From positions 2,312,122 through 2,376,121 of the forward strand of contig NZ_CP065592.1 in the NCBI RefSeq assembly GCF_016025255.1: 64,000 nucleotides of DNA, written 5' to 3'. The notes beneath the pieces were generated by a model. The model was given only the letters and a program-made list of their open reading frames with translations. It searched no databases and was not told where the DNA came from. Below are positions 1 to 64,000 of the stretch, piece by piece; the first letter of the stretch is position 1, and the number at the start of each line of letters is the position of its first letter. Both the position numbers and the translations under genes were made by a program. Source of the stretch: Sphingosinicella flava (GTDB lineage: Bacteria; Pseudomonadota; Alphaproteobacteria; Sphingomonadales; Sphingomonadaceae).

Positions 1-317
1 CCGCATTGCGCGCCGCAGCCGTAGAGCGAGGCGTTTGAATAGCCCGAAGGCGTAATTGCGCCGGTGATGACCCGCTGACCTTCCTGAAAACCCTTCACCT
101 CCGATCCGAGCTTTTCGATGATCCCGACCGGTTCGTGACCGATGGTGAGGCCGCTCTGGACAGGATATTCGCCCTTCAAAATATGGATATCCGTGCCGCA
201 GATCGTCGTGGTCGTGATGCGGAGAAGCGCGTCGAGCGGTCCCACATCGGGCACGGGTTTCTCGCCGAGGATGATCTGTCCGGGCTCGATAAAGATTGCC
301 GCCTTCATCTTGTCCAT
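1..317 (-). CDS. Zinc-dependent alcohol dehydrogenase, N-terminal part (runs off the left edge)
   Basis: The frame enters from beyond the window, so only the first 105 residues are visible. They show the GroES-like fold of medium-chain zinc dehydrogenases: CGTD with the first catalytic zinc Cys at residue 40, and GHE at 60-62 with the His/Glu zinc ligands. The next part resembles the NAD(P)-dependent secondary alcohol dehydrogenase branch. The start is ATG at 315-317, with GGAGG six bases upstream on the minus strand. A 13-base interrupted palindrome (AATAC-GCA-GTATT, 370-382) lies between this gene and the next one upstream and could be an operator. Substrate cannot be told from this fragment. 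Confidence 0.85.
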   Translation of the reverse strand, partial: MDKMKAAIFIEPGQIILGEKPVPDVGPLDALLRITTTTICGTDIHILKGEYPVQSGLTIGHEPVGIIEKLGSEVKGFQEGQRVITGAITPSGYSNASLYGCGAQC

Positions 318-387
318 CGCACGCCTCCATTCCTTGCCGCGCATGATCGGCCCTGAGCCGCGGAGGCGTAATACGCAGTATTCCGGA

Positions 388-1431
388 TCAGGCTCTTTGG
401 TTGCCGTGCACGTGCTTGCGGCGGAGCAGGCGGCGGGACAGCAGCAATCCTGGGATCAGTGGCAGCCAGAGCGTGAAGCCACGCAGCAGCAATGTGCCCG
501 CCGCCGCCAGGGCCAGATTGACGTCCAGGAAATGCAGCATGGTGATCGAAACCGCCTCAAAGGATCCAAGGCCGAGCGGGATGGGGCCGAGGGTGACGGC
601 GATCGAGGCCATGACAAGGGCGATCAAGGCAGTAGCGAAGGAGGCGCTTCCACCGAGCGCGAACAGGCATACCTGAAGCGTCGCGGCGTCGGCGAGGAAG
701 ATGAGGAGGTTGAACCCCGCCGAGCGCAAGATCAGCCGCCGGTCGTTCAGCAAATCGGTATGCGCTTCTCCGACATAGCCGTAAAGCTGCCGCACCGGCC
801 CGATCCTGGCGAGAAAAGGGGGCAAGGGCCGGCGGCCGCGCCGCCCGAGCCAAAAGGCGATGCCGCCGATCAGGAAGGCGACCGCGAGGAACACCGATAC
901 CGAAATCGCCAGCAGGACGCTCGCCTCCGCATGAAGCCAGAGGAGGACGAGTATGGCGACGGCCATCACCGCATAAGCGATATAATAGCCGACGATCGAA
1001 ACCAGCAAAACGGATAAGGCGGCGGCGCGAGGGAGCCCGCGCCGGATGAGCTGGTTCACGAGCAGGACGTTGCCGCTCATCCCCGCCGTCGGCACGGCCT
1101 GATCGGCGAACAGCTTTGAAATGCTCAATGGGACGAGCGACCGCAGGGGCAGGGGGTGCCCCGCCTTTTTTAGGGCCGCCGACCATGTTCCGGCCACGGA
1201 TATGTAGGTGGAAAGCTGCAATCCCAGCGCGACGATCAGCCAGAGCGGCTCGGCGCGCCTGACTGCGGCCGTGAACTGCCGCAATTCACCGAAGTTCAGC
1301 ACGATCGCGACAAGCGCGGCGAACACCAAAAGGCCGACGAAAAGGGCCGCGAGCGGCAATCGCTGCCTAACTGTTTCGTCTCCGCTCACCCTGCCGGAAT
1401 GGGCTGATGCCGCGCCCATCTCCATCCGCAA
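388..1431 (-). CDS. LPG-synthase-TM / flippase-like integral membrane protein
   Basis: A 347-residue polytopic membrane protein of the family named after the transmembrane half of lysylphosphatidylglycerol synthase (UPF0104-like). It has about eight hydrophobic segments, the usual QAVPTAGMSGN-type loop around residue 110 and a C-terminal basic tail. It lacks the soluble aminoacyl-transferase domain of MprF, so a lipid-handling role is possible but unproven. The start is uncertain: TTG at 1431, ATG at 1425 or 1419, or a later GTG. It is divergent from the MgtA-type ATPase with about 60 bp between the starts, so the two probably share a regulatory region. Confidence 0.75.
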   Translation of the reverse strand: MRMEMGAASAHSGRVSGDETVRQRLPLAALFVGLLVFAALVAIVLNFGELRQFTAAVRRAEPLWLIVALGLQLSTYISVAGTWSAALKKAGHPLPLRSLVPLSISKLFADQAVPTAGMSGNVLLVNQLIRRGLPRAAALSVLLVSIVGYYIAYAVMAVAILVLLWLHAEASVLLAISVSVFLAVAFLIGGIAFWLGRRGRRPLPPFLARIGPVRQLYGYVGEAHTDLLNDRRLILRSAGFNLLIFLADAATLQVCLFALGGSASFATALIALVMASIAVTLGPIPLGLGSFEAVSITMLHFLDVNLALAAAGTLLLRGFTLWLPLIPGLLLSRRLLRRKHVHGNQRA

Positions 1432-1492
1432 TATCCCCTATCAGCCGATAGAGGTCTTTCAGGTACAGCCAATTGGCGCTGGAGGCGCGGCG

Positions 1493-4066
1493 ATGAACCA
1501 TGAGGGCAGAGGCACGCCTCCCCGGGCGGAAGGAAAAACGGGCGATCACGATGGCTGGTGGGCGCAATCTCTCCCCGCACTGCTGACCGGTCTTTCAGCC
1601 ACAGCCGATGGGCTCGACGAGAAGGCCGCGGCGCAACGGCTGAAGACTGTCGGACCCAACAGCTTCCGCGACACCCCGGAACGCAGTGCTGCTCTGCTGC
1701 TGCTCCGGCAATTTGGAAATCCCCTGGTCCTCATCCTCCTGTTCGGCGCCGCCGTGTCGATGGCGCTCAAGGATTGGATGGATGCTTCCATCATCGTGGC
1801 GATTGTCGCGGGGAGCGCGTTGCTCGGCTTCTATCAGGAATTTCGGGCATCCCGAGCGGTCGCGGCGCTGCAGGACCGGCTGAAGCTGACAGTGCAGGTT
1901 CTCCGTAGCGGGCGGGAAATGACCGTGCCGGACGATGGGATCGTGCCCGGCGACGTCGTCCTCCTTTCGGCCGGAAACCTCGTCCCGGCGGACGGCCGCA
2001 TCCTCCAATCCCGGGATTTCCTGGTGAGCGAGGCCGCGCTGACCGGCGAGAGCTTTCCGGTCGAAAAGTCGCCGGGCCTGGCGCCGCCCGACGCTCCCGT
2101 CGCCGCCCGCACCAACAGCGTGTTCATGGGGACGTCGGTCCGAAGCGGCACCGCCCGCATCCTCATCACCCAGACCGGGGGACGCACCGCCTACGGGCGC
2201 ATCGCGGCGCGGCTGCGGAAGCGCGAGCCCGAAACCGATTTCGAACGCGGCGTCCGTTCTTTCGGCGGCCTATTGCTGAAGGTCATGACCGTCATCGTGA
2301 TCGCCGTACTGACGATGAACCAGATGATCGGACGTCCCTTCAATGAGTCCCTGTTATTCGCCGTCGCACTAGCCGTCGGACTCTCGCCTGAGCTCCTGCC
2401 TGCCATCGTCAGCGTGACGCTGGCCGCGGGCGCGCGCGATCTGTCGCGCGGCGGCGTCATTGTCCGCAAGCTCGCGGCGATCGAAAATCTTGGAAGCATG
2501 GAAGTGCTTTGCACCGACAAGACGGGAACGCTAACCGCGGGCGTCGTCCGCCTCCACGACGCGATCGATGTCGACGGTGCCTCCTCGGACGCTGTGCGCC
2601 TTGCCGCCTATCAGAATGCCGCGCTTGAAACCGGCATCAAAAACCCGCTCGATGCCGCTCTGCTGGACGATGCGAAGGCATCCGGACGGACCATTTCCTC
2701 CGCCGCGAAGATCGATGAAATACCCTATGACTTTTCCCGCCGCCGCCTGACGATCGTCGTCGTCCATCCCTCCCTGGCGGGGCAGGCGCGGATGATCACC
2801 AAGGGCGCCTTCGCGGATGTTCTGGCGACATGCGCGACGCTCAACCGCAGCGGCGCCGTTCATCCGCTCACGGACACGGAGCGGACAGGCATAGAGGCGC
2901 GGTTTCGAACGTTAGGCGAGAGCGGCTTTCGCGTTCTCGCGGTCGCCGAACGGACGCTCGAGGCCCGCGCCCATTATGCCACGGCGGACGAGCGGGACAT
3001 GACCCTCATCGGTCTTCTCCTCTTCGCCGATCCGCCGAAAGACGACGTGCGGCAAACGCTCGCGGCGCTTCTCGACCTCGGCGTCCGGGTCAAGATCATC
3101 AGCGGCGACAATCGCTATCTCACCCGCCACCTCGCCGAGGAGGTCGGCATTCCCATCGGCCGGATCCTGACGGGCGGCGAGATCCGGGCCATGCCGTCAG
3201 AGGCCTTGGCGCGCGCTGCGGCCGAAGCGAACCTGTTCGTCGAAATCGATCCCCAGCAGAAGGAAGGCATCGTGCGCGCGCTTCAACATGGCGGCCATTC
3301 GGTCGGCTTCCTGGGCGATGGCATCAACGACGCACCTGCCCTCAAGGCCGCGGACGTCGGCATATCCGTCGATCAGGCGGTGGACGTCGCCCGCGAGACG
3401 GCGGACGTCGTCCTGCTGCGCCCCGACCTTGAGATCCTGCGGCGCGGTGTCTTGGATGGGCGGAAGACCTTCGCCAACACGCTCAAATATATCAGCATCA
3501 CGACCAGCGCCAATTTCGGCAACATGGTAAGCATGGCGATCGCAACTCCTGTTCTGCCCTTCCTCCCGCTGCTGCCCAAACAGATTCTGCTTAACAATTT
3601 TCTGTCTGACCTACCTTCGGCGGCCATTTCCACGGACAATGTTGACGCAGAACGCCTGTCATCGCCGCAGCGGTGGGACGTGAGGGAAATACAGAAGTTC
3701 ATGATTGTGTTCGGCCTGGTCAGTTCGGCCTTCGATCTGCTGACATTTGCGGTCCTGCTTCTCCTTTATCGCGCAGGAGAAAGCGAATTTCAGACCGCCT
3801 GGTTCGTTGTCTCGCTAATGACGGAGCTCGTCGTCGTGCTTGTCCTGCGTACTCGGCATTTGGCGTGGCGCAGCCGCCCAAGTCCGCTCCTCCTTTGGAC
3901 CACGATAGCCATGCTGATCCTCACACTTGTCGGGCCTTATCTTGGGAGCGTCAGCTCGATATTTGGATTGATGCCACTTTCCATAGCTCTGCTGGCTATC
4001 TGCCTGCTGGTTGTTATCCTCTATGTTACGGCTACAGAGGTCGCCAAATTCATATTCTATGACTGA
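1493..4066 (+). CDS. MgtA-type (P3B) cation-transporting P-type ATPase, likely Mg2+
   Basis: An inner-membrane P-type ATPase of 857 residues. Visible motifs are LTGES in the actuator domain, the phosphorylation site DKTGTLT with Asp342, and GDGINDAP at 608-615. The segment before the phosphorylation site (SPELLPAIVSVTLAAGA) and the C-terminal helices match Mg2+ importers of the MgtA/MgtB type better than Ca2+ or heavy-metal pumps; no N-terminal CxxC metal-binding domain is present. The ATG at 1493 is chosen because GGAGG lies seven bases upstream (1481-1485). A longer frame opens at 1208 but overlaps the divergent flippase-like gene. Mg2+ specificity is inferred from the family. Confidence 0.9.
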   Translation: MNHEGRGTPPRAEGKTGDHDGWWAQSLPALLTGLSATADGLDEKAAAQRLKTVGPNSFRDTPERSAALLLLRQFGNPLVLILLFGAAVSMALKDWMDASIIVAIVAGSALLGFYQEFRASRAVAALQDRLKLTVQVLRSGREMTVPDDGIVPGDVVLLSAGNLVPADGRILQSRDFLVSEAALTGESFPVEKSPGLAPPDAPVAARTNSVFMGTSVRSGTARILITQTGGRTAYGRIAARLRKREPETDFERGVRSFGGLLLKVMTVIVIAVLTMNQMIGRPFNESLLFAVALAVGLSPELLPAIVSVTLAAGARDLSRGGVIVRKLAAIENLGSMEVLCTDKTGTLTAGVVRLHDAIDVDGASSDAVRLAAYQNAALETGIKNPLDAALLDDAKASGRTISSAAKIDEIPYDFSRRRLTIVVVHPSLAGQARMITKGAFADVLATCATLNRSGAVHPLTDTERTGIEARFRTLGESGFRVLAVAERTLEARAHYATADERDMTLIGLLLFADPPKDDVRQTLAALLDLGVRVKIISGDNRYLTRHLAEEVGIPIGRILTGGEIRAMPSEALARAAAEANLFVEIDPQQKEGIVRALQHGGHSVGFLGDGINDAPALKAADVGISVDQAVDVARETADVVLLRPDLEILRRGVLDGRKTFANTLKYISITTSANFGNMVSMAIATPVLPFLPLLPKQILLNNFLSDLPSAAISTDNVDAERLSSPQRWDVREIQKFMIVFGLVSSAFDLLTFAVLLLLYRAGESEFQTAWFVVSLMTELVVVLVLRTRHLAWRSRPSPLLLWTTIAMLILTLVGPYLGSVSSIFGLMPLSIALLAICLLVVILYVTATEVAKFIFYD

Positions 4067-4629
4067 TAATCGAATGTACCTATCATAGGGGCGTCGATAA
4101 AATTGGAGGAACATCAGGTCGGTCTATTTTCCGAACCTCCTCAGCAAGCCTGTGTCTGGTTAATGGACCACCAGAGGGCCTGCCCCTCTTCCGAGGTATT
4201 TTAAATCGAGCTCTTGGTAGAGCGCCTGCATCAGCGTCTCAGCTAATAAGAGATAGTGTCACCATTCTCAGCGCTTCGGAGAACATCTCATCAGTCATGG
4301 GTCACCTTGGGCGATGACCCACGCGAAGGTGTTAATCGTCACTTTCGAGTAGTGTGAGAAATCGACCATTCTTCGGTTCACTGTCTCTGGCGGATACTAC
4401 CTAGGTAAGTGTCCAAATGAGGAAGGCAATTCCCTGCTCGAACGCTTAGGGAACGCCCTCCAAAGTAGCGAAATACGGGAGGCCAGGGTGACCAAGGAAA
4501 CCCGCAAGCCCGCATGAAGCACACGCAATTCCCTGTAGAATCCCTGATGAGCAGGGAAACACGGCGGAGACTGGTTCGCACCTGACTGCGTGGCGCACCA
4601 TTTTTTCAGTGCCAGCCCGGCGATGCGTT
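4067..4629. other. Gene-free stretch with repeat remnant
   Basis: No convincing gene in 560 bp between the ATPase and the GH16 gene; the open frames here look random. It holds a 7-bp hairpin (TGGGTCA, ten-base loop, TGACCCA) at 4298-4321 and a segment at 4425-4560 with repeated TTCCCTG units. Confidence 0.6.
4425..4560. repeat. Degenerate repeat built from TTCCCTG / CAGGGAA units
   Basis: GCAATTCCCTG occurs twice (about 4426-4436 and 4525-4535). A perfect 6-bp hairpin, TCCCTG-ATGAG-CAGGGA, sits at 4541-4557. The arrangement recalls a non-coding repeat I associate with other sphingomonad genomes, but that is memory, not a search. Confidence 0.4.
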
Positions 4630-5481
4630 CTACAGGACCGTCCCCGCTGCCGGGCCGGTCCTGGCCGGACGATAATAGCGGACATAATCCACTTCCATGC
4701 GAGCCGGAAAAGCGACGTCGGCGATGCCCTCGCGGCCGCCCCAGCTGCCGCCGACCGCGAGGTTCAGGATCAGATAATAAGGCTTGTCGAACGGCCATTC
4801 CCGCGCCGCGCTCTTTGACAGGCGAAAGGTGATGCGGTCGTCCACGCCCATCTGGATACGGTCGGGCGTCCAGAGCAATTGGTAGCGGCGGAAGCGCCGG
4901 CAGGCATCGGGCACCATCGACTGGGCGCTGCGCTGGGTGCCGCGAAGGTGGTTCATCGTCGCGGTATGGAGCGTGTGGTGCACGCGGCCGGGATCGAAGC
5001 CGACATGTTCGGCGATGTCGATCTCGCCATCGTCCGGCCATCCTTTGTCTTGCTCCACCGGCAGCAGCCAGATGGCGGGCCAGGTGCCGACCGTGCACGG
5101 CAACTTCGCCCGCACTTCGAAATAGCCATATTGAAAGTGCCTGCGTCCGCGCGTGGTGAGGCGCGCGGACGAATAAGGCTGGCCGTTCCAATCGTCGTAA
5201 TCTTGCGGCGCGAGATCCTCCCGATGCGCCTCGATGATCAGACGGCTCTTGTCGATCCGGGCATTTTTCCGCCGGTCGCGCGCATAATATTGCCGCTCGT
5301 CATTGTGCCAGCCCGTCCGGTTGAATTCGGTATCATAAGTCCAAATTCGGGGATCGGGCGCGTCGCGGCCGTGAAATTCGTCCGACCATTCGAGCGTATA
5401 GAGCGCTTCCCGATGCATAGACCCCGCCAAAGTCGTGCAGCCGCCCAGGCTTGCGGCGGCGACCGGCAGGACGGCCGCCAA
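4630..5481 (-). CDS. Glycoside hydrolase family 16 (laminarinase-type) lipoprotein
   Basis: A 283-residue secreted beta-glucanase-like protein. The catalytic signature EIDIAE (E153, D155, E158 counted from TTG 5481) is the bulged E-x-D-x-x-E form typical of laminarinases and agarases, not the unbulged lichenase form. A lipobox ending LGGC gives a lipidated Cys15, so the enzyme is probably anchored in the envelope. An in-frame TAA at 5542-5544 leaves only two possible starts: TTG at 5481, or CTG at 5500-5502. The CTG would overlap the stop of bcsS as CTGA and would add a Tat-like PRRSFLA n-region. It lies directly downstream of bcsS on the same strand, so the product probably acts on a locally made beta-glucan. 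Confidence 0.88.
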   Translation of the reverse strand: MAAVLPVAAASLGGCTTLAGSMHREALYTLEWSDEFHGRDAPDPRIWTYDTEFNRTGWHNDERQYYARDRRKNARIDKSRLIIEAHREDLAPQDYDDWNGQPYSSARLTTRGRRHFQYGYFEVRAKLPCTVGTWPAIWLLPVEQDKGWPDDGEIDIAEHVGFDPGRVHHTLHTATMNHLRGTQRSAQSMVPDACRRFRRYQLLWTPDRIQMGVDDRITFRLSKSAAREWPFDKPYYLILNLAVGGSWGGREGIADVAFPARMEVDYVRYYRPARTGPAAGTVL

Positions 5482-5498
5482 AAAAGAGCGGCGTGGCG

Positions 5499-6197
5499 TC
5501 AGAACAGCCGGCTCAGGCCGATCGCGGCATAAGGCTTCACCTTACGGCCTTCCTGATCGCGAATGCCGCCCGACAGCTGGACGTTCCAGGCATCGGAGAA
5601 GTCGCGGGCATAGAACAGGCCGATATTGCGGCTGTCATAGCTCGGATCGCCCTGAAAACCGCCCTCGATTCCCAAAAAGGCCCTGCCTGCGGAGTCGATC
5701 CTGTGGCCGGCGCGGAGCTGGGTATAGTAAGTCTCGTCGAAAAGCCCGGCATTGCCGTACCAGCCAAGGCTCCACCCACCGGTGCGATAATTGCCTTCCG
5801 CGCCGATCACCGCATCGACCCGCGTGCCCGAGCGTTCATTGGCGGGATCGCGGGGAGACAGCGACGTGTCGGTCAGGCGCGGCCCGGCCGAAAAATTCGC
5901 CCAGCCCCACGGCGCCGAAGTCTGATAGACCAAGGCCGCTTCGGCACCGACATAATCGGCTTCGACCGTCGCGACGCCCTGCTGGTATTTATACCGCCCG
6001 GCATTGGCCGATCCCCGCAAGGCGAAGCCCTGACCCAGTCGCGCCCCGGGCAGGGAGACAAGGCCGCCGGCATAGGCGGATACGCCGTCCCCCGCCGAAC
6101 CGCCGAAGAACAGCACCCCATCCCGGTTTTCCTGCGCGGCCAGCGGCGCAGCGCTGAGAAGAAGAGCGAGCGGCAGGATGATGGACGAATGCTTCAA
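5499..6197 (-). CDS. bcsS: BcsS-like cellulose biosynthesis outer-membrane protein
   Basis: A 232-residue exported protein with a signal peptide ending PLAAQ, followed by alternating beta-strand-like segments rich in Gly and aromatic residues, ending in LSRLF with a C-terminal Phe as in outer-membrane barrels. It matches the BcsS family found in alphaproteobacterial cellulose loci. Start chosen at TTG 6195-6197 because GAGGAGG lies five bases upstream; a longer ATG frame from 6251 has no ribosome site. No bcsB, bcsC, bcsD or bcsZ is visible nearby, which makes this an orphan BcsS. It is coupled to the downstream GH16 gene and divergent from the RsbU-like gene. Confidence 0.75.
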   Translation of the reverse strand: MKHSSIILPLALLLSAAPLAAQENRDGVLFFGGSAGDGVSAYAGGLVSLPGARLGQGFALRGSANAGRYKYQQGVATVEADYVGAEAALVYQTSAPWGWANFSAGPRLTDTSLSPRDPANERSGTRVDAVIGAEGNYRTGGWSLGWYGNAGLFDETYYTQLRAGHRIDSAGRAFLGIEGGFQGDPSYDSRNIGLFYARDFSDAWNVQLSGGIRDQEGRKVKPYAAIGLSRLF

Positions 6198-6295
6198 CGG
6201 AACCTCCTCGACTTGAACGGCCTTTGTATGATGGATCAATTGCCAAATCACAAACAGGGTGCCGATATGATTTTCCGATGCTAGCAGGAAAAGGC

Positions 6296-7510
6296 ATGGA
6301 CCAGCCCGCCGCGCCCGTACGCATCGATCGCGCCCTCTCCGTGCTTGTCGTCGACGACGATGAGCTGGTGCGCGGATTCGTCGCCATCATCCTCGAAGGA
6401 CTGGGTTGCATCGTCGAGGATGCGGCGGATGGAGAGGCGGCGCTCGCCCTGCTGCGCAGCCGCCATTTCGACGTGCTCATCACCGATTGGCAGATGCCCG
6501 GGCTCGACGGCCTCGATCTCGTCAGCCGCGTCCGCGCCGAAACGGCGGAAAGCTATCTGCACATCATCATGATGACGGCGCGGGGCGATGAACAGACGGT
6601 GCGCGACGCCCTTCGCGTGGGGGTGGACGATTTCCTGCAAAAACCGGTCGATCAGCTTCAGCTCGAACTCGGCATCGCGTCCGCGCGGCGGGTGGTCGAC
6701 CTTCAGCGCCGCCTCATGCGCCGGAACCGGCACCTCGCCGCCGCCAATGCCCGGACGCGCGAGGCCTATCGGCGCATCAAGTCCGATCTTGCCGCTGCTG
6801 CCGACCTGCAACGCAAGTTGCTGCCTGAGCCGTGCCTCGACGGTCCCTTCCGCTATGCATGGCATGTCGACGCGTCCCTCGAAATCGGCGGCGACACGTT
6901 GAGCGTGCTGCCGGTGTCCGGGGACAGGCTGCTCTTTTTTCATCTGGACGTGTCGGGTCACGGCATTCCCGCCGCCTTGGGCTCCTTTTCTGTCCATGAG
7001 CGGATCCTGCGCCTCGCCTTCTTCGAACCGGAACGATTGCCGGAGGCGGCGGTGCTGCTTAATCACGAATTGCTCGCACTGGGGGGCGAAAGTTACCTCA
7101 CGATGGTGCTGGGCGTCGCCGATGCGAGGACGGGCGAGGTCTGGTTTATTCGCGCCGGCCATCCGCATCCCTTGCTTATCCGGCAAGACGGAGAGGCGTG
7201 CTGGTTCACCGATGGCGGGCTGCCCATTGGCCTGCTCCCCGATATCACGCATCCAGTGACGCGCGTTCATCTCGAGCCTGGCGACCGCATCCTCTTTTAT
7301 TCGGACGGGCTGACCGATAGCGCGGGCAATGACGGTGAGGTATTCGGTGAGGAGGGGCTCGAAGAATTGGCACGCGCCTCTACCGGCTTACCTTTGTCAG
7401 CCTTTCTGACCCGGCTCGATGCAACACTGACTGCCCAGCGCGGCAATACCCCGCCCGAAGACGATATTTCGATATTAGTTCTCGAGCGAGCGGCCGAAAC
7501 GGAGGTTTAA
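6296..7510 (+). CDS. Response regulator-PP2C phosphatase fusion (RsbU-like)
   Basis: A cytoplasmic 404-residue signalling protein. Residues 13-130 form a CheY-like receiver with acidic DDD at 20-22 and phospho-acceptor Asp64 in TDWQMPG. A helical linker follows (about 140-200). The C-terminal half is a SpoIIE/RsbU PP2C-type phosphatase with DVSGHG, FYSDGLTDS and DDISILVL metal-binding motifs. It should dephosphorylate the STAS protein encoded next, when switched by phosphorylation of its receiver. ATG 6296 has AGGAAAAGG just upstream; in-frame ATGs at 6224 and 6278 lack one. A weak promoter-like pair, TTGCCA and CGATAT, lies at 6240-6268. The upstream histidine kinase is not in the window. 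Confidence 0.92.
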   Translation: MDQPAAPVRIDRALSVLVVDDDELVRGFVAIILEGLGCIVEDAADGEAALALLRSRHFDVLITDWQMPGLDGLDLVSRVRAETAESYLHIIMMTARGDEQTVRDALRVGVDDFLQKPVDQLQLELGIASARRVVDLQRRLMRRNRHLAAANARTREAYRRIKSDLAAAADLQRKLLPEPCLDGPFRYAWHVDASLEIGGDTLSVLPVSGDRLLFFHLDVSGHGIPAALGSFSVHERILRLAFFEPERLPEAAVLLNHELLALGGESYLTMVLGVADARTGEVWFIRAGHPHPLLIRQDGEACWFTDGGLPIGLLPDITHPVTRVHLEPGDRILFYSDGLTDSAGNDGEVFGEEGLEELARASTGLPLSAFLTRLDATLTAQRGNTPPEDDISILVLERAAETEV

Positions 7511-7520
7511 GGAGACGACC

Positions 7521-7874
7521 ATGACCCTCTTCACCCAGGAATCGGGCTTTGTCAGGATCGATGTCGAGGGCGAACGCCTTGATGCGGCTGTGGCACCTAC
7601 GCTCAAGGCGGAACTGGAAAAGAATCTGCCGCCCCGTCCGGAAAAGGTGCTGGTCGACATCAGCGGCGTCCGCTTCCTCGACAGCACCGGCCTTGGCGTC
7701 CTCGTCTCGCTTCTCAAGATGATGGACAGCGGCGGCATGCTCGCCATTGCGGGGGCCCAACCGGTCGTCCAGCGGTTGTTCAAGCTGACCGGCATGGACA
7801 GGGTGTTCCGGCTGTTCGATACCGATGTGGAGGCGATGGCGGCACTGGCGGGCGATGCAAGCGCGGCAAACTGA
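7521..7874 (+). CDS. STAS-domain anti-anti-sigma factor (RsbV/SpoIIAA-like)
   Basis: A single STAS domain of 117 residues. The conserved loop DSTGLGV places the regulatory phosphoserine at Ser55. In partner switching, the unphosphorylated form captures the anti-sigma kinase and releases its target, while phosphorylation by the kinase and dephosphorylation by the PP2C partner set the balance. It starts 11 bases after the RsbU-like gene, with AAGGAG upstream of the ATG, and overlaps the start of the RsbW-like gene, so the three form one operon. Confidence 0.92.
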   Translation: MTLFTQESGFVRIDVEGERLDAAVAPTLKAELEKNLPPRPEKVLVDISGVRFLDSTGLGVLVSLLKMMDSGGMLAIAGAQPVVQRLFKLTGMDRVFRLFDTDVEAMAALAGDASAAN

Positions 7875-8259
7875 GCGCATCCTGCCCGCCGATCTTGGCG
7901 CGGTGGCGGCGCTGGCCGACGATGTCCGCGCGGCGTGCCGCGCCGCCGGCGTAGACGAAGCCATCGCGATCGACCTTGAGATCGCCGTGGTGGAGGCGGC
8001 CAACAACATCGTCGTTCATGGTTACGGCCCGGGCGCGCCGGGACATTATTCAGCGCGGATCGCGGCGTCAGCCGACGCGATTACGATCACGCTCGTCGAT
8101 AGAGGCGCGCCGATCCCCGCTGGCGCCTTCGATGCTGGGGAGGTGGCGATCGACAGCGAGAGCGGCCGCGGCCTGGCGATCATCCGCGCCTGTGTCGACG
8201 ATCTGTCATACAGTTCGTCGGCGGGCGAAAACCGGCTGACGCTTACGCGCCGCTTCTAG
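7855..8259 (+). CDS. ATP-binding anti-sigma/serine kinase (RsbW/SpoIIAB-like)
   Basis: A 134-residue GHKL ATPase. The N-box is seen in EAANNIVVHGYG, the G1 box in DRGAPIP and the G2 box in SGRGLAIIR. It should phosphorylate the STAS partner and bind either it or a downstream target. The ATG at 7855 overlaps the STAS gene by 20 bases; an earlier in-frame ATG at 7825 lies deeper in that gene and has no advantage. No sigma factor is encoded here. The output could be a sigma factor elsewhere or a non-transcriptional target. The stop codon shares CTAG with the convergent gene. Confidence 0.88.
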   Translation: MQARQTERILPADLGAVAALADDVRAACRAAGVDEAIAIDLEIAVVEAANNIVVHGYGPGAPGHYSARIAASADAITITLVDRGAPIPAGAFDAGEVAIDSESGRGLAIIRACVDDLSYSSSAGENRLTLTRRF

Positions 8260-8612
8260 CGGCCTGCCGCTTTAGCGTGACGCCGCGCCAGGGTCTCGAG
8301 GATGACGCTGGCGGCTTCGGGACTGAGCTCGGCCGGCGCGGGCGCGTCCGCCCAGGTCGCACCGAGCCCTTCCGCCATGCCCCGCTGACGCTTGGCGAGG
8401 TCGGGATCCTTTTGAAGGACGCGCCAGGCGTAAGCGGCGGCTTCCCGGTCAGCGGCGCTCAGCGGCCTTGCGGCGACCCATTGATAATCGCTCGCTTCGT
8501 CGCCCGGCAAGTCGGCCAGCTCCAGCGGGACGATGATCGCGGTCGCCGCCAATAGGCCGAGGACGAAGATGATGTGGCTGCGCGCCCGCGCGAGGTTGCG
8601 GCTGAAACTCAT
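8256..8612 (-). CDS. Small membrane-anchored protein coupled to the GT2 synthase
   Basis: A 118-residue protein I do not recognise. It has a basic N-terminus (residues 1-12), one hydrophobic segment (about 13-32) and a soluble, mostly helical Ala-rich tail with a basic end. Its ATG overlaps the stop of the upstream glycosyltransferase as ATGA (8609-8612), which implies translational coupling and probably a shared complex. A role as accessory subunit of the synthase is inferred from coupling and membrane topology only. Confidence 0.75.
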   Translation of the reverse strand: MSFSRNLARARSHIIFVLGLLAATAIIVPLELADLPGDEASDYQWVAARPLSAADREAAAYAWRVLQKDPDLAKRQRGMAEGLGATWADAPAPAELSPEAASVILETLARRHAKAAGR

Positions 8613-10438
8613 CGAGACTCTCCTTCCTTGCCCGGCTTCCAGAAGGCCGCGCGGACCATGATCGACATGGCGAGAATATTATTGAGGCCCCAAAAGCCGT
8701 TGGCGATGAGGCCGCCGACGCTATAGTCAGCGCTGCCATCGGCCAGACGGATGCCGGCATAGACAAGGCCCGCGAAGGTGAGCGTCATAACCGCCACTTG
8801 GGGCCAGACGAGATGCAGGAAATTGCCCTCCTGCCGCTCCTTGGGGGTCACCGGAAACTTGATCTGGCGCTTGCGGATCACCGCCCACAATGCCTGCAGC
8901 GAGAGCGGGAAGGAGGCGAGATAGGTGACCTTCCCGCGATAGCCCGACATACCCCATGTCCCCAGCATGATCGCCAATTCGTTGGCGATCAGGAACGGCA
9001 GCGCATGGACGAAGAAATCGGTCGTGTATGTCGCGACCGGCGCTATTCCGCTGAATAGATAGACGATTGGCGCGGCGAGGAAGATGAAATTCCAGACCGC
9101 GCCGAGATAGGACCAGAAGGTCGACAGATACATGAGCCGCTGCCGAACCGTCAGGCCGCGCCGGAATAGCGGATTATCGTGGAACAGGATGTCCAGGCTG
9201 CCGCCCGCATATTTGAAGCGCTGGATCGTCCAGGTGAGCAGATCCTGCGGGGATAGCATCTTCGACTGGATTTCGGGACTCAGCACGGATTTCCACCCCC
9301 GCTCGCGATCCTGGTGAAGGACGATGGAGGTGTAGATGTCTTCCGACACATGGAATTTGTACGGCATTAGCTCCTGCGCCTGCGCGGCTTGCCACAAGGC
9401 AAGCGCCTCGGCCTGTGGGTCTTGCCGGCGAGGCCGCAGCCGCTGGAAGAGCGAGCGCTTTTCCTCCGACGCATGGGCGATCGCCTGCCCATAAGCGCGC
9501 AACGCGACGAACATCACCGCCTCGCGCCTGTGAAGGGACGCGGCGCCGCAACAGAAGGCCGCATTGGCGCGGTTGCGCCGCCGCTGGATGATGTCGAAGA
9601 AGAGGCCGGGATCGTTGACGAACGGATCCTCGCCGATCCGCAGCTCGCCAATCGCGCCTTCGACGACCCGGCCGATGAAGCGGCCGGGCCTGCCAAGCCG
9701 GCGGCCGAGCTTTTGCGTCAGCGTTTCGCCTTCCGGAAGGTCGTAAAACCATTGCGGCGTTTGGACGAAGCCCACTTTCGGGTCGCGGAAGAAGCCCAGC
9801 GTCTTTTCCAATATGGTCGGAAAAGGCCGCGTGTCCGCGTCGCAGATCAGGATGAAGTCGCCCGCCGTCTGCTCCATGGCGTTGCGCAGGTTGCCCGCCT
9901 TGAAGCCGATATTGTTGTCCCGGCTGATATAATTGGCGCCTTCCTCTTCGGCGACTTCCCGCATCCGCGCCCGCCGTCCGTCGTCGAGGACATGGACCTT
10001 CATGTCGATCGGATGGGGATATTCGATCCGCATCGCGTCGCGGATGCTCAATCGGACGAGCTCCTCATCCTCATTATAGGTGGCGATGAAGATATCGACC
10101 GACACCGGCCGCTCCGGCTCCGGCGCGTCGGGATCGCAATCGCCGATCGTGGCCGGTGCGGGCCGCTTGGGATAATCGCGCACCGCCCAAATATTGTAGA
10201 CGAAAAGGATCATGCCGAAATAAGCGCATGTCTCCGCGATCACCAGCGGAAGCGCGAACCAGAGCGCATCGAAGTTCAGCGATTGCGTCCAGCGCCACCA
10301 GATATACCAGCCGCCCAGCGCCAGCGCGACCGTCGCGCAGAATTGCCAAAGGGATTCGATGACGACGTTGTGAGGGAGGGGCGCTGGCGGACGGCGATCC
10401 TCGAAAGCCTCGAAGTAGAAACCGGTCTGCAAATTCAA
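8609..10438 (-). CDS. Cellulose-synthase-family glycosyltransferase (GT2), non-canonical
   Basis: A 609-residue inner-membrane processive beta-glycosyltransferase. Two N-terminal helices (about 28-48 and 58-82) precede a GT2 domain with DDG at 152-154, DAD at 200-202 and SED at 365-367, followed by four or more C-terminal helices. Where cellulose synthases have Q(Q/R)xxRW, this protein reads QRFKY (406-410), so the acceptor-site Arg-Trp is Lys-Tyr. A segment of about 50 extra residues (310-360) separates the FCCGAASLHRREA motif from the catalytic SED. There is no PilZ domain. It starts at TTG 10436-10438, with an in-frame stop just upstream and TAGGGA as a weak ribosome site. A beta-glucan product is likely; its linkage is not decided by sequence. 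Confidence 0.85.
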   Translation of the reverse strand: MNLQTGFYFEAFEDRRPPAPLPHNVVIESLWQFCATVALALGGWYIWWRWTQSLNFDALWFALPLVIAETCAYFGMILFVYNIWAVRDYPKRPAPATIGDCDPDAPEPERPVSVDIFIATYNEDEELVRLSIRDAMRIEYPHPIDMKVHVLDDGRRARMREVAEEEGANYISRDNNIGFKAGNLRNAMEQTAGDFILICDADTRPFPTILEKTLGFFRDPKVGFVQTPQWFYDLPEGETLTQKLGRRLGRPGRFIGRVVEGAIGELRIGEDPFVNDPGLFFDIIQRRRNRANAAFCCGAASLHRREAVMFVALRAYGQAIAHASEEKRSLFQRLRPRRQDPQAEALALWQAAQAQELMPYKFHVSEDIYTSIVLHQDRERGWKSVLSPEIQSKMLSPQDLLTWTIQRFKYAGGSLDILFHDNPLFRRGLTVRQRLMYLSTFWSYLGAVWNFIFLAAPIVYLFSGIAPVATYTTDFFVHALPFLIANELAIMLGTWGMSGYRGKVTYLASFPLSLQALWAVIRKRQIKFPVTPKERQEGNFLHLVWPQVAVMTLTFAGLVYAGIRLADGSADYSVGGLIANGFWGLNNILAMSIMVRAAFWKPGKEGESR

Positions 10439-10581
10439 TCCCTACACCCCAAGCATTGACGAATGCCGCGCCTAGTCTGCCACATTTGGCGGCAAAGCCA
10501 AACTCCGCTTTCCCGTTTTATCGTTGTGGGGCAATATGGAAGAGGTCATTCACTCCATTCCGGTCTTTTCAATTGAGGCGC

Positions 10582-10842
10582 TTATTCCGCGCCTTCGGCA
10601 TCTATCGCATCCTGGAAATAAGGCGCGACTTCACCCTTCAGCTTGATCGTGACCGGCTGGCCGTGGCGGTCGACGGCTTTGCCGGCGGCTACCTTGATCC
10701 AGCCTTCGCTGACGCAATATTCCTCGACGTTGGTCTTTTCGACGCCGTTGAAGCGGATGCCGACGCCGCGTTGCAGCAGGTCGATGTTGAAATGAGGGCT
10801 GCGCGGGTTAAGCGACAGACGGTCGGGCGGGGTATCAGGCAT
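10582..10842 (-). CDS. DUF3297 family protein
   Basis: An 86-residue protein that matches the DUF3297 family along its whole length, including PPDRLSLNPRSPHF at the N-terminus and GVEKTNVEEYCVSEGW in the middle. The family is small, cytoplasmic and without known function. It stands alone between the GT2 gene and the LysR gene. Confidence 0.85.
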   Translation of the reverse strand: MPDTPPDRLSLNPRSPHFNIDLLQRGVGIRFNGVEKTNVEEYCVSEGWIKVAAGKAVDRHGQPVTIKLKGEVAPYFQDAIDAEGAE

Positions 10843-10898
10843 GATGGAACCTTTTCGCTATGATCGGGGATAGCCGCTAGCGCCCTTTCGCCATGCGC

Positions 10899-11864
10899 TC
10901 AATCGGAGACGATGTTTTTTGTCCGGTGCGCATTGCACGGATCCCATGCCGGTTCCGGCCCGAAGCGGGCGGCGAGGAAGTCGATCAGGGCGCGGACGCG
11001 GGCGGTCGCGGCGCGGCCGGGCGGCATGACGAGGTGGAGGCCGATGTCGGGCAGCGGGTAATCGGGCAGTATGATCTCGAGCTTGCCCGCATTGATCGCG
11101 GACTCGGCGTTGAAGGTCGGCAGGATGCAGATGCCGAGGCCCGCGCACGCCGCTTCACGCAACACGTCGCCATTGTCGGCGCGCAGCCGGGGCGTGCCGC
11201 GCACATATTCGGTGCGGCCATCGATGACGAACCGCCATTGCTCGCCGCTGCCGATATTGGCGTAGAAAAGGAGATCATGTTCGGCCAAATCCGCCGGACG
11301 CTCCGGCCGGCCGCGTCGCGCCAGATAGGCGGGACTGGCAAGCACCGCCGAGCGGACGGTCGTGATCCGCCGCGCGATGAGCGATGAATCGGCGAGGTTC
11401 CCGATGCGGACGGCAAGGTCGAAGCCGCCCGCGACCAGATCCACCTTCTTGTCCTCCAGCGACACGTCCAGATCGACTTTCGGATGCGCGGCGGCGAAAT
11501 CGGCGAGCGCGCCCGCCAGATAGTCGATGCCGAAGGAGATCGGGGCGGTAAGGCGGATCGACCCGGCGACCTGCGTCACGGCGTCGGCCACCACTTCTTC
11601 GGCCGCTTCCAACTCCGCCAGAATGTTGGCGGCACGGGCGAAATAGGCGCTCCCAATCTCCGTCGGCTGCGCGCCCTGCGCGCTGCGGGTGAGAAGGCGG
11701 GCGCCAAGCTGCTCCTCCAGCCGTGCCACGCGGCGGCTGAGGATGGATTTCGACATGCCCATCCGTTCGGCGGCGCGGGCGAAGGCGCCGGTTTCGACGA
11801 CGCGGACGAAGGCGAGGACGTCAACAAGATCGACATTGGGGCGTTTCATGTCGCGCAACACCAT
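10899..11864 (-). CDS. LysR-family transcriptional regulator
   Basis: A 321-residue regulator with an N-terminal winged helix-turn-helix (about 15-75, including GAFARAAERMGMSKSILSRRVARLE) and a C-terminal substrate-binding domain of the periplasmic-binding type II fold. An alternative ATG at 11849 would shorten it by five residues; no Shine-Dalgarno separates the two. It is divergent from the azoreductase gene with about 80 bp between. By the usual LysR layout it probably controls the azoreductase-pirin pair and itself from that gap. The inducer is unknown; a quinone or electrophile would fit the targets. Confidence 0.92.
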   Translation of the reverse strand: MVLRDMKRPNVDLVDVLAFVRVVETGAFARAAERMGMSKSILSRRVARLEEQLGARLLTRSAQGAQPTEIGSAYFARAANILAELEAAEEVVADAVTQVAGSIRLTAPISFGIDYLAGALADFAAAHPKVDLDVSLEDKKVDLVAGGFDLAVRIGNLADSSLIARRITTVRSAVLASPAYLARRGRPERPADLAEHDLLFYANIGSGEQWRFVIDGRTEYVRGTPRLRADNGDVLREAACAGLGICILPTFNAESAINAGKLEIILPDYPLPDIGLHLVMPPGRAATARVRALIDFLAARFGPEPAWDPCNAHRTKNIVSD

Positions 11865-11943
11865 GATGCTGTTTCGGCGTCTACAAGCAACACCGATAGA
11901 CCCTTATCTCACCCTTCGACAAGTTATTCGAGGAGACCAGGCC

Positions 11944-12570
11944 GTGGCCAACGTTTTGATCATCAACAGCAGCGCCCAGGGCGATGCGTCCGTTTCCAGC
12001 CGCCTGACCCGCGAGTTCGCGGAACGGGTGCGCGCCGCCCGCCCCGATGCGGCAATCGCCGTGCGCGACGTCGGCCGGGATCCCGTGCCGCATCTCGTCG
12101 CCGAAACCGTGGCCGGGATCCGCGGCCAGCCCGTGACCGATGCGGAGCGTGCCGCGCGGACATTGTCCGATACTTTGGTCGACGAATTGCGCGCCGCCGA
12201 CATCCTGGTGATCGGCGCGCCGATGTACAATTTCGGCATCCCGTCGACGCTCAAGACCTGGTTCGACCATGTGCTGCGCGCGCGTGTCACCTTCCGCTAC
12301 ACGGAAAACGGGCCGGAGGGATTGATGACCGGCAAGAAGGTGATCGTCATCGAAAGCCGGGCTGGTATTTACAGCGAAGGCGAAGCGGCGGCGATGGATG
12401 CGCAGGAACCGCATCTGCGCGGCATGCTCGGTTTCATGGGGCTGACGGACGTGGCATTCGTCCGGGTCGAGGGCCTTGCCTTCGGACCTGAAGCCGCGGA
12501 CGCTGCGATCAAGGCCGCGAACGAGGCGCTGGCGAGTTTGGTCGAACAGGAAGTGGCACTCGCCGCCTGA
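11944..12570 (+). CDS. azoR: FMN-dependent NADH:quinone reductase / azoreductase (AzoR-like)
   Basis: A 208-residue flavodoxin-fold oxidoreductase. The N-terminal INSSAQGDASVSSRLT loop binds FMN phosphate, and APMYNFGIPSTLKTWFD is the signature loop of the AzoR/NQO family. Members reduce quinones, and azo dyes as a side activity, by two-electron transfer from NADH. The start is GTG 11944, with AGGAG eight bases upstream; a longer frame back to 11689 overlaps the LysR gene and is not credible. The pirin gene follows after 23 bases. Confidence 0.92.
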   Translation: MANVLIINSSAQGDASVSSRLTREFAERVRAARPDAAIAVRDVGRDPVPHLVAETVAGIRGQPVTDAERAARTLSDTLVDELRAADILVIGAPMYNFGIPSTLKTWFDHVLRARVTFRYTENGPEGLMTGKKVIVIESRAGIYSEGEAAAMDAQEPHLRGMLGFMGLTDVAFVRVEGLAFGPEAADAAIKAANEALASLVEQEVALAA

Positions 12571-12593
12571 CGCGGAATTTGGGGAGATAAGAG

Positions 12594-13292
12594 ATGATCG
12601 ACATTCGACCTTTCGCTTCGCTCGGCCACGCCGATCACGGCTGGCTCAATGCGCGGCATCATTTTTCCTTCGCCAATTATCACGATCCCGCGCGCATGGG
12701 CTGGGGCGCAATCCGGGTGTGGAACGACGACGAGATCGCCGCGCGCTCGGGCTTTCCGCCCCATCCGCATCGGGACATGGAGATCATCACCTATGTCCGC
12801 ACCGGCGCGATCACCCATCAGGATTCGATGGGCAACAAAGGCCGCACCGGCGCGGGCGACGTGCAAGTGATGTCGGCGGGCACCGGCGTCCAGCACGCCG
12901 AATATAATCTGGAGGACGAAACGACGACGCTTTTCCAGATCTGGGTGCAGACCGACAGGCCGGGCGCGCAACCGGGCTGGGGCGCGAAGCGGTTTCCCAA
13001 GGGCGACCGCCACGGCGCCTTCGTGACGCTCGCCAGCGGCTTTGCAGAGGATGAGGATGCCTTGAAGATCAACGCCGCCGCCCGCGTCATGGGCGCGACG
13101 TTGAAGGCGGGTGAGGCGGCCGAGCTGGACCTCGATCCGGCCCGGCATACCTATCTCGTCCCGGTCGAGGGCGCGGTCACGGTGAACGGCGTTCGCGCCG
13201 AACCCCGCGACGGCGTCGCGATCACCGGCGAGGAAAAGGTCGCGATCGTCGCGCTGGACGATACCGAAATCGTCCTCGTCGACGCGCGCTAG
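12594..13292 (+). CDS. Pirin family protein (YhhW-like bicupin)
   Basis: A 232-residue bicupin. The metal-binding residues of the pirin N-terminal cupin are visible in HPHRD (about residues 57-61), in THQDS and in the following GVQHAEYN. Bacterial relatives show quercetinase-like dioxygenase activity or act as redox sensors. A ribosome site (GGGGAGA) precedes the ATG. It forms an operon with the azoreductase, consistent with a shared role in quinone or flavonoid detoxification under LysR control. Confidence 0.9.
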   Translation: MIDIRPFASLGHADHGWLNARHHFSFANYHDPARMGWGAIRVWNDDEIAARSGFPPHPHRDMEIITYVRTGAITHQDSMGNKGRTGAGDVQVMSAGTGVQHAEYNLEDETTTLFQIWVQTDRPGAQPGWGAKRFPKGDRHGAFVTLASGFAEDEDALKINAAARVMGATLKAGEAAELDLDPARHTYLVPVEGAVTVNGVRAEPRDGVAITGEEKVAIVALDDTEIVLVDAR

Positions 13293-13300
13293 GTATCAGG

Positions 13301-13329
13301 AGGTCAGCGCTCGTCCCAGGCGCTGACCT
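13301..13329. terminator. 10-bp hairpin between convergent genes
   Basis: A perfect inverted repeat, AGGTCAGCGC with a nine-base loop and GCGCTGACCT, spans the gap after the pirin gene and the last codons of the convergent gene. There is no T-run on either side, so termination is only a possibility. Confidence 0.3.
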
Positions 13330-14875
13330 TCGCCTCGATCGCGTCCGCTATCGGCGCGACGTCGGGAAGGGCGAGGCAGCGGGCGGTGTCGTGGGTCATC
13401 GCCTCCACGCCCTGCCGATCCTTGAGGATGTTGTTCGCGGCATAAGTGGCGAGCGTATAGTCCCCGGCATATTTGCTGAAGAACCACTTGCCGCCGTCCT
13501 TGGCTTCCTTGTCGATCTGTCCGGCATCGTAGAGCTTGTAGACGACTGCTTTGACGGCCGCCCGTTCCGCCGCATCTTCGTCATGCCGCGGCGCATCGCC
13601 GTCGCCGCTCGACCAGAATTCGTCCCGGCGCGATGGCGGCGCGAACCAGACATCTTCCGCCGCGCCATTGGTATAGGCGGCATAGATCATTGCCGAGCAG
13701 AACATGTTCCGGAACGCGACCGGATTGGCGAGATAGCCGGTCTTGCGGTCCGGCCAGGAACGGAAGCCTTCCGGCTTTTCCAATGAAGCGGCCGGGGCCA
13801 CCGATGTTGGAACGCCTTTGCCCGTGACGAACGGCGCCATGGACGGCAGGCCGGCGCATTGCAACACGGGCTCCGCCATCAAATCGGCGGCAAGCCCTTC
13901 CTTCACCAGCGGCGTCACGGCGTCGACGGCGACGCGAAAGCTATATTTATAGCTGTCCTTTTCCGCCTGGCTCTTGATGCCCATGCGCTTGAGGCCGGCT
14001 TCGAACGTGTCCCACGACGCCTTGCGATGGGCCTCCCGCTCCCCAGCCTGAGCCGAATCAAGCTTCGCCTGCGCAAGGTTCAGAATGACGTTCGAAGCCT
14101 CTGGAAGGGGGGCGCCGGGATTGGGCATCATGCCGAAACGCTCGGTCCCCGCGACGTAGGCGATGCTGGCGCAGGTGAGGTAACGATATGCCTCCGGCTT
14201 ATAGAGGTAGGCGTGAAGCGGCCGAGGCATCCGGCCCATCTGGATCCGGGCCGAAGCCGGCCTTTCCATCCCGGGAACGGGCTTGGCCAAGCGCGCCTCG
14301 AGACGCGCCTTGAGCGGCGCGACCTCGGGAAGACCAAAGCAATCGGCGCGATTGGAGGCCATGGACTGCAGCGCAGCGCCACCCCGGATCAACGCATCCG
14401 CGCTCATCCGCCCCCAGCGGAAATCGTCATGAAAATCTTCGACATCGTACCCCGGCTTCTTGCCGTAATCGGACAGGGACTGGGCGGGCTCCTTCGCTCG
14501 TTCGTAAAGCGCCTTACCGGCGCGGGCATAAGCATTGCGTTCGTCGATCTCCGCCGCTGAAAGGCGCGGCGTGGCGCCCATCAATTGGGTCAATTCCTGA
14601 GGGCGAATATCTTTCGTGTTCATGGCCTGGCTCACCAGCCCCTGGGCCCCGAAATAGAGATCCGCCGCAGCCTCGAGGAAAATGCCGCACCGCATCAGCC
14701 GCCCCGCGGCGGGGTCGTCGTGATAGGGGCCATAGGGGATCCAAGTTTCCGGATCGGTTTCGACATCGCCGACATGAAGAAATTCGTTTTCCGACGCTGC
14801 CACCGGGCTTTGCCATGCCAAGCCCGACGATTGAGCAATGATCGCCAAAGCAGCGACCGGCCGCATGAAATTCAT
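13304..14875 (-). CDS. Secreted protein of unknown function with three Cys-paired repeats
   Basis: A 523-residue exported protein with a signal peptide (residues 1-27, ending PVAASE). I do not recognise a named family. It contains exactly six cysteines, at 63, 179, 235, 340, 393 and 500, which fall into three pairs 105-116 residues apart. Each unit opens with a Cys followed by a hydrophobic helix with Tyr (RLMRCGIFLEAAADLY, RYLTCASIAYVAGTERF, RNMFCSAMIYAAYTNG). Each closes with Cys-x-x-Leu-Pro-x-x-Ala-Pro. The period is about 160 residues. The pattern suggests a triplicated helical domain with one disulfide per unit, in the periplasm or outside. It stands alone on the minus strand. Confidence 0.85.
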   Translation of the reverse strand: MNFMRPVAALAIIAQSSGLAWQSPVAASENEFLHVGDVETDPETWIPYGPYHDDPAAGRLMRCGIFLEAAADLYFGAQGLVSQAMNTKDIRPQELTQLMGATPRLSAAEIDERNAYARAGKALYERAKEPAQSLSDYGKKPGYDVEDFHDDFRWGRMSADALIRGGAALQSMASNRADCFGLPEVAPLKARLEARLAKPVPGMERPASARIQMGRMPRPLHAYLYKPEAYRYLTCASIAYVAGTERFGMMPNPGAPLPEASNVILNLAQAKLDSAQAGEREAHRKASWDTFEAGLKRMGIKSQAEKDSYKYSFRVAVDAVTPLVKEGLAADLMAEPVLQCAGLPSMAPFVTGKGVPTSVAPAASLEKPEGFRSWPDRKTGYLANPVAFRNMFCSAMIYAAYTNGAAEDVWFAPPSRRDEFWSSGDGDAPRHDEDAAERAAVKAVVYKLYDAGQIDKEAKDGGKWFFSKYAGDYTLATYAANNILKDRQGVEAMTHDTARCLALPDVAPIADAIEAKVSAWDER

Positions 14876-14965
14876 ATGATTTCCCCGCCCAATATAGCGG
14901 ACGGGAGCTTATAGCTTCGGAAGGGCTAAGGCAAAGTCTATCGAAACAATATGTTGCTTCGAATG

Positions 14966-15085
14966 TCAGCGTGCGTTGCGGACAGCCCACATCAGAACCC
15001 GGCCGAACAGGGGCCACCCGCCCTTGCGGTCTAGTGGACGAAAGCCTTGAGCGGCAGGATGAGTCTGGGGTGCGATGCTAGCCAT
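14966..15085 (-). CDS. Very small ORF (39 residues) with strong ribosome site
   Basis: The ATG at 15083-15085 is preceded by AAGGAG eight bases upstream, one of the best ribosome sites in the window. The 39-residue product starts MASIAPQTHP, is basic (eight Arg/Lys/His-type residues) and ends with an amphipathic FGRVLMWAVRNAR stretch. No homolog is recognised. It lies 63 bases downstream of another small ORF in the same direction. Coding status rests on the ribosome site and position alone. Confidence 0.5.
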   Translation of the reverse strand: MASIAPQTHPAAQGFRPLDRKGGWPLFGRVLMWAVRNAR

Positions 15086-15148
15086 GATCCCGTCTCCTTC
15101 CCCGCTTCATTGCCAAGGCAATATTGCGGTTCGGTGACGACAAGATGT

Positions 15149-15280
15149 TCAGCCGCGATCCTTGCGGCGGCGGGCGATCGCTTGCTGCTTGCGCTGCTGG
15201 TGGCGCGCGTAAAGTTCATAGGCGGCAAAAGGCACCGCCACGGCCACGGCAGCCAAACCGAAAAGAGCGAATTCCATCAT
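15149..15280 (-). CDS. Small single-pass membrane protein (43 residues)
   Basis: Starts at a double ATG (15275-15280). The product has a hydrophobic segment FALFGLAAVAVAVPFAAY, then a strongly basic tail rich in Arg, Lys and Gln, so a one-helix inner-membrane protein with its C-terminus in the cytoplasm is predicted. The ribosome site is weak (GAGACTCGG). A promoter-like TTGAGT, 17 bases, TAGAGA sits in the short gap to the AlkA-like gene. Function unknown. Confidence 0.5.
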   Translation of the reverse strand: MMEFALFGLAAVAVAVPFAAYELYARHQQRKQQAIARRRKDRG

Positions 15281-15336
15281 GAGCCGAGTCTCTAGAAAGC
15301 CTTGCACGCAGACTCAACAACTTCGCGCAAAAATGG

Positions 15337-15960
15337 CTATATCGGGTTAACGTGACGGTGGTGCCAGCTGAAGATCGCCGCCGCGCCGCGATGCGGGCGC
15401 CAGGCTTCGGATAGGGCGCGCACTTCCTTTTCCGTCGGTTTCCCGTCCAGCCCCAGAATGCGGCCGACCTCGATCTGCACGGCAAGATCGCCCGCGGGCC
15501 AGATGTCGGAGCGGCCCTCGGCGAACAGCAGATAGATTTCGGCCGACCAGCGCCCGATGCCCTTCACCTTCACGAGCAGCGCGATCGCCTCCTCATCATC
15601 CTCGGGAAGGTTGTGAAGATCGAGGCGGCCCGACAGCACCTCCTCCGCCAGGCTGTGAGCGTAAAGCGCCTTCATCCGCGACAGGCCCGCGCCGCGCAGC
15701 ACATCCTCGTTCGCCGCCGCGACGCGCGCCGGATCGTCCGCGCCGCCGACCGCGGCATCGAGTTTCGCCCAGATCGATGCCGCCGCCTTGATGCTGACCT
15801 GCTGGCCGACGATCGCGCGGAGCAAGGTGACATAACCCGGCGCGCTGATCCGGGGTTCGGGATAGCCAACCCGCGCGAGGGCCGTGCCGAAGGCAGGCTC
15901 GATCCCCGCCAGAATGTCGAGCGATGTCTTCAATGCCTCCGCTGAAATTCCCACGCGCAT
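15337..15960 (-). CDS. DNA-3-methyladenine glycosylase II (AlkA-like)
   Basis: A 207-residue helix-hairpin-helix base-excision glycosylase. The HhH motif is VKGIGRWSAE (about 130-139), followed by the conserved PAGDLAVQ with the catalytic Asp. It should excise alkylated purines from DNA. It is shorter than E. coli AlkA (282 residues) because the N-terminal TBP-like domain is missing, as in many bacterial short forms. Confidence 0.92.
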   Translation of the reverse strand: MRVGISAEALKTSLDILAGIEPAFGTALARVGYPEPRISAPGYVTLLRAIVGQQVSIKAAASIWAKLDAAVGGADDPARVAAANEDVLRGAGLSRMKALYAHSLAEEVLSGRLDLHNLPEDDEEAIALLVKVKGIGRWSAEIYLLFAEGRSDIWPAGDLAVQIEVGRILGLDGKPTEKEVRALSEAWRPHRGAAAIFSWHHRHVNPI

Positions 15961-16041
15961 GCCCTCGCTTGATTTGCCCAGCCCCGACTAGCATATGCCG
16001 CGCGCGGGCGCGCTCCCGTTTCTTGCCGCGAAAGGATCGTC

Positions 16042-16359
16042 ATGCCCAAATTCACCGTCGTGCTCCGCAACGGCACCGAACGGACCGTCGAGGGGAAAGC
16101 GGGCTATAATGTCATGGAGGCGATCCGCGAGGCCGGCATCGACGAGCTTTTGGCCCTGTGCGGCGGCTGCTGCTCCTGCGCGACATGCCACGTCCAGGTC
16201 GACGAAGCCTGGCTGGACCGGCTGCCGCCGGCCAGCGGCGACGAGGACGATCTGCTGGACAGTTCCTCGCATCGGGACGGATCGAGCCGTCTCTCCTGCC
16301 AGATCCTGCTGACCCCTGAGCTGGACGGCATGCGCGTCACGATCGCGCCGGAAGATTGA
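16042..16359 (+). CDS. 2Fe-2S ferredoxin (adrenodoxin/putidaredoxin type)
   Basis: A 105-residue electron carrier. Cys40, Cys46, Cys49 and Cys86 fit the C-x5-C-x2-C-x36-C pattern of vertebrate-type and bacterial [2Fe-2S] ferredoxins that serve P450s and other oxygenases. Two extra cysteines, 43 and 44, fall inside the cluster loop ([10 protein letters not shown]). No reductase or P450 gene lies next to it. A ribosome site (GAAAGGA) lies nine bases upstream of the ATG. Confidence 0.92.
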
Positions 16360-16366
16360 GCGCTTC

Positions 16367-17191
16367 TTAAGGAAGCAGCAGCGCTTCCGGCTGGTTCGTC
16401 TCCAGCGGTCCGACCTCCCATTTGAGGATCCGGGCATTGCCTTCGCGGACGGGTCCGTCGCGCGTATTGTTGGTCAGGATTTCAGCGTCGGTGCGAATCG
16501 TGAAAGTGCCGGTCGGCCGCATGAACGGCTTGGCCCGGCTGTCCGCCGTCGCCGCAGCGCCCAGGAAACTGCCGTCGAACATATTCTTCTTGTCGGCATG
16601 GAGAAAAGCAGGCGCGGCGATATGGATCGCGCCATTGTCGCGGCGCGTCACCTGAACGAACGGGATGATGACCGAAACCGAATCGAAAACGGGGAAGACG
16701 AACTCCCGGTCGAGCCGGCCGCGTGTTTCATATTCGACTTCGAACAGGCCATCGCTCTTGTAAGCCACCTTCTTCCAGCCGTCATGCCCTTCCAGGCGCT
16801 TGGCGAAGGCCTGCATGGTGGCAGGATCCTTCGGATTGATACCGCCCAGCGCTTCGATCATCTCTTTGGTCTGTTGCGCCTTCCGAGCCTTATTCTCCTC
16901 GAATTCCGAGCGGCGCTCGGCAATTTCCTCTTCCGTGCATTTGCGCTCATCGAGCGTTTCGTCGGTCAAGCAGGTCTGCGATTCCGGATCGAACGTTTCT
17001 TGCGCTTCCTCCTCCGCGCTGGCGTTCATCGCCGCAGCGGCATTCAAAAGGAAAATCTCGCCCGCATAGCGATAGCTGAACGTGCCGTCCTTCATCACGG
17101 TCATGCCGGCATCGAACCGGCCGGGGCTAAAGAGGCATCCGGTTGCGAAAAGAGCGAGGCAACCCGCCGCAGCGATTTTGAACAGCTTCAT
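16367..17191 (-). CDS. Putative lipoprotein of unknown function
   Basis: A 274-residue exported protein with a clear lipobox (LFATGC, lipidated Cys19). The start of the mature part (FDAGMTVMKDGTFSYRYAGEI) looks like a beta-sandwich strand pattern. Residues 55-115 form a very acidic, probably coiled-coil segment with one Cys pair (around residues 74 and 85). The rest is beta-rich. I do not recognise a functional family. It is convergent with the ferredoxin gene with only seven bases between. Confidence 0.8.
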   Translation of the reverse strand: MKLFKIAAAGCLALFATGCLFSPGRFDAGMTVMKDGTFSYRYAGEIFLLNAAAAMNASAEEEAQETFDPESQTCLTDETLDERKCTEEEIAERRSEFEENKARKAQQTKEMIEALGGINPKDPATMQAFAKRLEGHDGWKKVAYKSDGLFEVEYETRGRLDREFVFPVFDSVSVIIPFVQVTRRDNGAIHIAAPAFLHADKKNMFDGSFLGAAATADSRAKPFMRPTGTFTIRTDAEILTNNTRDGPVREGNARILKWEVGPLETNQPEALLLP

Positions 17192-17211
17192 GACACCCCC
17201 CGGCTTAGATA

Positions 17212-17955
17212 TCAGCTTTTATGCGCCGCCACCGCATAAAGGGCAATGGCGGCGGCATTGGACACGTTGAGGCTTTCGATCCGGTCGCTGATCGGCAGCT
17301 TGGCGAGCGCGTCGCAATGGCTTTCGGTATTCTGCCGCATGCCTTCGCCTTCGGCGCCAAGGACGAGCGCGATCCGCTTCGGCCCCAGCGCGTCGGCGAG
17401 GAAGGTTTCGGTATGGCCGGTGAGGCCCACGCGCCAGAAACCGGCCTCCGCAATTTCATCTAATGCGCGGGCGAGATTGACGACCCGCACCCACGGCACG
17501 GTCTCGAGCGCGCCGCTCGCCGCCTTGGCGAGCGCGCCGGATTCGGGCGGGGCGTGGCGGTCCTGCGTGACGATGCCGAGCGCGTTGAACGCCGCCGCCG
17601 AGCGCAGGATGGCGCCGACATTGTGGGGGTCTGTCACTTGGTCGAGGACGAGCAGGGGGCGGTCGTCCTCCGCCTGGTCGAGCAAGTCGCCGAGCCAGAG
17701 ATCGGGGAGCTTCTCCACCTCCGCGACGATGCCCTGATGCGGCGCGTCCTTCGGCACCAAGCGGCCGAGGTCGGGCGCTTCGGCGAAGCTCACCGGCGTC
17801 GCGGGATCGAAATCGTAATCGCCCGCCGCTTCGCGGGTGACCCAGATGCGCGCGATCCGGCGTTCCGGATTGGCGAGGGCGGCTGAGACGGCATGGCGGC
17901 CCCAGAAACGGGGGCGGTTCTGCGGATTGGTCGCTTGGCGGGCTTTGCGGCGCAT
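17212..17955 (-). CDS. rlmB: 23S rRNA (guanosine-2'-O-)-methyltransferase RlmB
   Basis: A SpoU/TrmH-family methyltransferase of 247 residues. It has the N-terminal substrate-binding domain (from RFWGRHAVSAAL) and the trefoil-knot SAM domain with motif 1 DQVTDPHNVGAILRSAAAF, motif 2 LVLGAEGEGM and motif 3 SLNVSNAAAIALYA. RlmB methylates the P-loop guanosine (G2251 in E. coli). ATG 17955 is preferred; an upstream TTG at 17985 would add ten basic residues. A TrmH paralog of other specificity is the main alternative. tRNA-Tyr lies divergently about 125 bp away. Confidence 0.88.
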   Translation of the reverse strand: MRRKARQATNPQNRPRFWGRHAVSAALANPERRIARIWVTREAAGDYDFDPATPVSFAEAPDLGRLVPKDAPHQGIVAEVEKLPDLWLGDLLDQAEDDRPLLVLDQVTDPHNVGAILRSAAAFNALGIVTQDRHAPPESGALAKAASGALETVPWVRVVNLARALDEIAEAGFWRVGLTGHTETFLADALGPKRIALVLGAEGEGMRQNTESHCDALAKLPISDRIESLNVSNAAAIALYAVAAHKS

Positions 17956-18027
17956 CGGCCGTCCATGGCCCCGGCGGCGCGGCAAGGCAAGCAGGATGCG
18001 AAAAGCAGGATTATCGCGCCTGCCGCG

Positions 18028-18056
18028 TTGACAGGGCGGCGCCCATTCGCCATGTG
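18028..18056 (+). promoter_or_regulatory. Promoter candidate for tRNA-Tyr
   Basis: TTGACA (18028-18033), a 17-base spacer, then CATGTG (18051-18056). The -35 box is perfect and the -10 box is poor. Transcription would start about 20 bases before the tRNA. An alternative -10, TATCAT at 18066-18071, lacks a matching -35. Confidence 0.35.
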
Positions 18057-18081
18057 GCGCCTTCCTATCATGGGCACCATT

Positions 18082-18167
18082 GGACAGGTGGCCGAGTGGT
18101 TAAAGGCAGCAGACTGTAAATCTGCCCGCGTGAGCGTACGCTGGTTCGAATCCAGCCCTGTCCACCA
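18082..18167 (+). tRNA. tRNA-Tyr (anticodon GTA)
   Basis: The acceptor stem GGACAGG pairs with CCTGTCC, followed by A and an encoded CCA. The anticodon loop contains GTA within GACTGTAAATC. The variable arm is long, as expected for a class II tRNA-Tyr, and the T-arm GGTTCGAATCC is intact. Confidence 0.97.
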
Positions 18168-18205
18168 TCCGCATCGGATGATATGAGGCCTAAAGCGCAG
18201 GGCGA

Positions 18206-18279
18206 GCGGGTATAGCTCAATGGTAGAGCACTAGCCTTCCAAGCTTGTGATACGGGTTCGATCCCCGTTACCCGCTCCA
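18206..18279 (+). tRNA. tRNA-Gly (anticodon TCC)
   Basis: The acceptor stem GCGGGTA pairs with TACCCGC, followed by T and an encoded CCA. The anticodon loop CTTCCAA places TCC at 18238-18240. The T-arm GGTTCGATCC is intact. The anticodon stem CTAGC/GCTTG has one T-T mismatch. It lies 38 bases after tRNA-Tyr, so the two are probably co-transcribed. Confidence 0.97.
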
Positions 18280-18364
18280 GCGCTTCTTCCTCCCTTCTCA
18301 GTTCAGTTTAGGAAACCTTCCCGCGCCGCGACTGTTGGGACGCCGTTACGATCGAGGACGGTGG

Positions 18365-19366
18365 ATGACGGTTGAAAGTGGCGTGCGCGTGTTGTTGGCC
18401 GCGATGCTGACATTTTGTTTCTGGTGCAGTCCCGCCAAGTCGGAGCCGCTGCCGGATAGTCTCTCCACCAATTTTATCGCCAGTCCACCGGGCCGGGAAC
18501 AGGGTGACGCGCCCGCCCCCTCCAATCCCGCTCCGGCGCCATTGTCTCAGCCGATTTACGGCCCCCCGAGCGTGAACCCCTTGGAGGCACCGGCTGACGG
18601 AAAAAGCTATGCCAGCTTCGGCAGCCGCGTCGGGGCGGTGAAGTGGGAACTTGGCGGCATGGTCGCCTTGCTGACCGCGACCAACCTGCCCGTCACGCTG
18701 GGCGATCCCCAATCTTTCCGATTCAAGAGCGAGGGTCTTTTCGGCAAGGACACGTCGAACATCGGCGTGGACAAGCTCGCCCACGCCTGGAACGCGCATC
18801 TCTTTTCCGAAATCCTCTACCGGCGGATGGCGCGCAAGACCGGCGGCGGGCCGGCCAGCGCCCGGACGGCCGCGCTGCTGGGTCTCGGCCTGCAAACCTA
18901 TGGCGAAATTTACGACGCCTTTCACAAGAACAGCGGCTTTTCGTGGGAGGACATGGCCTTCAACGCCGCCGGGGCGGGCTTCACGGCGCTTCAGCATTCG
19001 GTGCCCGGCCTCGACGAAAAGGTCGATTTCCGCCTGCTCATCGTACCCAATGACGACATCATCACCTTTCGCGGCCGCAAGCATTTCGAACAGCAATGGT
19101 TTCTGCTGGCCTTCAAGGCGTCCGGGTTCGAGCGATTTCGGGACTCGCCCCTGCGCTTTCTGGAATTTCACGTGGGCTATCATGCCGAGGATTTCGACGA
19201 TGACGATCGCGCCGCGGGACTCGTTCCGAAACGGAAGCCGTTCGTCGGCATCGGCCTGAATATTTCGGAGCTGCTCCTGAAGAACCGCAGCGGCGGGGTC
19301 GCGAGCGTTGGACGCCATGGACTGGAATATCTCCAGATCCCCTATACCGCGCTCCATGTCGATTGA
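18365..19366 (+). CDS. DUF2279 (YfiM-like) exported protein
   Basis: A 333-residue protein with a signal peptide (ending around PAKSEP) and a Pro/Ala-rich linker. The conserved core reads VDKLAHAWNAHLFSEILYRRM and YGEIYDAFHKNSGFSWEDMAFNAAGA, the hallmark of DUF2279/YfiM lipoproteins, here without a clear lipobox. The function is unknown. ATG 18365 follows GAGGACGG; a longer frame from 18335 lacks a ribosome site. It follows the two tRNA genes by about 85 bases. Confidence 0.8.
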   Translation: MTVESGVRVLLAAMLTFCFWCSPAKSEPLPDSLSTNFIASPPGREQGDAPAPSNPAPAPLSQPIYGPPSVNPLEAPADGKSYASFGSRVGAVKWELGGMVALLTATNLPVTLGDPQSFRFKSEGLFGKDTSNIGVDKLAHAWNAHLFSEILYRRMARKTGGGPASARTAALLGLGLQTYGEIYDAFHKNSGFSWEDMAFNAAGAGFTALQHSVPGLDEKVDFRLLIVPNDDIITFRGRKHFEQQWFLLAFKASGFERFRDSPLRFLEFHVGYHAEDFDDDDRAAGLVPKRKPFVGIGLNISELLLKNRSGGVASVGRHGLEYLQIPYTALHVD

Positions 19367-19378
19367 GGCGAAAGCCCC

Positions 19379-20002
19379 TTAGCTCTTCGGACGGAGCCAG
19401 CTCATCAATTCGTGAAAGCGCAGCACTTCGTTGAAGGCGATGCCGCCGAGGCCATCGTGGTACCAGCGGATGACGCCGGGCAGGGGGCGGAATTTCTCAA
19501 GTGTCACGATGACGTCGTCGCCCGCCACCAGCGCGCCGTCTACCTCGACCCGGACGCCGCCTTGCGAAATGTCCTGCACCGTCGCGGTGACGACCCGTGC
19601 GCCGATGCGCAAGGTGGCGAGACGGTCGACCTCGACACGCGGCATGCGCGGCTGCCAGCCATCTTCCTGGATCTGGTTCGACAGCAATTCCTCGACATCG
19701 ATCGGCCGGTCGAACTGCACGCCCGCATTGGAATCGGTGACCCACATGATCGTGCCGTCGATCGTCTGCGCTGATTTCAGCTCCACCGTGACGCGCTGAC
19801 CGACATGGAATTCGGAATAGATGTGGACGATAAGGCCGCCCGCCGACACGTTGCGGATCAGGCAAAGCTCGCGCCGCCCGTTGACGATCAGGGTGCCGAC
19901 GCGAAGGATGCGGATGCGCGGCGACTGCCGACGCGGATCCTGTTCCGGCATTTCCGTGGAGAAGGAGAAAATCGTCTCCTCCTCATTCGCCTTGTTCAGC
20001 AT
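19379..20002 (-). CDS. Tandem PilZ-domain protein (c-di-GMP receptor candidate)
   Basis: A 207-residue cytoplasmic protein made only of two PilZ domains. The first (about 22-110) has RRQSPR and NVSAGGL, matching the RxxxR and (D/N)xSxxG c-di-GMP-binding signature. The second (about 118-205) keeps DISQGGV but its Arg motif is degenerate (RMPRVEVDR). So one functional c-di-GMP site is expected. No output domain is attached, hence it probably works by binding a partner protein. Confidence 0.88.
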   Translation of the reverse strand: MLNKANEEETIFSFSTEMPEQDPRRQSPRIRILRVGTLIVNGRRELCLIRNVSAGGLIVHIYSEFHVGQRVTVELKSAQTIDGTIMWVTDSNAGVQFDRPIDVEELLSNQIQEDGWQPRMPRVEVDRLATLRIGARVVTATVQDISQGGVRVEVDGALVAGDDVIVTLEKFRPLPGVIRWYHDGLGGIAFNEVLRFHELMSWLRPKS

Positions 20003-20101
20003 GCATCAGCCCTTCGCAGCTGGGATCGTGTCCCAGTCCGGTTCACCTACGACATATCGTTTTAAAAAAAGCCTAACTACCGGTCATTTGCATGTTTTAT
20101 A

Positions 20102-21475
20102 TCAAAAGCTCATTTCGTCATAGATGTGCGAAACGTCGCGGTTCCAGGCGGTTTCGTAGTGATCGAGAAGGATGTCGGCCGGGCTCTGGCCGCGCGCGAT
20201 TACATCGCGCAGGGGATCGAGGAAGCCCGATTCATTGTCGCCTGACGCATTGAGGCGGGAGCGGGCGTTGAGCCCTTCGGTCGCGATGTCGAGGATGCGG
20301 GCGCCAAGATCGCGCAGCGTTCCGCCGCCCGGAACGGCTGTTTTGAGACCTAGCTTCGGCACCTCGTCGCGCAGCCTTTGCCGTTCGCCAAGCGACCAAT
20401 ATTTCACTTCGTCCCAGGCCGCGTCGAGCGCCGCGCCGTCATAGAGGAGACCTACCCAGAAAGCGGGCAGCGCGCAGATGCGGCTCCAGCGCCCGCCATC
20501 GGCCCCGCGCATTTCCAGGAAGCTCTTCAGCCGCACTTCGGGGAAGGCTGTCGACAGATGATCGTTCCAGTCGGACAGGCGCGGCTTTTCGCCCGGCAGC
20601 ACGGAGAGTTCGCCCTTCAGGAAATCGCGGAAGGAAAGGCCGGCCGCGTCGATATACTGGCCGTCGCGGAACACGAAGTACATCGGCACGTCGAGCGCGT
20701 AATCGGCGTAACGTTCGTAGCCGAACCCGTCCTCGAACACGAAAGGCAGCATGCCGGTGCGTGCCGGGTCGGTGTCCGACCAGATATGGCTGCGGAAGGA
20801 GAGGAAGCCGTTGGGCTTGCCCTCGGTGAACGGCGAATTGGCGAACAGCGCGGTCGCGAGGGGCTGGAGCGCGAGGCCGACGCGAAACTTCTTCGCCATG
20901 TCGGCTTCGGTCTCGTAATCCAGATTGACCTGGATGGTGCAGGTCCGGAGCATCATGTCGAGGCCAAGGCTGCCGACGCGCGGCATGTGGCGCAGCATAA
21001 TGCCGTAACGGCCCTTTGGCATGATGGGCAGTTCGGCGCGCGTCTTGTCCGGCCACATGCCGAGACCAAGGAAGCCGAGGCCGAGCGTGTCGCCGGCTTC
21101 CTTCACCTGGCGCAGGTGCCGCGCGGCTTCCGCGCAGGTCTGGTGGAGATTTTCCAGCGGCGCGCCCGACAGCTCGAATTGCCCCGCGGGCTCCAGGCTG
21201 ATCGTGCCGTCGCTGCCGGAAAGGGCGATGACGTTGCCGCCCTCCACCACCGGTTGCCAGCCATAAGCGGTGAGCGCCATCAAAAGGTCGCGGATGCCGC
21301 CCGGCTCGTCATAAGACGGCGCGCGGTGATCGGCGCGGCGATAGACGAACTTCTCATGCTCGGTCCCGATCCGCCACCGCTCCGGGGGTTTCTCGCCCTT
21401 GATGAAGGGCGCGAGCAGGTCGTCGCGCGTCTCGATAATGGGGTCGTTTCCGGCGGAAGCGGTGCGCGTCGTCAT
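20102..21475 (-). CDS. gshA: Glutamate-cysteine ligase
   Basis: A 457-residue enzyme for the first step of glutathione synthesis. It is of the alphaproteobacterial/plant type: WRIGTEHEKF (about residues 35-44) at the nucleotide/glutamate site, ISLEPAGQFELSG, and MLRTCTIQVNLDY in the middle. ATG 21473-21475 has AGGAG six bases upstream; the longer frame to 21613 would translate a palindromic repeat. gshB is not in this window. Confidence 0.92.
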   Translation of the reverse strand: MTTRTASAGNDPIIETRDDLLAPFIKGEKPPERWRIGTEHEKFVYRRADHRAPSYDEPGGIRDLLMALTAYGWQPVVEGGNVIALSGSDGTISLEPAGQFELSGAPLENLHQTCAEAARHLRQVKEAGDTLGLGFLGLGMWPDKTRAELPIMPKGRYGIMLRHMPRVGSLGLDMMLRTCTIQVNLDYETEADMAKKFRVGLALQPLATALFANSPFTEGKPNGFLSFRSHIWSDTDPARTGMLPFVFEDGFGYERYADYALDVPMYFVFRDGQYIDAAGLSFRDFLKGELSVLPGEKPRLSDWNDHLSTAFPEVRLKSFLEMRGADGGRWSRICALPAFWVGLLYDGAALDAAWDEVKYWSLGERQRLRDEVPKLGLKTAVPGGGTLRDLGARILDIATEGLNARSRLNASGDNESGFLDPLRDVIARGQSPADILLDHYETAWNRDVSHIYDEMSF

Positions 21476-21530
21476 GCTGGCTCCTGTAGCCTTAGCCGCA
21501 CGCTCCCGCCAGCCGATTTCGGAACATAAG

Positions 21531-21692
21531 CCCCTCCCCTTGATGGGGAGGGGTGGGGGTGGGGTGATGCTGGGGAAGCACGCCGCTCTACGTCGCAGAT
21601 CACCCCCACCCAACCAGCGCCGGGTGAATAGCGCCCCGTGCTATTCAGGTCATGCCGGGGGCATGACCGGCCCGGTACTCCCATCAAGGGGG
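21531..21692. repeat. CCCTCCCC/TTGATGGGG repeat, copy 1
   Basis: Opens with a perfect 9-bp hairpin CCCCTCCCC-TTGAT-GGGGAGGGG (21531-21553), then GTGGGGGTGGGGTGATGC, and further on its inverted partner ATCACCCCCACCCAACC. It ends with CCCATCAAGGGGGGGC. The same modular element recurs at 22486 and 50418. It fills the gap between gshA and rsmE. Confidence 0.8.
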
Positions 21693-21695
21693 GGC

Positions 21696-22460
21696 TTAAG
21701 AGCGCGGACTCTGTGTCCAATCCCCCGCCGCGCCCATCCACAGGCTGACCGCCGCGACGGCCGCGGTGTCGGCGCGCAGAATGCGGGGGCCGAGGGAAAC
21801 CGGCCTGGCCTCCGGCAACGCGCGAATGGCCGCGCGTTCGGCGTCGGTGAAACCGCCTTCCGGGCCGATCAGGATCGCGGCGGGGCCAGGCGTGGCGGCG
21901 GGGGCAAAGGGCTCACCGCCCATCTCGTCGGCGAAATAGAGGGTGCGGCCGGCGGGCCAATCCTTGAGCAGAGCGTCTAGCTTGCGCGCCTCGGCGAGTT
22001 CCGGAAGAGCGGTGCGTTCGCATTGCTCGGCGGCCTCGATCATGTGGGCAAGCAGCCGCTCGCCATTGAGCCGGTCGACGATCGTGCGTTGGGTGATGAC
22101 GGGGACGAGGCGCGCGACGCCAAGCTCGGTCGCCTTTTCCGCGATCCAGTCGATCCGCCCTTTCTTGATCGGCGCGAAGGCGAGCCACAGGTCGGGCACA
22201 GCCTCGCGCTCGCGAAGCTGCTGGACGATGCGGAGCGTGACGCGCTTCTTTCCCGCTTCGACGATTTCGGCCAGCCATTCGCCGCTGCGGTCGTCGAACA
22301 GCTTGATCTGCGCGCCCGGTCCCAAACGCAGCACGGCACCGAGATAATTGGCCTGCTGGCTCTCGAGCGTCACCGATGCGCCTTCTCCAAGCGGCTGGTC
22401 GACATAAAGACGTGGAAGGCTGGATGGCGGCCAGGCGGGCGTTGCGGGCATGAGAGGCAT
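21696..22460 (-). CDS. rsmE: 16S rRNA (uracil-1498-N3)-methyltransferase
   Basis: A 254-residue SPOUT methyltransferase. It has an N-terminal PUA-like domain and a C-terminal knot with IGPEGGFTDAE and LGPRILRADTAAVAA, the RsmE signatures. It modifies U1498 of 16S rRNA. An ATG at 22451 is an equally possible start. It sits upstream of gshA on the same strand, separated by a palindromic repeat. Confidence 0.93.
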   Translation of the reverse strand: MPLMPATPAWPPSSLPRLYVDQPLGEGASVTLESQQANYLGAVLRLGPGAQIKLFDDRSGEWLAEIVEAGKKRVTLRIVQQLREREAVPDLWLAFAPIKKGRIDWIAEKATELGVARLVPVITQRTIVDRLNGERLLAHMIEAAEQCERTALPELAEARKLDALLKDWPAGRTLYFADEMGGEPFAPAATPGPAAILIGPEGGFTDAERAAIRALPEARPVSLGPRILRADTAAVAAVSLWMGAAGDWTQSPRS

Positions 22461-22485
22461 TTAATGGGTAGGGGTGCCAGAGCAA

Positions 22486-22592
22486 AGCCCCTCCTTTGAT
22501 GGGTTGGGTAGGGGTGATGTTCGGCATGGGGCTGTGAATGTCCCCAGCATCACCCCCACCCAACCCTCCCCCATCAAGGGGGAGGGCTTTTC
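22486..22592. repeat. CCCTCCCC/TTGATGGGG repeat, copy 2
   Basis: Same two-armed element as copy 1, one arm degenerate (CCCCTCCTTTGATGGG). The other arm, CCCTCCCCCATCAAGGGGGAGGG followed by CTTTTC, could act as a terminator. It lies in the gap between the divergent rsmE and ubiA genes. Confidence 0.8.
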
Positions 22593-22623
22593 TGCGGACT
22601 CCCTCCCGCTTAGAAAGGCAGTG

Positions 22624-23535
22624 ATGACCGATCCCGATATCGTTCCCGACAGCGAAAGGCGCGGTCTGCTTGGCGTCCTGCCCCGGGCATGGCGGCCTTA
22701 TGCCTCCTTGATGCGTGCCGACCGGCCGATCGGGGTGTGGCTTCTCTTCTGGCCCGGCGCCTGGGCGATCGCGCTGGCCGGGTTTGGGGGCCAGGGGTTG
22801 CGGCTTATCCTGCTTTTCGCTCTTGGCGCATTCGCGATGCGGAGCGCGGGCTGCGTCTATAACGATATCGTCGACCGCGACCTCGACGCGCGGGTCGAGC
22901 GGACGCGGCTCCGGCCCTTGGCGAGCGGACGCGTCTCGTTGAAGGGCGCCTGGATTCTGCTCGTGGTCTTGAGCCTGTGCGGACTGCTCGTTCTCCTCCA
23001 GCTCCGGCCGCCCGCCCAACTTGTCGCCCTTGTCAGCCTTGCGCTCGTCGCCGCCTACCCGTTCATGAAGCGCATCACCTGGTGGCCGCAGGCCTGGCTC
23101 GGTCTCGTCTTCTCCTGGGCGGCTCTGGTCGGCTGGCCGGCGGTGACGGGGGAAGTCGGCGCTTCGGCGCTGCTCCTCTATGCCGGTGCCGTTTTCTGGG
23201 TGATCGGATACGACACCATCTATGCCCTGCAAGACCGGGAGGACGATGCCCTGGTCGGAGTCAAATCCTCCGCTTTGGCCCTGGGCGGGAAAGCGCGGGC
23301 CGGCATCGCGGTCTTTTATCTTCTCGCCATGCTTTTCTGGATCGCCGCCCTTTGGACGATCCGGCCGCACTGGCTGGGCAGCCTCGCCTTGCTGCCCGTG
23401 GCCCTGCATCTCGCCTGGCAGGTTTTGACCCTGCAGACCGGCGACGGCGCCGACGCGCTCGCCAAATTCCGGTCCAACCGCTTCGCCGGTTTCCTGATGT
23501 TCCTCGCCTGCCTGGTGGTTGGAACCTCCGCCTGA
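22624..23535 (+). CDS. ubiA: 4-hydroxybenzoate polyprenyltransferase
   Basis: A 303-residue integral membrane prenyltransferase of ubiquinone synthesis. The two Asp-rich motifs that bind prenyl diphosphate and Mg2+ are NDIVDRDLDARVERTR (about 80-95) and YDTIYALQDREDD (about 200-212). Eight or nine hydrophobic helices follow the family pattern. ATG 22624 is chosen; the longer frame from 22474 would read through the palindromic repeat. Confidence 0.93.
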   Translation: MTDPDIVPDSERRGLLGVLPRAWRPYASLMRADRPIGVWLLFWPGAWAIALAGFGGQGLRLILLFALGAFAMRSAGCVYNDIVDRDLDARVERTRLRPLASGRVSLKGAWILLVVLSLCGLLVLLQLRPPAQLVALVSLALVAAYPFMKRITWWPQAWLGLVFSWAALVGWPAVTGEVGASALLLYAGAVFWVIGYDTIYALQDREDDALVGVKSSALALGGKARAGIAVFYLLAMLFWIAALWTIRPHWLGSLALLPVALHLAWQVLTLQTGDGADALAKFRSNRFAGFLMFLACLVVGTSA

Positions 23536-23575
23536 CGGCTTTTCCTTCTGGCCGGATCGGCGTAAGCGCCTCTCC

Positions 23576-24922
23576 ATGTTGAACGTGAAGGAAGCCGAGG
23601 CGCGCGCCGCCGCGTTGGTCGAAGCCGCGACGAAGGCGGGCGCCGACGCCGCCGACGTGCTTTATGTCGGCGACGCATCGACCGGCGTGCAGGTGCGCCT
23701 CGGCGTGCTCGAGGATATCGAGCGCTCTGAAGGCGAGACGATCGGTCTTCGTTTCTTCATCGGCCGGAAATCCGCGACCATCTCTTCCTCCGACCTGTCC
23801 GGTGAAGCGCTGGCGGCGCTCGTAGAGCGTGCCGCCGCGATGGCGAAGGAAGCGCCCGAAGACCCTTATGCGGGCCTTGCGCCCGAAAGCATGCTGCTGA
23901 CCGGTCCGGGCGTTGATGTCGACGGCGACGACGGCTGCGATCCGGCACCCTCCGATTTGCGTGACCGCGCCCTGGCGCTCGAGGATGCGGCGCGCGCGGT
24001 GCCAGGCGTGACCAACAGCGAGGGGGCGGGGGTGAGCGCGGGTCGTTCGGTTATCGCGCTGGCGACCAGCCATGGCTTCTGCCGGGGCTATTCGACCAGC
24101 GGGTATAGCGCCTCTGCCAGCGTGATTGCCGGCGAAGGCGCGGCCATGCAGCGCGATTATGACAGCCACAATGTCCGTCATTATGCCGATCTCGAACCGC
24201 CGGAAACGATCGGGCGGCGGGCCGGGGAACGCGCGGTGCGCCGCCTCGATCCCGGCAAGCTCGCGAGCGGTGTCATGCCGGTGGTCTTCGATCCGCGCGT
24301 CGGCGGCGGTCTCGTCGGCCACCTGATCGGCGCGATCAAGGGGTCCGCCATCGCACGGCAGACCAGCTTCCTTGTCGGCCGCGAAGGGGAAGCGATCTTC
24401 CCCGATGCCATCACCATCGTCGACGATCCGCACCGGCCGCGCGGCCTGCGTTCCAAGCCGTTCGACGGCGAAGGCCTGCGGACCGCGCCGCGCAAGCTGA
24501 TCGAGAGCGGACGGCTGACCGGCTGGCTGATGGACAGCGCGTCGGCCCGCCAGCTGGGTCAGAGCCCGACGGGCCACGCCACGCGCGGCGCGGGGGGCGC
24601 CCCAGGCGTGTCGGCGACCAATGTCGCCTTGCTGCCCGGCGCATTGAGCCCCGACGCGCTGATCGCCGATATCCGCCTCGGCCTCTACATCACCGAATTG
24701 ATCGGCCACGGCGTGAACGAAGTCACCGGGGATTACAGCCGGGGCGCGTCGGGCTTCATCATCGAAAATGGCGAGATCGCCGGGGCGGTGCAGGAAATCA
24801 CCGTCGCGGGCAATTTGATCGACATGTACCGGACATTGGCGGCCGCCGACGACCTCGAATATCGCCGCGGCGTCAACGTGCCGACCTTGCGCGTCGAGGG
24901 GATGACCGTCGCCGGCGCCTAG
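23576..24922 (+). CDS. pmbA: TldD/PmbA-family protein (PmbA/TldE)
   Basis: A 448-residue protein that matches PmbA (TldE), including RLGVLEDIERSEGETIGLRFF near the N-terminus and the conserved C-terminal GHGVNEVTGDYSRGASGFIIENGEI. It lacks the HExxxH zinc motif of TldD, as expected for the non-catalytic partner. TldD/TldE complexes process peptides such as microcin precursors and act on CcdA. It starts about 40 bases after ubiA and its stop shares CTAG with the convergent CoA-binding gene. Confidence 0.9.
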   Translation: MLNVKEAEARAAALVEAATKAGADAADVLYVGDASTGVQVRLGVLEDIERSEGETIGLRFFIGRKSATISSSDLSGEALAALVERAAAMAKEAPEDPYAGLAPESMLLTGPGVDVDGDDGCDPAPSDLRDRALALEDAARAVPGVTNSEGAGVSAGRSVIALATSHGFCRGYSTSGYSASASVIAGEGAAMQRDYDSHNVRHYADLEPPETIGRRAGERAVRRLDPGKLASGVMPVVFDPRVGGGLVGHLIGAIKGSAIARQTSFLVGREGEAIFPDAITIVDDPHRPRGLRSKPFDGEGLRTAPRKLIESGRLTGWLMDSASARQLGQSPTGHATRGAGGAPGVSATNVALLPGALSPDALIADIRLGLYITELIGHGVNEVTGDYSRGASGFIIENGEIAGAVQEITVAGNLIDMYRTLAAADDLEYRRGVNVPTLRVEGMTVAGA

Positions 24923-25359
24923 CTTGCGAAGGAACCGAGCCTTGGAACTCCGAGGCGGGGAATTTCGATCTTGGGGCAACGGTTCATCACGACCTTGAGG
25001 CCCGCCGCTTCCGCCCGGGCGGCGGCTTCCTCGTTAACGACGCCGATCTGCATCCAAACCGCCTTGGCGCCTGCCGCGATGGCTTCGTCCACGGCTTCCC
25101 CGGCGGCGGCCGGCCGGCGAAAGATGTCGACCAGGTCAATAGGCTCCCCGATCTGCGACAATTCCCGCCAGACATATTCGCCATGGACATGCTCGCCGGT
25201 AATCTGCGGATTGACCGGGATGACGCGATAGCCGCGATCCTGGAGGAAGCGCATCACGCCGTAGCTCGGCCGGTCCGGCCGGTCGGAGGCGCCGATCATC
25301 GCGATGGTGCGGGTGTTGGCGAGCAGTTCGGCAATGTCTTCGTCGCGGGTCAGCGGCAT
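24919..25359 (-). CDS. CoA-binding domain protein (YccU-like)
   Basis: A 146-residue single Rossmann-fold CoA-binding domain: TIAMIGASDRPDRPSYGV near the N-terminus is the nucleotide loop, and VWMQIGVVNEEAA plus VMNRCPKIE follow the YccU pattern. It resembles the CoA-binding part of succinyl-CoA ligase alpha but has no catalytic His domain. The role is unknown. It is convergent with pmbA. Confidence 0.88.
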   Translation of the reverse strand: MPLTRDEDIAELLANTRTIAMIGASDRPDRPSYGVMRFLQDRGYRVIPVNPQITGEHVHGEYVWRELSQIGEPIDLVDIFRRPAAAGEAVDEAIAAGAKAVWMQIGVVNEEAAARAEAAGLKVVMNRCPKIEIPRLGVPRLGSFAS

Positions 25360-25388
25360 GGCGGCACTCCTTATACGCGGACGAACGG

Positions 25389-26357
25389 TCAGGCGGCGCT
25401 CTGGTTCATCCGCTCGATCAAACGTGCCGCGATGGCATGAAAGGCGCGTCCTTCCTCGCCATCGCTTGCAGCGGGCGGCCTTCCGGCGTCCGAAGCCTCG
25501 CGGATGGCGAGGGTCAGCGGCACGCGGCCGAGAAATGGAATCTCCATTGACCGCGCCGCCGCCTCCGCGCCGCCCGATCCGAATGGATCGGACATTTCAC
25601 CGCAATGGGGGCAGGCATAGCCCGCCATATTCTCGACGAGGCCGAGGATCGGCACGCCCATTTTGTTGAACAGGTCGATCGCCCTTCTGGCGTCGATCAG
25701 GGCCAGATCCTGCGGCGTCGAGACGATCACCGCGCCCGCCGGCTTCCAATTCTGCATCAGCGACAGCTGCACGTCGCCAGTGCCGGGGGGCAAGTCGACG
25801 ACCAGGATTTCGGTATCGCCCCAATCGCCGTCGAGCAGCTGGCCGAGCGCCTTGGTCGCCATCGCGCCGCGCCAGGCGAGTGCCGCGTCCTTGTCGACCA
25901 GCTGGCCGATGGACAGCAGGCGGATGCCCTGCGCTTCGACCGGAATGATCGTCTTCTCCACCGCTTCGGGACGCTCGTCGCTGCCAAGGAGGCGGGGCTG
26001 GGATGGGCCGTATATGTCGGCGTCGACCAGCCCCACCTTCCTGCCGGTCCGGGCGAGCGCGATGGCGAGATTGGCCGAAACGGTCGACTTGCCGACCCCG
26101 CCCTTGCCGCTGCCCACCGCGATGATCGTGCGATGAACCTTGTCGGCGGTGACTGCGATACGAACCGCATCAATGCCCGGCAGGCCTTCCACCCCGGTAC
26201 GGACTTGCGATTCCAGCTTGATCCTGTCGCTGATCGACAGGCCGGTCGCATCGAGGACGAGGCTCAGCACGCCGCCTGCGATGCGCGGTGCCGCGACCCG
26301 GTCGCGGACATTTTCCGGAATGTTTTGAAGGGCGGCGGCGAGGGCGGCATCGGTCAT
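25389..26357 (-). CDS. mrp: Mrp/NBP35-family Fe-S cluster carrier ATPase
   Basis: A 322-residue protein. An N-terminal MIP18-like (DUF59) segment (1-70) is followed by a deviant Walker A GSGKGGVGKST (82-92), and DLPPGTGD as switch II. The Cys249-x2-Cys252 pair (CPHC) bridges a [4Fe-4S] cluster between subunits. It delivers Fe-S clusters to apo-proteins. It is divergent from hflK with about 70 bp between. Confidence 0.93.
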   Translation of the reverse strand: MTDAALAAALQNIPENVRDRVAAPRIAGGVLSLVLDATGLSISDRIKLESQVRTGVEGLPGIDAVRIAVTADKVHRTIIAVGSGKGGVGKSTVSANLAIALARTGRKVGLVDADIYGPSQPRLLGSDERPEAVEKTIIPVEAQGIRLLSIGQLVDKDAALAWRGAMATKALGQLLDGDWGDTEILVVDLPPGTGDVQLSLMQNWKPAGAVIVSTPQDLALIDARRAIDLFNKMGVPILGLVENMAGYACPHCGEMSDPFGSGGAEAAARSMEIPFLGRVPLTLAIREASDAGRPPAASDGEEGRAFHAIAARLIERMNQSAA

Positions 26358-26426
26358 GCGCTCCCGATAGGCCTCTTCGAGGGCGATGCCACTGTTTTTC
26401 CGCGAAACGCTACCTATAAAGGCTTC

Positions 26427-27500
26427 ATGAGCAGAATTTTCGGGTGGGGCGCACGCCTCGGCGCCATGATGAGTGAGAATAAGGGCGGTCCCTGGGGCGG
26501 CTCGGGCGGATCCGGCGGCGATGGACCGCGCAATCCCTGGGGCGGCCCGCGCAAGCCGCGGCCGCCTTCAGGAGGCAGTGACGGTTCGGGCAACGTCACC
26601 TCCCTCGACGATTTCCTGAGGAAGAGCCGGGAGCGGCTTGGCGGCCGTCTGCCGCAACAGGGCGGCAAGCCTTATTGGGTTTATGGCATCGCCGCTTTCA
26701 TCGTCCTCTGGCTGATCTTCACCTCCATGCACCGGATCGGGCCGCAAGAGCGCGGCGTCATCACGCGCTTCGGTTCCTATGCGGGCACGATGGGCCCGGG
26801 CATCGGCCTGTCGCTTCCCGCCCCGATCGACCGCGTGCAGAAGGTCGATGTCGAGGAGATTCGCACCGTCGACATCGGGTCGACCGATCCCAATCGCGAA
26901 AATCTGATCCTGACCGGCGATCAGAATATCATCGACCTGGCTTATTCGGTGCGCTGGAACATTCGCGATCCGCAACTCTACCTCTTTCAGCTCGCCGATC
27001 CCGACGAAACGATCCGCGAGGTCGCCGAAAGCGCGATGCGCGCGGTGGTCGCGGGCGTGTCGCTGAACGACGCCATCGGCGCGGGCCGGGGCGAGATCGA
27101 ACAGCGCGTGCAGCAGACCATGCAGAGGCTGCTCGACGATTATGGCGCGGGCGTCCGCGTTCAGGGCATCGCGATCAAGCAGTCCGATCCTCCTGCCGCG
27201 GTCAACGATGCGTTCAAGGACGTGTCGGCCGCGCAGCAGGAAGCGCAGAGCTATATCAACGACGCCCGTGCCTACGCGCTTCAGCTTACCGCCAAGGCGC
27301 AGGGCGAGGCGGCGGCGTTCAACGAAGTCTATTCGCAATATCGCCTGGCGCCGGAAGTCACCCGCCGCCGCATGTATTACGAAACGATGGAACGAGTGCT
27401 GTCCCGCGTCGACAAGACGGTCGTGGAAGCGCCGGGCGTGACGCCCTATCTGCCGCTGCCCCAGGCGCAGCGATCGGTCCGGCAGGGAGACGCGCAATGA
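26427..27500 (+). CDS. hflK: HflK, FtsH modulator subunit
   Basis: A 357-residue SPFH/prohibitin protein. It has a Gly/Pro-rich cytoplasmic N-tail (about 15-55), one membrane helix (about 78-95, VYGIAAFIVLWLIF), a band-7 domain, and a long coiled-coil with AQQEAQSYINDARAYA. With HflC it forms a periplasmic-side cage around FtsH and limits its proteolysis. ATG 26427 is chosen; in-frame ATGs at 26466 and 26469 are alternatives. Its stop overlaps the hflC start (ATGA). Confidence 0.93.
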   Translation: MSRIFGWGARLGAMMSENKGGPWGGSGGSGGDGPRNPWGGPRKPRPPSGGSDGSGNVTSLDDFLRKSRERLGGRLPQQGGKPYWVYGIAAFIVLWLIFTSMHRIGPQERGVITRFGSYAGTMGPGIGLSLPAPIDRVQKVDVEEIRTVDIGSTDPNRENLILTGDQNIIDLAYSVRWNIRDPQLYLFQLADPDETIREVAESAMRAVVAGVSLNDAIGAGRGEIEQRVQQTMQRLLDDYGAGVRVQGIAIKQSDPPAAVNDAFKDVSAAQQEAQSYINDARAYALQLTAKAQGEAAAFNEVYSQYRLAPEVTRRRMYYETMERVLSRVDKTVVEAPGVTPYLPLPQAQRSVRQGDAQ

Positions 27501-28360
27501 TCGAGCGTATGACCCGCAACCCGATCGCCCTGGCGGTGATCGCCGTGATCGCGCTCGTCCTGATCGGCAGCACCTTTTCGATCGTGCCCGAAACCCAGCA
27601 GGCGGTGATCGTCCGCTTTGGTGAGCCCAAGCGCATCATCAACCGCTACGATCCGGGCGAAGCCTTTGGATCCAGCGGCGCGGGGATTATCGCGCGCTGG
27701 CCGTTCATGGACGAAATCCATTGGATCGATAAGCGCATCCTGTCGGTCGAGATGGACCAGCAGCAGGTGCTGTCCACCGATCAGCTCCGCCTGCAGGTCG
27801 ACGCCTTCGCGCGCTACCGCATCGTCGACCCGCTCCGCATGTATATTTCCGCGCGGACGGAGGACCGGGTGAGCGACCAGCTTCGCCCCATCCTCGGCTC
27901 GGCGCTGCGCAACGAGCTTGGCCGCCGCCCTTTCGCGGCGCTTCTATCGCCCGAACGCGGCGAGGTGATGGACAATATCCAGCGCGCGCTCAACCGCGTC
28001 GCCCGCCAATATGGCGCGGAAATCGTCGACGTGCGGATCAAGCGCGCCGATTTGCCCGAAGGCACGCCGCTCCAATCCGCCTTCCAGCGGATGCAGACGG
28101 CGCGTCAGCAGGAAGCACGGTCGATCCGGGCGCAAGGGTCCAAACAGGCGCAGATCATTCGGGCCGAGGCGGACGCGGCGGCGGCGAAAACCTATGCCGA
28201 CGCCTTCAACCAGGATCCCGATTTCTACGATTTCTACCGGGCGATGCAGTCTTACGAGACGACGTTCATTAACAATGGATCGGGAGAGGAAATGGGCCGT
28301 TCCTCCATCATCCTGTCGCCCGAAAATCAATATTTGAAGGAATTTCAGGGCCGCAGATGA
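27497..28360 (+). CDS. hflC: HflC, FtsH modulator subunit
   Basis: A 287-residue SPFH protein with one N-terminal membrane helix (about 9-28), the band-7 domain starting at VPETQQAVIVRFGEPKR and a coiled-coil tail rich in Ala, Gln and Arg. It overlaps hflK by four bases, so the two subunits are made in step. The stop is followed by about 100 bases before the DegP-like gene. Confidence 0.93.
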   Translation: MIERMTRNPIALAVIAVIALVLIGSTFSIVPETQQAVIVRFGEPKRIINRYDPGEAFGSSGAGIIARWPFMDEIHWIDKRILSVEMDQQQVLSTDQLRLQVDAFARYRIVDPLRMYISARTEDRVSDQLRPILGSALRNELGRRPFAALLSPERGEVMDNIQRALNRVARQYGAEIVDVRIKRADLPEGTPLQSAFQRMQTARQQEARSIRAQGSKQAQIIRAEADAAAAKTYADAFNQDPDFYDFYRAMQSYETTFINNGSGEEMGRSSIILSPENQYLKEFQGRR

Positions 28361-28464
28361 TGATTACGGCTGTCATTCAATCGCGGTTCATTTTCGAAGC
28401 ATAGCGTTGGAACAGACTGGAGGCCGGGGGGCATCCGCCGGCTGAAATTGAGGAGACGATTATC

Positions 28465-30015
28465 GTGCGTTACGTATATGGCGCTACCGCTGCCCTGCTT
28501 TTGGGTGGGGCCGCTGCGACGCTCACCATCAATCCGATCAGCGCCCAGACCGCGCAGAACGAGCCGGGAACAATCGCCTCATCGGCGCCCCGTCCGGGCG
28601 CGCCGATGAGCTTTGCCGACCTGGCCGACCGCCTCGCGCCCGCCGTGGTCAATATCTCCACCCGCCAGAGCATCGAGGTGCGGCGCCAGCAAGGCCTGCC
28701 CCCGGGCTTCGAGGAATTTTTCCGCCAGTTCGGCGGCCAAGTTCCGGACGGCGGCGGCAACGACACGGTAACGCAGCGCGGCGGATCCCTGGGCTCCGGC
28801 TTCCTCATTTCGGACGACGGTTATATCGTCACCAACAATCACGTGGTGTCGCCTGCTCGCTCCAATGCGACGGTCGACCAGATCACGGTCACCCTCTCCG
28901 ACCGTCGCGAATATGAAGCCGAATTGGTCGGCCGCGACGCAGCATCCGACCTTGCATTGCTCAAGATCAAGGCGAACGGGCTCCCGTTCGTTCGCTTCGG
29001 GGATTCGACGCGCACGCGGGTCGGCGACTGGGTGGTCGCGATCGGCAACCCGTTCGGGCTTGGCGGAACCGTCACGGCGGGCATCGTTTCCGCGGTGCAC
29101 CGCAATCTCGAATCCGGCCTCTACGACCGCTACATCCAAACCGACGCGTCCATCAACACCGGCAATAGCGGCGGCCCGATGTTCGACCTCAATGGCAATG
29201 TGGTCGGCATCAACACCGCCCTCATCTCCCCGACCGGCGGCAATGTCGGCATCGGTTTCGCCATTCCGGCGGAACAGGCGCGGCCGGTGATCGAAGCCCT
29301 GCGCCGCGGCCAGCGGGTGAGGCGCGGCTATCTCGGCATCGGCTTCCAGCCGCTCGACGAAAGCATTGCGGCCTCGCTCGACTTGCCCCGGAATCGCGGC
29401 GAGCTCATTCGCAGCGTCAGCCCGGGCGGCCCCGCCGCGCGTGCCGGCATTCAGCAGGGCGACGTGATCATCACCGTCAATGGCCGCGCGGTTACGCCGG
29501 ACGAATCGCTCGCTTATCTGATCGCCAATCAGAATGTCGGTTCGACGGTCCCCTTCGAGCTGATCCGCAACGGCCAGCGCCGCACGGTGAACGTCACCAT
29601 CGCCGAGCGTCCGACCGACGAAGAACTTGCCCGCCTCAATGGCACCGAGGAAGAGCAGGAGCTGACCGAGCCGCCCGCATCGCAGCAATCGGACAGCCAG
29701 AAGGCGGCGCGCGAGGGCTTGGGCCTCACCGTTCAGACCCTGACGCCGCAGATCGCCCGCAATCTCCGCCTCAACGACGTCAATCTGCAAGGCGTCGTCA
29801 TCGCGTCGGTCAATCCGTCGAGCGACGCGGCGGCCAAGGGCATCCGGACCGGCGACATCATCCTGTCGATCAACCAGCGCCAGACCCGGACGCCGGAAGA
29901 AGCGGCGGCAGCCGTCGAGGCTGCACGCCGGGGAGGCCGGAATACGGTCCTGCTGCTCGTCCGCCGGGCGAATAGCCAGCCCCTCTATGTGGGCGTGGAA
30001 CTCGCCGGCCGTTAA
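28465..30015 (+). CDS. degP: Do/DegP-family periplasmic serine protease
   Basis: A 516-residue HtrA protease with a signal peptide (residues 1-27, ending NPISAQ). The catalytic triad is His126 (NNHVV), Asp162 (SDLALLK) and Ser235 (GNSGGP). Two PDZ domains follow (about 275-375 and 415-515). The start is GTG 28465, preceded by GAGGAG. It degrades or chaperones misfolded envelope proteins. Placement after hflKC puts two quality-control systems side by side, although the 100-bp gap may hold its own promoter. DegQ-type naming is equally possible. Confidence 0.93.
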   Translation: MRYVYGATAALLLGGAAATLTINPISAQTAQNEPGTIASSAPRPGAPMSFADLADRLAPAVVNISTRQSIEVRRQQGLPPGFEEFFRQFGGQVPDGGGNDTVTQRGGSLGSGFLISDDGYIVTNNHVVSPARSNATVDQITVTLSDRREYEAELVGRDAASDLALLKIKANGLPFVRFGDSTRTRVGDWVVAIGNPFGLGGTVTAGIVSAVHRNLESGLYDRYIQTDASINTGNSGGPMFDLNGNVVGINTALISPTGGNVGIGFAIPAEQARPVIEALRRGQRVRRGYLGIGFQPLDESIAASLDLPRNRGELIRSVSPGGPAARAGIQQGDVIITVNGRAVTPDESLAYLIANQNVGSTVPFELIRNGQRRTVNVTIAERPTDEELARLNGTEEEQELTEPPASQQSDSQKAAREGLGLTVQTLTPQIARNLRLNDVNLQGVVIASVNPSSDAAAKGIRTGDIILSINQRQTRTPEEAAAAVEAARRGGRNTVLLLVRRANSQPLYVGVELAGR

Positions 30016-30035
30016 GGGGCCTCAAGATCATAAGG

Positions 30036-30070
30036 AAAAAGGGCCGGGAGCAATCCCGGCCCTTTTTTTT
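30036..30070. terminator. Bidirectional intrinsic terminator
   Basis: Stem GGGCCGGGA with loop GCAA and TCCCGGCCC, followed by T8 on the plus strand and T5 on the minus strand. It ends the degP transcript and the convergent aminopeptidase transcript, whose stop codon is at 30072. Confidence 0.92.
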
Positions 30071-30071
30071 A

Positions 30072-32723
30072 TCAGCCTGCTCGTGCGGCAAGCCAGCGGC
30101 TGATGTCGGGCAGGCGGCTTTCGAGCACCTTCAGCCGGTCGCGGATCGACACGATCGCCTGATCGGCCGGCCGGCGCGATTCCGGGGTCAGATAGCGTGA
30201 GGCGAAATCCTCGATCTTGGCGATCATCGCGGGGTCTGCCGATCCCCCGCCAAGCTGCGCGATGAAGCGGCTGCGCGAGGAAACGTCGACCAGCGATTCC
30301 ACTTTCTCCCGGTTGCGCACGGCGAAGTCGAAGGCGAGGTCGGGATGGCCCGCTGCCACAGCCGCGATGATCTGGCTGCTATCGGTGGCATCGGGCTCGC
30401 CGGACAAAGCGAGATCGAGCGCGCGCCGTGCCAGCGCCTCGTCTTTCGCCGATCCAAGGAGGCGGTAAAGCTGCGACCGGACCAGCTTGTTCTGCTCGCC
30501 CTTGGCTTGGGCACGCAATGCCTCCCAGCCTTTGGCGTCGAGATTGGCCGCGACCACGCCCAATATGGCGGAACGGAGCGGACCGCTTAAGGGACCGGCG
30601 GCATAGCGGCGGTTCGCCTCCGCCACCACGGCCGGATCGCCGACGGAACCGAGGATCGAGATCAGGCTGGAGCGCAGCACCGCCTCGGTCTCGCGTTCGT
30701 TGGGGCGGGGTTCCCAGCCCAACCGATTCAGCACCGACGACAGACGCGCGCTCGCGTAGCGCGCGACTTGCGCCTGTCGCGCGGCATCGCCTTCATACAT
30801 GCCGTAAATCTGGCTGAGAATATTGCCTACGCTCGACCAAACGCGCGGATTCGCATTGTCCGGCACGGCGGCGATGAGGTCGAGCGCTTCGGACGCGGGT
30901 TGGTAGCCGGCGAGGCCGAGGCTCCATGTGTCGGCAAGAAGGCCGAGCTGATCGATGGGTTCCAACCCGCCATAACGAGCGGTCAGCTGGTCGAGCATCG
31001 CGGGCGTGTAGAGCGTCCGGTAATAGCCTGCCTGGCCGCTATTCACGAGCAGCGGGCCGCAGCCCGGGACGGTAAAGGCCGCCGATCCGCCTTCGACGAG
31101 CTGCCGCGCTTCCCTGCCGCCAAGCGTCGCTGCGATGACGGGGACGCGCCAGCGCAGTGGCTGCTTGTCCATGCGGTCGCGGGTGAATTCGCCTTGGGAC
31201 AACCGCACTTGCGTCGCGCCGCCCTCGCACGTGGCGCTTTCGACGCGGATCAGCGGGACACCCGGTTGCAGGGTGAAATCGTGGGCGATGGCGGTAATGG
31301 GCTTGCCCGCCGCTTTTTCGACCTTGCCCCACAGATTGTCGGACACCGTATTCCCATATTTATAGGTGGAGATGTAATCGCGCACCCCCGCCCTCCAGGC
31401 GTCGGCGCCGACATAGTCTTCCAGCATGGTGATCACCGCTTCTCCTTTTTCGTAGGAGATGGCGTCGAAGGCCTGGCTCGCTTGCTCCACGGTGTTGATG
31501 TCCTGCACGACCGGATGGGTGGTGGCGACGGAATCGAGCCGCATCGCCCCCTCGCGCCCGCCCACCCGGGCAAGCAGCACTTCCCATTGCGGATTGAGCG
31601 CGTCGGTCGACTTGGTCGCCATCCAGGATGCGAAGCCCTCGTTCAGCCACAGATCGCCCCACCAGGCCATGGTGACGAGATTGCCGAACCATTGGTGGGC
31701 GATTTCGTGGGCCGCGACTTCGAAGATGCGCTGGCGGTCGGCGTCGGTGGTGATGGCGGGGTCGACGAGCAGGGTATTTTCAAAAGTGAAGATCGCGCCC
31801 CAATTCTCCATCGCGCTGAAAAACTGGCTGCTGCCCGGCCCGGCGACGTTGTCGAGTTTCGGCAACGGATAAGGGACGCCGAAATAATCGTTGTAATAAG
31901 GGACGATGCGCGCCGATCCCGCCAGCGCCTCGCGTCCCTTTTCCCCATCGCCTTTCTTGGTGACGACGCCGATTTCGGTGCCGCCCGCCTGGGTGGTGAT
32001 GCGATCGAATTCGCCCATACCGAGGAAGAGGAGATAGCTCGACATGGACGGCGTGGTTTCGAACGTCACCCGCGCCAGCCCGTCCGGCAAATCCTCGCGC
32101 TTCGCGACCGGCATGTTGCTGACGGCGGTCTGGTTGGCGGGGACGGTCACCGTCAGGTCGTAGGGCGCGCGATAGATGGGCTCGTCCCAGCCCGGGAAGA
32201 AACGCCGCGCGTCGGGTGCTTCGAATTGGGTATAGAGCGCCCGCTTGGTCCCGCCGGCCGACGGATAATCGAGTGCGAAGAGGCCAGCCGCCTGGGTATT
32301 GATCCGGCCCGTATAAAGCATGTCGAGCGTGTAGCGCCCCGGCGCCAGCGGTTCCGTGAAGGTAAAGGTCGCGGTTTGCGCCGTCTCATTCGTCGCGACG
32401 TTGGCCGGGCTGCGCAGTCCACCGGGTCCGCTCAGCGAGACCGTGCCGAATTGCAGATCGGCGGCATTCAGCGTGATCGCGTCGGTTGCTTGCAGCACCT
32501 CGATATCGACCGACGTTTTACCCGAAAAGCGCAGATTCTGCGCGTCCGGCGTCGCCTCGATCCGGTAATGAAGCGGCTTTGCGGTGCGCGGCAACTGGGT
32601 CGGCACCTGGGGCAGATGGGCATTGGCCGCCGGTCCGCTCGCGGTCGTCGCATGGGTGCAGGCGCCGAGCGTCAGCGACGCGAGCGTCAGGGCGAGAAGA
32701 GAAGTGGCTGGGCGGGCGCGCAT
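30072..32723 (-). CDS. M1-family zinc aminopeptidase lipoprotein
   Basis: An 883-residue envelope aminopeptidase. A signal peptide with lipobox LTLGAC gives a lipidated Cys22. The exopeptidase motif is SAMEN (303-307, a variant of GAMEN). The zinc site is HEIAHQWFGN (His339, Glu340, His343) with Glu362 in NEGF. The ERAP1-like helical C-terminal domain fills the second half. It belongs to the ERAP/puromycin-sensitive group rather than E. coli PepN, and probably trims peptides in the periplasm. It is convergent with degP across a strong terminator. Confidence 0.93.
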   Translation of the reverse strand: MRARPATSLLALTLASLTLGACTHATTASGPAANAHLPQVPTQLPRTAKPLHYRIEATPDAQNLRFSGKTSVDIEVLQATDAITLNAADLQFGTVSLSGPGGLRSPANVATNETAQTATFTFTEPLAPGRYTLDMLYTGRINTQAAGLFALDYPSAGGTKRALYTQFEAPDARRFFPGWDEPIYRAPYDLTVTVPANQTAVSNMPVAKREDLPDGLARVTFETTPSMSSYLLFLGMGEFDRITTQAGGTEIGVVTKKGDGEKGREALAGSARIVPYYNDYFGVPYPLPKLDNVAGPGSSQFFSAMENWGAIFTFENTLLVDPAITTDADRQRIFEVAAHEIAHQWFGNLVTMAWWGDLWLNEGFASWMATKSTDALNPQWEVLLARVGGREGAMRLDSVATTHPVVQDINTVEQASQAFDAISYEKGEAVITMLEDYVGADAWRAGVRDYISTYKYGNTVSDNLWGKVEKAAGKPITAIAHDFTLQPGVPLIRVESATCEGGATQVRLSQGEFTRDRMDKQPLRWRVPVIAATLGGREARQLVEGGSAAFTVPGCGPLLVNSGQAGYYRTLYTPAMLDQLTARYGGLEPIDQLGLLADTWSLGLAGYQPASEALDLIAAVPDNANPRVWSSVGNILSQIYGMYEGDAARQAQVARYASARLSSVLNRLGWEPRPNERETEAVLRSSLISILGSVGDPAVVAEANRRYAAGPLSGPLRSAILGVVAANLDAKGWEALRAQAKGEQNKLVRSQLYRLLGSAKDEALARRALDLALSGEPDATDSSQIIAAVAAGHPDLAFDFAVRNREKVESLVDVSSRSRFIAQLGGGSADPAMIAKIEDFASRYLTPESRRPADQAIVSIRDRLKVLESRLPDISRWLAARAG

Positions 32724-32794
32724 GGGGAGTCTCCGGCGAAATTCGTTGCGGGCCGGACTGTGCCTTGGCGGCGGCAGAAGTCAAATGATGATGG

Positions 32795-33193
32795 TCATTC
32801 GCCTTTTGGGAGAAAATGTGCGGCGATGTCGCGTGCGATCCTTGCCGGGCGGCGGGTCGCGGCGTCGATGCAGCACCAGCTCGACCGCACTTCGGCCAGC
32901 ACGTCCTCGCCGCGCTTGATCAGCGTTTGGTAGACGGCGCGCGCGCCCTCCACCTTTTCCAGCATGACGGCGGCGAACACATCGTCGTCCAGGAAGGCGG
33001 GCTTGCGATAGGTGATTTCATGCTTCAGCGCGACCCACAAATGCCGCGCCACCGCCTCTGCCGGGGCGAGCTTGCGCCAATGGGCGATGACCGCCTCCTG
33101 CACCCAGGTGAGGTAGGTGGCGTTGTTGACATGACCCATGAAGTCGATGTCGGCGGGCGCGATGCCGATCGGATGGCGGAAGGTTTGACTCAT
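32795..33193 (-). CDS. Acyl-CoA thioesterase (4HBT hot-dog family)
   Basis: A hot-dog-fold thioesterase of 132 residues. The catalytic Asp lies in the loop ADIDFMGHVNNATYL, typical of the 4-hydroxybenzoyl-CoA thioesterase/FadM group. ATG 33193 is preferred over an in-frame GTG at 33202. Substrate is likely a medium- or long-chain acyl-CoA, which sequence alone cannot settle. Confidence 0.88.
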   Translation of the reverse strand: MSQTFRHPIGIAPADIDFMGHVNNATYLTWVQEAVIAHWRKLAPAEAVARHLWVALKHEITYRKPAFLDDDVFAAVMLEKVEGARAVYQTLIKRGEDVLAEVRSSWCCIDAATRRPARIARDIAAHFLPKGE

Positions 33194-33239
33194 CTTGCTC
33201 ACAATGATGTCAGTAATGTCGCTTTACGACAAGCCCATG

Positions 33240-34241
33240 TCAGCCAAGCACTTCTTTTGCGAGCTCGTCCGCCCTCCAATCGCGTCGACCGCCTTTTTCC
33301 GCCGCGCGAACCAGCGCCACGATCCGGCGGTTGACCGGCGCCGTCCGTCCTAGCCGTTCGGCCAGGGCTACCACTTCGCCGTTCAAATGATCGATCTCGG
33401 TCGGCCGTCCGGCGGCGAAATCGTCGGCCATCGAGGTCCGCGCATTCGCGTCCACCTTGTGCGCGCGGAGCAGGAGCGCATTGAACAGCCAGTCGGGCGC
33501 GGCCAGGGCATGCGGCAGGAGGGAAGAGGGAAGCGCGCCCACCTTGGCAGGTTTGATGCCGGCTTCCTTCAACAGGCCGAGCGCTTCGCGCTGCGCGGCC
33601 GCGACGACGCGCCGATAGCCGCGCTCCCGCAGCTGGGCGAGCAACGGCTTGCCGGAAAGGGCATTCACCGCATTGTTGAGATTGATGACGAGCTTGCCCC
33701 ACAAGATTGCGGGCATGTCGCCGGAAAGGGCCAGAGCGGCAGGGCTGTCGCCAGCCATCCTCTTCAGGCCTGCGCTTATCTCGCCTTCCTCGACGATGAC
33801 CTGGCCCGCCGTCCCCTTATGCCAGCGTCCGCCGCCAAGATGGGCGACATTGTAGGGCACCATGCCGGCCAGCACCGTCCGGCCCGGCAGCAGGCGCCGC
33901 AGCAGATCGGCATTGCCGACCCCGTTCTGCAGGCTGACGACCGCCGCTTCCTTTTTCGCATGCCGGGCAATTTCGGTTGCCGCCGCTTCGGTGCCGTTGC
34001 TCTTGACGGTCAAGAGGATGACATCGGCATGGGCCAATGCGGCGGGATCGGCCGTGAAGCGTGCCTGTTCCGGCGGCATCGATGCGGACCATCCCGCATA
34101 ATCGCTCAGCCGCAGGCCGTGGGCGCGCACCTCGTCCATGACACGCCGGCGCCCGACGAAGGTCACGTCGCAGCCTCGCGCCGTCCAGACGCCGCCGACG
34201 AAGCAGCCGATCGATCCGGCGCCGAGGACGGCTATGCGCAA
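33240..34241 (-). CDS. Ketopantoate reductase-like (PanE/ApbA) NADPH oxidoreductase
   Basis: A 333-residue protein with an N-terminal Rossmann fold (LRIAVLGAGSIGCFVGG), the NADP loop GRRR, LTVKSN, the LQNGVGN motif and the catalytic helix with Lys in LWGKLVINLNNAVNAL. It reduces 2-oxo acids such as ketopantoate; panE-family paralogs act on other substrates. The chosen start is TTG 34239-34241, four bases after the queF stop. The longer frame to 34298 runs into queF and adds residues with no Rossmann similarity. Confidence 0.85.
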   Translation of the reverse strand: MRIAVLGAGSIGCFVGGVWTARGCDVTFVGRRRVMDEVRAHGLRLSDYAGWSASMPPEQARFTADPAALAHADVILLTVKSNGTEAAATEIARHAKKEAAVVSLQNGVGNADLLRRLLPGRTVLAGMVPYNVAHLGGGRWHKGTAGQVIVEEGEISAGLKRMAGDSPAALALSGDMPAILWGKLVINLNNAVNALSGKPLLAQLRERGYRRVVAAAQREALGLLKEAGIKPAKVGALPSSLLPHALAAPDWLFNALLLRAHKVDANARTSMADDFAAGRPTEIDHLNGEVVALAERLGRTAPVNRRIVALVRAAEKGGRRDWRADELAKEVLG

Positions 34242-34245
34242 AAAA

Positions 34246-34692
34246 TCAGCCCCGCCCGCGATAGGACGGGACGCCGGGGTCCGGAACCCATAGTCCATTG
34301 GGCGGCTCGCCGCTCTGCCAGAAAACGTCGATGGGGATGCCGCCGCGCGGATACCAATAGCCGCCGATGCGCAGCCACAAAGGCTTCATTTCGTCGACCA
34401 GGCGCTGGGCGATGCCGACCGTGCAATCCTCGTGAAAGGCGGCATGATTGCGGAAAGCGCCGAGAAACAGCTTCAGCGATTTCGATTCCACGATCGTCTC
34501 GCGCGGTGCGTAATCGATCATGATATGCGCGAAATCGGGCTGGCCGGTCACCGGGCAGAGGGACGTGAATTCGGGCGCGGTGAACCGCACGAGATAGGGG
34601 GTGCCGGGCCGGGGATTGGGCACATAATCGAGAATTGCTTCTTCCGGCGAAGCCGGAAGCGCGCTCGTCTGGCCGAGATGCTTCATCGTCAT
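34246..34692 (-). CDS. queF: NADPH-dependent 7-cyano-7-deazaguanine reductase
   Basis: A 148-residue unimodular QueF. It has catalytic Cys46 and Asp53 in [13 protein letters not shown] and the QueF motif ESKSLK (69-74), followed by [14 protein letters not shown]. It converts preQ0 to preQ1 in queuosine synthesis. It is followed within four bases by the ketopantoate-reductase-like gene. queC, queD and queE are not in the window. Confidence 0.95.
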
Positions 34693-34751
34693 GGCCGCGA
34701 TTTAGGGGGCGCGGCGCAGGAGGAAAAGCCTTTTCCGCCGATATGCCGCGC

Positions 34752-35312
34752 TTAAAGCGGCGTCGCCGGGGTGTCGCTGGCGGCCTGGACTTCCGCGCCG
34801 TCTTCGCTCAATCCCGCCCAGCTTTTCGCCATGCAGCGGGCAAGCTCCTGCATCGCCTTTTCGCTGCCCGCGACGCTGAGCGTGCCGACGGTCGCGCCGT
34901 TCGCGACGATCTCCATGCTGCTGGCCTTCACCATTTCCTGGATGAAGCCGTTGCCGTCTTCACGGCTCGGCGCGACGGTGAAAGCGAGGCCCGGCCCGTC
35001 GGCGTCGATATTCTCGCGGGCCGAAGCCTGGATCTGCCAGGGGCCGAAATCGTCGAATTCGACGGCGACCGGATAGGCCGCGCCGTCCTCCAGCGATTGC
35101 CAGGCCGGATTTTGCACGAGGAAGATGAAGGCGCCGTCGGTCGGCGCGGCCATGATCGACAAGACCGTCTGGCTGCCGCTGTCGGACGACGTCACCATGC
35201 AGGCATCGCCCTGGGACGAGGCGTTCCACAATTCGGCTCCGCTGGTGGTTTGGGATGTCGCTGCAGCCGGCAAGGCGGCGGTGGCAAGCAGGGCAAGGAA
35301 GGGCCTGAACAT
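34752..35312 (-). CDS. Secreted protein of unknown function
   Basis: A 186-residue exported protein with a signal peptide (residues 1-24, ending PAAATSQ). The mature part is beta-rich with two cysteines, acidic and otherwise featureless. ATG 35312 follows GTGAGG; the longer frame to 35477 crosses the divergent promoter region. I recognise no family. It is divergent from the DipZ-like gene with about 160 bp between. Confidence 0.75.
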   Translation of the reverse strand: MFRPFLALLATAALPAAATSQTTSGAELWNASSQGDACMVTSSDSGSQTVLSIMAAPTDGAFIFLVQNPAWQSLEDGAAYPVAVEFDDFGPWQIQASARENIDADGPGLAFTVAPSREDGNGFIQEMVKASSMEIVANGATVGTLSVAGSEKAMQELARCMAKSWAGLSEDGAEVQAASDTPATPL

Positions 35313-35475
35313 GATGACCTCACTCTCTTTCGCCCGCTCAGCCCACTTGCCTATTTCAACCAAGAGGCCGATCCTTTGTTGCAGACGGAACGGGGCGGGA
35401 ATGAAATAATTCCGCTGGCGCCGCGCCGCATCTTTTGGAGGGTGCGGGAATCGACATGCAAACCAAGGAGGATGC

Positions 35476-37206
35476 ATGCTTCTTCTGCTCCTGGCCTATC
35501 TTGGCGGTGTCCTCACCATCATCAGCCCCTGCATCTTGCCGGTCCTGCCATTCGTCTTCGCGCGGTCCGATCTGCCCTTTCTGAAAAGCGGCCTTCCCTT
35601 GCTGATCGGCATGGCGCTCACCTTCGCGGTCGTGGGAACATTGGCGGCGGTCGGCGGCGGCTGGGCGGTGGAGGCCAACCGTTACGGGCGCTGGGCGGCG
35701 ATCGCGCTTCTCGCCTTCTTCGGGCTGACCCTGCTTTTTCCTGCTCTTGCCGACCGGCTCACCCGCCCGCTCGTCGCCTTGGGCTCCCGCCTGTCGCAGT
35801 CGGTGGACGACGCGCGGCAGGGCGGCGGCACAGCCGCGCCTTCCCTCTTGCTCGGCGTAGCGACAGGTCTGCTCTGGGCCCCTTGCGCGGGGCCGATCCT
35901 CGGCCTCATCCTCACCGGCGCCGCCCTTCAGGGCGCCAGCGTCGAGACGAGCCTGCTCCTTCTTGCCTATGCGGCCGGGTCCGCGACTTCGCTGGCGCTC
36001 GCGCTTCTTCTCGGCGGCCGCCTGTTCGCGGCGATGAAACGCTCGCTCGGGGTCAGCGAATGGGTGCGCCGCGCCCTTGGCCTGCTCGTCCTGATCGGTG
36101 TCGCCGCCATTGCCCTGGGCCTCGATACGCGCCTGCTCGCCCGCCTTTCGCAATCGCAGACGAGCTCCATCGAAGGCGGATTGTCGCGCCTGCTCGGCGT
36201 CGACATGGACGAGTCCCAAAGCTCCGAAGTCGCATCGGGCGCGCCGTTGCCGGTCGAAGGGCGCATGCCGCCGCTCGATGGCATCACCACCTGGCTCAAC
36301 TCCCCGCCGCTGACCCGCGAAGGGTTGCGCGGGAAGGTCGTGCTGATCGATTTCTGGACCTATTCCTGCATCAACTGCATCCGCTCCATCCCCTATGTCC
36401 GCGCCTGGGCGGAACGCTATGGGCCGGAAGGGCTGGTGGTGATCGGCGTCCACGCGCCGGAATTCGCGTTCGAGAAGGATGTGGACAATGTCCGCAAGGC
36501 CATGGCGGACCTCGGCATCCGCTATCCGGTGGCGATCGACAATGATTATGCAGTGTGGCGCGCCTTCGGCAATCGCTATTGGCCCGCCCATTATTTCATC
36601 GATGCGCAGGGACGCGTCCGCTACCACCATTTCGGCGAAGGCGATTACGCGCAATCCGAAGGGGTGATCCGGACCTTGCTGCGCGAGGCGGGGCGGACGC
36701 CGGGCAACATGCCGCCGGTCGATGTGCGCGCGACGGGCGCCCAGGCGGCGGCGGGCGGCGGATCGCGATCGCCCGAAACCTATGTCGGCTATGCGCGGGC
36801 CGAGGAGTTCAAGTCGCCCGGCGGCTTCGCGCTCAACCGTATCCGCACCTATGCTTATCCCGACGAGCTCGGCCTCAACCAATGGGCCTTGTCCGGCCAG
36901 TGGCGGGTCGGCCCGCAAAGCGGGCTGCTGACCGGCCCGTCCGGGGGCATCCGCTATCACTTCTTCGCCCGCGACTTGCATCTCGTCCTGGGCGCGAGCG
37001 GCAAGCCGGTGCGGTTCCGCGTGCTGATCGACGGCAAGCCGCCGGGCGACGCGGCGGGGGTCGACGTGGATGCGAACGGCTACGGCACGGTTCGAGAACA
37101 GAGGCTTTACCAGCTCGTCCGTCATCCCGGACGCGGGCGGCAGACCCAGTTCGAAATTCTCTTCGAGGAACCCGGCGTGGAGGCTTTCGCCTTTACCTTC
37201 GGCTGA
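35476..37206 (+). CDS. DipZ-like DsbD/TlpA fusion thiol-disulfide protein
   Basis: A 576-residue inner-membrane protein in three parts. Residues 1-220 are a CcdA/DsbD-type transmembrane domain with Cys19 (SPCILP) and Cys137 (APCAGP). Residues 255-400 are a TlpA-like thioredoxin domain with Cys298-Cys301 (SCINC). Residues 435-576 are a beta-rich domain as found at the C-terminus of mycobacterial DipZ. It moves electrons from the cytoplasm to periplasmic thiols. AAGGAGG precedes the ATG at 35476 by four bases. The periplasmic partner is not known. Confidence 0.9.
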   Translation: MLLLLLAYLGGVLTIISPCILPVLPFVFARSDLPFLKSGLPLLIGMALTFAVVGTLAAVGGGWAVEANRYGRWAAIALLAFFGLTLLFPALADRLTRPLVALGSRLSQSVDDARQGGGTAAPSLLLGVATGLLWAPCAGPILGLILTGAALQGASVETSLLLLAYAAGSATSLALALLLGGRLFAAMKRSLGVSEWVRRALGLLVLIGVAAIALGLDTRLLARLSQSQTSSIEGGLSRLLGVDMDESQSSEVASGAPLPVEGRMPPLDGITTWLNSPPLTREGLRGKVVLIDFWTYSCINCIRSIPYVRAWAERYGPEGLVVIGVHAPEFAFEKDVDNVRKAMADLGIRYPVAIDNDYAVWRAFGNRYWPAHYFIDAQGRVRYHHFGEGDYAQSEGVIRTLLREAGRTPGNMPPVDVRATGAQAAAGGGSRSPETYVGYARAEEFKSPGGFALNRIRTYAYPDELGLNQWALSGQWRVGPQSGLLTGPSGGIRYHFFARDLHLVLGASGKPVRFRVLIDGKPPGDAAGVDVDANGYGTVREQRLYQLVRHPGRGRQTQFEILFEEPGVEAFAFTFG

Positions 37207-37245
37207 CAGGTATGCCATCATCTCCGCACAGGGGAGGGATTGCGC

Positions 37246-38751
37246 GTGAAATCTGTCAACGTTGCCACATCCATAATGTTGGCCTGGTGCCTTGCCGTTT
37301 CACCGGCGGCCTCGCAGGAATCGTCCGCGAACAAAGCCAAGGAAGAAACCGCGCCGGTCAAGGCGCCGACCGTGTCGGTGACGAAGCATATTGGCACCTT
37401 CGGCGGCCAGCGGATCGCCTACACGGCGACGGCCGGCGAAACCTATCTTAAGGATAAGGACGGCACGCCGAAGGCCGCCATCTTTTCGACCGCTTACGTC
37501 AAGGATGGACACGACCCCGACCGGCCCGTCACCTTCTTGTTCAACGGCGGTCCCGGCTCAGGATCGGTCTGGCTGCACATGGGCGCGTTCGGGCCGAAGC
37601 GGGTAGCCATACCTTCAGATGCGCGAGACGATGGTGGGCCGCCTTACCCGATCGTCGACAATCCGGACGCGCTCCTCGACGTGACCGACATTGTTTTCAT
37701 CGATCCGGTCGGCACGGGTTTCAGCCATGCGCTCGGCAAGACCGATCCCAAGGATTATTGGGGTGTGACCGCCGATGCGAAATCCGTCGCCGAATTCATT
37801 CGCATCTGGCTCACCCAAAATCGCCGCTGGAACGCGCCCAAATATCTTGGCGGCGAAAGCTATGGCACCACGCGTTCGGCCGCGGTGGCGAACGAGCTCG
37901 AAGGCGCGTTCAACGATATTTCGCTGAACGGCATCATTCTCATTTCCACCATTCTCGATTTCGGCGCGCAGGCGAATGTGGAGGGCAATGAAATGCCCTA
38001 TATCCTGTTCCTGCCGTCCATGGCCGCCGCCGCGCATTTCCATGGCAAGGTTCCCGATGCCCCGCCGCTCGAAACCTTTGTGGACGAAGCGCGGCGCTTC
38101 GCGGCCGGCGAATATGCCACCGCCTTGCTTAAAGGACAGGCCTTGAAGGGCGACGAGCGCGCGGACATCCGCCGCCGGCTTGCGCGTTACACCGGCCTGT
38201 CCGAACAATATCTGGAAAATGCCGACCTGCGCGTGACGGACAGCCGTTTTTACAAGGAGCTGCTTCGCGACCGGAACCTTACGATCGGCCGGCTGGATGC
38301 CCGTTATACTGGACGGGATTTCGACAATGCGGGTGAGACGCCGGACAACGACCCGAGCTTCTACGGCATCGACGGCGGCTATGCGGCCGCCATCAACAGC
38401 TGGGTGCGCGACGGTCTGAAGTTCGACACCGAACGCCAATATGTGACGATCGGCAGCGTCGGCGATTGGGACTGGAATATCGGTGGAGGGGATAGCCGTT
38501 ATTATCGCAGCGTCGCCCCTTATATCGCCCGGGCAATGCGGGAAAATAGCGATTTGCGGGTGTTCGTGGGTCAGGGCTATTACGATTTCGCCACGCCTTT
38601 CTTTGGCGCCGAATATGCGCTTGGCCGGACTGGCTTTCCCGTCGAACGGATTGAGTATCGCTATTATGGGTCGGGGCACATGATGTATGTTCGTGACGAA
38701 GATCGGGCAGCACTCAGCCGCGATGTGAGGAACTTCATTCGCGCCCGTTAG
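37246..38751 (+). CDS. S10-family serine carboxypeptidase-like protein
   Basis: A 501-residue exported peptidase with a signal peptide (ending SPAASQ). It has the FNGGPGSGS oxyanion region, the nucleophile Ser205 in GESYG, Asp447 in GYYDFATP and His478 in GSGHMMY. This is the S10 triad, in the bacterial branch common in sphingomonads and acidobacteria. The start is GTG 37246, eight bases after GGAGG; TTG 37240 is too close to the ribosome site. It lies 39 bases after the DipZ-like gene. Confidence 0.9.
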   Translation: MKSVNVATSIMLAWCLAVSPAASQESSANKAKEETAPVKAPTVSVTKHIGTFGGQRIAYTATAGETYLKDKDGTPKAAIFSTAYVKDGHDPDRPVTFLFNGGPGSGSVWLHMGAFGPKRVAIPSDARDDGGPPYPIVDNPDALLDVTDIVFIDPVGTGFSHALGKTDPKDYWGVTADAKSVAEFIRIWLTQNRRWNAPKYLGGESYGTTRSAAVANELEGAFNDISLNGIILISTILDFGAQANVEGNEMPYILFLPSMAAAAHFHGKVPDAPPLETFVDEARRFAAGEYATALLKGQALKGDERADIRRRLARYTGLSEQYLENADLRVTDSRFYKELLRDRNLTIGRLDARYTGRDFDNAGETPDNDPSFYGIDGGYAAAINSWVRDGLKFDTERQYVTIGSVGDWDWNIGGGDSRYYRSVAPYIARAMRENSDLRVFVGQGYYDFATPFFGAEYALGRTGFPVERIEYRYYGSGHMMYVRDEDRAALSRDVRNFIRAR

Positions 38752-38774
38752 TCGAGAGTGACCAGGAGGCGGAC

Positions 38775-39617
38775 ATGGACTCGCTCGTTTCGACCCAATG
38801 GCTGGCTTCGAACCTCGGCGCGCCCGACCTCAGGATCGTCGACGCGACATGGTTCCTGCCCGGTGGCGACCGCGATGCGCGGGCCGAATATGAGGCCGGG
38901 CATATTCCAGGCGCGGTCTTCCTCGACATTGGCGAGCTGACGCGCAACGACGCGCCGGTGGTCGGCAAGCTGCCGCCGGACCATAAGTTCGCGAGCCGCA
39001 TGAAGGCGCTGGGCCTCGGCGATGGCGACCGCATCGTCGTCTACGACAATTCGCCCCTCCACACGGCGGCGCGGGGATGGTTTCTCCTCAAATCCTATGG
39101 CGCGGGCGAGGTCGCGATCCTGGATGGCGGGCTGGAAAAATGGCGGGCGGAAGGGCAGCCGGAGGAAAAAGGGGCGCCCCAGATACGCTCCGCTCATTTC
39201 ACGGCGGCCCTCGATACGGCGCGCGTGGCGGACAAGGATTATGTGTCCGGCCTCGTCCACTCGTCGGAGCATGAGATTGTCGACGCGCGTGGCGCGGGAC
39301 GCTTTTCGGGCGAGGAGCCGGAGCCCCGGCCCGACATGGCGGCGGGCCATATTCCGGGCTCGTGCAACCTCCCTTATGCCAGTCTCTACGCGGCGGACGG
39401 CACCTTCAGGACGGGCGAGGAGCTGCGCGCCGCCTTCGACGCCGCCGGGATCGACCTCGCCAAGCCGATGATCGCGACCTGCGGGTCGGGCGTCACCGCC
39501 TGCTCGCTGCTGTTCGCCGCCCATCTCATCGGCAAGGACGATGCCCGGCTATACGATGGCAGCTGGGCCGAATGGGGTAGCGACCCCGCAACCCCCAAGG
39601 CGACGGGCCGCGCGTGA
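38775..39617 (+). CDS. sseA: 3-mercaptopyruvate/thiosulfate sulfurtransferase
   Basis: A 280-residue protein of two rhodanese domains. The inactive N-terminal domain carries Asp-Asn in place of the Cys, in VYDNSPLHTAARGWF. The active C-terminal domain has Cys236 in CGSGVTAC; the CG(S/T)GVT loop is that of mercaptopyruvate sulfurtransferases. A ribosome site precedes the ATG (AGGAGG). Its last codons overlap the start of metC (GTGA), tying cysteine catabolism to the lyase. Confidence 0.92.
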   Translation: MDSLVSTQWLASNLGAPDLRIVDATWFLPGGDRDARAEYEAGHIPGAVFLDIGELTRNDAPVVGKLPPDHKFASRMKALGLGDGDRIVVYDNSPLHTAARGWFLLKSYGAGEVAILDGGLEKWRAEGQPEEKGAPQIRSAHFTAALDTARVADKDYVSGLVHSSEHEIVDARGAGRFSGEEPEPRPDMAAGHIPGSCNLPYASLYAADGTFRTGEELRAAFDAAGIDLAKPMIATCGSGVTACSLLFAAHLIGKDDARLYDGSWAEWGSDPATPKATGRA

Positions 39618-40792
39618 GCGAGGAAGAGAGCCCCGATATCCGGCCAGACACTCAACTCGTGTCCGGCGGGCGGCGCAAGGAATGGACGGCGGGCCTCGTC
39701 AATCCGCCGGTCCATCATGCCTCCACCATCCTGTTCGACAGCGTCGCGGACATGCGCGCGAGCATCGGGCAGCCGCATCGCCTGCATTATGGGCGGCAGG
39801 GGACGCCGACGACCTGGGCGCTCGAAGAGGCGCTGACCGCGCTGGAGCCGGGAGCCGCCGGGACCAGATTATTTCCTTCCGGCCTCGCCGCCATCGCGAC
39901 GGCCCTGATGGCGGTGGTCAAGCCCGGGGACCGGCTGCTGGTGCCCGATACCGTCTATGCCCCGACCCGCGCCTTTTGCGACGATGTGCTCGCGGGCTTG
40001 AGCGTCGAGACGATTTATTACGATCCGTGCGGCGATATAGACGCATTGCTCGACCCCTCCGTGCGTGCCATCTTTCTCGAAAGCCCGGGATCGCTCACCA
40101 TGGAATTGCAGGACGTGCCGGGCATCTGCGCCCGGGCGAAGGCGCTGGGGGTCGTCACCCTGCTCGACAACACCTGGGCGACGCCTTTGCTTTTCCCTGC
40201 GATCGGGCGCGGCGTCGACTTCGCTATTCTCGCCTGCACCAAGTATATTTGCGGCCATTCCGACGCCATGATGGGATCGGTGACGGCGGCGCCTGCGGCC
40301 TGGAACGCATTGCAGCGCGCGACGCGCGCCTTCGGCCAGTGCGCGGCGCCGGACGATGCCTATCTCACCCTGCGCGGCTTGCGGACACTGGGGGTGCGGC
40401 TGCGCCGGCATGAAGAAAGCGGACTGAAGGTCGCGCACTGGCTCGCCGACCGGCCCGAAGTGGCGCGGGTGCTGCACCCGGCCCTTCCGGATACGCCCGG
40501 CCATGCCTTGTGGGCGCGCGACTTCAAGGGTGCGTCCGGCCTTTTCTCGATTGTGCTTAAGACCAGCGACGATGCGGCGCGCGCGCGCTTCATCGACGGC
40601 CTTCGTCATTTCGGCATCGGCTTTTCCTGGGGCGGTTATGAAAGCCTTGCGCTCCCCGTGGATCTCGACCGCATCCGCACGGCGACGCGGCGGGCGGACG
40701 AGGGCCTGATCGTGCGGCTGCATATCGGCCTTGAGGATCCGGACGATCTCATCGCCGATCTCGCCCGGGGCCTCGCGCGGATCGCGCCGTAA
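39614..40792 (+). CDS. metC: Cystathionine beta-lyase
   Basis: A 392-residue PLP enzyme of the Cys/Met metabolism family. Lys210 in ACTKYICGHSD binds PLP, and YGRQGTPTTWALEEAL is the MetC-type substrate loop. It splits cystathionine to homocysteine, pyruvate and ammonia. The start is GTG 39614, overlapping the sseA stop by four bases (GTGA). Both genes handle sulfur amino acids, so coupling makes sense. Confidence 0.92.
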   Translation: MSEEESPDIRPDTQLVSGGRRKEWTAGLVNPPVHHASTILFDSVADMRASIGQPHRLHYGRQGTPTTWALEEALTALEPGAAGTRLFPSGLAAIATALMAVVKPGDRLLVPDTVYAPTRAFCDDVLAGLSVETIYYDPCGDIDALLDPSVRAIFLESPGSLTMELQDVPGICARAKALGVVTLLDNTWATPLLFPAIGRGVDFAILACTKYICGHSDAMMGSVTAAPAAWNALQRATRAFGQCAAPDDAYLTLRGLRTLGVRLRRHEESGLKVAHWLADRPEVARVLHPALPDTPGHALWARDFKGASGLFSIVLKTSDDAARARFIDGLRHFGIGFSWGGYESLALPVDLDRIRTATRRADEGLIVRLHIGLEDPDDLIADLARGLARIAP

Positions 40793-40856
40793 CGGATTGC
40801 GACTCCACGCCAAGTGGGGCAGGGGAAGAGCAGCTTTTTCTCGCGAAGGATTTGTC

Positions 40857-41537
40857 ATGCGTCTCCTCCTGCCGGCCCTCTTGTTCGCCGCCGCAACGCC
40901 CGCCGCCGCCCAGGTTCCGGGAACCGGCGTGTCGGTCGACGCCGATGTGACTGTGATGTCCGATTATCGCTTCCGCGGCGTGTCGCGTTCGGGCGAGGAT
41001 CCGGCGCTGCAGGGGTCGGTCACCGTGTCGAGCGGCGCTTTCTACGCGGGCGTGCAGGGCACGACGTTGAACGATGTCGCGGATTATGGCGATGTCCAGC
41101 TCGACCTCTATGGCGGCTATTCGACGCAGGTGGGACCGGGCCTGTCGGTGGACGCCGGGATCCAATATTATCTCTTTCCGGGCGGCGATGGCGACACCGA
41201 TTATGCGGAGCCCTATGCCTCGCTCTCCTATCAACTGGGGCCTATCGAGGCGACGGCGGGCGCCAAATATGCCTGGGCGCAGGACGCGATCGGCGATGAG
41301 GACATGCTCTACCTGTTCGGCGGGCTGGAAGCGGGAATTCCGGCGACGGGTGTCACCGTTTCCGCTCAGGCCGGGCGGCAGGATTGGGGCGCTTTCGGCA
41401 GCTATTGGAACTGGTCGGTCGGCGCGCGGAAGAGTTTCGGCCCCATCAATGCGGGCATCCGCTATGTCGACACCGATTTGCCCGATCTGCCGGGGCAGGA
41501 TGCCGGCCTAGTGCTGTCACTAGGTGTGGGTTTTTGA
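40857..41537 (+). CDS. TorF/TIGR02001-family outer-membrane protein
   Basis: A 226-residue exported protein with signal peptide ending PAAAQ. The mature N-terminus (VDADVTVMSDYRFRGVSRSGEDPALQGS) is the TIGR02001 signature (cutting pattern DY.FRG.S). The remainder is alternating strands ending in GVGF, a C-terminal Phe expected of an outer-membrane barrel. Relatives are TonB-independent proteins of unknown substrate. ATG 40857 follows GAAGGA. Confidence 0.85.
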   Translation: MRLLLPALLFAAATPAAAQVPGTGVSVDADVTVMSDYRFRGVSRSGEDPALQGSVTVSSGAFYAGVQGTTLNDVADYGDVQLDLYGGYSTQVGPGLSVDAGIQYYLFPGGDGDTDYAEPYASLSYQLGPIEATAGAKYAWAQDAIGDEDMLYLFGGLEAGIPATGVTVSAQAGRQDWGAFGSYWNWSVGARKSFGPINAGIRYVDTDLPDLPGQDAGLVLSLGVGF

Positions 41538-41543
41538 CCTCGC

Positions 41544-41563
41544 GCTCCTGCGAAAGCAGGAGC
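41544..41563. repeat. Half REP-like hairpin
   Basis: Perfect stem GCTCCTGC-GAAA-GCAGGAGC after the outer-membrane protein gene. A degenerate second arm, GGGCAGGAGC, lies about 25 bases downstream. It could also help end transcription, but no T-run follows. Confidence 0.6.
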
Positions 41564-41617
41564 CAAGCAACATCACTCTGAAAGACTGGGCAGGAGCGCA
41601 ACAGCGCATCCGCAACC

Positions 41618-42034
41618 TTATTGCGGCGTGGAAACCGTGGCTTCCTGGCCGGGGCCTTCCGGGGCGGCGATGATGGTCTGGGTAACGGCGCCCTTGTCGA
41701 CGACCGGCGTGTTGGGATCGCTGGCGGTCGTGCGCGCGCCGACCGTCGACGCGTCGCCATTGGCCTGATTGATCACCTGCTGCTCGGCCGCGCTGCGCGG
41801 GGCCGGGCCGCCAAACAGAACATCGATCGCCTGGGCCCGGCTGTCGACGCCCTGCGCGGCCGCTTCGCCCGGACGTGGCGGGGTCAGCGCGAAATCGGGC
41901 GGGATGACGAGCGGCTGGTTGCGCGTCACCGCGAATTCGTCCGGCGCGTTGCGGTTCGAAAGTCCGTTCGTCGTGCCGCAGCCCGCGATCAAGGTTGCCG
42001 CCGTCAGGGCAAGAGCGAATTTCACGATACGCAT
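41618..42034 (-). CDS. BamF-like (DUF3035) lipoprotein
   Basis: A 138-residue lipoprotein with lipobox LIAGC (lipidated Cys19). The conserved segment RNAPDEFAVTRNQPLVIPPDF marks the DUF3035/BamF family described in alphaproteobacterial beta-barrel assembly machines. The rest is Pro-, Ala- and Gln-rich and probably disordered. ATG 42034 lies five bases after the lspA stop, with AAGGAAA inside the lspA 3' end as ribosome site; a TTG at 42043 is possible. Coupling to lspA is fitting, since LspA matures it. Confidence 0.85.
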   Translation of the reverse strand: MRIVKFALALTAATLIAGCGTTNGLSNRNAPDEFAVTRNQPLVIPPDFALTPPRPGEAAAQGVDSRAQAIDVLFGGPAPRSAAEQQVINQANGDASTVGARTTASDPNTPVVDKGAVTQTIIAAPEGPGQEATVSTPQ

Positions 42035-42039
42035 TTTTA

Positions 42040-42534
42040 TCAAATTTCCTTCCGAGTGGCCTTCGGCTCGCGAGTCAAAAGCGCGCGGACGACCAATAAC
42101 AGAACGCCGATGCTAATGGCAGCATCGGCGACATTGAATACCAAAAAGGGATGAACGTCACCAAAATGCAGATCGGCGAAGTCCACGACATAGCCGAAAC
42201 GCGTGCGATCGACGATATTCCCGAGCGCGCCACCGAGCACCATCGACAGGGCGATGGCGTCGAGCTTGTTCTTCTCCCGCCACAACCAGACAAGGACGCC
42301 CGTGGCAATCGCGGCAGTCATGGCGACGAGAAGCCAGCGGCCCGTCTCGGTGCTGGCGGTCAGGAAGCCCATGGAAACGCCGCGATTTTCCGTCCAGCGC
42401 AGGTCGAAGATCGGCAGCACTTCGATGAGGCCGCGCTGCTGAAGCTGCAGCGGGCCGATCATCAGCCATTTCGTCGCCTGGTCGGCGATGAAGATGAGGG
42501 CGGCGATGATCAGGCCAAGCCTTTTGTAGGTCAT
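42040..42534 (-). CDS. lspA: Lipoprotein signal peptidase (signal peptidase II)
   Basis: A 164-residue inner-membrane aspartyl protease with four hydrophobic helices. The catalytic pair is Asp118 (GYVVDFADL) and Asp137 (FNVADAAI), with GNIVDR before them. It removes signal peptides from lipoproteins, several of which are encoded nearby. ATG 42534 is chosen; the longer frame to 42663 would translate the palindromic repeat at 42541. Confidence 0.95.
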   Translation of the reverse strand: MTYKRLGLIIAALIFIADQATKWLMIGPLQLQQRGLIEVLPIFDLRWTENRGVSMGFLTASTETGRWLLVAMTAAIATGVLVWLWREKNKLDAIALSMVLGGALGNIVDRTRFGYVVDFADLHFGDVHPFLVFNVADAAISIGVLLLVVRALLTREPKATRKEI

Positions 42535-42540
42535 ATCTTT

Positions 42541-42609
42541 TCCGTTCGTGCCGAGCGAAGTCGAGGCGCGCTCGTGCTGACGCCCCTCGACTTCGCTCGG
42601 GACGAACGA
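42541..42609. repeat. Palindromic repeat with GAGCGAAGTCGAG core, intergenic copy
   Basis: Two inverted arms, CCGTTCGTGCCGAGCGAAG... and ...CTTCGCTCGGGACGAACG, fill the gap between ileS and lspA. Each arm can fold on its own around the core GAGCGAAGTCGA. The same element is found inside ileS. Confidence 0.85.
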
Positions 42610-42622
42610 TGTGTCGTGCGTA

Positions 42623-45600
42623 TCAACCATGGAGAACCTCGTCGCAGCGGGCGCAAAGCGCACCTTCTTCCTTCACTTCCGGCAAATGACGCCAACAGCG
42701 GCCGCATTTTTCATTGTCCGTGCGAGCTACTTCCACCGAAATTCCCAAAATATTTTGGGAAAGGGTGTCGCTGGTTTCGGCCACCTCGCTAGACAATGCC
42801 TCCGGTTCCAGGGCCACTTGAGAGACGATAAAATATTCGGCCAGTTCGTCTTCTGAATAAGAGGCAATATCGTGGGGTCGGCTGTGGTGAACCGTCACAC
42901 TGGCTTCCAAGCTCGAGCGTATGATCTTTTCGCGACGGAAAGGCTCAATGGTCTCGGTTACGAGACGACGATATTCTCTCAGGCGTTCCCACTTCTGAGC
43001 CAGCCCATCATCGCGCCACGCGGCATCGACTTCCGGCCAAGTTTCCAGATGGATGGACTCCTCCTCGGGATAGCGGCTCGCCCACACTTCCTCGGCCGTG
43101 AAGCAAAGGATTGGCGCGGACCAGCGCACCAGCGCGTGGAAGACGATGTCGAGAACGGTGCGATAGGCGCGGCGCTTCGCCGAGGTCGGCGCATCGCAGT
43201 AGAGGCTGTCCTTGCGGATATCGAAGAAGAAAGCCGACAGGTCGTCATTTGCGAAATTGGTGATCGCGCGCGTGTAGCGATTGAATTCGAAGGTCTCAGC
43301 CGCCGATTTCAGCTCCGCGTCGAGAAGCGCGAGGCGGTGGAGCACCCAACGTTCCAGCTCAGGCATGTCCCGCGCCGCAACGCGCTCTGCCCCGGTGAAA
43401 TCGCCGAGCGCGCCGAGCAGATAGCGGAAGGTGTTGCGGAGCTTGCGGTAGGCGTCGGACGTGCCCGCGAGCACTTCCTTGCCGATGCGCACATCCTCGA
43501 AATAATCGGTCGAGGCGACCCACATCCGCAATATGTCCGCACCGCTTTCGTCGATTATCTTCAGCGGATCGACGACATTGCCGATCGACTTGGACATCTT
43601 GCGGCCATTCTGGTCGAGCGCGAAGCCGTGGGTCAGCACCGCCTCATATGGCGCCCGGCCGCGCGTGCCGCAGCTTTCGAGAAGCGAGGATTGGAACCAG
43701 CCGCGATGCTGGTCCGAACCCTCGACATACAGGTCCGCGCGGGTGCCCTCGCCATAGCGGGCCTCGACCACATAAGCGTGGGTGGAGCCGCTGTCGAACC
43801 AGACGTCGAGAATGTCGGTGACGATGTCGTAATCGGCGAGATTGTGGTCGGGCCCGAGCAATTCCTCATGCCGCGCCATGAACCAGGCATCGGCGCCATT
43901 CTTCTTGAAGGCCTCGACGATCCGCCGGTTGACGGCGGGATCGCGGAGATAGTCGCCGGTCTTGCGATTCACATAAAGCGCGATCGGCACGCCCCAGGCG
44001 CGCTGGCGGGAGATGACCCAGTCGGGCCGTCCAGCGACCATCGCGCCTATGCGGTTCTGCGCCTTGGCCGGAACCCAGCGGGTCTCTTCGATGGCGGCGA
44101 TGGCCGTTTCGCGGAGGGTCATGGAAGCACTGTTGTGGCATTGCCCACGCTTCTCGACTTCGCTCGAAGCGAACGGTTGTGGATTGCCCTCAATTCCGTC
44201 CTTGTCACGCGAGCCCTCAACCCCGTTCGTGTCGAGCGAAGTCGAGACACGCTGACCCCCGCTCTGATCCATCGGAATGAACCATTGCGGGGTGCAGCGG
44301 AAGATGACCTTCGCCTTGGAGCGCCAGCTGTGAGGATAGCTATGCTGGAAATCGTCCGACGCGGCGAGCAAGGCACCCGCTTCGCGCAGGTCGCGGCAGA
44401 TCGGGCCCTCTTCCATCTTGGACGCATTGCCCGACGCATTGAACTTCGGATTGATGACGCTGCCCTGGCCGCCGAGCCACGCCCAATCCTCGCGATAGCG
44501 CCCGTCGTCGGTGACGGCGAAAACCGGATCGATCCCATGCGCCTTGCAGAGCAGGAAATCGTCCTCGCCATGGTCCGGTGCCATGTGGACAAGGCCGGTA
44601 CCCGCATCGGTGGTGACGAAATCGCCGGGGAGGAGGGGGCGCGGGCTGGCATAGAAGCCGCCCAGGTGATGCATCGGGTGCATCGCCATTCCATCTTTCA
44701 AGCGGGATCCAGGAATCCACCCAGCTAGGTTCTCAAATGCGTTGAAGCCTAAGTCGGACGGGATTTTTCCATCCAAGAAATGGTCATTGCCCAATTTCAG
44801 CGCGAAAGCTCGCGCTGCTGGGGAGATGTGAATTCCGGTACGCTGTGAGAACGATTCCAGCAGCGCATCCGCCACGAGAAAACGATTTGTCCCATCGAAT
44901 ACGATAAAATAGAGGATGTTGGGTCCATACGCCAAAGCTTGATTGACCGGAATCGTCCACGGTGTCGTGGTCCAGATAGCTGCGTATGTCCCGATTATTT
45001 CGGGCGCATTCGGCGCCTCAACAATCTCAAATCCAACATCGATCTGGGTCGAGGTGATGTCCTCATATTCCACTTCGGCTTCGGCCAGAGCGGTCTTCTC
45101 CACGGGCGACCACATCACAGGCTTGGCGCCGCGGTAGAGCTGGCCGCTTTCGGCGAATTTCAGAAGCTCAGCCACGATTGCGGCCTCGGCCTCGTAATTC
45201 ATGGTGAGATAGGGGTCGTCCCACTCGCCCATGATGCCGAGGCGCTGGAATTGCGCCTTCTGCACATCCACCCATTTGTCGGCATAGGCCCGGCATTCGG
45301 CGCGGAATTGGGCGGTCGGCACCTGATCCTTATCGAGCTTCTGTTTGCGATAGGCTTCCTCGACCTTCCACTCGATGGGGAGGCCGTGGCAGTCCCAACC
45401 CGGAACGTAAGGCGCGTCATAGCCCATCAGGGTGCGGGATCGGACGATGATGTCCTTCAGCACCTTGTTCATCGCATGGCCCATATGGATGTCGCCATTG
45501 GCGTAAGGCGGGCCGTCGTGGAGGATGAAGCGGGTCTTGCCCGCGCGCGCCGCGCGGAGCTTGTCGTACAGCCCCTGCTCGGACCAGCGCGCGAGAATGG

Positions 45601-45688
45601 CCGGCTCCTTCTGCGCGAGGCCGGCCTTCATCGGGAAATCCGTCTGCGGCAGGAAGACGGTATTCTTATAGTCAGGTTTTTCGGACAT
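42623..45688 (-). CDS. ileS: Isoleucyl-tRNA synthetase with an internal repeat-encoded insertion
   Basis: A 1021-residue class I synthetase. The HIGH motif is HMGH (in PPYANGDIHMGH, about 60-70), the KMSKS motif is intact (GRKMSKSIGN), and a C-terminal zinc finger reads CGRCWRHL...CARC. The editing CP1 domain is complete. Between FIPMDQ (residue 475) and TLRETAIAAI (from 524) there are about 48 residues not expected in IleS, rich in Ser, Gly, Asp and Glu. They are encoded by a palindromic repeat (44149-44252). The start is ATG 45688, just downstream of a 29-base palindrome. Confidence 0.95.
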   Translation of the reverse strand: MSEKPDYKNTVFLPQTDFPMKAGLAQKEPAILARWSEQGLYDKLRAARAGKTRFILHDGPPYANGDIHMGHAMNKVLKDIIVRSRTLMGYDAPYVPGWDCHGLPIEWKVEEAYRKQKLDKDQVPTAQFRAECRAYADKWVDVQKAQFQRLGIMGEWDDPYLTMNYEAEAAIVAELLKFAESGQLYRGAKPVMWSPVEKTALAEAEVEYEDITSTQIDVGFEIVEAPNAPEIIGTYAAIWTTTPWTIPVNQALAYGPNILYFIVFDGTNRFLVADALLESFSQRTGIHISPAARAFALKLGNDHFLDGKIPSDLGFNAFENLAGWIPGSRLKDGMAMHPMHHLGGFYASPRPLLPGDFVTTDAGTGLVHMAPDHGEDDFLLCKAHGIDPVFAVTDDGRYREDWAWLGGQGSVINPKFNASGNASKMEEGPICRDLREAGALLAASDDFQHSYPHSWRSKAKVIFRCTPQWFIPMDQSGGQRVSTSLDTNGVEGSRDKDGIEGNPQPFASSEVEKRGQCHNSASMTLRETAIAAIEETRWVPAKAQNRIGAMVAGRPDWVISRQRAWGVPIALYVNRKTGDYLRDPAVNRRIVEAFKKNGADAWFMARHEELLGPDHNLADYDIVTDILDVWFDSGSTHAYVVEARYGEGTRADLYVEGSDQHRGWFQSSLLESCGTRGRAPYEAVLTHGFALDQNGRKMSKSIGNVVDPLKIIDESGADILRMWVASTDYFEDVRIGKEVLAGTSDAYRKLRNTFRYLLGALGDFTGAERVAARDMPELERWVLHRLALLDAELKSAAETFEFNRYTRAITNFANDDLSAFFFDIRKDSLYCDAPTSAKRRAYRTVLDIVFHALVRWSAPILCFTAEEVWASRYPEEESIHLETWPEVDAAWRDDGLAQKWERLREYRRLVTETIEPFRREKIIRSSLEASVTVHHSRPHDIASYSEDELAEYFIVSQVALEPEALSSEVAETSDTLSQNILGISVEVARTDNEKCGRCWRHLPEVKEEGALCARCDEVLHG
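44149..44252. repeat. Palindromic repeat inside the ileS coding sequence
   Basis: Two inverted arms of 28-29 bases (44149-44176 and 44223-44251). Read in the same sense they are CCGTTCG-CT-TCGAGCGAAG... and CCGTTCG-TG-TCGAGCGAAG..., closing with AG-CG and CA-CG. The differing bases remain complementary within each arm (CT with AG, TG with CA). The reading frame passes through without a stop. Confidence 0.9.
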
Positions 45689-45705
45689 GTCGGTGGCGGG
45701 CTTAG

Positions 45706-45734
45706 CGGGTGGTTTGCAATTTGCAAACCACCCG
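45706..45734. repeat. 29-base perfect palindrome upstream of ileS
   Basis: Arms CGGGTGGTTTGCAA and TTGCAAACCACCCG flank a single T. It ends 17 bases before the ileS start codon on the minus strand, in the region of the mRNA leader, and touches the next repeat block. Confidence 0.8.
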
Positions 45735-45736
45735 TC

Positions 45737-45820
45737 ATGCTGGACTTGACCCAGCATCTATGAACACGGGGCTTTTCCGGCTAGCCCCCCGTGTTCGTGG
45801 ACCCCGGATCAGTCCGGGGT
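45737..45820. repeat. Cluster of three hairpins at the ribF/ileS junction
   Basis: ATGCTGG-loop-CCAGCAT (45737-45757), GAACACGGGG-loop-CCCCGTGTTC (45762-45796) and ACCCCGGA-TCAG-TCCGGGGT (45801-45820). The last hairpin and part of the middle one lie inside the 3' end of ribF. Confidence 0.8.
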
Positions 45821-46752
45821 GACGAATAGAGGGAAAGGCGGCGCCTCGCCTCGATACAATCGGCGTCCATCTGGCGGATAAGAGCGTCCATATCGTGGAA
45901 TTTCGCTTCCGGGCGCAGGTAGGAGATAAGCTCCACCTCCACCCTCTGTCCGTACAGGTTGCCGGAAAAGTCGAAGAAATAGGGTTCGAGCAATTCCTTG
46001 GGCGGGTCGAACATCGGGCGGATGCCGAGGCTCGCGGCCCCATCCAGCGACCGTCCGTTCGGCAATCGCCCGCGAACGGCATAGATGCCGAAGGCGGGAC
46101 GGAGATATTTGCCGAGGCTCATATTGGCGGTCGGATAGCCGATCGCCCGCCCTCTTTTGTCGCCATGTTCGACAATGGCCTCGATCGCGAAGGGCCGGGT
46201 GAGGAGACGCGCCGCCGTCTCGCAATCGCCGACCTGCAACGCTTCGCGGATACGGCTGGACGACACCGCCAAGCCGTCGTTCAGCACCGGCGCGACCGTG
46301 TCGACGGAAAAGCCATGCTCTTCGCCCATGGCGCGGAGCACGCCGGTATCGCCGCCGCGCCCTTTGCCGAACGTGAAGTCTTCCCCCGTCACCACGCCCG
46401 CCGCGCCGATGCGGGCGAGCAGCCGGTCGGTGACGAAATCCTCCGCGGTGACGCTCGCCAATTCCCCGTCGAAATGGAAAACGAGCATTGCGTCCGCGCC
46501 GGCTTCCGCGAACAGCCGCTGGCGCTGATCCAGCGTGGTGAGCCGGAAGGGCGGCGTGTCGGGGCGAAAATGGCGGACGGGATGCGGATCGAAGGTCGCG
46601 ACCAGCGCCGGACGCCCTTCGGCACGCGCGCGCTCCACGGCACGGCCGACCACCGCCTGATGGCCCAGATGAAATCCATCGAAATTGCCGAGCGCGACGA
46701 TGCCCCCGTGCAGATGTTCCGGCACCTTCGCGCCGCCGTCCAGCCGCTCCAT
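45781..46752 (-). CDS. ribF: Bifunctional riboflavin kinase/FMN adenylyltransferase
   Basis: A 323-residue enzyme making FMN and FAD. The N-terminal nucleotidyltransferase domain shows ALGNFDGFHLGHQ (about 26-38) and the RIRE-type loop SSSRIREAL. The C-terminal kinase has GYPTANMSLG (about 203-212). The last dozen residues (SPRTDPGSTNTGG) are encoded by a palindromic repeat and the stop lies in that repeat. No FMN riboswitch is seen upstream. Confidence 0.95.
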   Translation of the reverse strand: MERLDGGAKVPEHLHGGIVALGNFDGFHLGHQAVVGRAVERARAEGRPALVATFDPHPVRHFRPDTPPFRLTTLDQRQRLFAEAGADAMLVFHFDGELASVTAEDFVTDRLLARIGAAGVVTGEDFTFGKGRGGDTGVLRAMGEEHGFSVDTVAPVLNDGLAVSSSRIREALQVGDCETAARLLTRPFAIEAIVEHGDKRGRAIGYPTANMSLGKYLRPAFGIYAVRGRLPNGRSLDGAASLGIRPMFDPPKELLEPYFFDFSGNLYGQRVEVELISYLRPEAKFHDMDALIRQMDADCIEARRRLSLYSSPRTDPGSTNTGG

Positions 46753-46797
46753 CAGCGCGCTATACGGGAGGCGGCAGGGATGAACAACGGGCGCGTA

Positions 46798-48428
<1,631 letters not shown>

Positions 48429-48441
48429 AATGGCGCGCGGG

Positions 48442-49236
48442 TCAAACCGCCACCTCGGCCTTGATATGCGGGTGGGGATCGTAGCCGCTAATCTCGAAAT
48501 CCTCATAGGCATAGCGGTCGATGCCGTCTGGCTTGCGCTTGATCGTCAGGGTCGGCAGCGGGCGCGGGTCGCGGGTCAGTTGCAGGCGCGCTTGGTCGAG
48601 ATGGTTCGAATAAAGGTGGCAATCGCCCCCGGTCCACACGAACGTCCCCGGCTCCAGCCCGCATTGCTGGGCGAGCATGTGGGTGAGGAGGGCATAGCTC
48701 GCGATGTTGAATGGCACGCCCAGAAACACGTCGGCGCTGCGCTGGTAAAGCTGCAGGTTGAGCTTGCCGTTCGCGACTTGCGTCTGGAACAGGCAATGGC
48801 ACGGGGCCAACGCCATGCGGTCGATCTCGGCTGGATTCCAGGCCGATACGATCTGGCGGCGCGAGGCCGGGTTGGTATTGATCTGGTCGATCAGCGCGGC
48901 GATCTGATCGATGCGGACGCCGTCCGGCCCTTCCCAATCGCGCCATTGCTTGCCGTAGACGGGGCCGAGATCGCCGTTCGCGTCGGCCCATTCATCCCAG
49001 ATGCTGACCTTGTTATCCTTGAGGTAACGGACATTGGTGTCGCCGTTCAGAAACCAGAGCAATTCGATGATGATCGAGCGCAGGTGGAGTTTCTTCGTCG
49101 TGACGAGCGGAAAGCCCTTCGACAGGTCGAACCGCATCTGATGGCCGAAGACGGACAGGGTGCCGGTGCCGGTGCGGTCCTGCTGCGCCACCCCTTCGTC
49201 GAGAATGCGGGCGATAAGGTCGAGATAGGCTTGCAT
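48442..49236 (-). CDS. thyA: Thymidylate synthase
   Basis: A 264-residue ThyA, the same length as the E. coli enzyme. The nucleophile is Cys146 in [15 protein letters not shown] (21-26), RRQI and the dUMP-binding [14 protein letters not shown] are intact. It makes dTMP from dUMP with methylene-tetrahydrofolate. ATG 49236 matches the family start; a longer frame to 49329 overlaps the divergent JAB gene. It heads the minus-strand run through folA, ribF, ileS and lspA. Confidence 0.96.
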
Positions 49237-49292
49237 GGTCCGCTTATGGCGGCTCGCGCGCGGCAATCCAAGCGGCTTCGCTTCGATCCGAA

Positions 49293-49739
49293 ATGGATCG
49301 GCTTGTGGACCTTTTTGGTGTCGAAACATGGCAAGAAGACGCCATGGTGGATGTCGCCGATGCCGACTTGAAAATCCTCACCGCGCGCGATGCGGCGGAC
49401 CTGTTCGCGCCGATCCTCGCCAATTGCGCCTCGGAAAAACTCATCGTCGCGCATCTCGACGGGGAGGGGCGCGTGCTTGGCTTCAGCGAAACGGCGGGGA
49501 TGGAGGACCGGGTCGATCTTCCCATCCGCGACATCGTCCGGGACGCACTGAGCGTGGAAGCCCACGCCATCATCCTTGCCCACAATCATCCGAGCGGCGA
49601 TCCGCGGCCGAGCGCGCGCGACAAGGATTCGACGCGCCGGCTTGCCGAGGTGGCGAGTGCTATCGGCGTGGCCCTGCGCGATCACCTGATCTTCGCGGAT
49701 GGCGGATGCCGCAGCCTCCGGGCGATGGGGCTGATCTAG
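49293..49739 (+). CDS. Short RadC-like JAB-domain protein
   Basis: A 148-residue protein containing only the JAB1/MPN (JAMM) domain of the RadC family; the zinc motif is [15 protein letters not shown] (about 95-109). Full RadC has about 75 more residues with a helix-hairpin-helix domain at the N-terminus, missing here. A predicted metallo-hydrolase; DNA repair is not established for this family. It is divergent from thyA and its stop shares CTAG with the methyltransferase gene. Confidence 0.85.
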
Positions 49740-50416
49740 ACCTGGCAGACCTGGATCTGCGCCGGTTCCGGCCGGGCGCCCGACGCCACGAATTGCGCGA
49801 AATAGGATTCGCTGTCGCCGAGCCGCTCGAAGCTCGACAGTTCGAACCCCACCGATGCGAATTCGCAGATGAGCAGCTTGGGCGGCGTGCCGTGCCGGTT
49901 GGTCGGCCGGTCGGCATCGACCACGACGACGCTGCCGCCCTTCTTCAGGCTGGGGCGGAGGTGCCAGAGAAATTCGCTCGGCCGCTCGATCTCGTGATAC
50001 ATGTGTACCATGAAGATGCGGTCGAACGAGGCTTGCGGCAGTTTGGGATCGTTGGGCTCGCCCAATTTCACCGCGACATTGTCGAGCCGCTCGCGCTGAA
50101 CACGACTGGCGAGCGCGTTGCGGGTTTCCGGCACGATGTCTTGCGCCAGAACGCGCCCCCGCGCGCCCACCAGGGGGGCAAGGCGCACGGTATAATAGCC
50201 CTCGCCCGCGCCGATATCGGCGACCGACATGCCGGGGCCGACGCCCGCGAGCCGGACGACGGTTTCAAACTCGCCGACGCTGTCGCGGGAATCCTCGTTG
50301 GAATAGCTGGACGACACGATCGGCGCGACGGGGCGCTGTGGATCGGGAAAGGGCGATTTTTCCGGCTGCTCCTTGCAGGCGGCGAGAAGCGCGAGGGGGA
50401 TGAGAAGCGCAATCAT
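49736..50416 (-). CDS. Class I SAM methyltransferase with lipoprotein signal
   Basis: A 226-residue protein with a short signal peptide and lipobox LLAAC (lipidated Cys14), followed by a Rossmann methyltransferase domain with VADIGAGEGYYT as motif I (about 66-77) and FMVHMYHE later. SAM is cytosolic, so a lipoprotein methyltransferase is unusual. Either the N-terminus acts only as a membrane anchor or the domain has another role. The Shine-Dalgarno (GGGGGAGGGG) is supplied by the adjoining palindromic repeat. Substrate unknown. Confidence 0.8.
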   Translation of the reverse strand: MIALLIPLALLAACKEQPEKSPFPDPQRPVAPIVSSSYSNEDSRDSVGEFETVVRLAGVGPGMSVADIGAGEGYYTVRLAPLVGARGRVLAQDIVPETRNALASRVQRERLDNVAVKLGEPNDPKLPQASFDRIFMVHMYHEIERPSEFLWHLRPSLKKGGSVVVVDADRPTNRHGTPPKLLICEFASVGFELSSFERLGDSESYFAQFVASGARPEPAQIQVCQV

Positions 50417-50417
50417 G

Positions 50418-50526
50418 CCCCTCCCCCTTGATGGGGGAGGCTGGGTGGGGGTGATGCCGGGGAAGTGCGCCGCACTATGCCGAGCATCACCCCCACCCAA
50501 CCCTCCCCCATCAAGGGGGAGGGCTA
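50418..50526. repeat. CCCTCCCC/TTGATGGGG repeat, copy 3
   Basis: The most complete copy: CCCTCCCCCTTGATGGGGGAGG, then GGGTGGGGGTGATGC, a 25-base centre, and the inverted set GCATCACCCCCACCCAACC plus CCCTCCCCCATCAAGG. It fills the gap between the methyltransferase gene and prfB. Confidence 0.9.
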
Positions 50527-50549
50527 AGATGCGTGATGTGATGAGGCTC

Positions 50550-51677
50550 TCAATCCACATCTTCGACTTCGACCTTTTCGCCCGTCACGCGCTGCGAAAG
50601 GGCGGCGGCCATGAAGCGGTCGAGATCGCCGTCCAGCACGTCGGACGGCGCGGTGGAGGTGACGCCGGTGCGCAGATCCTTCACCAGCTGATAGGGTTGC
50701 AGCACGTAGGAGCGAATCTGGTGGCCCCAGCCGATATCGGTCTTGGATGCAGCCGTCGCGCTGGCTTCCGCCTCGCGCTTCTGCAATTCCAGCTCGTAAA
50801 GGCGGGCGCGGAGCTGGTTATAGGCTTCGGCCTTGTTCTTGTGCTGCGAACGCTGGTTCTGGCATTGGACGACGATGCCGGTCGGAATGTGCGTGATGCG
50901 GACGGCGGAATCGGTGGTATTGATATGCTGCCCGCCCGCGCCCGAGGCGCGATAGGTGTCGATGCGCAGGTCGCTTTCATTATATTCGACCTCGATATTT
51001 TCGTCGATCACCGGATAGACCCAGACCGAGGCGAAGCTGGTGTGGCGCCGCGCCGAGCTGTCATAGGGGCTGATGCGGACGAGGCGGTGAACGCCGCTTT
51101 CCGTCTTGGCATAGCCATAGGCATTCTCGCCCTTCACCAGCAGGGTCGCGGATTTGATACCCGCTTGTTCGCCCGCATGATAGTCGACGAGCTCGACCTT
51201 CATGCCGTGCCGCTCCGCCCAGCGGCTGTACATACGCTGGAGCATTCCGGCCCAGTCGTTGCTTTCCGTGCCGCCTGCACCCGAATTGATCTCGACATAA
51301 GTATCGTTGGCGTCGGCCTCACCGGCGAGGAGCGCGGTCACCTTGTCCTTCTCCGCCCGTTCGGCGAGCGCCTGGAGGGAGGCGACGGCGTCGTCGACCA
51401 AGGCTTCATCGCCTTCCGCCTCCGCCATCTCGATCAGCTCGATCGTGTCCGCAAGCTCTTTGGAAATGGCGTTGGTCGCCGAAATCGCTTCATCGAGCCG
51501 GCGGCGTTCGCGCATCACGTCCTGCGCGGCCTTGGCGTCGTTCCAGAGCGCCGGGTCTTCGACGCGGCTGTTCAATTCGTCCAGCCGCCGCAAGGCGCGA
51601 TCCCAATCGAGAAAGCGGCGGAGAAGGGCCAGGGCGGCATTGATCTGATCGGCATAGGCTTGCGCTTCGGCGCGCAT
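50550..51677 (-). CDS. prfB: Peptide chain release factor 2
   Basis: A 375-residue RF2 in one continuous frame. The peptidyl-transferase motif GGQ is at 248-250 and the RF2 alignment is unbroken from LLRRFLDWD to the C-terminus, so the programmed +1 frameshift of many bacterial prfB genes is absent. The codon-recognition tripeptide SPF is SPY here (203-205). It recognises UAA and UGA. It lies downstream of mrcA on the same strand. Confidence 0.96.
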
Positions 51678-51699
51678 TCATTTTCTCCAATGGACTGTA

Positions 51700-51758
51700 T
51701 CCCGGCGAAGGCCGGGATCCAGATACTTTGTCGGGCTGGATCCCGGCCTTCGCCGGGA
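51700..51758. repeat. TCCCGGCGAAGGCCGGGATCC palindromic repeat
   Basis: A perfect 23-base inverted repeat (51700-51722 and 51736-51758) with a 13-base loop between mrcA and prfB. Each arm is a hairpin too. It resembles the element in the 5' end of the BepA-like gene. Confidence 0.9.
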
Positions 51759-51781
51759 CACGGCGTGCCCTGCATGCACGC

Positions 51782-54316
51782 CTAGTAAATCCCGCCCTCT
51801 CTTTGCAAGAAATCGCTGCTGCTTTGAGTCTGCGGCGGCGGTGCGGCTGCCTTGGCTCGCGCGGGGCGGGAGGCGGCGCTCGCCATTTTGGGTGGTGGCA
51901 GCGTGTCTCGGCGAACGACCCGGCGGGGCTCGCTTTCCGGCTTGAACGCTTCCCATATCACCGCCGCCTTGGGTTCGTCGGTCGGCCAGGCGCCATAGAC
52001 CTTCTGGCCGGACCGGCGGTCGATGCGGACCATGCGGATGCCTTGCGGCGCGCGGAACGGCACGACCGGCAGGTCCATGAGCGCGGCCTTCGCGAATTGC
52101 TTGAAGATCGGCGCGGCGAGCGTGCCGCCCTGGGCATAGCCGCCCATCGGCCGGGGCTGATCGAAGCCCATATAGACGCCCGCCACCACCTGCGGCGTGC
52201 CGCCGATGAACCAGACGTTGGTCGGGCCCGTGGTCGTGCCGGTCTTGCCGAACATCGGACGGCCCAGTTCCCGCAACGTCTGCGCGGTGCCGCGCTGGAC
52301 GACGCCTTCCAGGATATGGACCATCTGATAGGCGGTCATCGGGTCCATCAGCTGCTTGGTGCGCAGCGGCGGCCGCGGCATGGGCCTGCCGTCCCAATCG
52401 GGCGCGTTGCAGCCCGCGCAGGGCCGCGTGTCGGTGCGGTAGATGACCTTGCCGTTGCGGTCCTGAACGTAATCAATCAGCGTCGGGGTGAGGGCGCGGC
52501 CCTGATTGGCGAGAATGGCGAAAGCATTGGTCATCTTCGTGACCGTCGTGTCGCCCGCGCCCAGGGAAATGGACAAATAAGGGTCATATTCGCCCACGCC
52601 CAGCGTTTTGGACAGGCGCACGACCTTGTCCATGCCCGTCTGGCTCGCCGCGCGCACGGTCATCAGGTTGCGTGATTGCTCAAGGCCCCAGCGCATCGTC
52701 TGCTGACCGGCATAGCCGCCGGAGAAGTTGCGGAAGCATTTTTGCGGCATGCCCGCCCCTTGCGAAGCGCAGAAGGGCGCGTCGGCGATCAGTGTCGCCG
52801 GCGTCATGCCGTTGTCCAACGCGGCGGAATAGACGATCGGCTTGAAGGTCGATCCCGGCTGGCGCTGCGCCTGCGTCGCGCGGTTGAAGGAAGAGCCGCG
52901 CACGTCGAACCCGCCCTGCATGGCAAGGATGCGGCCCGATCCTACTTCCTCGACGACCATGCCGCCCGAAACCTCCGGGACGGAGCGCAGGGCATAGGCG
53001 CCGCCTTCGTCCTTCACGGCGATGATCATGCCGGGTTTGAGGTAATTGAACGCCGATCCGCCGGTGCCGCGCTTCGGCACGGCGGCCCCGCTCGCGGGCA
53101 AGGTGCCGGTCGATCCGTCCTCGAACCCGATCGTCGCGCTGCCGCCCGCTTTTTCGAGGACCACGGCCTTGCGCCAATCGTCATAGCCGACGCCATATTC
53201 GGCCGCCGCGAGCTGGCTGCGCCAATCGCTCGCCATGTCGATGCTGAGCCCGGGATCGCGCCAGCCCCGGCCGCGATCGTAGCGGACGAGCGCGTCGCGA
53301 AGCGCCGTGGCGGCGGACTCCTGCATCTTCACGTTGACGGATGTGCGCACCCAGAGGCCGCCGGAATAGACGCCGTTCGGCCCCTTTTCCTTCTTCTCGC
53401 CATAACGATCGATCAGCGTGCGGCGAACCTCTTCCATGAAGTAGCCGCCGATATTGCGGATAGTGGTCCGGGGCCCTCGCACCGTGCCGAGCGGAGCGGC
53501 GGAGGCTTCCGCGCGCTGGGCGGCGGTGATATAACCGTTGCTCTCCATCTCCCGCAGCACATAATTGCGGCGGTCGAGCGCGCGCTCCGTGTGGCGCTGC
53601 GGATCGTAATTGCTCGGCGCCTTGGGAAGGACGGCGAGATAGGCGACTTCCGGCAAGGTCAGCTGGTCGACGTCCTTGTCGAAATAGGCGCGCGCCGCCG
53701 ACTGGACGCCATAAGCGTTCCGGCCGAGGAAGATCTGATTGAGATACAGCTCCAGGATCTGCTGCTTGGTCAGCACATTTTCGATGCGCCGGGCGAGGAA
53801 GGCTTCCTTGATCTTGCGCGCCACCGAATATTCGTCGCCGAGCAGCAGGTTCTTCGCCACTTGCTGGGTGATGGTCGATCCGCCCCGCGCCCGCTCGCCC
53901 GATCCGGCTTTCGAAATATAGTCGAACACCGCCCCGATCGTGCCGGGATAATCGATGCCGCCATGGCTGAAGAAGGTCTTGTCCTCGGCCGAGATGAAGG
54001 CCTGAATGAGCTGCTCGGGATATTCGTCATAGGCAAGCTCGACGCGCCGCTCGCGGGCGAAGGTCTGGACGGGGTTGCCGTCCACGTCGCGCACATTGGA
54101 CGGAAGATCGGGCTGGTAGGTCAGCAGGGATTCCGCCGACGGCAAGGTCGCGGCGAAGATGAGCCAAAGAATGATGTAGCCAAGGATCGGGAGCGCGATG
54201 AGAGCCGCCCCGATCTTGCCCCAACGCGTCCCCCAGACGGCGCGCAGCCGCTCGCCCACGCGGGCCAAGGCGGGGCGAACATCGAAGCGGGGAGCGGGGG
54301 CCGATTCTGCGGTCAT
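51782..54316 (-). CDS. mrcA: Penicillin-binding protein 1A (bifunctional)
   Basis: An 844-residue class A PBP. It has a cytoplasmic tail, one membrane helix (about 37-57) and a GT51 glycosyltransferase domain with catalytic Glu111 in SAEDKTFFSHGG. The OB-like linker is followed by the transpeptidase with Ser489-x-x-Lys492 (PGSTFK), SRN and KTGTT. The Pro/Ala-rich C-terminal tail is probably disordered. It polymerises and crosslinks peptidoglycan. It lies downstream of the amidase gene with a 50-base gap, so peptidoglycan synthesis and cleavage are encoded together. Confidence 0.96.
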   Translation of the reverse strand: MTAESAPAPRFDVRPALARVGERLRAVWGTRWGKIGAALIALPILGYIILWLIFAATLPSAESLLTYQPDLPSNVRDVDGNPVQTFARERRVELAYDEYPEQLIQAFISAEDKTFFSHGGIDYPGTIGAVFDYISKAGSGERARGGSTITQQVAKNLLLGDEYSVARKIKEAFLARRIENVLTKQQILELYLNQIFLGRNAYGVQSAARAYFDKDVDQLTLPEVAYLAVLPKAPSNYDPQRHTERALDRRNYVLREMESNGYITAAQRAEASAAPLGTVRGPRTTIRNIGGYFMEEVRRTLIDRYGEKKEKGPNGVYSGGLWVRTSVNVKMQESAATALRDALVRYDRGRGWRDPGLSIDMASDWRSQLAAAEYGVGYDDWRKAVVLEKAGGSATIGFEDGSTGTLPASGAAVPKRGTGGSAFNYLKPGMIIAVKDEGGAYALRSVPEVSGGMVVEEVGSGRILAMQGGFDVRGSSFNRATQAQRQPGSTFKPIVYSAALDNGMTPATLIADAPFCASQGAGMPQKCFRNFSGGYAGQQTMRWGLEQSRNLMTVRAASQTGMDKVVRLSKTLGVGEYDPYLSISLGAGDTTVTKMTNAFAILANQGRALTPTLIDYVQDRNGKVIYRTDTRPCAGCNAPDWDGRPMPRPPLRTKQLMDPMTAYQMVHILEGVVQRGTAQTLRELGRPMFGKTGTTTGPTNVWFIGGTPQVVAGVYMGFDQPRPMGGYAQGGTLAAPIFKQFAKAALMDLPVVPFRAPQGIRMVRIDRRSGQKVYGAWPTDEPKAAVIWEAFKPESEPRRVVRRDTLPPPKMASAASRPARAKAAAPPPQTQSSSDFLQREGGIY

Positions 54317-54365
54317 TCGAAAGGGCTTTAGCGGATAAGGCGAAGAGGGTGAAGCGCGGCTGCGG

Positions 54366-55184
54366 TCAATCGCCCGTCATCAGCCGCGCGGCGTGGATTT
54401 CAATGGCGCGCCGCATCGCCGCCGCGATCCGCGCCTTTCCTTCGCCGGAACCGAGAAAGGCGGCATCCTGCGCATTGGTCATGTAGCCGATTTCGAACAA
54501 TATGGAGGGAATGTCGGGCGCCTTCAGCACGATGAGCGAAGCGAATTTGCGCGGTTCGGGGCGGAGCGGCACCTGTCCTTCGGCTTCGCGGACGAGAAGA
54601 TCGGCGAAAGCGGCGGAGGCGGCCATGCTCTCGCGCTGGGCGAGGTCGATCAGGATGCGGTTGACCGCGCTTCCGCCCTGCGCGTCCTGTGCCCCGACCA
54701 GTTCCGCCGCATTCTCGCGGCTGGCCAGCTCGGCCGCTTCCCGGTCCGAAGCGACTTCGGACAGGCTGTAGACGGTGGCGCCGGTCGCCTGGGGATTGGG
54801 CGCCGCATCGGCATGGATCGAAATGAACAGGCTCGCGCCCAGCTTCCGCGCGATTTCGAAACGCTGGCGAAGGCCCAGCCGCCGGTCGTCGGCGCGGGTC
54901 AGGGCGACGCGGACGCGGCCGCCTTCGGCCAGGGCTTCGCGCACCGCCGCGGCGACCGCGAGCGTCACGCTTTTTTCCTGCGTGCCGTCCGGAGCCACGG
55001 CGCCAGGGTCGGAACCCCCATGGCCGGGATCGATGACGATCAGCGGGCGGCGCGGATCGGCTGCGCCTACGATCTCCGGCAGGTCCATCGGCCGTGCTTC
55101 CGGTGCATCGAGCATGACGGTCGCGCCGCCGCCATCGGCGAGCAGGCCGAGCCAGAGCGCGATGGAGACGGCAAGCGCGAGCAT
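54366..55184 (-). CDS. N-acetylmuramoyl-L-alanine amidase (AmiC-like, Amidase_3)
   Basis: A 272-residue exported zinc amidase. It has an N-terminal hydrophobic segment (1-18) and an Amidase_3 domain with DPGHGGSDPG (His ligand, about 52-61), SIHADA (second His, about 122-127) and the catalytic Glu in EIGYMTN. There is no AMIN domain, which shortens it relative to E. coli AmiC. It cleaves the bond between MurNAc and the peptide during cell separation. AAGGCGG precedes the ATG. It is divergent from rne. Confidence 0.92.
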   Translation of the reverse strand: MLALAVSIALWLGLLADGGGATVMLDAPEARPMDLPEIVGAADPRRPLIVIDPGHGGSDPGAVAPDGTQEKSVTLAVAAAVREALAEGGRVRVALTRADDRRLGLRQRFEIARKLGASLFISIHADAAPNPQATGATVYSLSEVASDREAAELASRENAAELVGAQDAQGGSAVNRILIDLAQRESMAASAAFADLLVREAEGQVPLRPEPRKFASLIVLKAPDIPSILFEIGYMTNAQDAAFLGSGEGKARIAAAMRRAIEIHAARLMTGD

Positions 55185-55630
55185 CGCCGCTCTGTGCCGC
55201 CTTCCTGGCGCGGACGTCCAGCGAAAATGCGGACATTGCGCCCCCTTAACGGTTGCCGCTCTCCTGCTTAGCTGTTAGGGCGAAGACACGGCGGCCCCGC
55301 ATTTTATTAGAGCCGCTCATGATTTCGTGCCGGTCCTTAAGCCGGTGTTTCTAGGTTGACGCTGCATGAGGCATTTCTCCCCCGACCTCCAACGCCCCCT
55401 CACGGGTCATGGCGTTGTCGCGGGGACTTTGCGGCCGGTGACACATTCCGGCCTGCCATACGCAGCAGACACGCACATTTTCTTTTCAACCCGGACATTT
55501 GCAGGCCGGCGGCTTTCCGCCGCGCCTTCGTCCATATTCGAGCGCGCGGGCAGCGCCGCTTTGGCCTCAACCTTCCGACCGAAAGGCGAGGGAGGCCCCG
55601 GAGCGGCGGCACGCGCGTGGAGTGACATTC
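55185..55630. promoter_or_regulatory. amiC/rne intergenic region and likely rne leader
   Basis: 446 bases without a convincing gene; open frames here lack ribosome sites. Long untranslated rne leaders take part in autoregulation in enterobacteria. A similar role is possible here, but I found no conserved element. A TTGACG at 55356 has no matching -10 box. Confidence 0.4.
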
Positions 55631-58210
55631 ATGACCATGCGTATGCTGATCGACGCACGCCACCAGGAAGAAACCAGGGTGGCCGTCGTCAAGGGAAACC
55701 GGATCGAGGAATTTGATTTCGAATCCGCCGAGCACAAGCAGCTCAAGGGAAATATCTATCTCGCCAAGGTAACCAGGGTCGAACCGTCGCTGCAGGCGGC
55801 CTTCGTCGATTATGGCGGCAACCGCCACGGCTTCCTGGCCTTCAGCGAAATCCACCCGGATTATTATCAGATCCCGCGCGAGGACCGCGAGGCCCTGCTC
55901 CGCGAGGAAGCCGAGCATGCTGCCGAGGAAGAGCGCCTGCGCGCCGCCGAGGACAGCCGCTGGGACGATGACGGCGATCACGACGATGGCGACTTCGACG
56001 GCGTCGAAGAAGTAGGCGAGTCCGCCGAGGACGAGCATCACGACGACATGCCGCCCGCCCATGCCGAGCATAATCGTCCGGAAGAAAATGCCGCCGACGA
56101 ATTGCGCAAAAAGCGCCAGGCACTGCGCCGCCGCTATAAGATCCAGGACGTCATCAAGCGCCGCCAGGTTTTGCTCGTCCAGGTCGTGAAGGAAGAGCGC
56201 GGCAACAAGGGCGCGGCGCTCACCACCTATCTCTCTCTCGCCGGCCGCTATTGCGTGCTGATGCCGAACACCAGCCATGGCGGCGGCATTTCGCGCAAGA
56301 TTTCGAACGGCGCCGACCGCAAGCGCCTCAAGGCCATCATGGCCGATCTCAACCTGCCCCGGACGATGGGCTGCATCGTCCGCACCGCGGGCCTCCAGCG
56401 CACCAAGACCGAGATCAAGCGCGACTTCGATTATCTCGCGCGGCTGTGGGATCAGATTCGCGAAAAGACGCTGCAATCGGCGGCGCCAGCGCTCATCTAC
56501 GGCGACAGCGATCTCATCAAGCGGGCGATCCGCGACATCTACAATCGCGACATCGACGAGGTGATCGTCGAGGGCGACGAGGGCTACAAGCATGCCCGCG
56601 CCTTCATGAAATTGCTGATGCCGAGCCACATGAAGAAGGTGCGCGGCTATGCCGATCCGGTGCCCCTCTTCCAACGCTACGGGGTCGAGGATCAGCTTGC
56701 GGGCATGTACCAGCCGCTCGTCCAGCTGAAGTCCGGCGGCTATCTCGTCATCAACCCGACCGAGGCCCTGGTCTCGATCGACATCAACTCCGGCCGGTCG
56801 ACGCGCGAGCATAATATCGAACAGACGGCCTATGCGACCAATATCGAGGCCGCGAACGAGATCGCCCGCCAGCTGCGCCTGCGCGACATGGCGGGCCTCG
56901 TCGTCATCGACTTTATCGACATGGAACAGAACGGCCATGTCCGCAAAGTCGAGAAGGCGATGAAGGAGGCTTTGAAGAACGACCGCGCCCGCATCCAGGT
57001 CGGCCGCATCTCGTCCTTTGGCCTCATGGAAATGAGCCGCCAGCGCCTGCGTACCGGCGTGCTCGAAGCCTCGACCAAGCCCTGCCCGCATTGCGAGGGC
57101 TCGGGCCTGATGCGCACCGCCTCCTCGGCGGGCCTGTCGGCGCTGCGCATGATCGAGGACGAAGCGGCCCGCGGACGCGGCAACCGCATCGTGCTGCGCG
57201 CCGGCCGCGAAGCCGCCATCTATGTCTTGAACAGGAAGCGGGCCGAGATCGCCGAGGTCGAGGAACGTTATGGCGTCATTGTCGAAGTGATGATCGACGA
57301 GACGTTCGAAGGCGCCAAGATGAGCGTGGAGGCCACCGGCCCGCGCCCTGAAAAGCGCTACGAACCCGCCGTTTCCGCACCGGCCATCGATGAGGAAGAA
57401 CTCATCGAGGAATTCGAGGAAGAGGAAGAAGAAGCCGACGAGCAGGAGGAGCGCGAAGAACGCGAAGAGCGCCGCTCCGGCCGTGAGCGCGGCGGACGCG
57501 GCAGGCGCGGAGACCGTGCCGAGCGCGCTGAGCGCCCTGAGCGTCCAGACCATCCCGAAAGCGGCGAACATCCTGAACATGATGAGGAAGATGAAGGCGA
57601 ACGCCGCGGCCGCCGCCGCCGCCGCAGGGGCCGCCGAGGCGGACGGCGCAGGAACGGTCAGGAAGGCGAAATCGAGGCGAACGAGGCCGTAACCGAGACT
57701 CCGGAAGTCGAAGCGGCGCCGGAACCGGCCGCCGAGGCCGTCGAAGCCGAGGACGGCGACAAGCCGCGCAAGTCGCGCCGCCGTCCGCGCGCGCGCAAGA
57801 AGGGCGATGCGGAGGCCACCGTCGAGACCGCGATCGAGGTTCAGCCGGAACCGGCACCCGAAGCCGCACCCGAACCCGTCGCGGAAGAAGCGCCCGCCAA
57901 GCCGAAGCGCAGCCGCCGCAAGAAGGCCGATGCCGCGGCCGACGGCGCCGCCGAAGCCGCTCCGGCCGAAGCCGCCCCCGAACCCGCGCCGGTCGCCGCC
58001 AATGACGCGGCCGAAGCCGATGACGCTCCGGCCAAGCCCAAGCGCACCCGCCGCAAGAAGGGCGATGCCGGACCGGCCGCCGCCCCGGAAGGGCCCGCCA
58101 TCGACCGTCAGGAAGCCGCGGTATCCTCCGCTGGAAGCGCGGAGGACAATGACGCGGCCGAAACCGGCGAACCGCGCCGCGGCTGGTGGCAGCGCACTTT
58201 CGGCGGCTGA
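55631..58210 (+). CDS. rne: Ribonuclease E
   Basis: An 859-residue endoribonuclease. The N-terminal RNase H-like/S1 part starts MTMRMLIDARHQEETRVAVV and carries a highly acidic insertion (about 90-155), usual in alphaproteobacteria. The DNase I-like domain has VSIDINSGRSTREHN with catalytic Asp residues. The zinc-link is CPHCEGSG. The C-terminal 300 residues are low-complexity Glu/Arg/Ala/Pro, the degradosome scaffold. They include three copies of a basic Lys-Pro-(K/R)-(K/R)-(S/T)-Arg-Arg motif from residues 711, 757 and 802. ATG 55631 matches family starts. No other gene is coupled. Confidence 0.96.
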   Translation: MTMRMLIDARHQEETRVAVVKGNRIEEFDFESAEHKQLKGNIYLAKVTRVEPSLQAAFVDYGGNRHGFLAFSEIHPDYYQIPREDREALLREEAEHAAEEERLRAAEDSRWDDDGDHDDGDFDGVEEVGESAEDEHHDDMPPAHAEHNRPEENAADELRKKRQALRRRYKIQDVIKRRQVLLVQVVKEERGNKGAALTTYLSLAGRYCVLMPNTSHGGGISRKISNGADRKRLKAIMADLNLPRTMGCIVRTAGLQRTKTEIKRDFDYLARLWDQIREKTLQSAAPALIYGDSDLIKRAIRDIYNRDIDEVIVEGDEGYKHARAFMKLLMPSHMKKVRGYADPVPLFQRYGVEDQLAGMYQPLVQLKSGGYLVINPTEALVSIDINSGRSTREHNIEQTAYATNIEAANEIARQLRLRDMAGLVVIDFIDMEQNGHVRKVEKAMKEALKNDRARIQVGRISSFGLMEMSRQRLRTGVLEASTKPCPHCEGSGLMRTASSAGLSALRMIEDEAARGRGNRIVLRAGREAAIYVLNRKRAEIAEVEERYGVIVEVMIDETFEGAKMSVEATGPRPEKRYEPAVSAPAIDEEELIEEFEEEEEEADEQEEREEREERRSGRERGGRGRRGDRAERAERPERPDHPESGEHPEHDEEDEGERRGRRRRRRGRRGGRRRNGQEGEIEANEAVTETPEVEAAPEPAAEAVEAEDGDKPRKSRRRPRARKKGDAEATVETAIEVQPEPAPEAAPEPVAEEAPAKPKRSRRKKADAAADGAAEAAPAEAAPEPAPVAANDAAEADDAPAKPKRTRRKKGDAGPAAAPEGPAIDRQEAAVSSAGSAEDNDAAETGEPRRGWWQRTFGG

Positions 58211-58217
58211 TAGGATA

Positions 58218-58246
58218 AAGGGCGGTTCGCATGGGGAGCCGCCCTT
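58218..58246 (+). terminator. Hairpin after rne
   Basis: Eleven-base stem AAGGGCGGTTC/GAGCCGCCCTT with one G-T wobble and a seven-base loop, eight bases after the rne stop. Only TT follows, so termination efficiency is uncertain. Confidence 0.45.
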
Positions 58247-58287
58247 CGCACTTCATCGGCTGTTCAGCCGCCGGGAAGGATAAGCGG

Positions 58288-59721
58288 ATGATGGGTCAAA
58301 GCGCACATCGTGCTCCGGCGGAGGCCGGAGCCCAGTCCTTCGATCAGCGCCGCTGGACTCCGGCCTCCGCCGGAGCACAAATTGTGCGATACGTCATGCT
58401 CCTGGCGTTGAGCTTCGCCGCGTTCGTCCAGCCCGCCGCCGCGCAATCCATCCTCCGCGATGCCGAAACCGAAGCCTTGTTCAAGGACATGTCCCGCCCG
58501 ATCGTCGCGGCGTCGGGCCTGAGGCCGGAAAATGTCGAGATCGTGCTGATCGGCGACAATTCGATCAATGCCTTCGTCTCGCAAGGCCAGGTCGTCTACA
58601 TCCATTCCGGCCTGATCGCCGCTGCCGACAATGCCAATGAGGTGCAGGGCGTCATCGCCCACGAGCTTGGCCATATCACCGGCGGCCACGTCATCCGCTA
58701 CAGTCAGGGCGCCGGGACCGCGACCGGCATCACCATCCTGTCCCTGCTCCTCGGCGTTGCCGCCGTCGCGGCGGGGGCCGGGGAGGCGGGCGCGGGCATC
58801 ATGGCGGCGGGCCAGCAGGCGGCGATGGGCAAGTTCCTCGCTTTCCTGAAGGCGGAAGAATCGAGCGCGGATCAGGCGGGTGCCAAATTCCTCTCCGGCG
58901 CAGGGGTTAGCGGGAAGGGCTCGCTCTCTTTCTTCAAGAAATTGCAGAACCAGGAATTCCGCCTCGCCATCCCGCAGGAGGATAGCTACGGCCGCACCCA
59001 CCCCTTGTCGGGCGAGCGCATTCAATGGCTCGAGGCGCGCTACCGCGCCGATCCCGCGTGGGACAAAAAGACGGATCCGGCGATCGAAGCGCGTTTTCAG
59101 CGCGTGAAGGCGAAGCTCGCGGGCTTCGTCAACGACCCGCGCCAGACGCTCATCGCCTATCCCGAAACCAACAAGAGCATGCCCGCCCGCTATGCCCGGG
59201 CCTATGCCTATCACAAGACCGCTTTCCCCGACAAAGCGGTCGCGGAAGTGGACAGCCTGCTCGCCGAAGCGCCGCACGACCCCTATTTCCTTGAGCTCAA
59301 GGGCCAGGTTCTGCTCGAATCCGGTCGCCCGGCCGAGGCCGTGGAAGCCTTGCGCGACGCGGTCGCGCAAGCGCCCGATCAGCCGCTCATTTCGGCCCTT
59401 TTCGGCCACGCGTTGATCGCGACCGAGGATCCGAAGAATTTCGAGGAAGCGAAGGGTGTGCTCCGCGCCGCCGTCGCGCGCGACAATTCCAATCCCTTCG
59501 CCTGGTATCAACTTGGCATCATCTACGACCGCGAAGGCGACACGGCCCGCGCCGCACTGGCAACGGCGGAGCGGTATAATCTGCAGGGCGATCCGAAGCT
59601 CGCCCTTGCCAGCGCGCAACAGGCGCTCCACGGCATTCCGGAAAACAGCGCTGACTGGCTGCGCGCGCAGGATATCAAGATGGTGGCCGAAGAGGCGATC
59701 AGGAAAGACAAGAAACGGTGA
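58288..59721 (+). CDS. BepA-like M48 metalloprotease with TPR repeats
   Basis: An exported protease-chaperone of about 477 residues. The zinc motif HELGH lies in GVIAHELGHITGGH, followed by a hydrophobic segment and a third ligand Glu in FLKAEESSADQAG. The C-terminal half holds four TPR-like helical pairs, as in E. coli BepA (YfgC), which assists LptD and BamA assembly. The start is debatable. ATG 58288 follows a strong GGAAGGA but puts a palindromic-repeat-encoded stretch ahead of the signal peptide (MLLALSFAAFVQPAAAQ). GTG 58384 or ATG 58393 would give a clean signal peptide but have no ribosome site. Its stop overlaps the DsbA-like gene (GTGA). Confidence 0.9.
   Translation: MMGQSAHRAPAEAGAQSFDQRRWTPASAGAQIVRYVMLLALSFAAFVQPAAAQSILRDAETEALFKDMSRPIVAASGLRPENVEIVLIGDNSINAFVSQGQVVYIHSGLIAAADNANEVQGVIAHELGHITGGHVIRYSQGAGTATGITILSLLLGVAAVAAGAGEAGAGIMAAGQQAAMGKFLAFLKAEESSADQAGAKFLSGAGVSGKGSLSFFKKLQNQEFRLAIPQEDSYGRTHPLSGERIQWLEARYRADPAWDKKTDPAIEARFQRVKAKLAGFVNDPRQTLIAYPETNKSMPARYARAYAYHKTAFPDKAVAEVDSLLAEAPHDPYFLELKGQVLLESGRPAEAVEALRDAVAQAPDQPLISALFGHALIATEDPKNFEEAKGVLRAAVARDNSNPFAWYQLGIIYDREGDTARAALATAERYNLQGDPKLALASAQQALHGIPENSADWLRAQDIKMVAEEAIRKDKKR
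58310..58378. repeat. Palindromic repeat in the 5' coding region of the BepA-like gene
   Basis: A perfect 21-base inverted repeat: GTGCTCCGGCGGAGGCCGG... (58310-58330) and its partner (58358-58378), with four further pairs inside. It is 69 bases long, a multiple of three, and contains no stop in the gene's frame. Confidence 0.9.
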
Positions 59722-60476
59722 CGGACGACACGGGGGCGGGACGCGGTTTCACCGGCTTCATCCGCAAGAGGAGAATGATTTTGGCCGCAGGCTTGGTGGG
59801 CGTCCTTCTCGGCGCTTCGGCAATGGCGCTGGCGCCCGGCGCGCCGGTTTCGGGGCAGGACCGCGCCGCGATCGAGAAGATCGTGCACGATTATATCCTC
59901 GCCCATCCGGAAATCATTCCCGAAGCGATGGAGCGGCTGCAGGCGCGCGAGATCGCCAAGGTGGTCGACGCCAATCGCAAGGCCATCGAGACGCCGTTCG
60001 CGGGCGCCTGGGCGGGCGCGGCGGACGGCGATGTCGTGCTGGTCGAATTCTTCGATTATGCCTGCGGCTATTGCCGCGCAAGCCAGCCGGACGTCGAACG
60101 GCTCCTGAAGGAAGACAAGAAATTGAAGGTCGTCTGGCGCGAATTCCCCGTACTTGGCGAGGACAGCCGGAAAGCCGCGCTCGTCAGCCTCGCCGCCGCC
60201 GAAGCGGGCAAGTATAAGGCGTTTCACGACAAATTGTTCGCGCTTGGCCGGCCGTCCCCCGACGCGGTGAAGTCCGCCCAGGCCGCGGCGGGCACCAGCG
60301 CTTCGCCGTCCGCCAGTCCCCGCTTCGATGCCGAAATCGAGAAGAATTACGATCTCGCCCGCGCGCTGAGCCTGACCGGCACGCCCGCCTTCATCGTCGG
60401 CGGCAAGGTGCTGCAGGGCGCCGTCGGCTACGATGCGCTCAAGGACGCCATCGTCGAGGCACGGGCGAAGAAGTGA
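59718..60476 (+). CDS. DsbA-family thiol oxidoreductase (ScsC/Com1-like)
   Basis: A 252-residue membrane-anchored or exported protein. It has an N-terminal helix (about 20-40), a helical dimerisation-type segment (about 48-90) and a DsbA thioredoxin fold with Cys116-Cys119 (CGYC) and the cis-Pro loop TGTPAF. It probably oxidises or isomerises disulfides in envelope proteins. GTG 59718 overlaps the protease stop by four bases (GTGA), so disulfide formation and outer-membrane protein quality control are co-expressed. Confidence 0.9.
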   Translation: MTDDTGAGRGFTGFIRKRRMILAAGLVGVLLGASAMALAPGAPVSGQDRAAIEKIVHDYILAHPEIIPEAMERLQAREIAKVVDANRKAIETPFAGAWAGAADGDVVLVEFFDYACGYCRASQPDVERLLKEDKKLKVVWREFPVLGEDSRKAALVSLAAAEAGKYKAFHDKLFALGRPSPDAVKSAQAAAGTSASPSASPRFDAEIEKNYDLARALSLTGTPAFIVGGKVLQGAVGYDALKDAIVEARAKK

Positions 60477-60512
60477 AAAAAGCAACCATTCCAATCACGC
60501 GAAGGAAGAACC

Positions 60513-60597
60513 GTCATTCCAGCGAAAGCTGGAATCTAACAATGTTCGTCACAAGGCGGAGAAGCCAGCCTGAGATTCCAGCTTTCGCTGGAATGCC
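60513..60597. repeat. CATTCCAGC/GCTGGAATC repeat, copy 2
   Basis: Arms CATTCCAGCGAAAGC... (from 60515) and ...GCTTTCGCTGGAATG (to 60595) are perfectly complementary over 23 bases, with a 35-base centre. It lies between the convergent DsbA-like gene and rlmE. Confidence 0.88.
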
Positions 60598-60624
60598 GGC
60601 TAAAAGAGTGGAAAGCCGACCGCT

Positions 60625-61284
60625 CTAGGCCGATCCCTTGAATCCCTGCGCGATCACATACCATTCCGATGAATCCTTGCGGCTCGCGGGCGGCTTGGCG
60701 TGCTTCACCGTGGTGAACAGCCGCTTTAATTCCGCGACCAGGTTGTTGTCGGCGCCCCCAGCAAGCACCTTGGCGACATAGGCGCCGCCGGGCCGCAGCA
60801 CTTCGCTGGCAAAATAAAGGCCGGCTTCGACCAGCGCCATGGTGCGCAAATGGTCGGTCTGCGGGTGGCCCACCGTGTTGGCCGCCATGTCGGAGAGGAC
60901 GAGATCGGCTTGTCCGCCCAGCGCTTCCTTCAACAGATCGGCCGCTTCGTCGGTCATGAAGTCCATCTGCAGGATCGTGACGCCGTCCAACGGATCGGTC
61001 GGCAACAGGTCGATGCCCACCACCGTTGAACCCGGCACCTTCTGCCGCACCACCTGGCTCCACCCGCCCGGCGCGATGCCGAGGTCGACGACGCGGGATA
61101 CGCCCTTCAGCAGGTTGAAGCGCTCGTCGAGCTCCAGCAATTTATAGGCGGCGCGGGAGCGATAGCCCTCCGCCTTCGCCTTCTTGACATAAGGGTCGTT
61201 CAATTGCCGCTGCAGCCAGCGCGTCGAGCTCGTCTTGCGCCCCTTGGCGGTACGCACTCGTTCCTTGAGGCCCTTACCCTTCAT
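60625..61284 (-). CDS. rlmE: 23S rRNA (uridine-2552-2'-O)-methyltransferase
   Basis: A 219-residue FtsJ/RrmJ methyltransferase. SAM motif I is VVDLGIAPGGWSQV, with GIDLLP and VLSDMAANTVG (catalytic Asp) following, and SSEWYVIA near the C-terminus. It methylates U2552 of 23S rRNA in the 50S subunit. The N-terminus is basic and about 15 residues longer than in E. coli. It overlaps the upstream ppx/gppA gene by ATGA (61281-61284). Confidence 0.94.
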   Translation of the reverse strand: MKGKGLKERVRTAKGRKTSSTRWLQRQLNDPYVKKAKAEGYRSRAAYKLLELDERFNLLKGVSRVVDLGIAPGGWSQVVRQKVPGSTVVGIDLLPTDPLDGVTILQMDFMTDEAADLLKEALGGQADLVLSDMAANTVGHPQTDHLRTMALVEAGLYFASEVLRPGGAYVAKVLAGGADNNLVAELKRLFTTVKHAKPPASRKDSSEWYVIAQGFKGSA

Positions 61285-62330
61285 ATCCTGTATCCGTCCC
61301 GCGCCATCAACGAGCGCAAAATGCCTTCGCGAATGCCCCGGTCGGCGACGCCCAGGGTCTTGGCCGGCCAGATGTCCATGATCGCCTCCAATATCGCGCA
61401 GCCCGCAACCACCAGGTCCGCGCGCTCGTGGCCGATACAGGGCAGTTCGGAACGCTCGCCGATCGACATGCGCGACAGCATCTGGCTGATCGTCCGCATG
61501 GATTGCGCCGGCACCATCAGCCCGTCGATCGCCTTACGGTCGTAGGAAGGGAGGGCCAGATGGACGCTGGCGAGCGTCGTCACCGTGCCGCTCGTTCCCA
61601 TCAGGCGGATATTGTCCGATGCGGCGGGAAGCTGCTCGGCGAAGCGGCGGAAGGCATGGCGCACCTTCTCGCGCATGCGGACATAGGCGGCGGCGCGGTC
61701 CTCCGCATCCTTGAAATCCCGCCCTTCCGATTCCGTCAGCGACACCACGCCCCAGGGCGCACTCCACCAGCTCTTGATGCGCGGCGTCACGCCGTCCGTG
61801 TCGATCAGCACCAATTCGGTCGATCCCCCGCCGATATCGAAGATGAGCGCGGGGCCGTCGCCCGGCTCGAGCAGGCGATGGCAGCCGAGCATGGCGAGCC
61901 GCGCTTCCTCCTCCGGCGCGATGATGTCGAGCGCAAGGCCGGTCTCGCGATAGACGCGCTCGACGAAATCGCGGCCGTTGACCGCGCGGCGGCACGCCTC
62001 GGTCGCCACGGAGCGGGCGATCGATACGCGCCGCCGCCGCAACTTGTCCGCGCAGACCGAAAGGGCGGCAAGCGCGCGGTCCATCGCCGCGTCGCTGATG
62101 CGTCCGCTGCCCGCCAATCCTTCGCCCAGCCGAACGACCCGGGAGAAAGCGTCGATGACGGTAAAGCCGTCCTCGGAAGGCCGCGCGACAAGCAATCTGC
62201 AATTGTTGGTGCCAAGGTCGAGCGCGCCATAGGTGTGGCGGCCCGTCCGCCGCGGCGGCGGCTTCGCATCGGCCGCGCTGGCCGGACTCCCACCGGCTGT
62301 TCGCGGCACCGTGGCGGCTTCCTGCGCCAT
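61281..62330 (-). CDS. Ppx/GppA exopolyphosphatase / pppGpp phosphatase family
   Basis: A 349-residue ASKHA-fold phosphatase with the phosphate loop ALDLGTNNCRLLVA (about 36-49), catalytic Glu region APEEEARLA and FDIGGGSTELV (about 165-175). It lacks the C-terminal HD-like extension of long Ppx enzymes, giving the short form usual in alphaproteobacteria. Polyphosphate and pppGpp are both possible substrates. The N-terminal 30 residues are Pro/Ala-rich and variable. It is coupled to rlmE. Confidence 0.92.
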   Translation of the reverse strand: MAQEAATVPRTAGGSPASAADAKPPPRRTGRHTYGALDLGTNNCRLLVARPSEDGFTVIDAFSRVVRLGEGLAGSGRISDAAMDRALAALSVCADKLRRRRVSIARSVATEACRRAVNGRDFVERVYRETGLALDIIAPEEEARLAMLGCHRLLEPGDGPALIFDIGGGSTELVLIDTDGVTPRIKSWWSAPWGVVSLTESEGRDFKDAEDRAAAYVRMREKVRHAFRRFAEQLPAASDNIRLMGTSGTVTTLASVHLALPSYDRKAIDGLMVPAQSMRTISQMLSRMSIGERSELPCIGHERADLVVAGCAILEAIMDIWPAKTLGVADRGIREGILRSLMARDGYRI

Positions 62331-62464
62331 TGCCGTACACTCTTATCTTCTCATGGGGAGGCTTCATTGCCGCCCTGGACTTGGGTCCGGCTATACGGCG
62401 TGGCGGTCGATCCGGCAAGGCGAGGGACTTTCGCATTCGAACGCAAGGGGGAGGGGAAAGAGCC

Positions 62465-62493
62465 TTGACCCCTCCAGCGCCACCGCCTATTTC
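62465..62493 (+). promoter_or_regulatory. Promoter for tRNA-Gln
   Basis: TTGACC (62465-62470), exactly 17 bases, then TATTTC (62488-62493). Transcription would begin about four bases before the tRNA, as is typical of isolated tRNA genes. Confidence 0.55.
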
Positions 62494-62503
62494 GCCCCCG
62501 CGC

Positions 62504-62577
62504 TGCCCGATCGTCTAATGGTAAGACTACGGACTCTGACTCCGTCAATCGTGGTTCGAATCCACGTCGGGCATCCA
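62504..62577 (+). tRNA. tRNA-Gln (anticodon CTG)
   Basis: The acceptor stem TGCCCGA pairs with TCGGGCA, followed by T and an encoded CCA. The anticodon stem ACGGA/TCCGT encloses CTCTGAC with CTG at 62536-62538. The T-arm GTGGTTCGAATCCAC is intact. The first pair T-A fits tRNA-Gln species used by the GatCAB transamidation route. Confidence 0.97.
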
Positions 62578-62672
62578 CTTCCCATTCATCGCCGATCCTT
62601 CACAAAGCCGCTTTCGCGCGCCGTTTGCTTTGGCTGCCGCCCTTGCTAAAACATGGAAAAGATTGGGAGAGT

Positions 62673-64000
62673 ATGATGCGCAAACTGGTCATGGCCCTGG
62701 CATTGCTTTCGACTGCCGCCTGTGCGGTACCCGCGGCCGACGCGCCGCCAGCGACTGCTTCCGGCGGACGAAGTGATGACAGTCTTGCCCAAGCGCGGGC
62801 GAAGATCGCGCGGATAAGCATGAATCCGGATACGAGCTTCCTGAATGCCGAGGAGCGGCAGGTGGTGAACCTGCTCATCCAGGCCGCCGAGCTGATGAAC
62901 CCCATCTACCTGCGCCAGAAGAGCGTCCATAATCCCGAAATCCGTGCTGGGATCGCCGCGAGCGATGCGCCGAACAAGGCGGCCCTGCTCGACATGTTCG
63001 ACCTGCATTTCGGCCCATGGGACACGCTGGAGGAAAACCGGCTCTTTTACGGCTCAAAGGCGGCGCCGCTCGGCGCGGGCTTCTATCCGGAGGATCTGAC
63101 GAAGGAGGCGTTCGAAGCCTATCTCGCCGCCCATCCGTCCGACAAGGCGGCGCTCACCAGCCCCTATACGGTGGTGAAGCGGCAGGGGGATGAGCTGATC
63201 GCCGTGCCCTATTCCCAGGAATATAGGCAATGGTTGGAGCCCGCCGCCAAGCTGCTGGAGCAAGCGGCGGCGATCACCTCAAACGCCAGCCTCAAGAAAT
63301 TCCTGATCCTGCGCGCCCAGGCCTTCCGCACCGACGATTATTACGCATCCGAGCTCGCCTGGATGGACGTCACCGGCACGCCGATCGAGGCGGTGATCGG
63401 GCCGTACGAAGTCTATACCGATACGCTCTATGGGACGAAGACGGCGTTCGAAGCCTTTATCACCGTCCAGAACCCGCAGGAAAGCGCCGCGCTCGCCAAA
63501 TATAAGAATTACTTGAAGGACATGGAGAAGAACCTGCCCGTCGAGGAGAAGTACAAGAATTTCCAGCGCGGCTTCGAAAGCCCGATCCTGGTCGCCGCTC
63601 AAGTCCATGGCGGCGGCGACAATGTGCCGGGCGTGCAGACTGTCGCCTTCAACCTGCCGAATGACGAGCGCGTCCGCGAGGCGAAGGGCGCGAAGAAGGT
63701 GATCCTCGAAAACGTTCTGGGCGCCAAATATGAGCGCATTCTGGCGCCCATGGCCTCACTGGTTCTGGTGCCGGATCAGGCGAAGCTCGTCACCGAAAAA
63801 TATATGACGAACGAGACCTTGTTCCACGAATTGTCGCACAGCCTCGGGCCGGGCACGATTACCCTAAACGGTCGCCAGACAACGGTGAACGCCGAGTTGA
63901 AGGACGTTTATTCCGCCAGCGAGGAATGCAAGGCGGACGTGATGGGCGTCTGGAACATCCTCTACATGATGCAGCGCGGCGAGCTTCCGGCGGCGGAGAA
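62673..64000 (+). CDS. M49-family (dipeptidyl peptidase III-like) metallopeptidase, N-terminal part
   Basis: The frame runs off the right edge, leaving about 442 residues. It has an N-terminal signal peptide ending near STAACAVP, possibly a weak lipobox. The zinc site reads HELSH (385-389) with EECKAD (417-422). DPP III enzymes have HELLGH and EEC(R/K)AE/D, so this is the pentapeptide HExxH variant known from some bacterial members. It probably removes dipeptides from oligopeptide N-termini in the envelope. GGGAGAG precedes a double ATG at 62673. It follows tRNA-Gln. Confidence 0.88.
   Translation, partial: MMRKLVMALALLSTAACAVPAADAPPATASGGRSDDSLAQARAKIARISMNPDTSFLNAEERQVVNLLIQAAELMNPIYLRQKSVHNPEIRAGIAASDAPNKAALLDMFDLHFGPWDTLEENRLFYGSKAAPLGAGFYPEDLTKEAFEAYLAAHPSDKAALTSPYTVVKRQGDELIAVPYSQEYRQWLEPAAKLLEQAAAITSNASLKKFLILRAQAFRTDDYYASELAWMDVTGTPIEAVIGPYEVYTDTLYGTKTAFEAFITVQNPQESAALAKYKNYLKDMEKNLPVEEKYKNFQRGFESPILVAAQVHGGGDNVPGVQTVAFNLPNDERVREAKGAKKVILENVLGAKYERILAPMASLVLVPDQAKLVTEKYMTNETLFHELSHSLGPGTITLNGRQTTVNAELKDVYSASEECKADVMGVWNILYMMQRGELPAAE

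Follow-up and report, generated by a model that had tools for sequence, protein, structure and literature searches.

How does the gene of an essential enzyme come to carry a palindromic repeat within its reading frame, and did such a repeat arrive once or many times? The question is raised by ileS of Sphingosinicella flava, which encodes isoleucyl-tRNA synthetase (IleS, IleRS) and lies in the stretch of 64,000 nucleotides analysed here as a whole (the window; positions 2312122-2376121 of the 2.42 Mb single-contig genome). Ever since the Rickettsia elements became known, it has been debated whether palindromes of this kind are tolerated selfish DNA or raw material for protein change.

Parts of the answer have been published. 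A 2013 survey described REPs as mostly intergenic and in part intragenic (PMC3733652); it reported them within tRNA synthetase genes of both S. alaskensis and E. litoralis and at a recB site common to two Xanthomonas, and suggested that the intragenic ones are placed neutrally, in flexible loops. RPE-7 was listed in the isoleucyl-tRNA synthetase of Rickettsia, where orthologues carry differing RPE groups; shared sites (RPE-4/6/7) were put down to one diverged ancestral insertion, and hotspots were left open (PMC3767692). Furthermore, MITEs are non-autonomous inverted-repeat elements that fuse in frame to open frames (PMC10969869). Both palindromes in proteins (Rickettsia IleRS included) and REPs in the tRNA synthetases of sphingomonads are thus already known, and the sequence-only reading that drew attention to the insert overstated its novelty in sphingomonads. 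On the other hand, we found no report in the open-licence literature of recurrence of several families at one site of an essential enzyme across an order, nor anything there that combined palindromic repeats, IleRS and Sphingomonas.

The ileS gene and its in-frame insert

The ileS coding sequence (42626..45688, minus strand; likely start at 45688, MSEKPDY) encodes 1021 aa and is spanned by an open minus-strand frame from 45757 to 42623. Its product holds the class I tRNA synthetase, anticodon-binding and zf-FPG_IleRS domains, the set expected of an IleRS. An in-frame insert of 49 aa (residues 475-523; 44120..44266, minus strand) separates the conserved segments WFIPMD and TLRE and contains two inverted REP arms of 25 nt each, 92% complementary and 46 nt apart. 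Arm 1 (44152..44176, minus strand) is of the CTTC...GAAG subtype and encodes the FASSEVE part; arm 2 (44223..44247, plus strand) is of the TGTC...GACA subtype, and its minus-strand reading encodes the STSLDTN part. Exact copies of arm 2 are present elsewhere in the genome, and no further copy of the 46-nt spacer between the arms (44177..44222 in the inverted-repeat scan) was found in it. The inverted-repeat score of the insert was 19, that of its shuffles 6.8 on average, and because none of 100 shuffles scored as high, the repeat is not a chance arrangement.

The open frame, the arms, the score and the copies elsewhere bear out the earlier claim of a palindromic repeat read in frame as a loop of about 48 residues, and the limits given for it (residues 476-523, 44122-44266) were right to within one codon. 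The arms are inverted as described but slightly shorter in ileS than the 28-29 nt attributed to them.

In the solved Priestia IleRS structure 8c9e the interval of the insert is 3 residues long (query 472 to 525 equals chain 414 to 418). An AlphaFold model of the whole IleS (mean pLDDT 83.4, pTM 0.80) agrees in fold with the solved IleRS structures; residues 481-519 are predicted with pLDDT <50 and no secondary structure, and both flanks are confidently structured. Folding of the insert RNA gave -67 kcal/mol (z = -4.8). From the open frame and the essential role of the gene we infer that the insert is translated as a loop of IleS and tolerated.

The repeat family in the genome

The arm CGTTCGTGTCGAGCGAAGTCGAGA had 35 genome matches at up to 3 mismatches, against 0 for the reversed control, and a wider arm pattern gave 41 matches in the 2.42 Mb. 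The family sits at 20 places, where inverted pairs prevail, and is mainly extragenic: three of the 20 are clearly in conserved genes (IleS, PutA and BCKDH E2), the genic or extragenic context of the remaining ones being judged from ORFs only. The genome-wide arm search that the sequence-only reading had proposed thus yielded two further in-frame copies, in PutA and in the linker of the branched-chain dehydrogenase E2 subunit, both common to this genome and Allosphingosinicella vermicomposti. Another copy lies between nuoC and nuoD. The intergenic copy that had been reported near ileS was found in the ileS-lspA spacer (42542..42609), with 28-nt arms at 42543-42570 and 42581-42608 in the inverted-repeat scan, a 10-nt spacer and 93% complementarity.

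Several places combine an arm of the TGTC...GACA subtype with one of the CTTC...GAAG subtype; the ileS copy does so too, but with the arm order inside out. A single 28-nt arm forms a hairpin by itself, with a 6-bp stem that covaries across copies: 95% of the stem cells are paired in the aligned copies versus 82% after shuffling (0 of 500 shuffles as high), and stem pair 8-25 shows all four Watson-Crick types. By its anatomy the family is therefore a REP, organised in REPIN-like dimers, in which two inverted REPs form a larger hairpin, as witnessed by the inverted pairs at most places and the RNA hairpin of the ileS copy. The tip of the family is CGTTCG, and the GTAG and CGTC tags of the REP superfamilies are absent from it. 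A RAYT in the same genome, as expected of REPINs, was not found: the search for the RAYT/Y1 transposase (PF01797) gave no match in this genome (G000) or in its sister G019, and 19 of the 61 genomes searched have one. The idea of a RAYT-carrying genome was accordingly dropped.

The same IleS site in Sphingomonadales

REP-type inverted repeats occupy the same codon position of IleS in 46 of 109 Sphingomonadales. They stand in several reading phases, which vary even within a single family, and belong to families A (CGTTCG...TCGAG), B (CGTTCG...CTGAGCnTGTCGAAG), C (CCCTCTCCC...GGGAGAGGG, with variants C2 and D) and E, the CGTC-type elements of L072 and L111. Since A resembles B, and C, C2 and D resemble each other, three unrelated superfamilies were counted, with 34 sites occupied by CD, 10 by AB and 2 by E. 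Most repeat loops had inverted-repeat scores of 12-31, equalled in 0-1 of 100 shuffles; a few degenerate ones, e.g. L041 and L051, were assigned to a family by motif.

Within the same GTDB genus the plain site is rare: 19 of 23 readable IleS carry a repeat-encoded loop (one of them, G022, read from a frameshifted draft), and some species lack a repeat and have turns of 4-6 residues (G006, G020, G023). In the nearest named relative, the sister A. vermicomposti KCTC 22446 (G019), the site holds a C-family dimer, unrelated to the A-family dimer of this genome, and the ileS DNA of the two is about 91% identical on both sides of these unrelated inserts. Across the order the loop measures between 4 and about 70 residues, and part of the order has a conserved non-repeat loop (KVMTHIEPK... 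in Sphingopyxis and Novosphingobium relatives). Outside Sphingomonadales, 19 readable alphaproteobacterial IleS have a turn of 2-14 residues and no repeat, with Jiella mangrovi (L132) as the named exception.

The differing families at one site in relatives identify it as recurrent rather than the trace of a single event. The comparison of relatives proposed earlier thus upheld an insertion, but not one that a species simply has or lacks, as relatives for the most part carry another REP family there, unrelated to that of this genome; simple presence or absence of one insertion was rejected on the same ground. A loop of equal length without repeat similarity in all sphingomonads, which had been named as the outcome that would speak against the insertion, was not what we saw: lengths are often similar, and the loops are repeat-encoded. 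A shared conserved non-repeat loop holds for part of the order only and not for this genus. These data indicate that repeat elements have landed again and again in one loop of an essential enzyme.

Changes on the IleS tree

A tree was built from the 109 IleS proteins after removal of the loop. At least 30 state changes were counted on it (shuffled mean 39.6); parsimony does not tell gains from losses, and the figure would be inflated by any recombination of ileS. Presence and absence alone required 22 changes, and well-supported branches force at least 14 of these. For the AB label the number was 9 (8 forced), and this label clustered no more than shuffled ones. Genomes with an occupied site are richer in REPs, with a median of 65 versus 6 pattern matches (P = 2e-5, species pooled), and the tree-independent pairs were too few to confirm this link. 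The family in ileS matched the commonest family of the genome weakly (P = 0.06).

Occupation of other genes and spacers

Intragenic repeats were surveyed in stretches sampled from G025 (400 kb), G015 (400 kb) and G019 (380 kb), ~1.2 Mb with 936 called genes in all, by means of a simple ORF caller that can miss genes. Inverted repeats scoring at least 18 were found there in ileS of G025, ileS of G015, an OdhB linker of G019 and one dubious short ORF only. Among 41 named ileS loci, nearly all of Sphingomonadales, 9 had a repeat scoring at least 14 in the loop, 12 had one in the 400 bp upstream and 5 had one in the ileS-lspA spacer. The coding loop is thus occupied about as often as genuine spacers are.

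Two more IleS stretches take up REPs in some species, namely the CP1 hypervariable stretch (aa ~287-354), with in-frame REPs in L071, L086, L103 and L106, and aa ~861-866, just before LxEKWD, with CGTC-type elements in two species (L103, L126). The E2 linker is likewise a recurrent multi-family REP site (9 of 24, one a weak repeat; L179-L208), and so is the PutA linker (5 of 28; L149-L178), both linkers being no unbiased sample because they were chosen for the repeats present in this genome. It should be added that arginine-rich DRR/ERR repeat stretches occur in the E2 linkers L189, L192, L206 and L207, and that at about 221.37 kb of G019:C2 (L264) A. vermicomposti has a B-family REP dimer in frame, likely in the linker of OdhB (2-oxoglutarate dehydrogenase E2).

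Explanations of the recurrent site

We consider it probable that the site is a coding safe harbour, which equals an intergenic spacer in permissiveness and has repeatedly been colonised by mobile palindromes. The insert of this genome would be an inverted, REPIN-like pair of CGTTCG-tipped REPs, read through in frame into a disordered 49-residue loop, and the site itself a turn of the catalytic domain, from the WF.PMD strand to the TLRE helix, whose length may change freely while the enzyme is kept. REPs of several unrelated families would have entered it repeatedly in the evolution of Sphingomonadales, replacing or losing one another, so that this stretch of ileS behaves as an intergenic spacer would. 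REPs may arrive widely, with coding insertions usually purged and the IleS turn and a few linkers exempt. The loop is presumably carried by the enzyme at little cost; the elements probably come by transposition, through a transposase in trans or since lost, and go by deletion, and purifying selection would clear REPs from other coding DNA. Support for a safe harbour comes from the identity, frame and position of the repeat, its predicted disorder, the multi-family occupation, the many changes on the tree and the rarity in other genes.

The single codon position might instead be a preferred target of several families or be kept occupied by selection, with palindromes converging on it as a functional hairpin or a species-specific loop. 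We regard this as unlikely, and family diversity, free length variation and relatives with 4-6-residue turns argue against targeted insertion and selected function alike. A REP mobilisation that prefers the ileS site through its target sequence or a single-stranded DNA structure would fit the fact that 46 of 109 species have a repeat at a site of ~30 bp, a high share when compared with entire neighbouring spacers that measure 150-400 bp; nevertheless, one target motif would hardly serve three unrelated superfamilies, PutA, E2 and other IleS loops are occupied too, and the empty sites in occupied/empty pairs such as L105/L094 show neither a common motif nor a target duplication beyond the conserved codons, which makes such targeting improbable. 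A slightly poorer candidate still is a beneficial mRNA hairpin (e.g. one that makes translation pause once the CP1 domain has been made) or peptide loop, for which any repeat would serve. The stable hairpin (z = -4.8) and the many species with one codon position would agree with it, but the loop varies from 4 to about 70 residues in the order, close relatives have almost none, neither sequence nor family is conserved even between sisters, and the AlphaFold model has no structure in the loop.

It seems very improbable that one or few ancient insertions were spread and shuffled by interspecies recombination of ileS segments. The loop family does depart from the IleS tree, and ileS has further patchy hypervariable stretches; however, three superfamilies in several phases would still require many separate insertions, and next to the insert the sisters keep near 91-93% identity, uninterrupted by any long divergent tract. 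As to a sequencing or assembly error, repeats can confuse assembly, and in G002 and G021 the ileS matches stop near the loop, at the ends of contigs, which is what a repeat that broke the assembly there would produce. The frame is nonetheless preserved in dozens of independent assemblies, single-contig genomes included, and this source of the insert, which the sequence-only reading had itself raised, was dismissed as practically negligible.

Relation to known palindromic elements

The closest likeness is to Rickettsia RPEs (with Wolbachia palindromic elements), palindromes in frame in solvent-exposed segments of conserved enzymes, and the kinship in kind suggested earlier proved apt. The ileS insert stands in an open frame, is absent from solved IleRS and is disordered in the model, and its loop is probably exposed; it would work like an RPE, and we claim no membership. 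It differs in that unrelated families meet at one sphingomonad IleS site, as opposed to the one ancestral insertion proposed for the shared sites in Rickettsia. With the REP/REPIN elements of the GTAG and CGTC superfamilies it shares short hairpins, inverted dimers and a mostly intergenic, partly intragenic placement, whereas the ileS family of this window is tipped CGTTCG. In PMC3733652, genes that belong to one functional category had their REPs at differing sites, recB excepted, and no order-wide recurrent site was described. MITEs, in turn, are also non-autonomous inverted repeats capable of in-frame fusion, but occupied/empty pairs such as L105/L094 gave no clear target-site duplication, and no parental transposon turned up in a search that covered PF01797.

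One site in an essential enzyme thereby offers dozens of separate natural experiments, occupied, empty or differently occupied in close relatives, and with such variety, loop swaps in a laboratory strain could put tolerance against function to a direct test. Moreover, the IleS site may serve as a sensitive tracker of the REP families active in a lineage.

Further repeats and diverged stretches in the window

Two stretches of ileS, 44690-45050 and 42720-42990, have a GC content of about 50% versus 62% and are strongly diverged from the sister, the remainder being about 91% identical. The C-terminal coding part of the gene contains a perfect 20-nt palindrome, TTCCCAAAATATTTTGGGAA, at 42742-42761. 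Upstream of ileS (45706-45811) there are further palindromes: a perfect inverted repeat of 14 nt and, in the spacer, one of 25 nt that belongs to another repeat family. Finally, a palindromic element read as APAEAGAQ/TPASAGAQ is located at 58309-58378, near the called N-terminus of ORF 58230-59721 and probably ahead of its true start.

Follow-up and report, generated by a model that had tools for sequence, protein, structure and literature searches.

An in-frame twin-REP element, probably translated, in the signal-peptide n-region of an M48/TPR protease gene of Sphingosinicella flava

REPs tagged by CGTC or GTAG are dispersed short palindromes, often arranged as inverted dimers, and parts of the work describing them (PMC3733652) present them as common in alphaproteobacteria, including sphingomonads, and the CGTC type as being without a dedicated transposase. 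Intragenic REPs are treated in the same parts as a minority, in which dimers or groups encode 20-30 residues, some at N-termini, and the N-terminal cases are flagged as possibly extragenic, with the real start downstream. The classic precedent for in-frame palindromic repeats in conserved genes is that of the Rickettsia palindromic elements (RPEs; Ogata 2000/2002), as recounted in passages of PMC6649704 and PMC3733652. Two inverted REPs around a spacer, which form one hairpin and are dispersed as a unit, are known as REPINs (PMC3116915).

The window analysed here is a stretch of 64,000 nucleotides from S. flava (contig NZ_CP065592.1). It carries a gene on the plus strand (58291-59721), flanked by an RNase E/G gene and a DsbA-like gene, that encodes an M48 metallopeptidase with TPR repeats, in which Pfam detected PF01435 (E 5e-27) together with TPR families. 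The hydrophobic signal core and likely cleavage region of this protein (MLLALSFAAFVQPAAAQ; 58396-58449, plus strand) are conserved in its orthologs. The protein had been described as a BepA-like protease, and its M48 and TPR domains bear out the likeness; they do not make it BepA proper, and its score of 160.4 bits falls far short of the 570 bits set as the NCBIfam equivalog cut-off for BepA.

Just upstream of the signal core lies an inverted repeat that occupies exactly 58310-58378, as delimited from the sequence and with a repeat finder. It is 23 codons long and consists of a left REP arm (GTGCTCCGGCGGAGGCCGGAGCCCAG; 58310-58335, plus strand), a 17-nt spacer (58336-58352, plus strand) and an inverted right REP arm (58353-58378, minus strand). 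The arms, each of 26 nt, are complementary at 25 of 26 positions and pair as 21 bp, one mismatch and a further 4-5 bp. An earlier note on this DNA had called the repeat a perfect palindrome of 69 bases; its position and its hairpin with 21 unbroken base pairs stand, but the single mismatch and the non-palindromic spacer mean that it is not perfect. The RNA fold of 58310-58378 has a free energy of -58.6 kcal/mol (z = -8.6), which none of 200 dinucleotide shuffles equalled. Arms of 35 nt, as returned by the repeat finder, were rejected: the extra outer bases differ in the related species Allosphingosinicella vermicomposti and fall outside the family consensus, and they were treated as flank. Simple scans found neither an intrinsic terminator nor a sigma-70 promoter near the element, and an Rfam search of the element gave only sub-threshold microRNA matches, which long hairpins readily produce.

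The arm core CCGGCGNARGCCGG is present throughout the S. flava genome (G000), where the single-arm pattern with up to 2 mismatches gave 60 matches, compared with 6 for the reversed control. The exact twin pattern occurred 39 times in S. flava and 60 times in A. vermicomposti KCTC 22446 (G019), and the reversed-pattern control gave 0. The window repeat is one copy of this dispersed twin-REP family (REP dimer, or REPIN-like). When the S. flava twins were aligned with their flanks, the commonest arm was (T/C)GTGCTCCGGCGNARGCCGGAGCCCAG; (T/C)GTGC or a near variant heads the arms in the window and in most family members, and CGTC is carried by a few other twins. The CCA-type unpaired tail is present, the window arms finishing in ..GCCCAG and ..GTCCAG. 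The window arms resemble the CGTC REP superfamily in this tail but are without its defining CGTC tag. No match to the Y1 (RAYT) transposase family PF01797 was found in S. flava or A. vermicomposti; one was seen in another genome (G018, L061).

Both arms of a twin share the same core variant in 20 of the 39 S. flava twins, compared with 12.1 expected for shuffled arms (p 0.0045), which could reflect either correction from arm to arm or subfamily structure. Other inverted-repeat elements are also found in the window, at 60511-60599, 48344-48428, 42543-42608 and 51697-51761, the first two being headed by CGTC.

A match to the protease was obtained in 97 of 98 related genomes. The nearest ortholog, that of A. 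vermicomposti (85% identity), carries the element too, with identical position, frame and length, while the element is absent from the 23 other same-genus orthologs compared. In these 23, an in-frame ATG stands 18-24 codons before the signal core, and exactly 19 codons before it in 16 (13 placed by script and 3 by eye, the script having picked a second, downstream ATG in the latter, where the 19-codon start was read from the sequence). Their start often reads ATGGCTGAAGC, with a GG-rich ribosome site before it. The element-free orthologs have a shorter n-region, and not an extended N-terminus that merely happens to be devoid of palindromic symmetry. The comparison of 5' ends with and without the repeat, which the earlier note had proposed, places the upstream start and its ribosome site as ancestral and genus-wide.

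The window gene opens with tandem start codons (ATG ATG, 58288-58293, plus strand), of which the second, at 58291, is the better match to the ancestral start. A ribosome-site-like GGGAAGGA (58273-58280, plus strand) precedes ATG 58288 by 7 nt and the in-frame ATG 58291 by 10 nt, and same-genus orthologs repeatedly show a GG-rich, GGATA-like stretch ahead of their start. From the ATG, the reading frame is open via the repeat into the signal core at 58396. ATG 58291 stands 35 codons before the core instead of 19, so that extra residues do exist relative to the orthologs, but they amount to a net 16 codons, not the roughly 30 previously supposed. Since the element itself has 23 codons, about seven ancestral codons were lost or had gone earlier. 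The insertion is older than the split of S. flava and A. vermicomposti. Same-genus orthologs also share a TTCATCNNNNGTTCAGGCG-like stretch shortly before the start (58249-58268), which may serve as a promoter or as a site for a regulator.

Between the two element-bearing species, the element codons have a dN of 0.16 and a dS of 0.14, small numbers that rest on about 10 changes, and the mature part has a dN of 0.09 and a dS of 0.66. Given that dN and dS in the element are about equal, the encoded repeat peptide is without amino-acid selection, while the mature protease is under purifying selection. The nucleotide sequence of the element is, if anything, more conserved than the other synonymous sites of the gene, and its low dS fits a repeat maintained either through its structure or through copying from one arm to the other.

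To find other coding copies, the 39 S. flava twins were screened by codon score and then by homology. The codon score discriminates poorly against antisense frames, and a copy was therefore counted only if it had homology on both flanks. Five of the 39 were judged to lie inside a gene on these two grounds, which stand in for a full gene annotation, and the family is mostly extragenic. Besides the protease copy, these are in-frame twins in rsmB (G000:1797176-1797235; L184), egtB (G000:1914729-1914788; L185), a cysteine desulfurase gene (G000:846146-846205; L174) and nnr (G000:855853-855912; L175). In alignments, the four inserts sit between conserved blocks and most relatives are without them: that of rsmB is a decayed in-frame copy in A. 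vermicomposti and absent in the ten others aligned, and those of egtB and nnr are absent in A. vermicomposti and the others aligned. As the element lies in the middle of the enzyme in all four, a later start cannot bypass it, and the gene structure suggests that such hairpins are translated in the S. flava genome. Seven further candidates with long open frames (L161, L162, L166, L173, L179, L180 and L186) were rejected or left undecided, on the grounds of a poor coding score on one side, a position upstream of a gene start (glmS, L161) or the lack of a Pfam domain, the Pfam scan covering L166, L179 and L180.

In A. vermicomposti, 1 of the 37 twins examined lies in frame inside mtaB (L256:560-2144, minus strand). 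The loop of the cysteine desulfurase (gene at G000:845202-846515) was compared with six orthologs (L216 to L220 and L225), and different same-genus genomes carry different in-frame palindromes there (the REP of the window, a TTCGTCCCGAGCGAAGTCGAGGGGCG type, a GGGACATGTACTTGTACGTGTCCCC type and a compound one), while others carry none. This makes the loop an insertion hotspot.

Taken as a whole, the data are best explained by an in-frame twin-REP in the n-region of the signal peptide, translated from the ancestral ATG 58291 (or 58288), and we put the probability of this reading at about 0.8. In the common ancestor of S. flava and A. vermicomposti, a REPIN-like miniature element would have entered the gene of an M48/TPR envelope protease at the n-region of the signal peptide, where constraint is poor. 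Because the element has no stop codon in this frame and altered the length by a net multiple of three, the gene would have survived. Translation would start at the ancestral ATG 58291 (or 58288) with the ancestral ribosome site, and the elongating ribosome would open the hairpin. The stretch before the hydrophobic core would then have 35 residues instead of 19, all of which should be lost when the signal peptide is cleaved off, and the inserted peptide would probably be neutral cargo. One of the two options in the earlier note, that the repeat was tolerated as coding, is well supported by the ancestral start and ribosome site, by the frame and length kept in A. vermicomposti and by the four other coding copies.

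The other option, that initiation has moved to a GTG or ATG after the repeat, is disfavoured because the hairpin occludes the GTG and the upstream start has been kept. If initiation were at GTG 58384 (58384-58386, plus strand), the product MRYVMLLALSFAAFVQPAAAQ would have a canonical signal peptide, GGAG within the right arm (58372-58375 on the plus strand, 8 nt before the GTG) would be the ribosome site with its access controlled by the hairpin, and the upstream ATG and repeat would be a 5' leader or a small upstream reading frame. With this GGAG, GGGAAGGA and its ATG keep their place upstream of the repeat but are no longer the only good pair, as had been held: the duplex with the anti-SD is worth -5.8 kcal/mol for GGAG and -6.5 kcal/mol for the upstream site. 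GGAG and GTG 58384 are conserved in A. vermicomposti, yet so are GGGAAGGA and the ATGATGGGTCAA start, which are identical in both element-bearing species, and the GGAG is buried in a stem whose opening costs about 41 kcal/mol. The dN/dS of the element by itself separates neither case, since an untranslated leader would show the same neutral ratio as a repeat peptide without amino-acid selection; but the 105 bp (35 codons) preceding the core have stayed free of stops and frameshifts, with 0 indels between the two species, and in four other genes translation has to pass through members of this element family. N-terminal REPs are, according to parts of PMC3733652, often extragenic with the real start downstream, a warning that the window case passes because its ancestral start is upstream of the repeat. 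We therefore consider a start at GTG 58384 unlikely. It is still less probable that the element is a switch between two signal peptides, a long one begun at the ancestral start and a short, canonical one begun at GTG 58384; if it were, the hairpin of the repeat would both supply and hide the ribosome site of GTG 58384, and only ribosomes in the act of translating the repeat would expose it.

To leaderless-style initiation at ATG 58396 we give almost no credence: orthologs often have an ATG or CTG in this position, but the site before it pairs with the anti-SD at only -1.5 kcal/mol, which amounts to no ribosome site, a signal peptide begun here would lack a positive n-region, and the element-free orthologs have an ATG and ribosome site about 19 codons upstream. 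The stable hairpin, which begins 19 nt after ATG 58291, might also be thought to disable or strongly lower expression and to leave a gene on its way to a pseudogene. This is very improbable, as the reading frame is intact in both element-bearing species, the mature part is under clear purifying selection between them, and the start region is no less accessible than that of relatives: opening -20 to +13 around ATG 58291 costs 14.6-19.7 kcal/mol, depending on the amount of flank folded, compared with 9.5-37.5 kcal/mol (median 18) in element-free orthologs. With a predicted accessibility that is ordinary for the gene family, the suggestion that the insertion has reshaped expression finds no backing.

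Translated from its ancestral start, the protease gene would clearly exemplify a mobile palindrome that has become coding sequence where an exported protein is most permissive, and the states before and after insertion are visible in relatives. Together with the four other in-frame copies and the cysteine desulfurase loop, it suggests that in free-living sphingomonads conserved proteins repeatedly gain peptide segments from REP-type elements, as they do from RPEs in Rickettsia.

As for the host protein, the M48 peptidase and TPR domains and the signal peptide are what it shares with BepA; it scores far below the equivalog cut-off, and a role in outer-membrane quality control would be putative. 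With CGTC/GTAG REPs, the element shares the dispersed inverted dimer, the CCA-type tail and a coding minority in S. flava. Its arms differ in beginning with (T/C)GTGC instead of CGTC, the missing Y1 transposase in both genomes matches the remark on the CGTC type in the available part of PMC3733652, and neither the protease gene nor S. flava is among the cases named in that part. The 26-nt inverted arms, 17-nt spacer, single hairpin and many dispersed copies are those of a REPIN, except that neither genome yielded a cognate RAYT transposase. Compared by description and not by sequence, RPEs differ in host order and GC content, and only a small fraction of the S. flava copies is coding; like RPEs, the element is inserted in frame in conserved protein genes, with identity decaying over time and the host protein retained, and such RPE-like insertions with element-free orthologs are found in the bepA-like gene, rsmB, egtB, the cysteine desulfurase gene and nnr.
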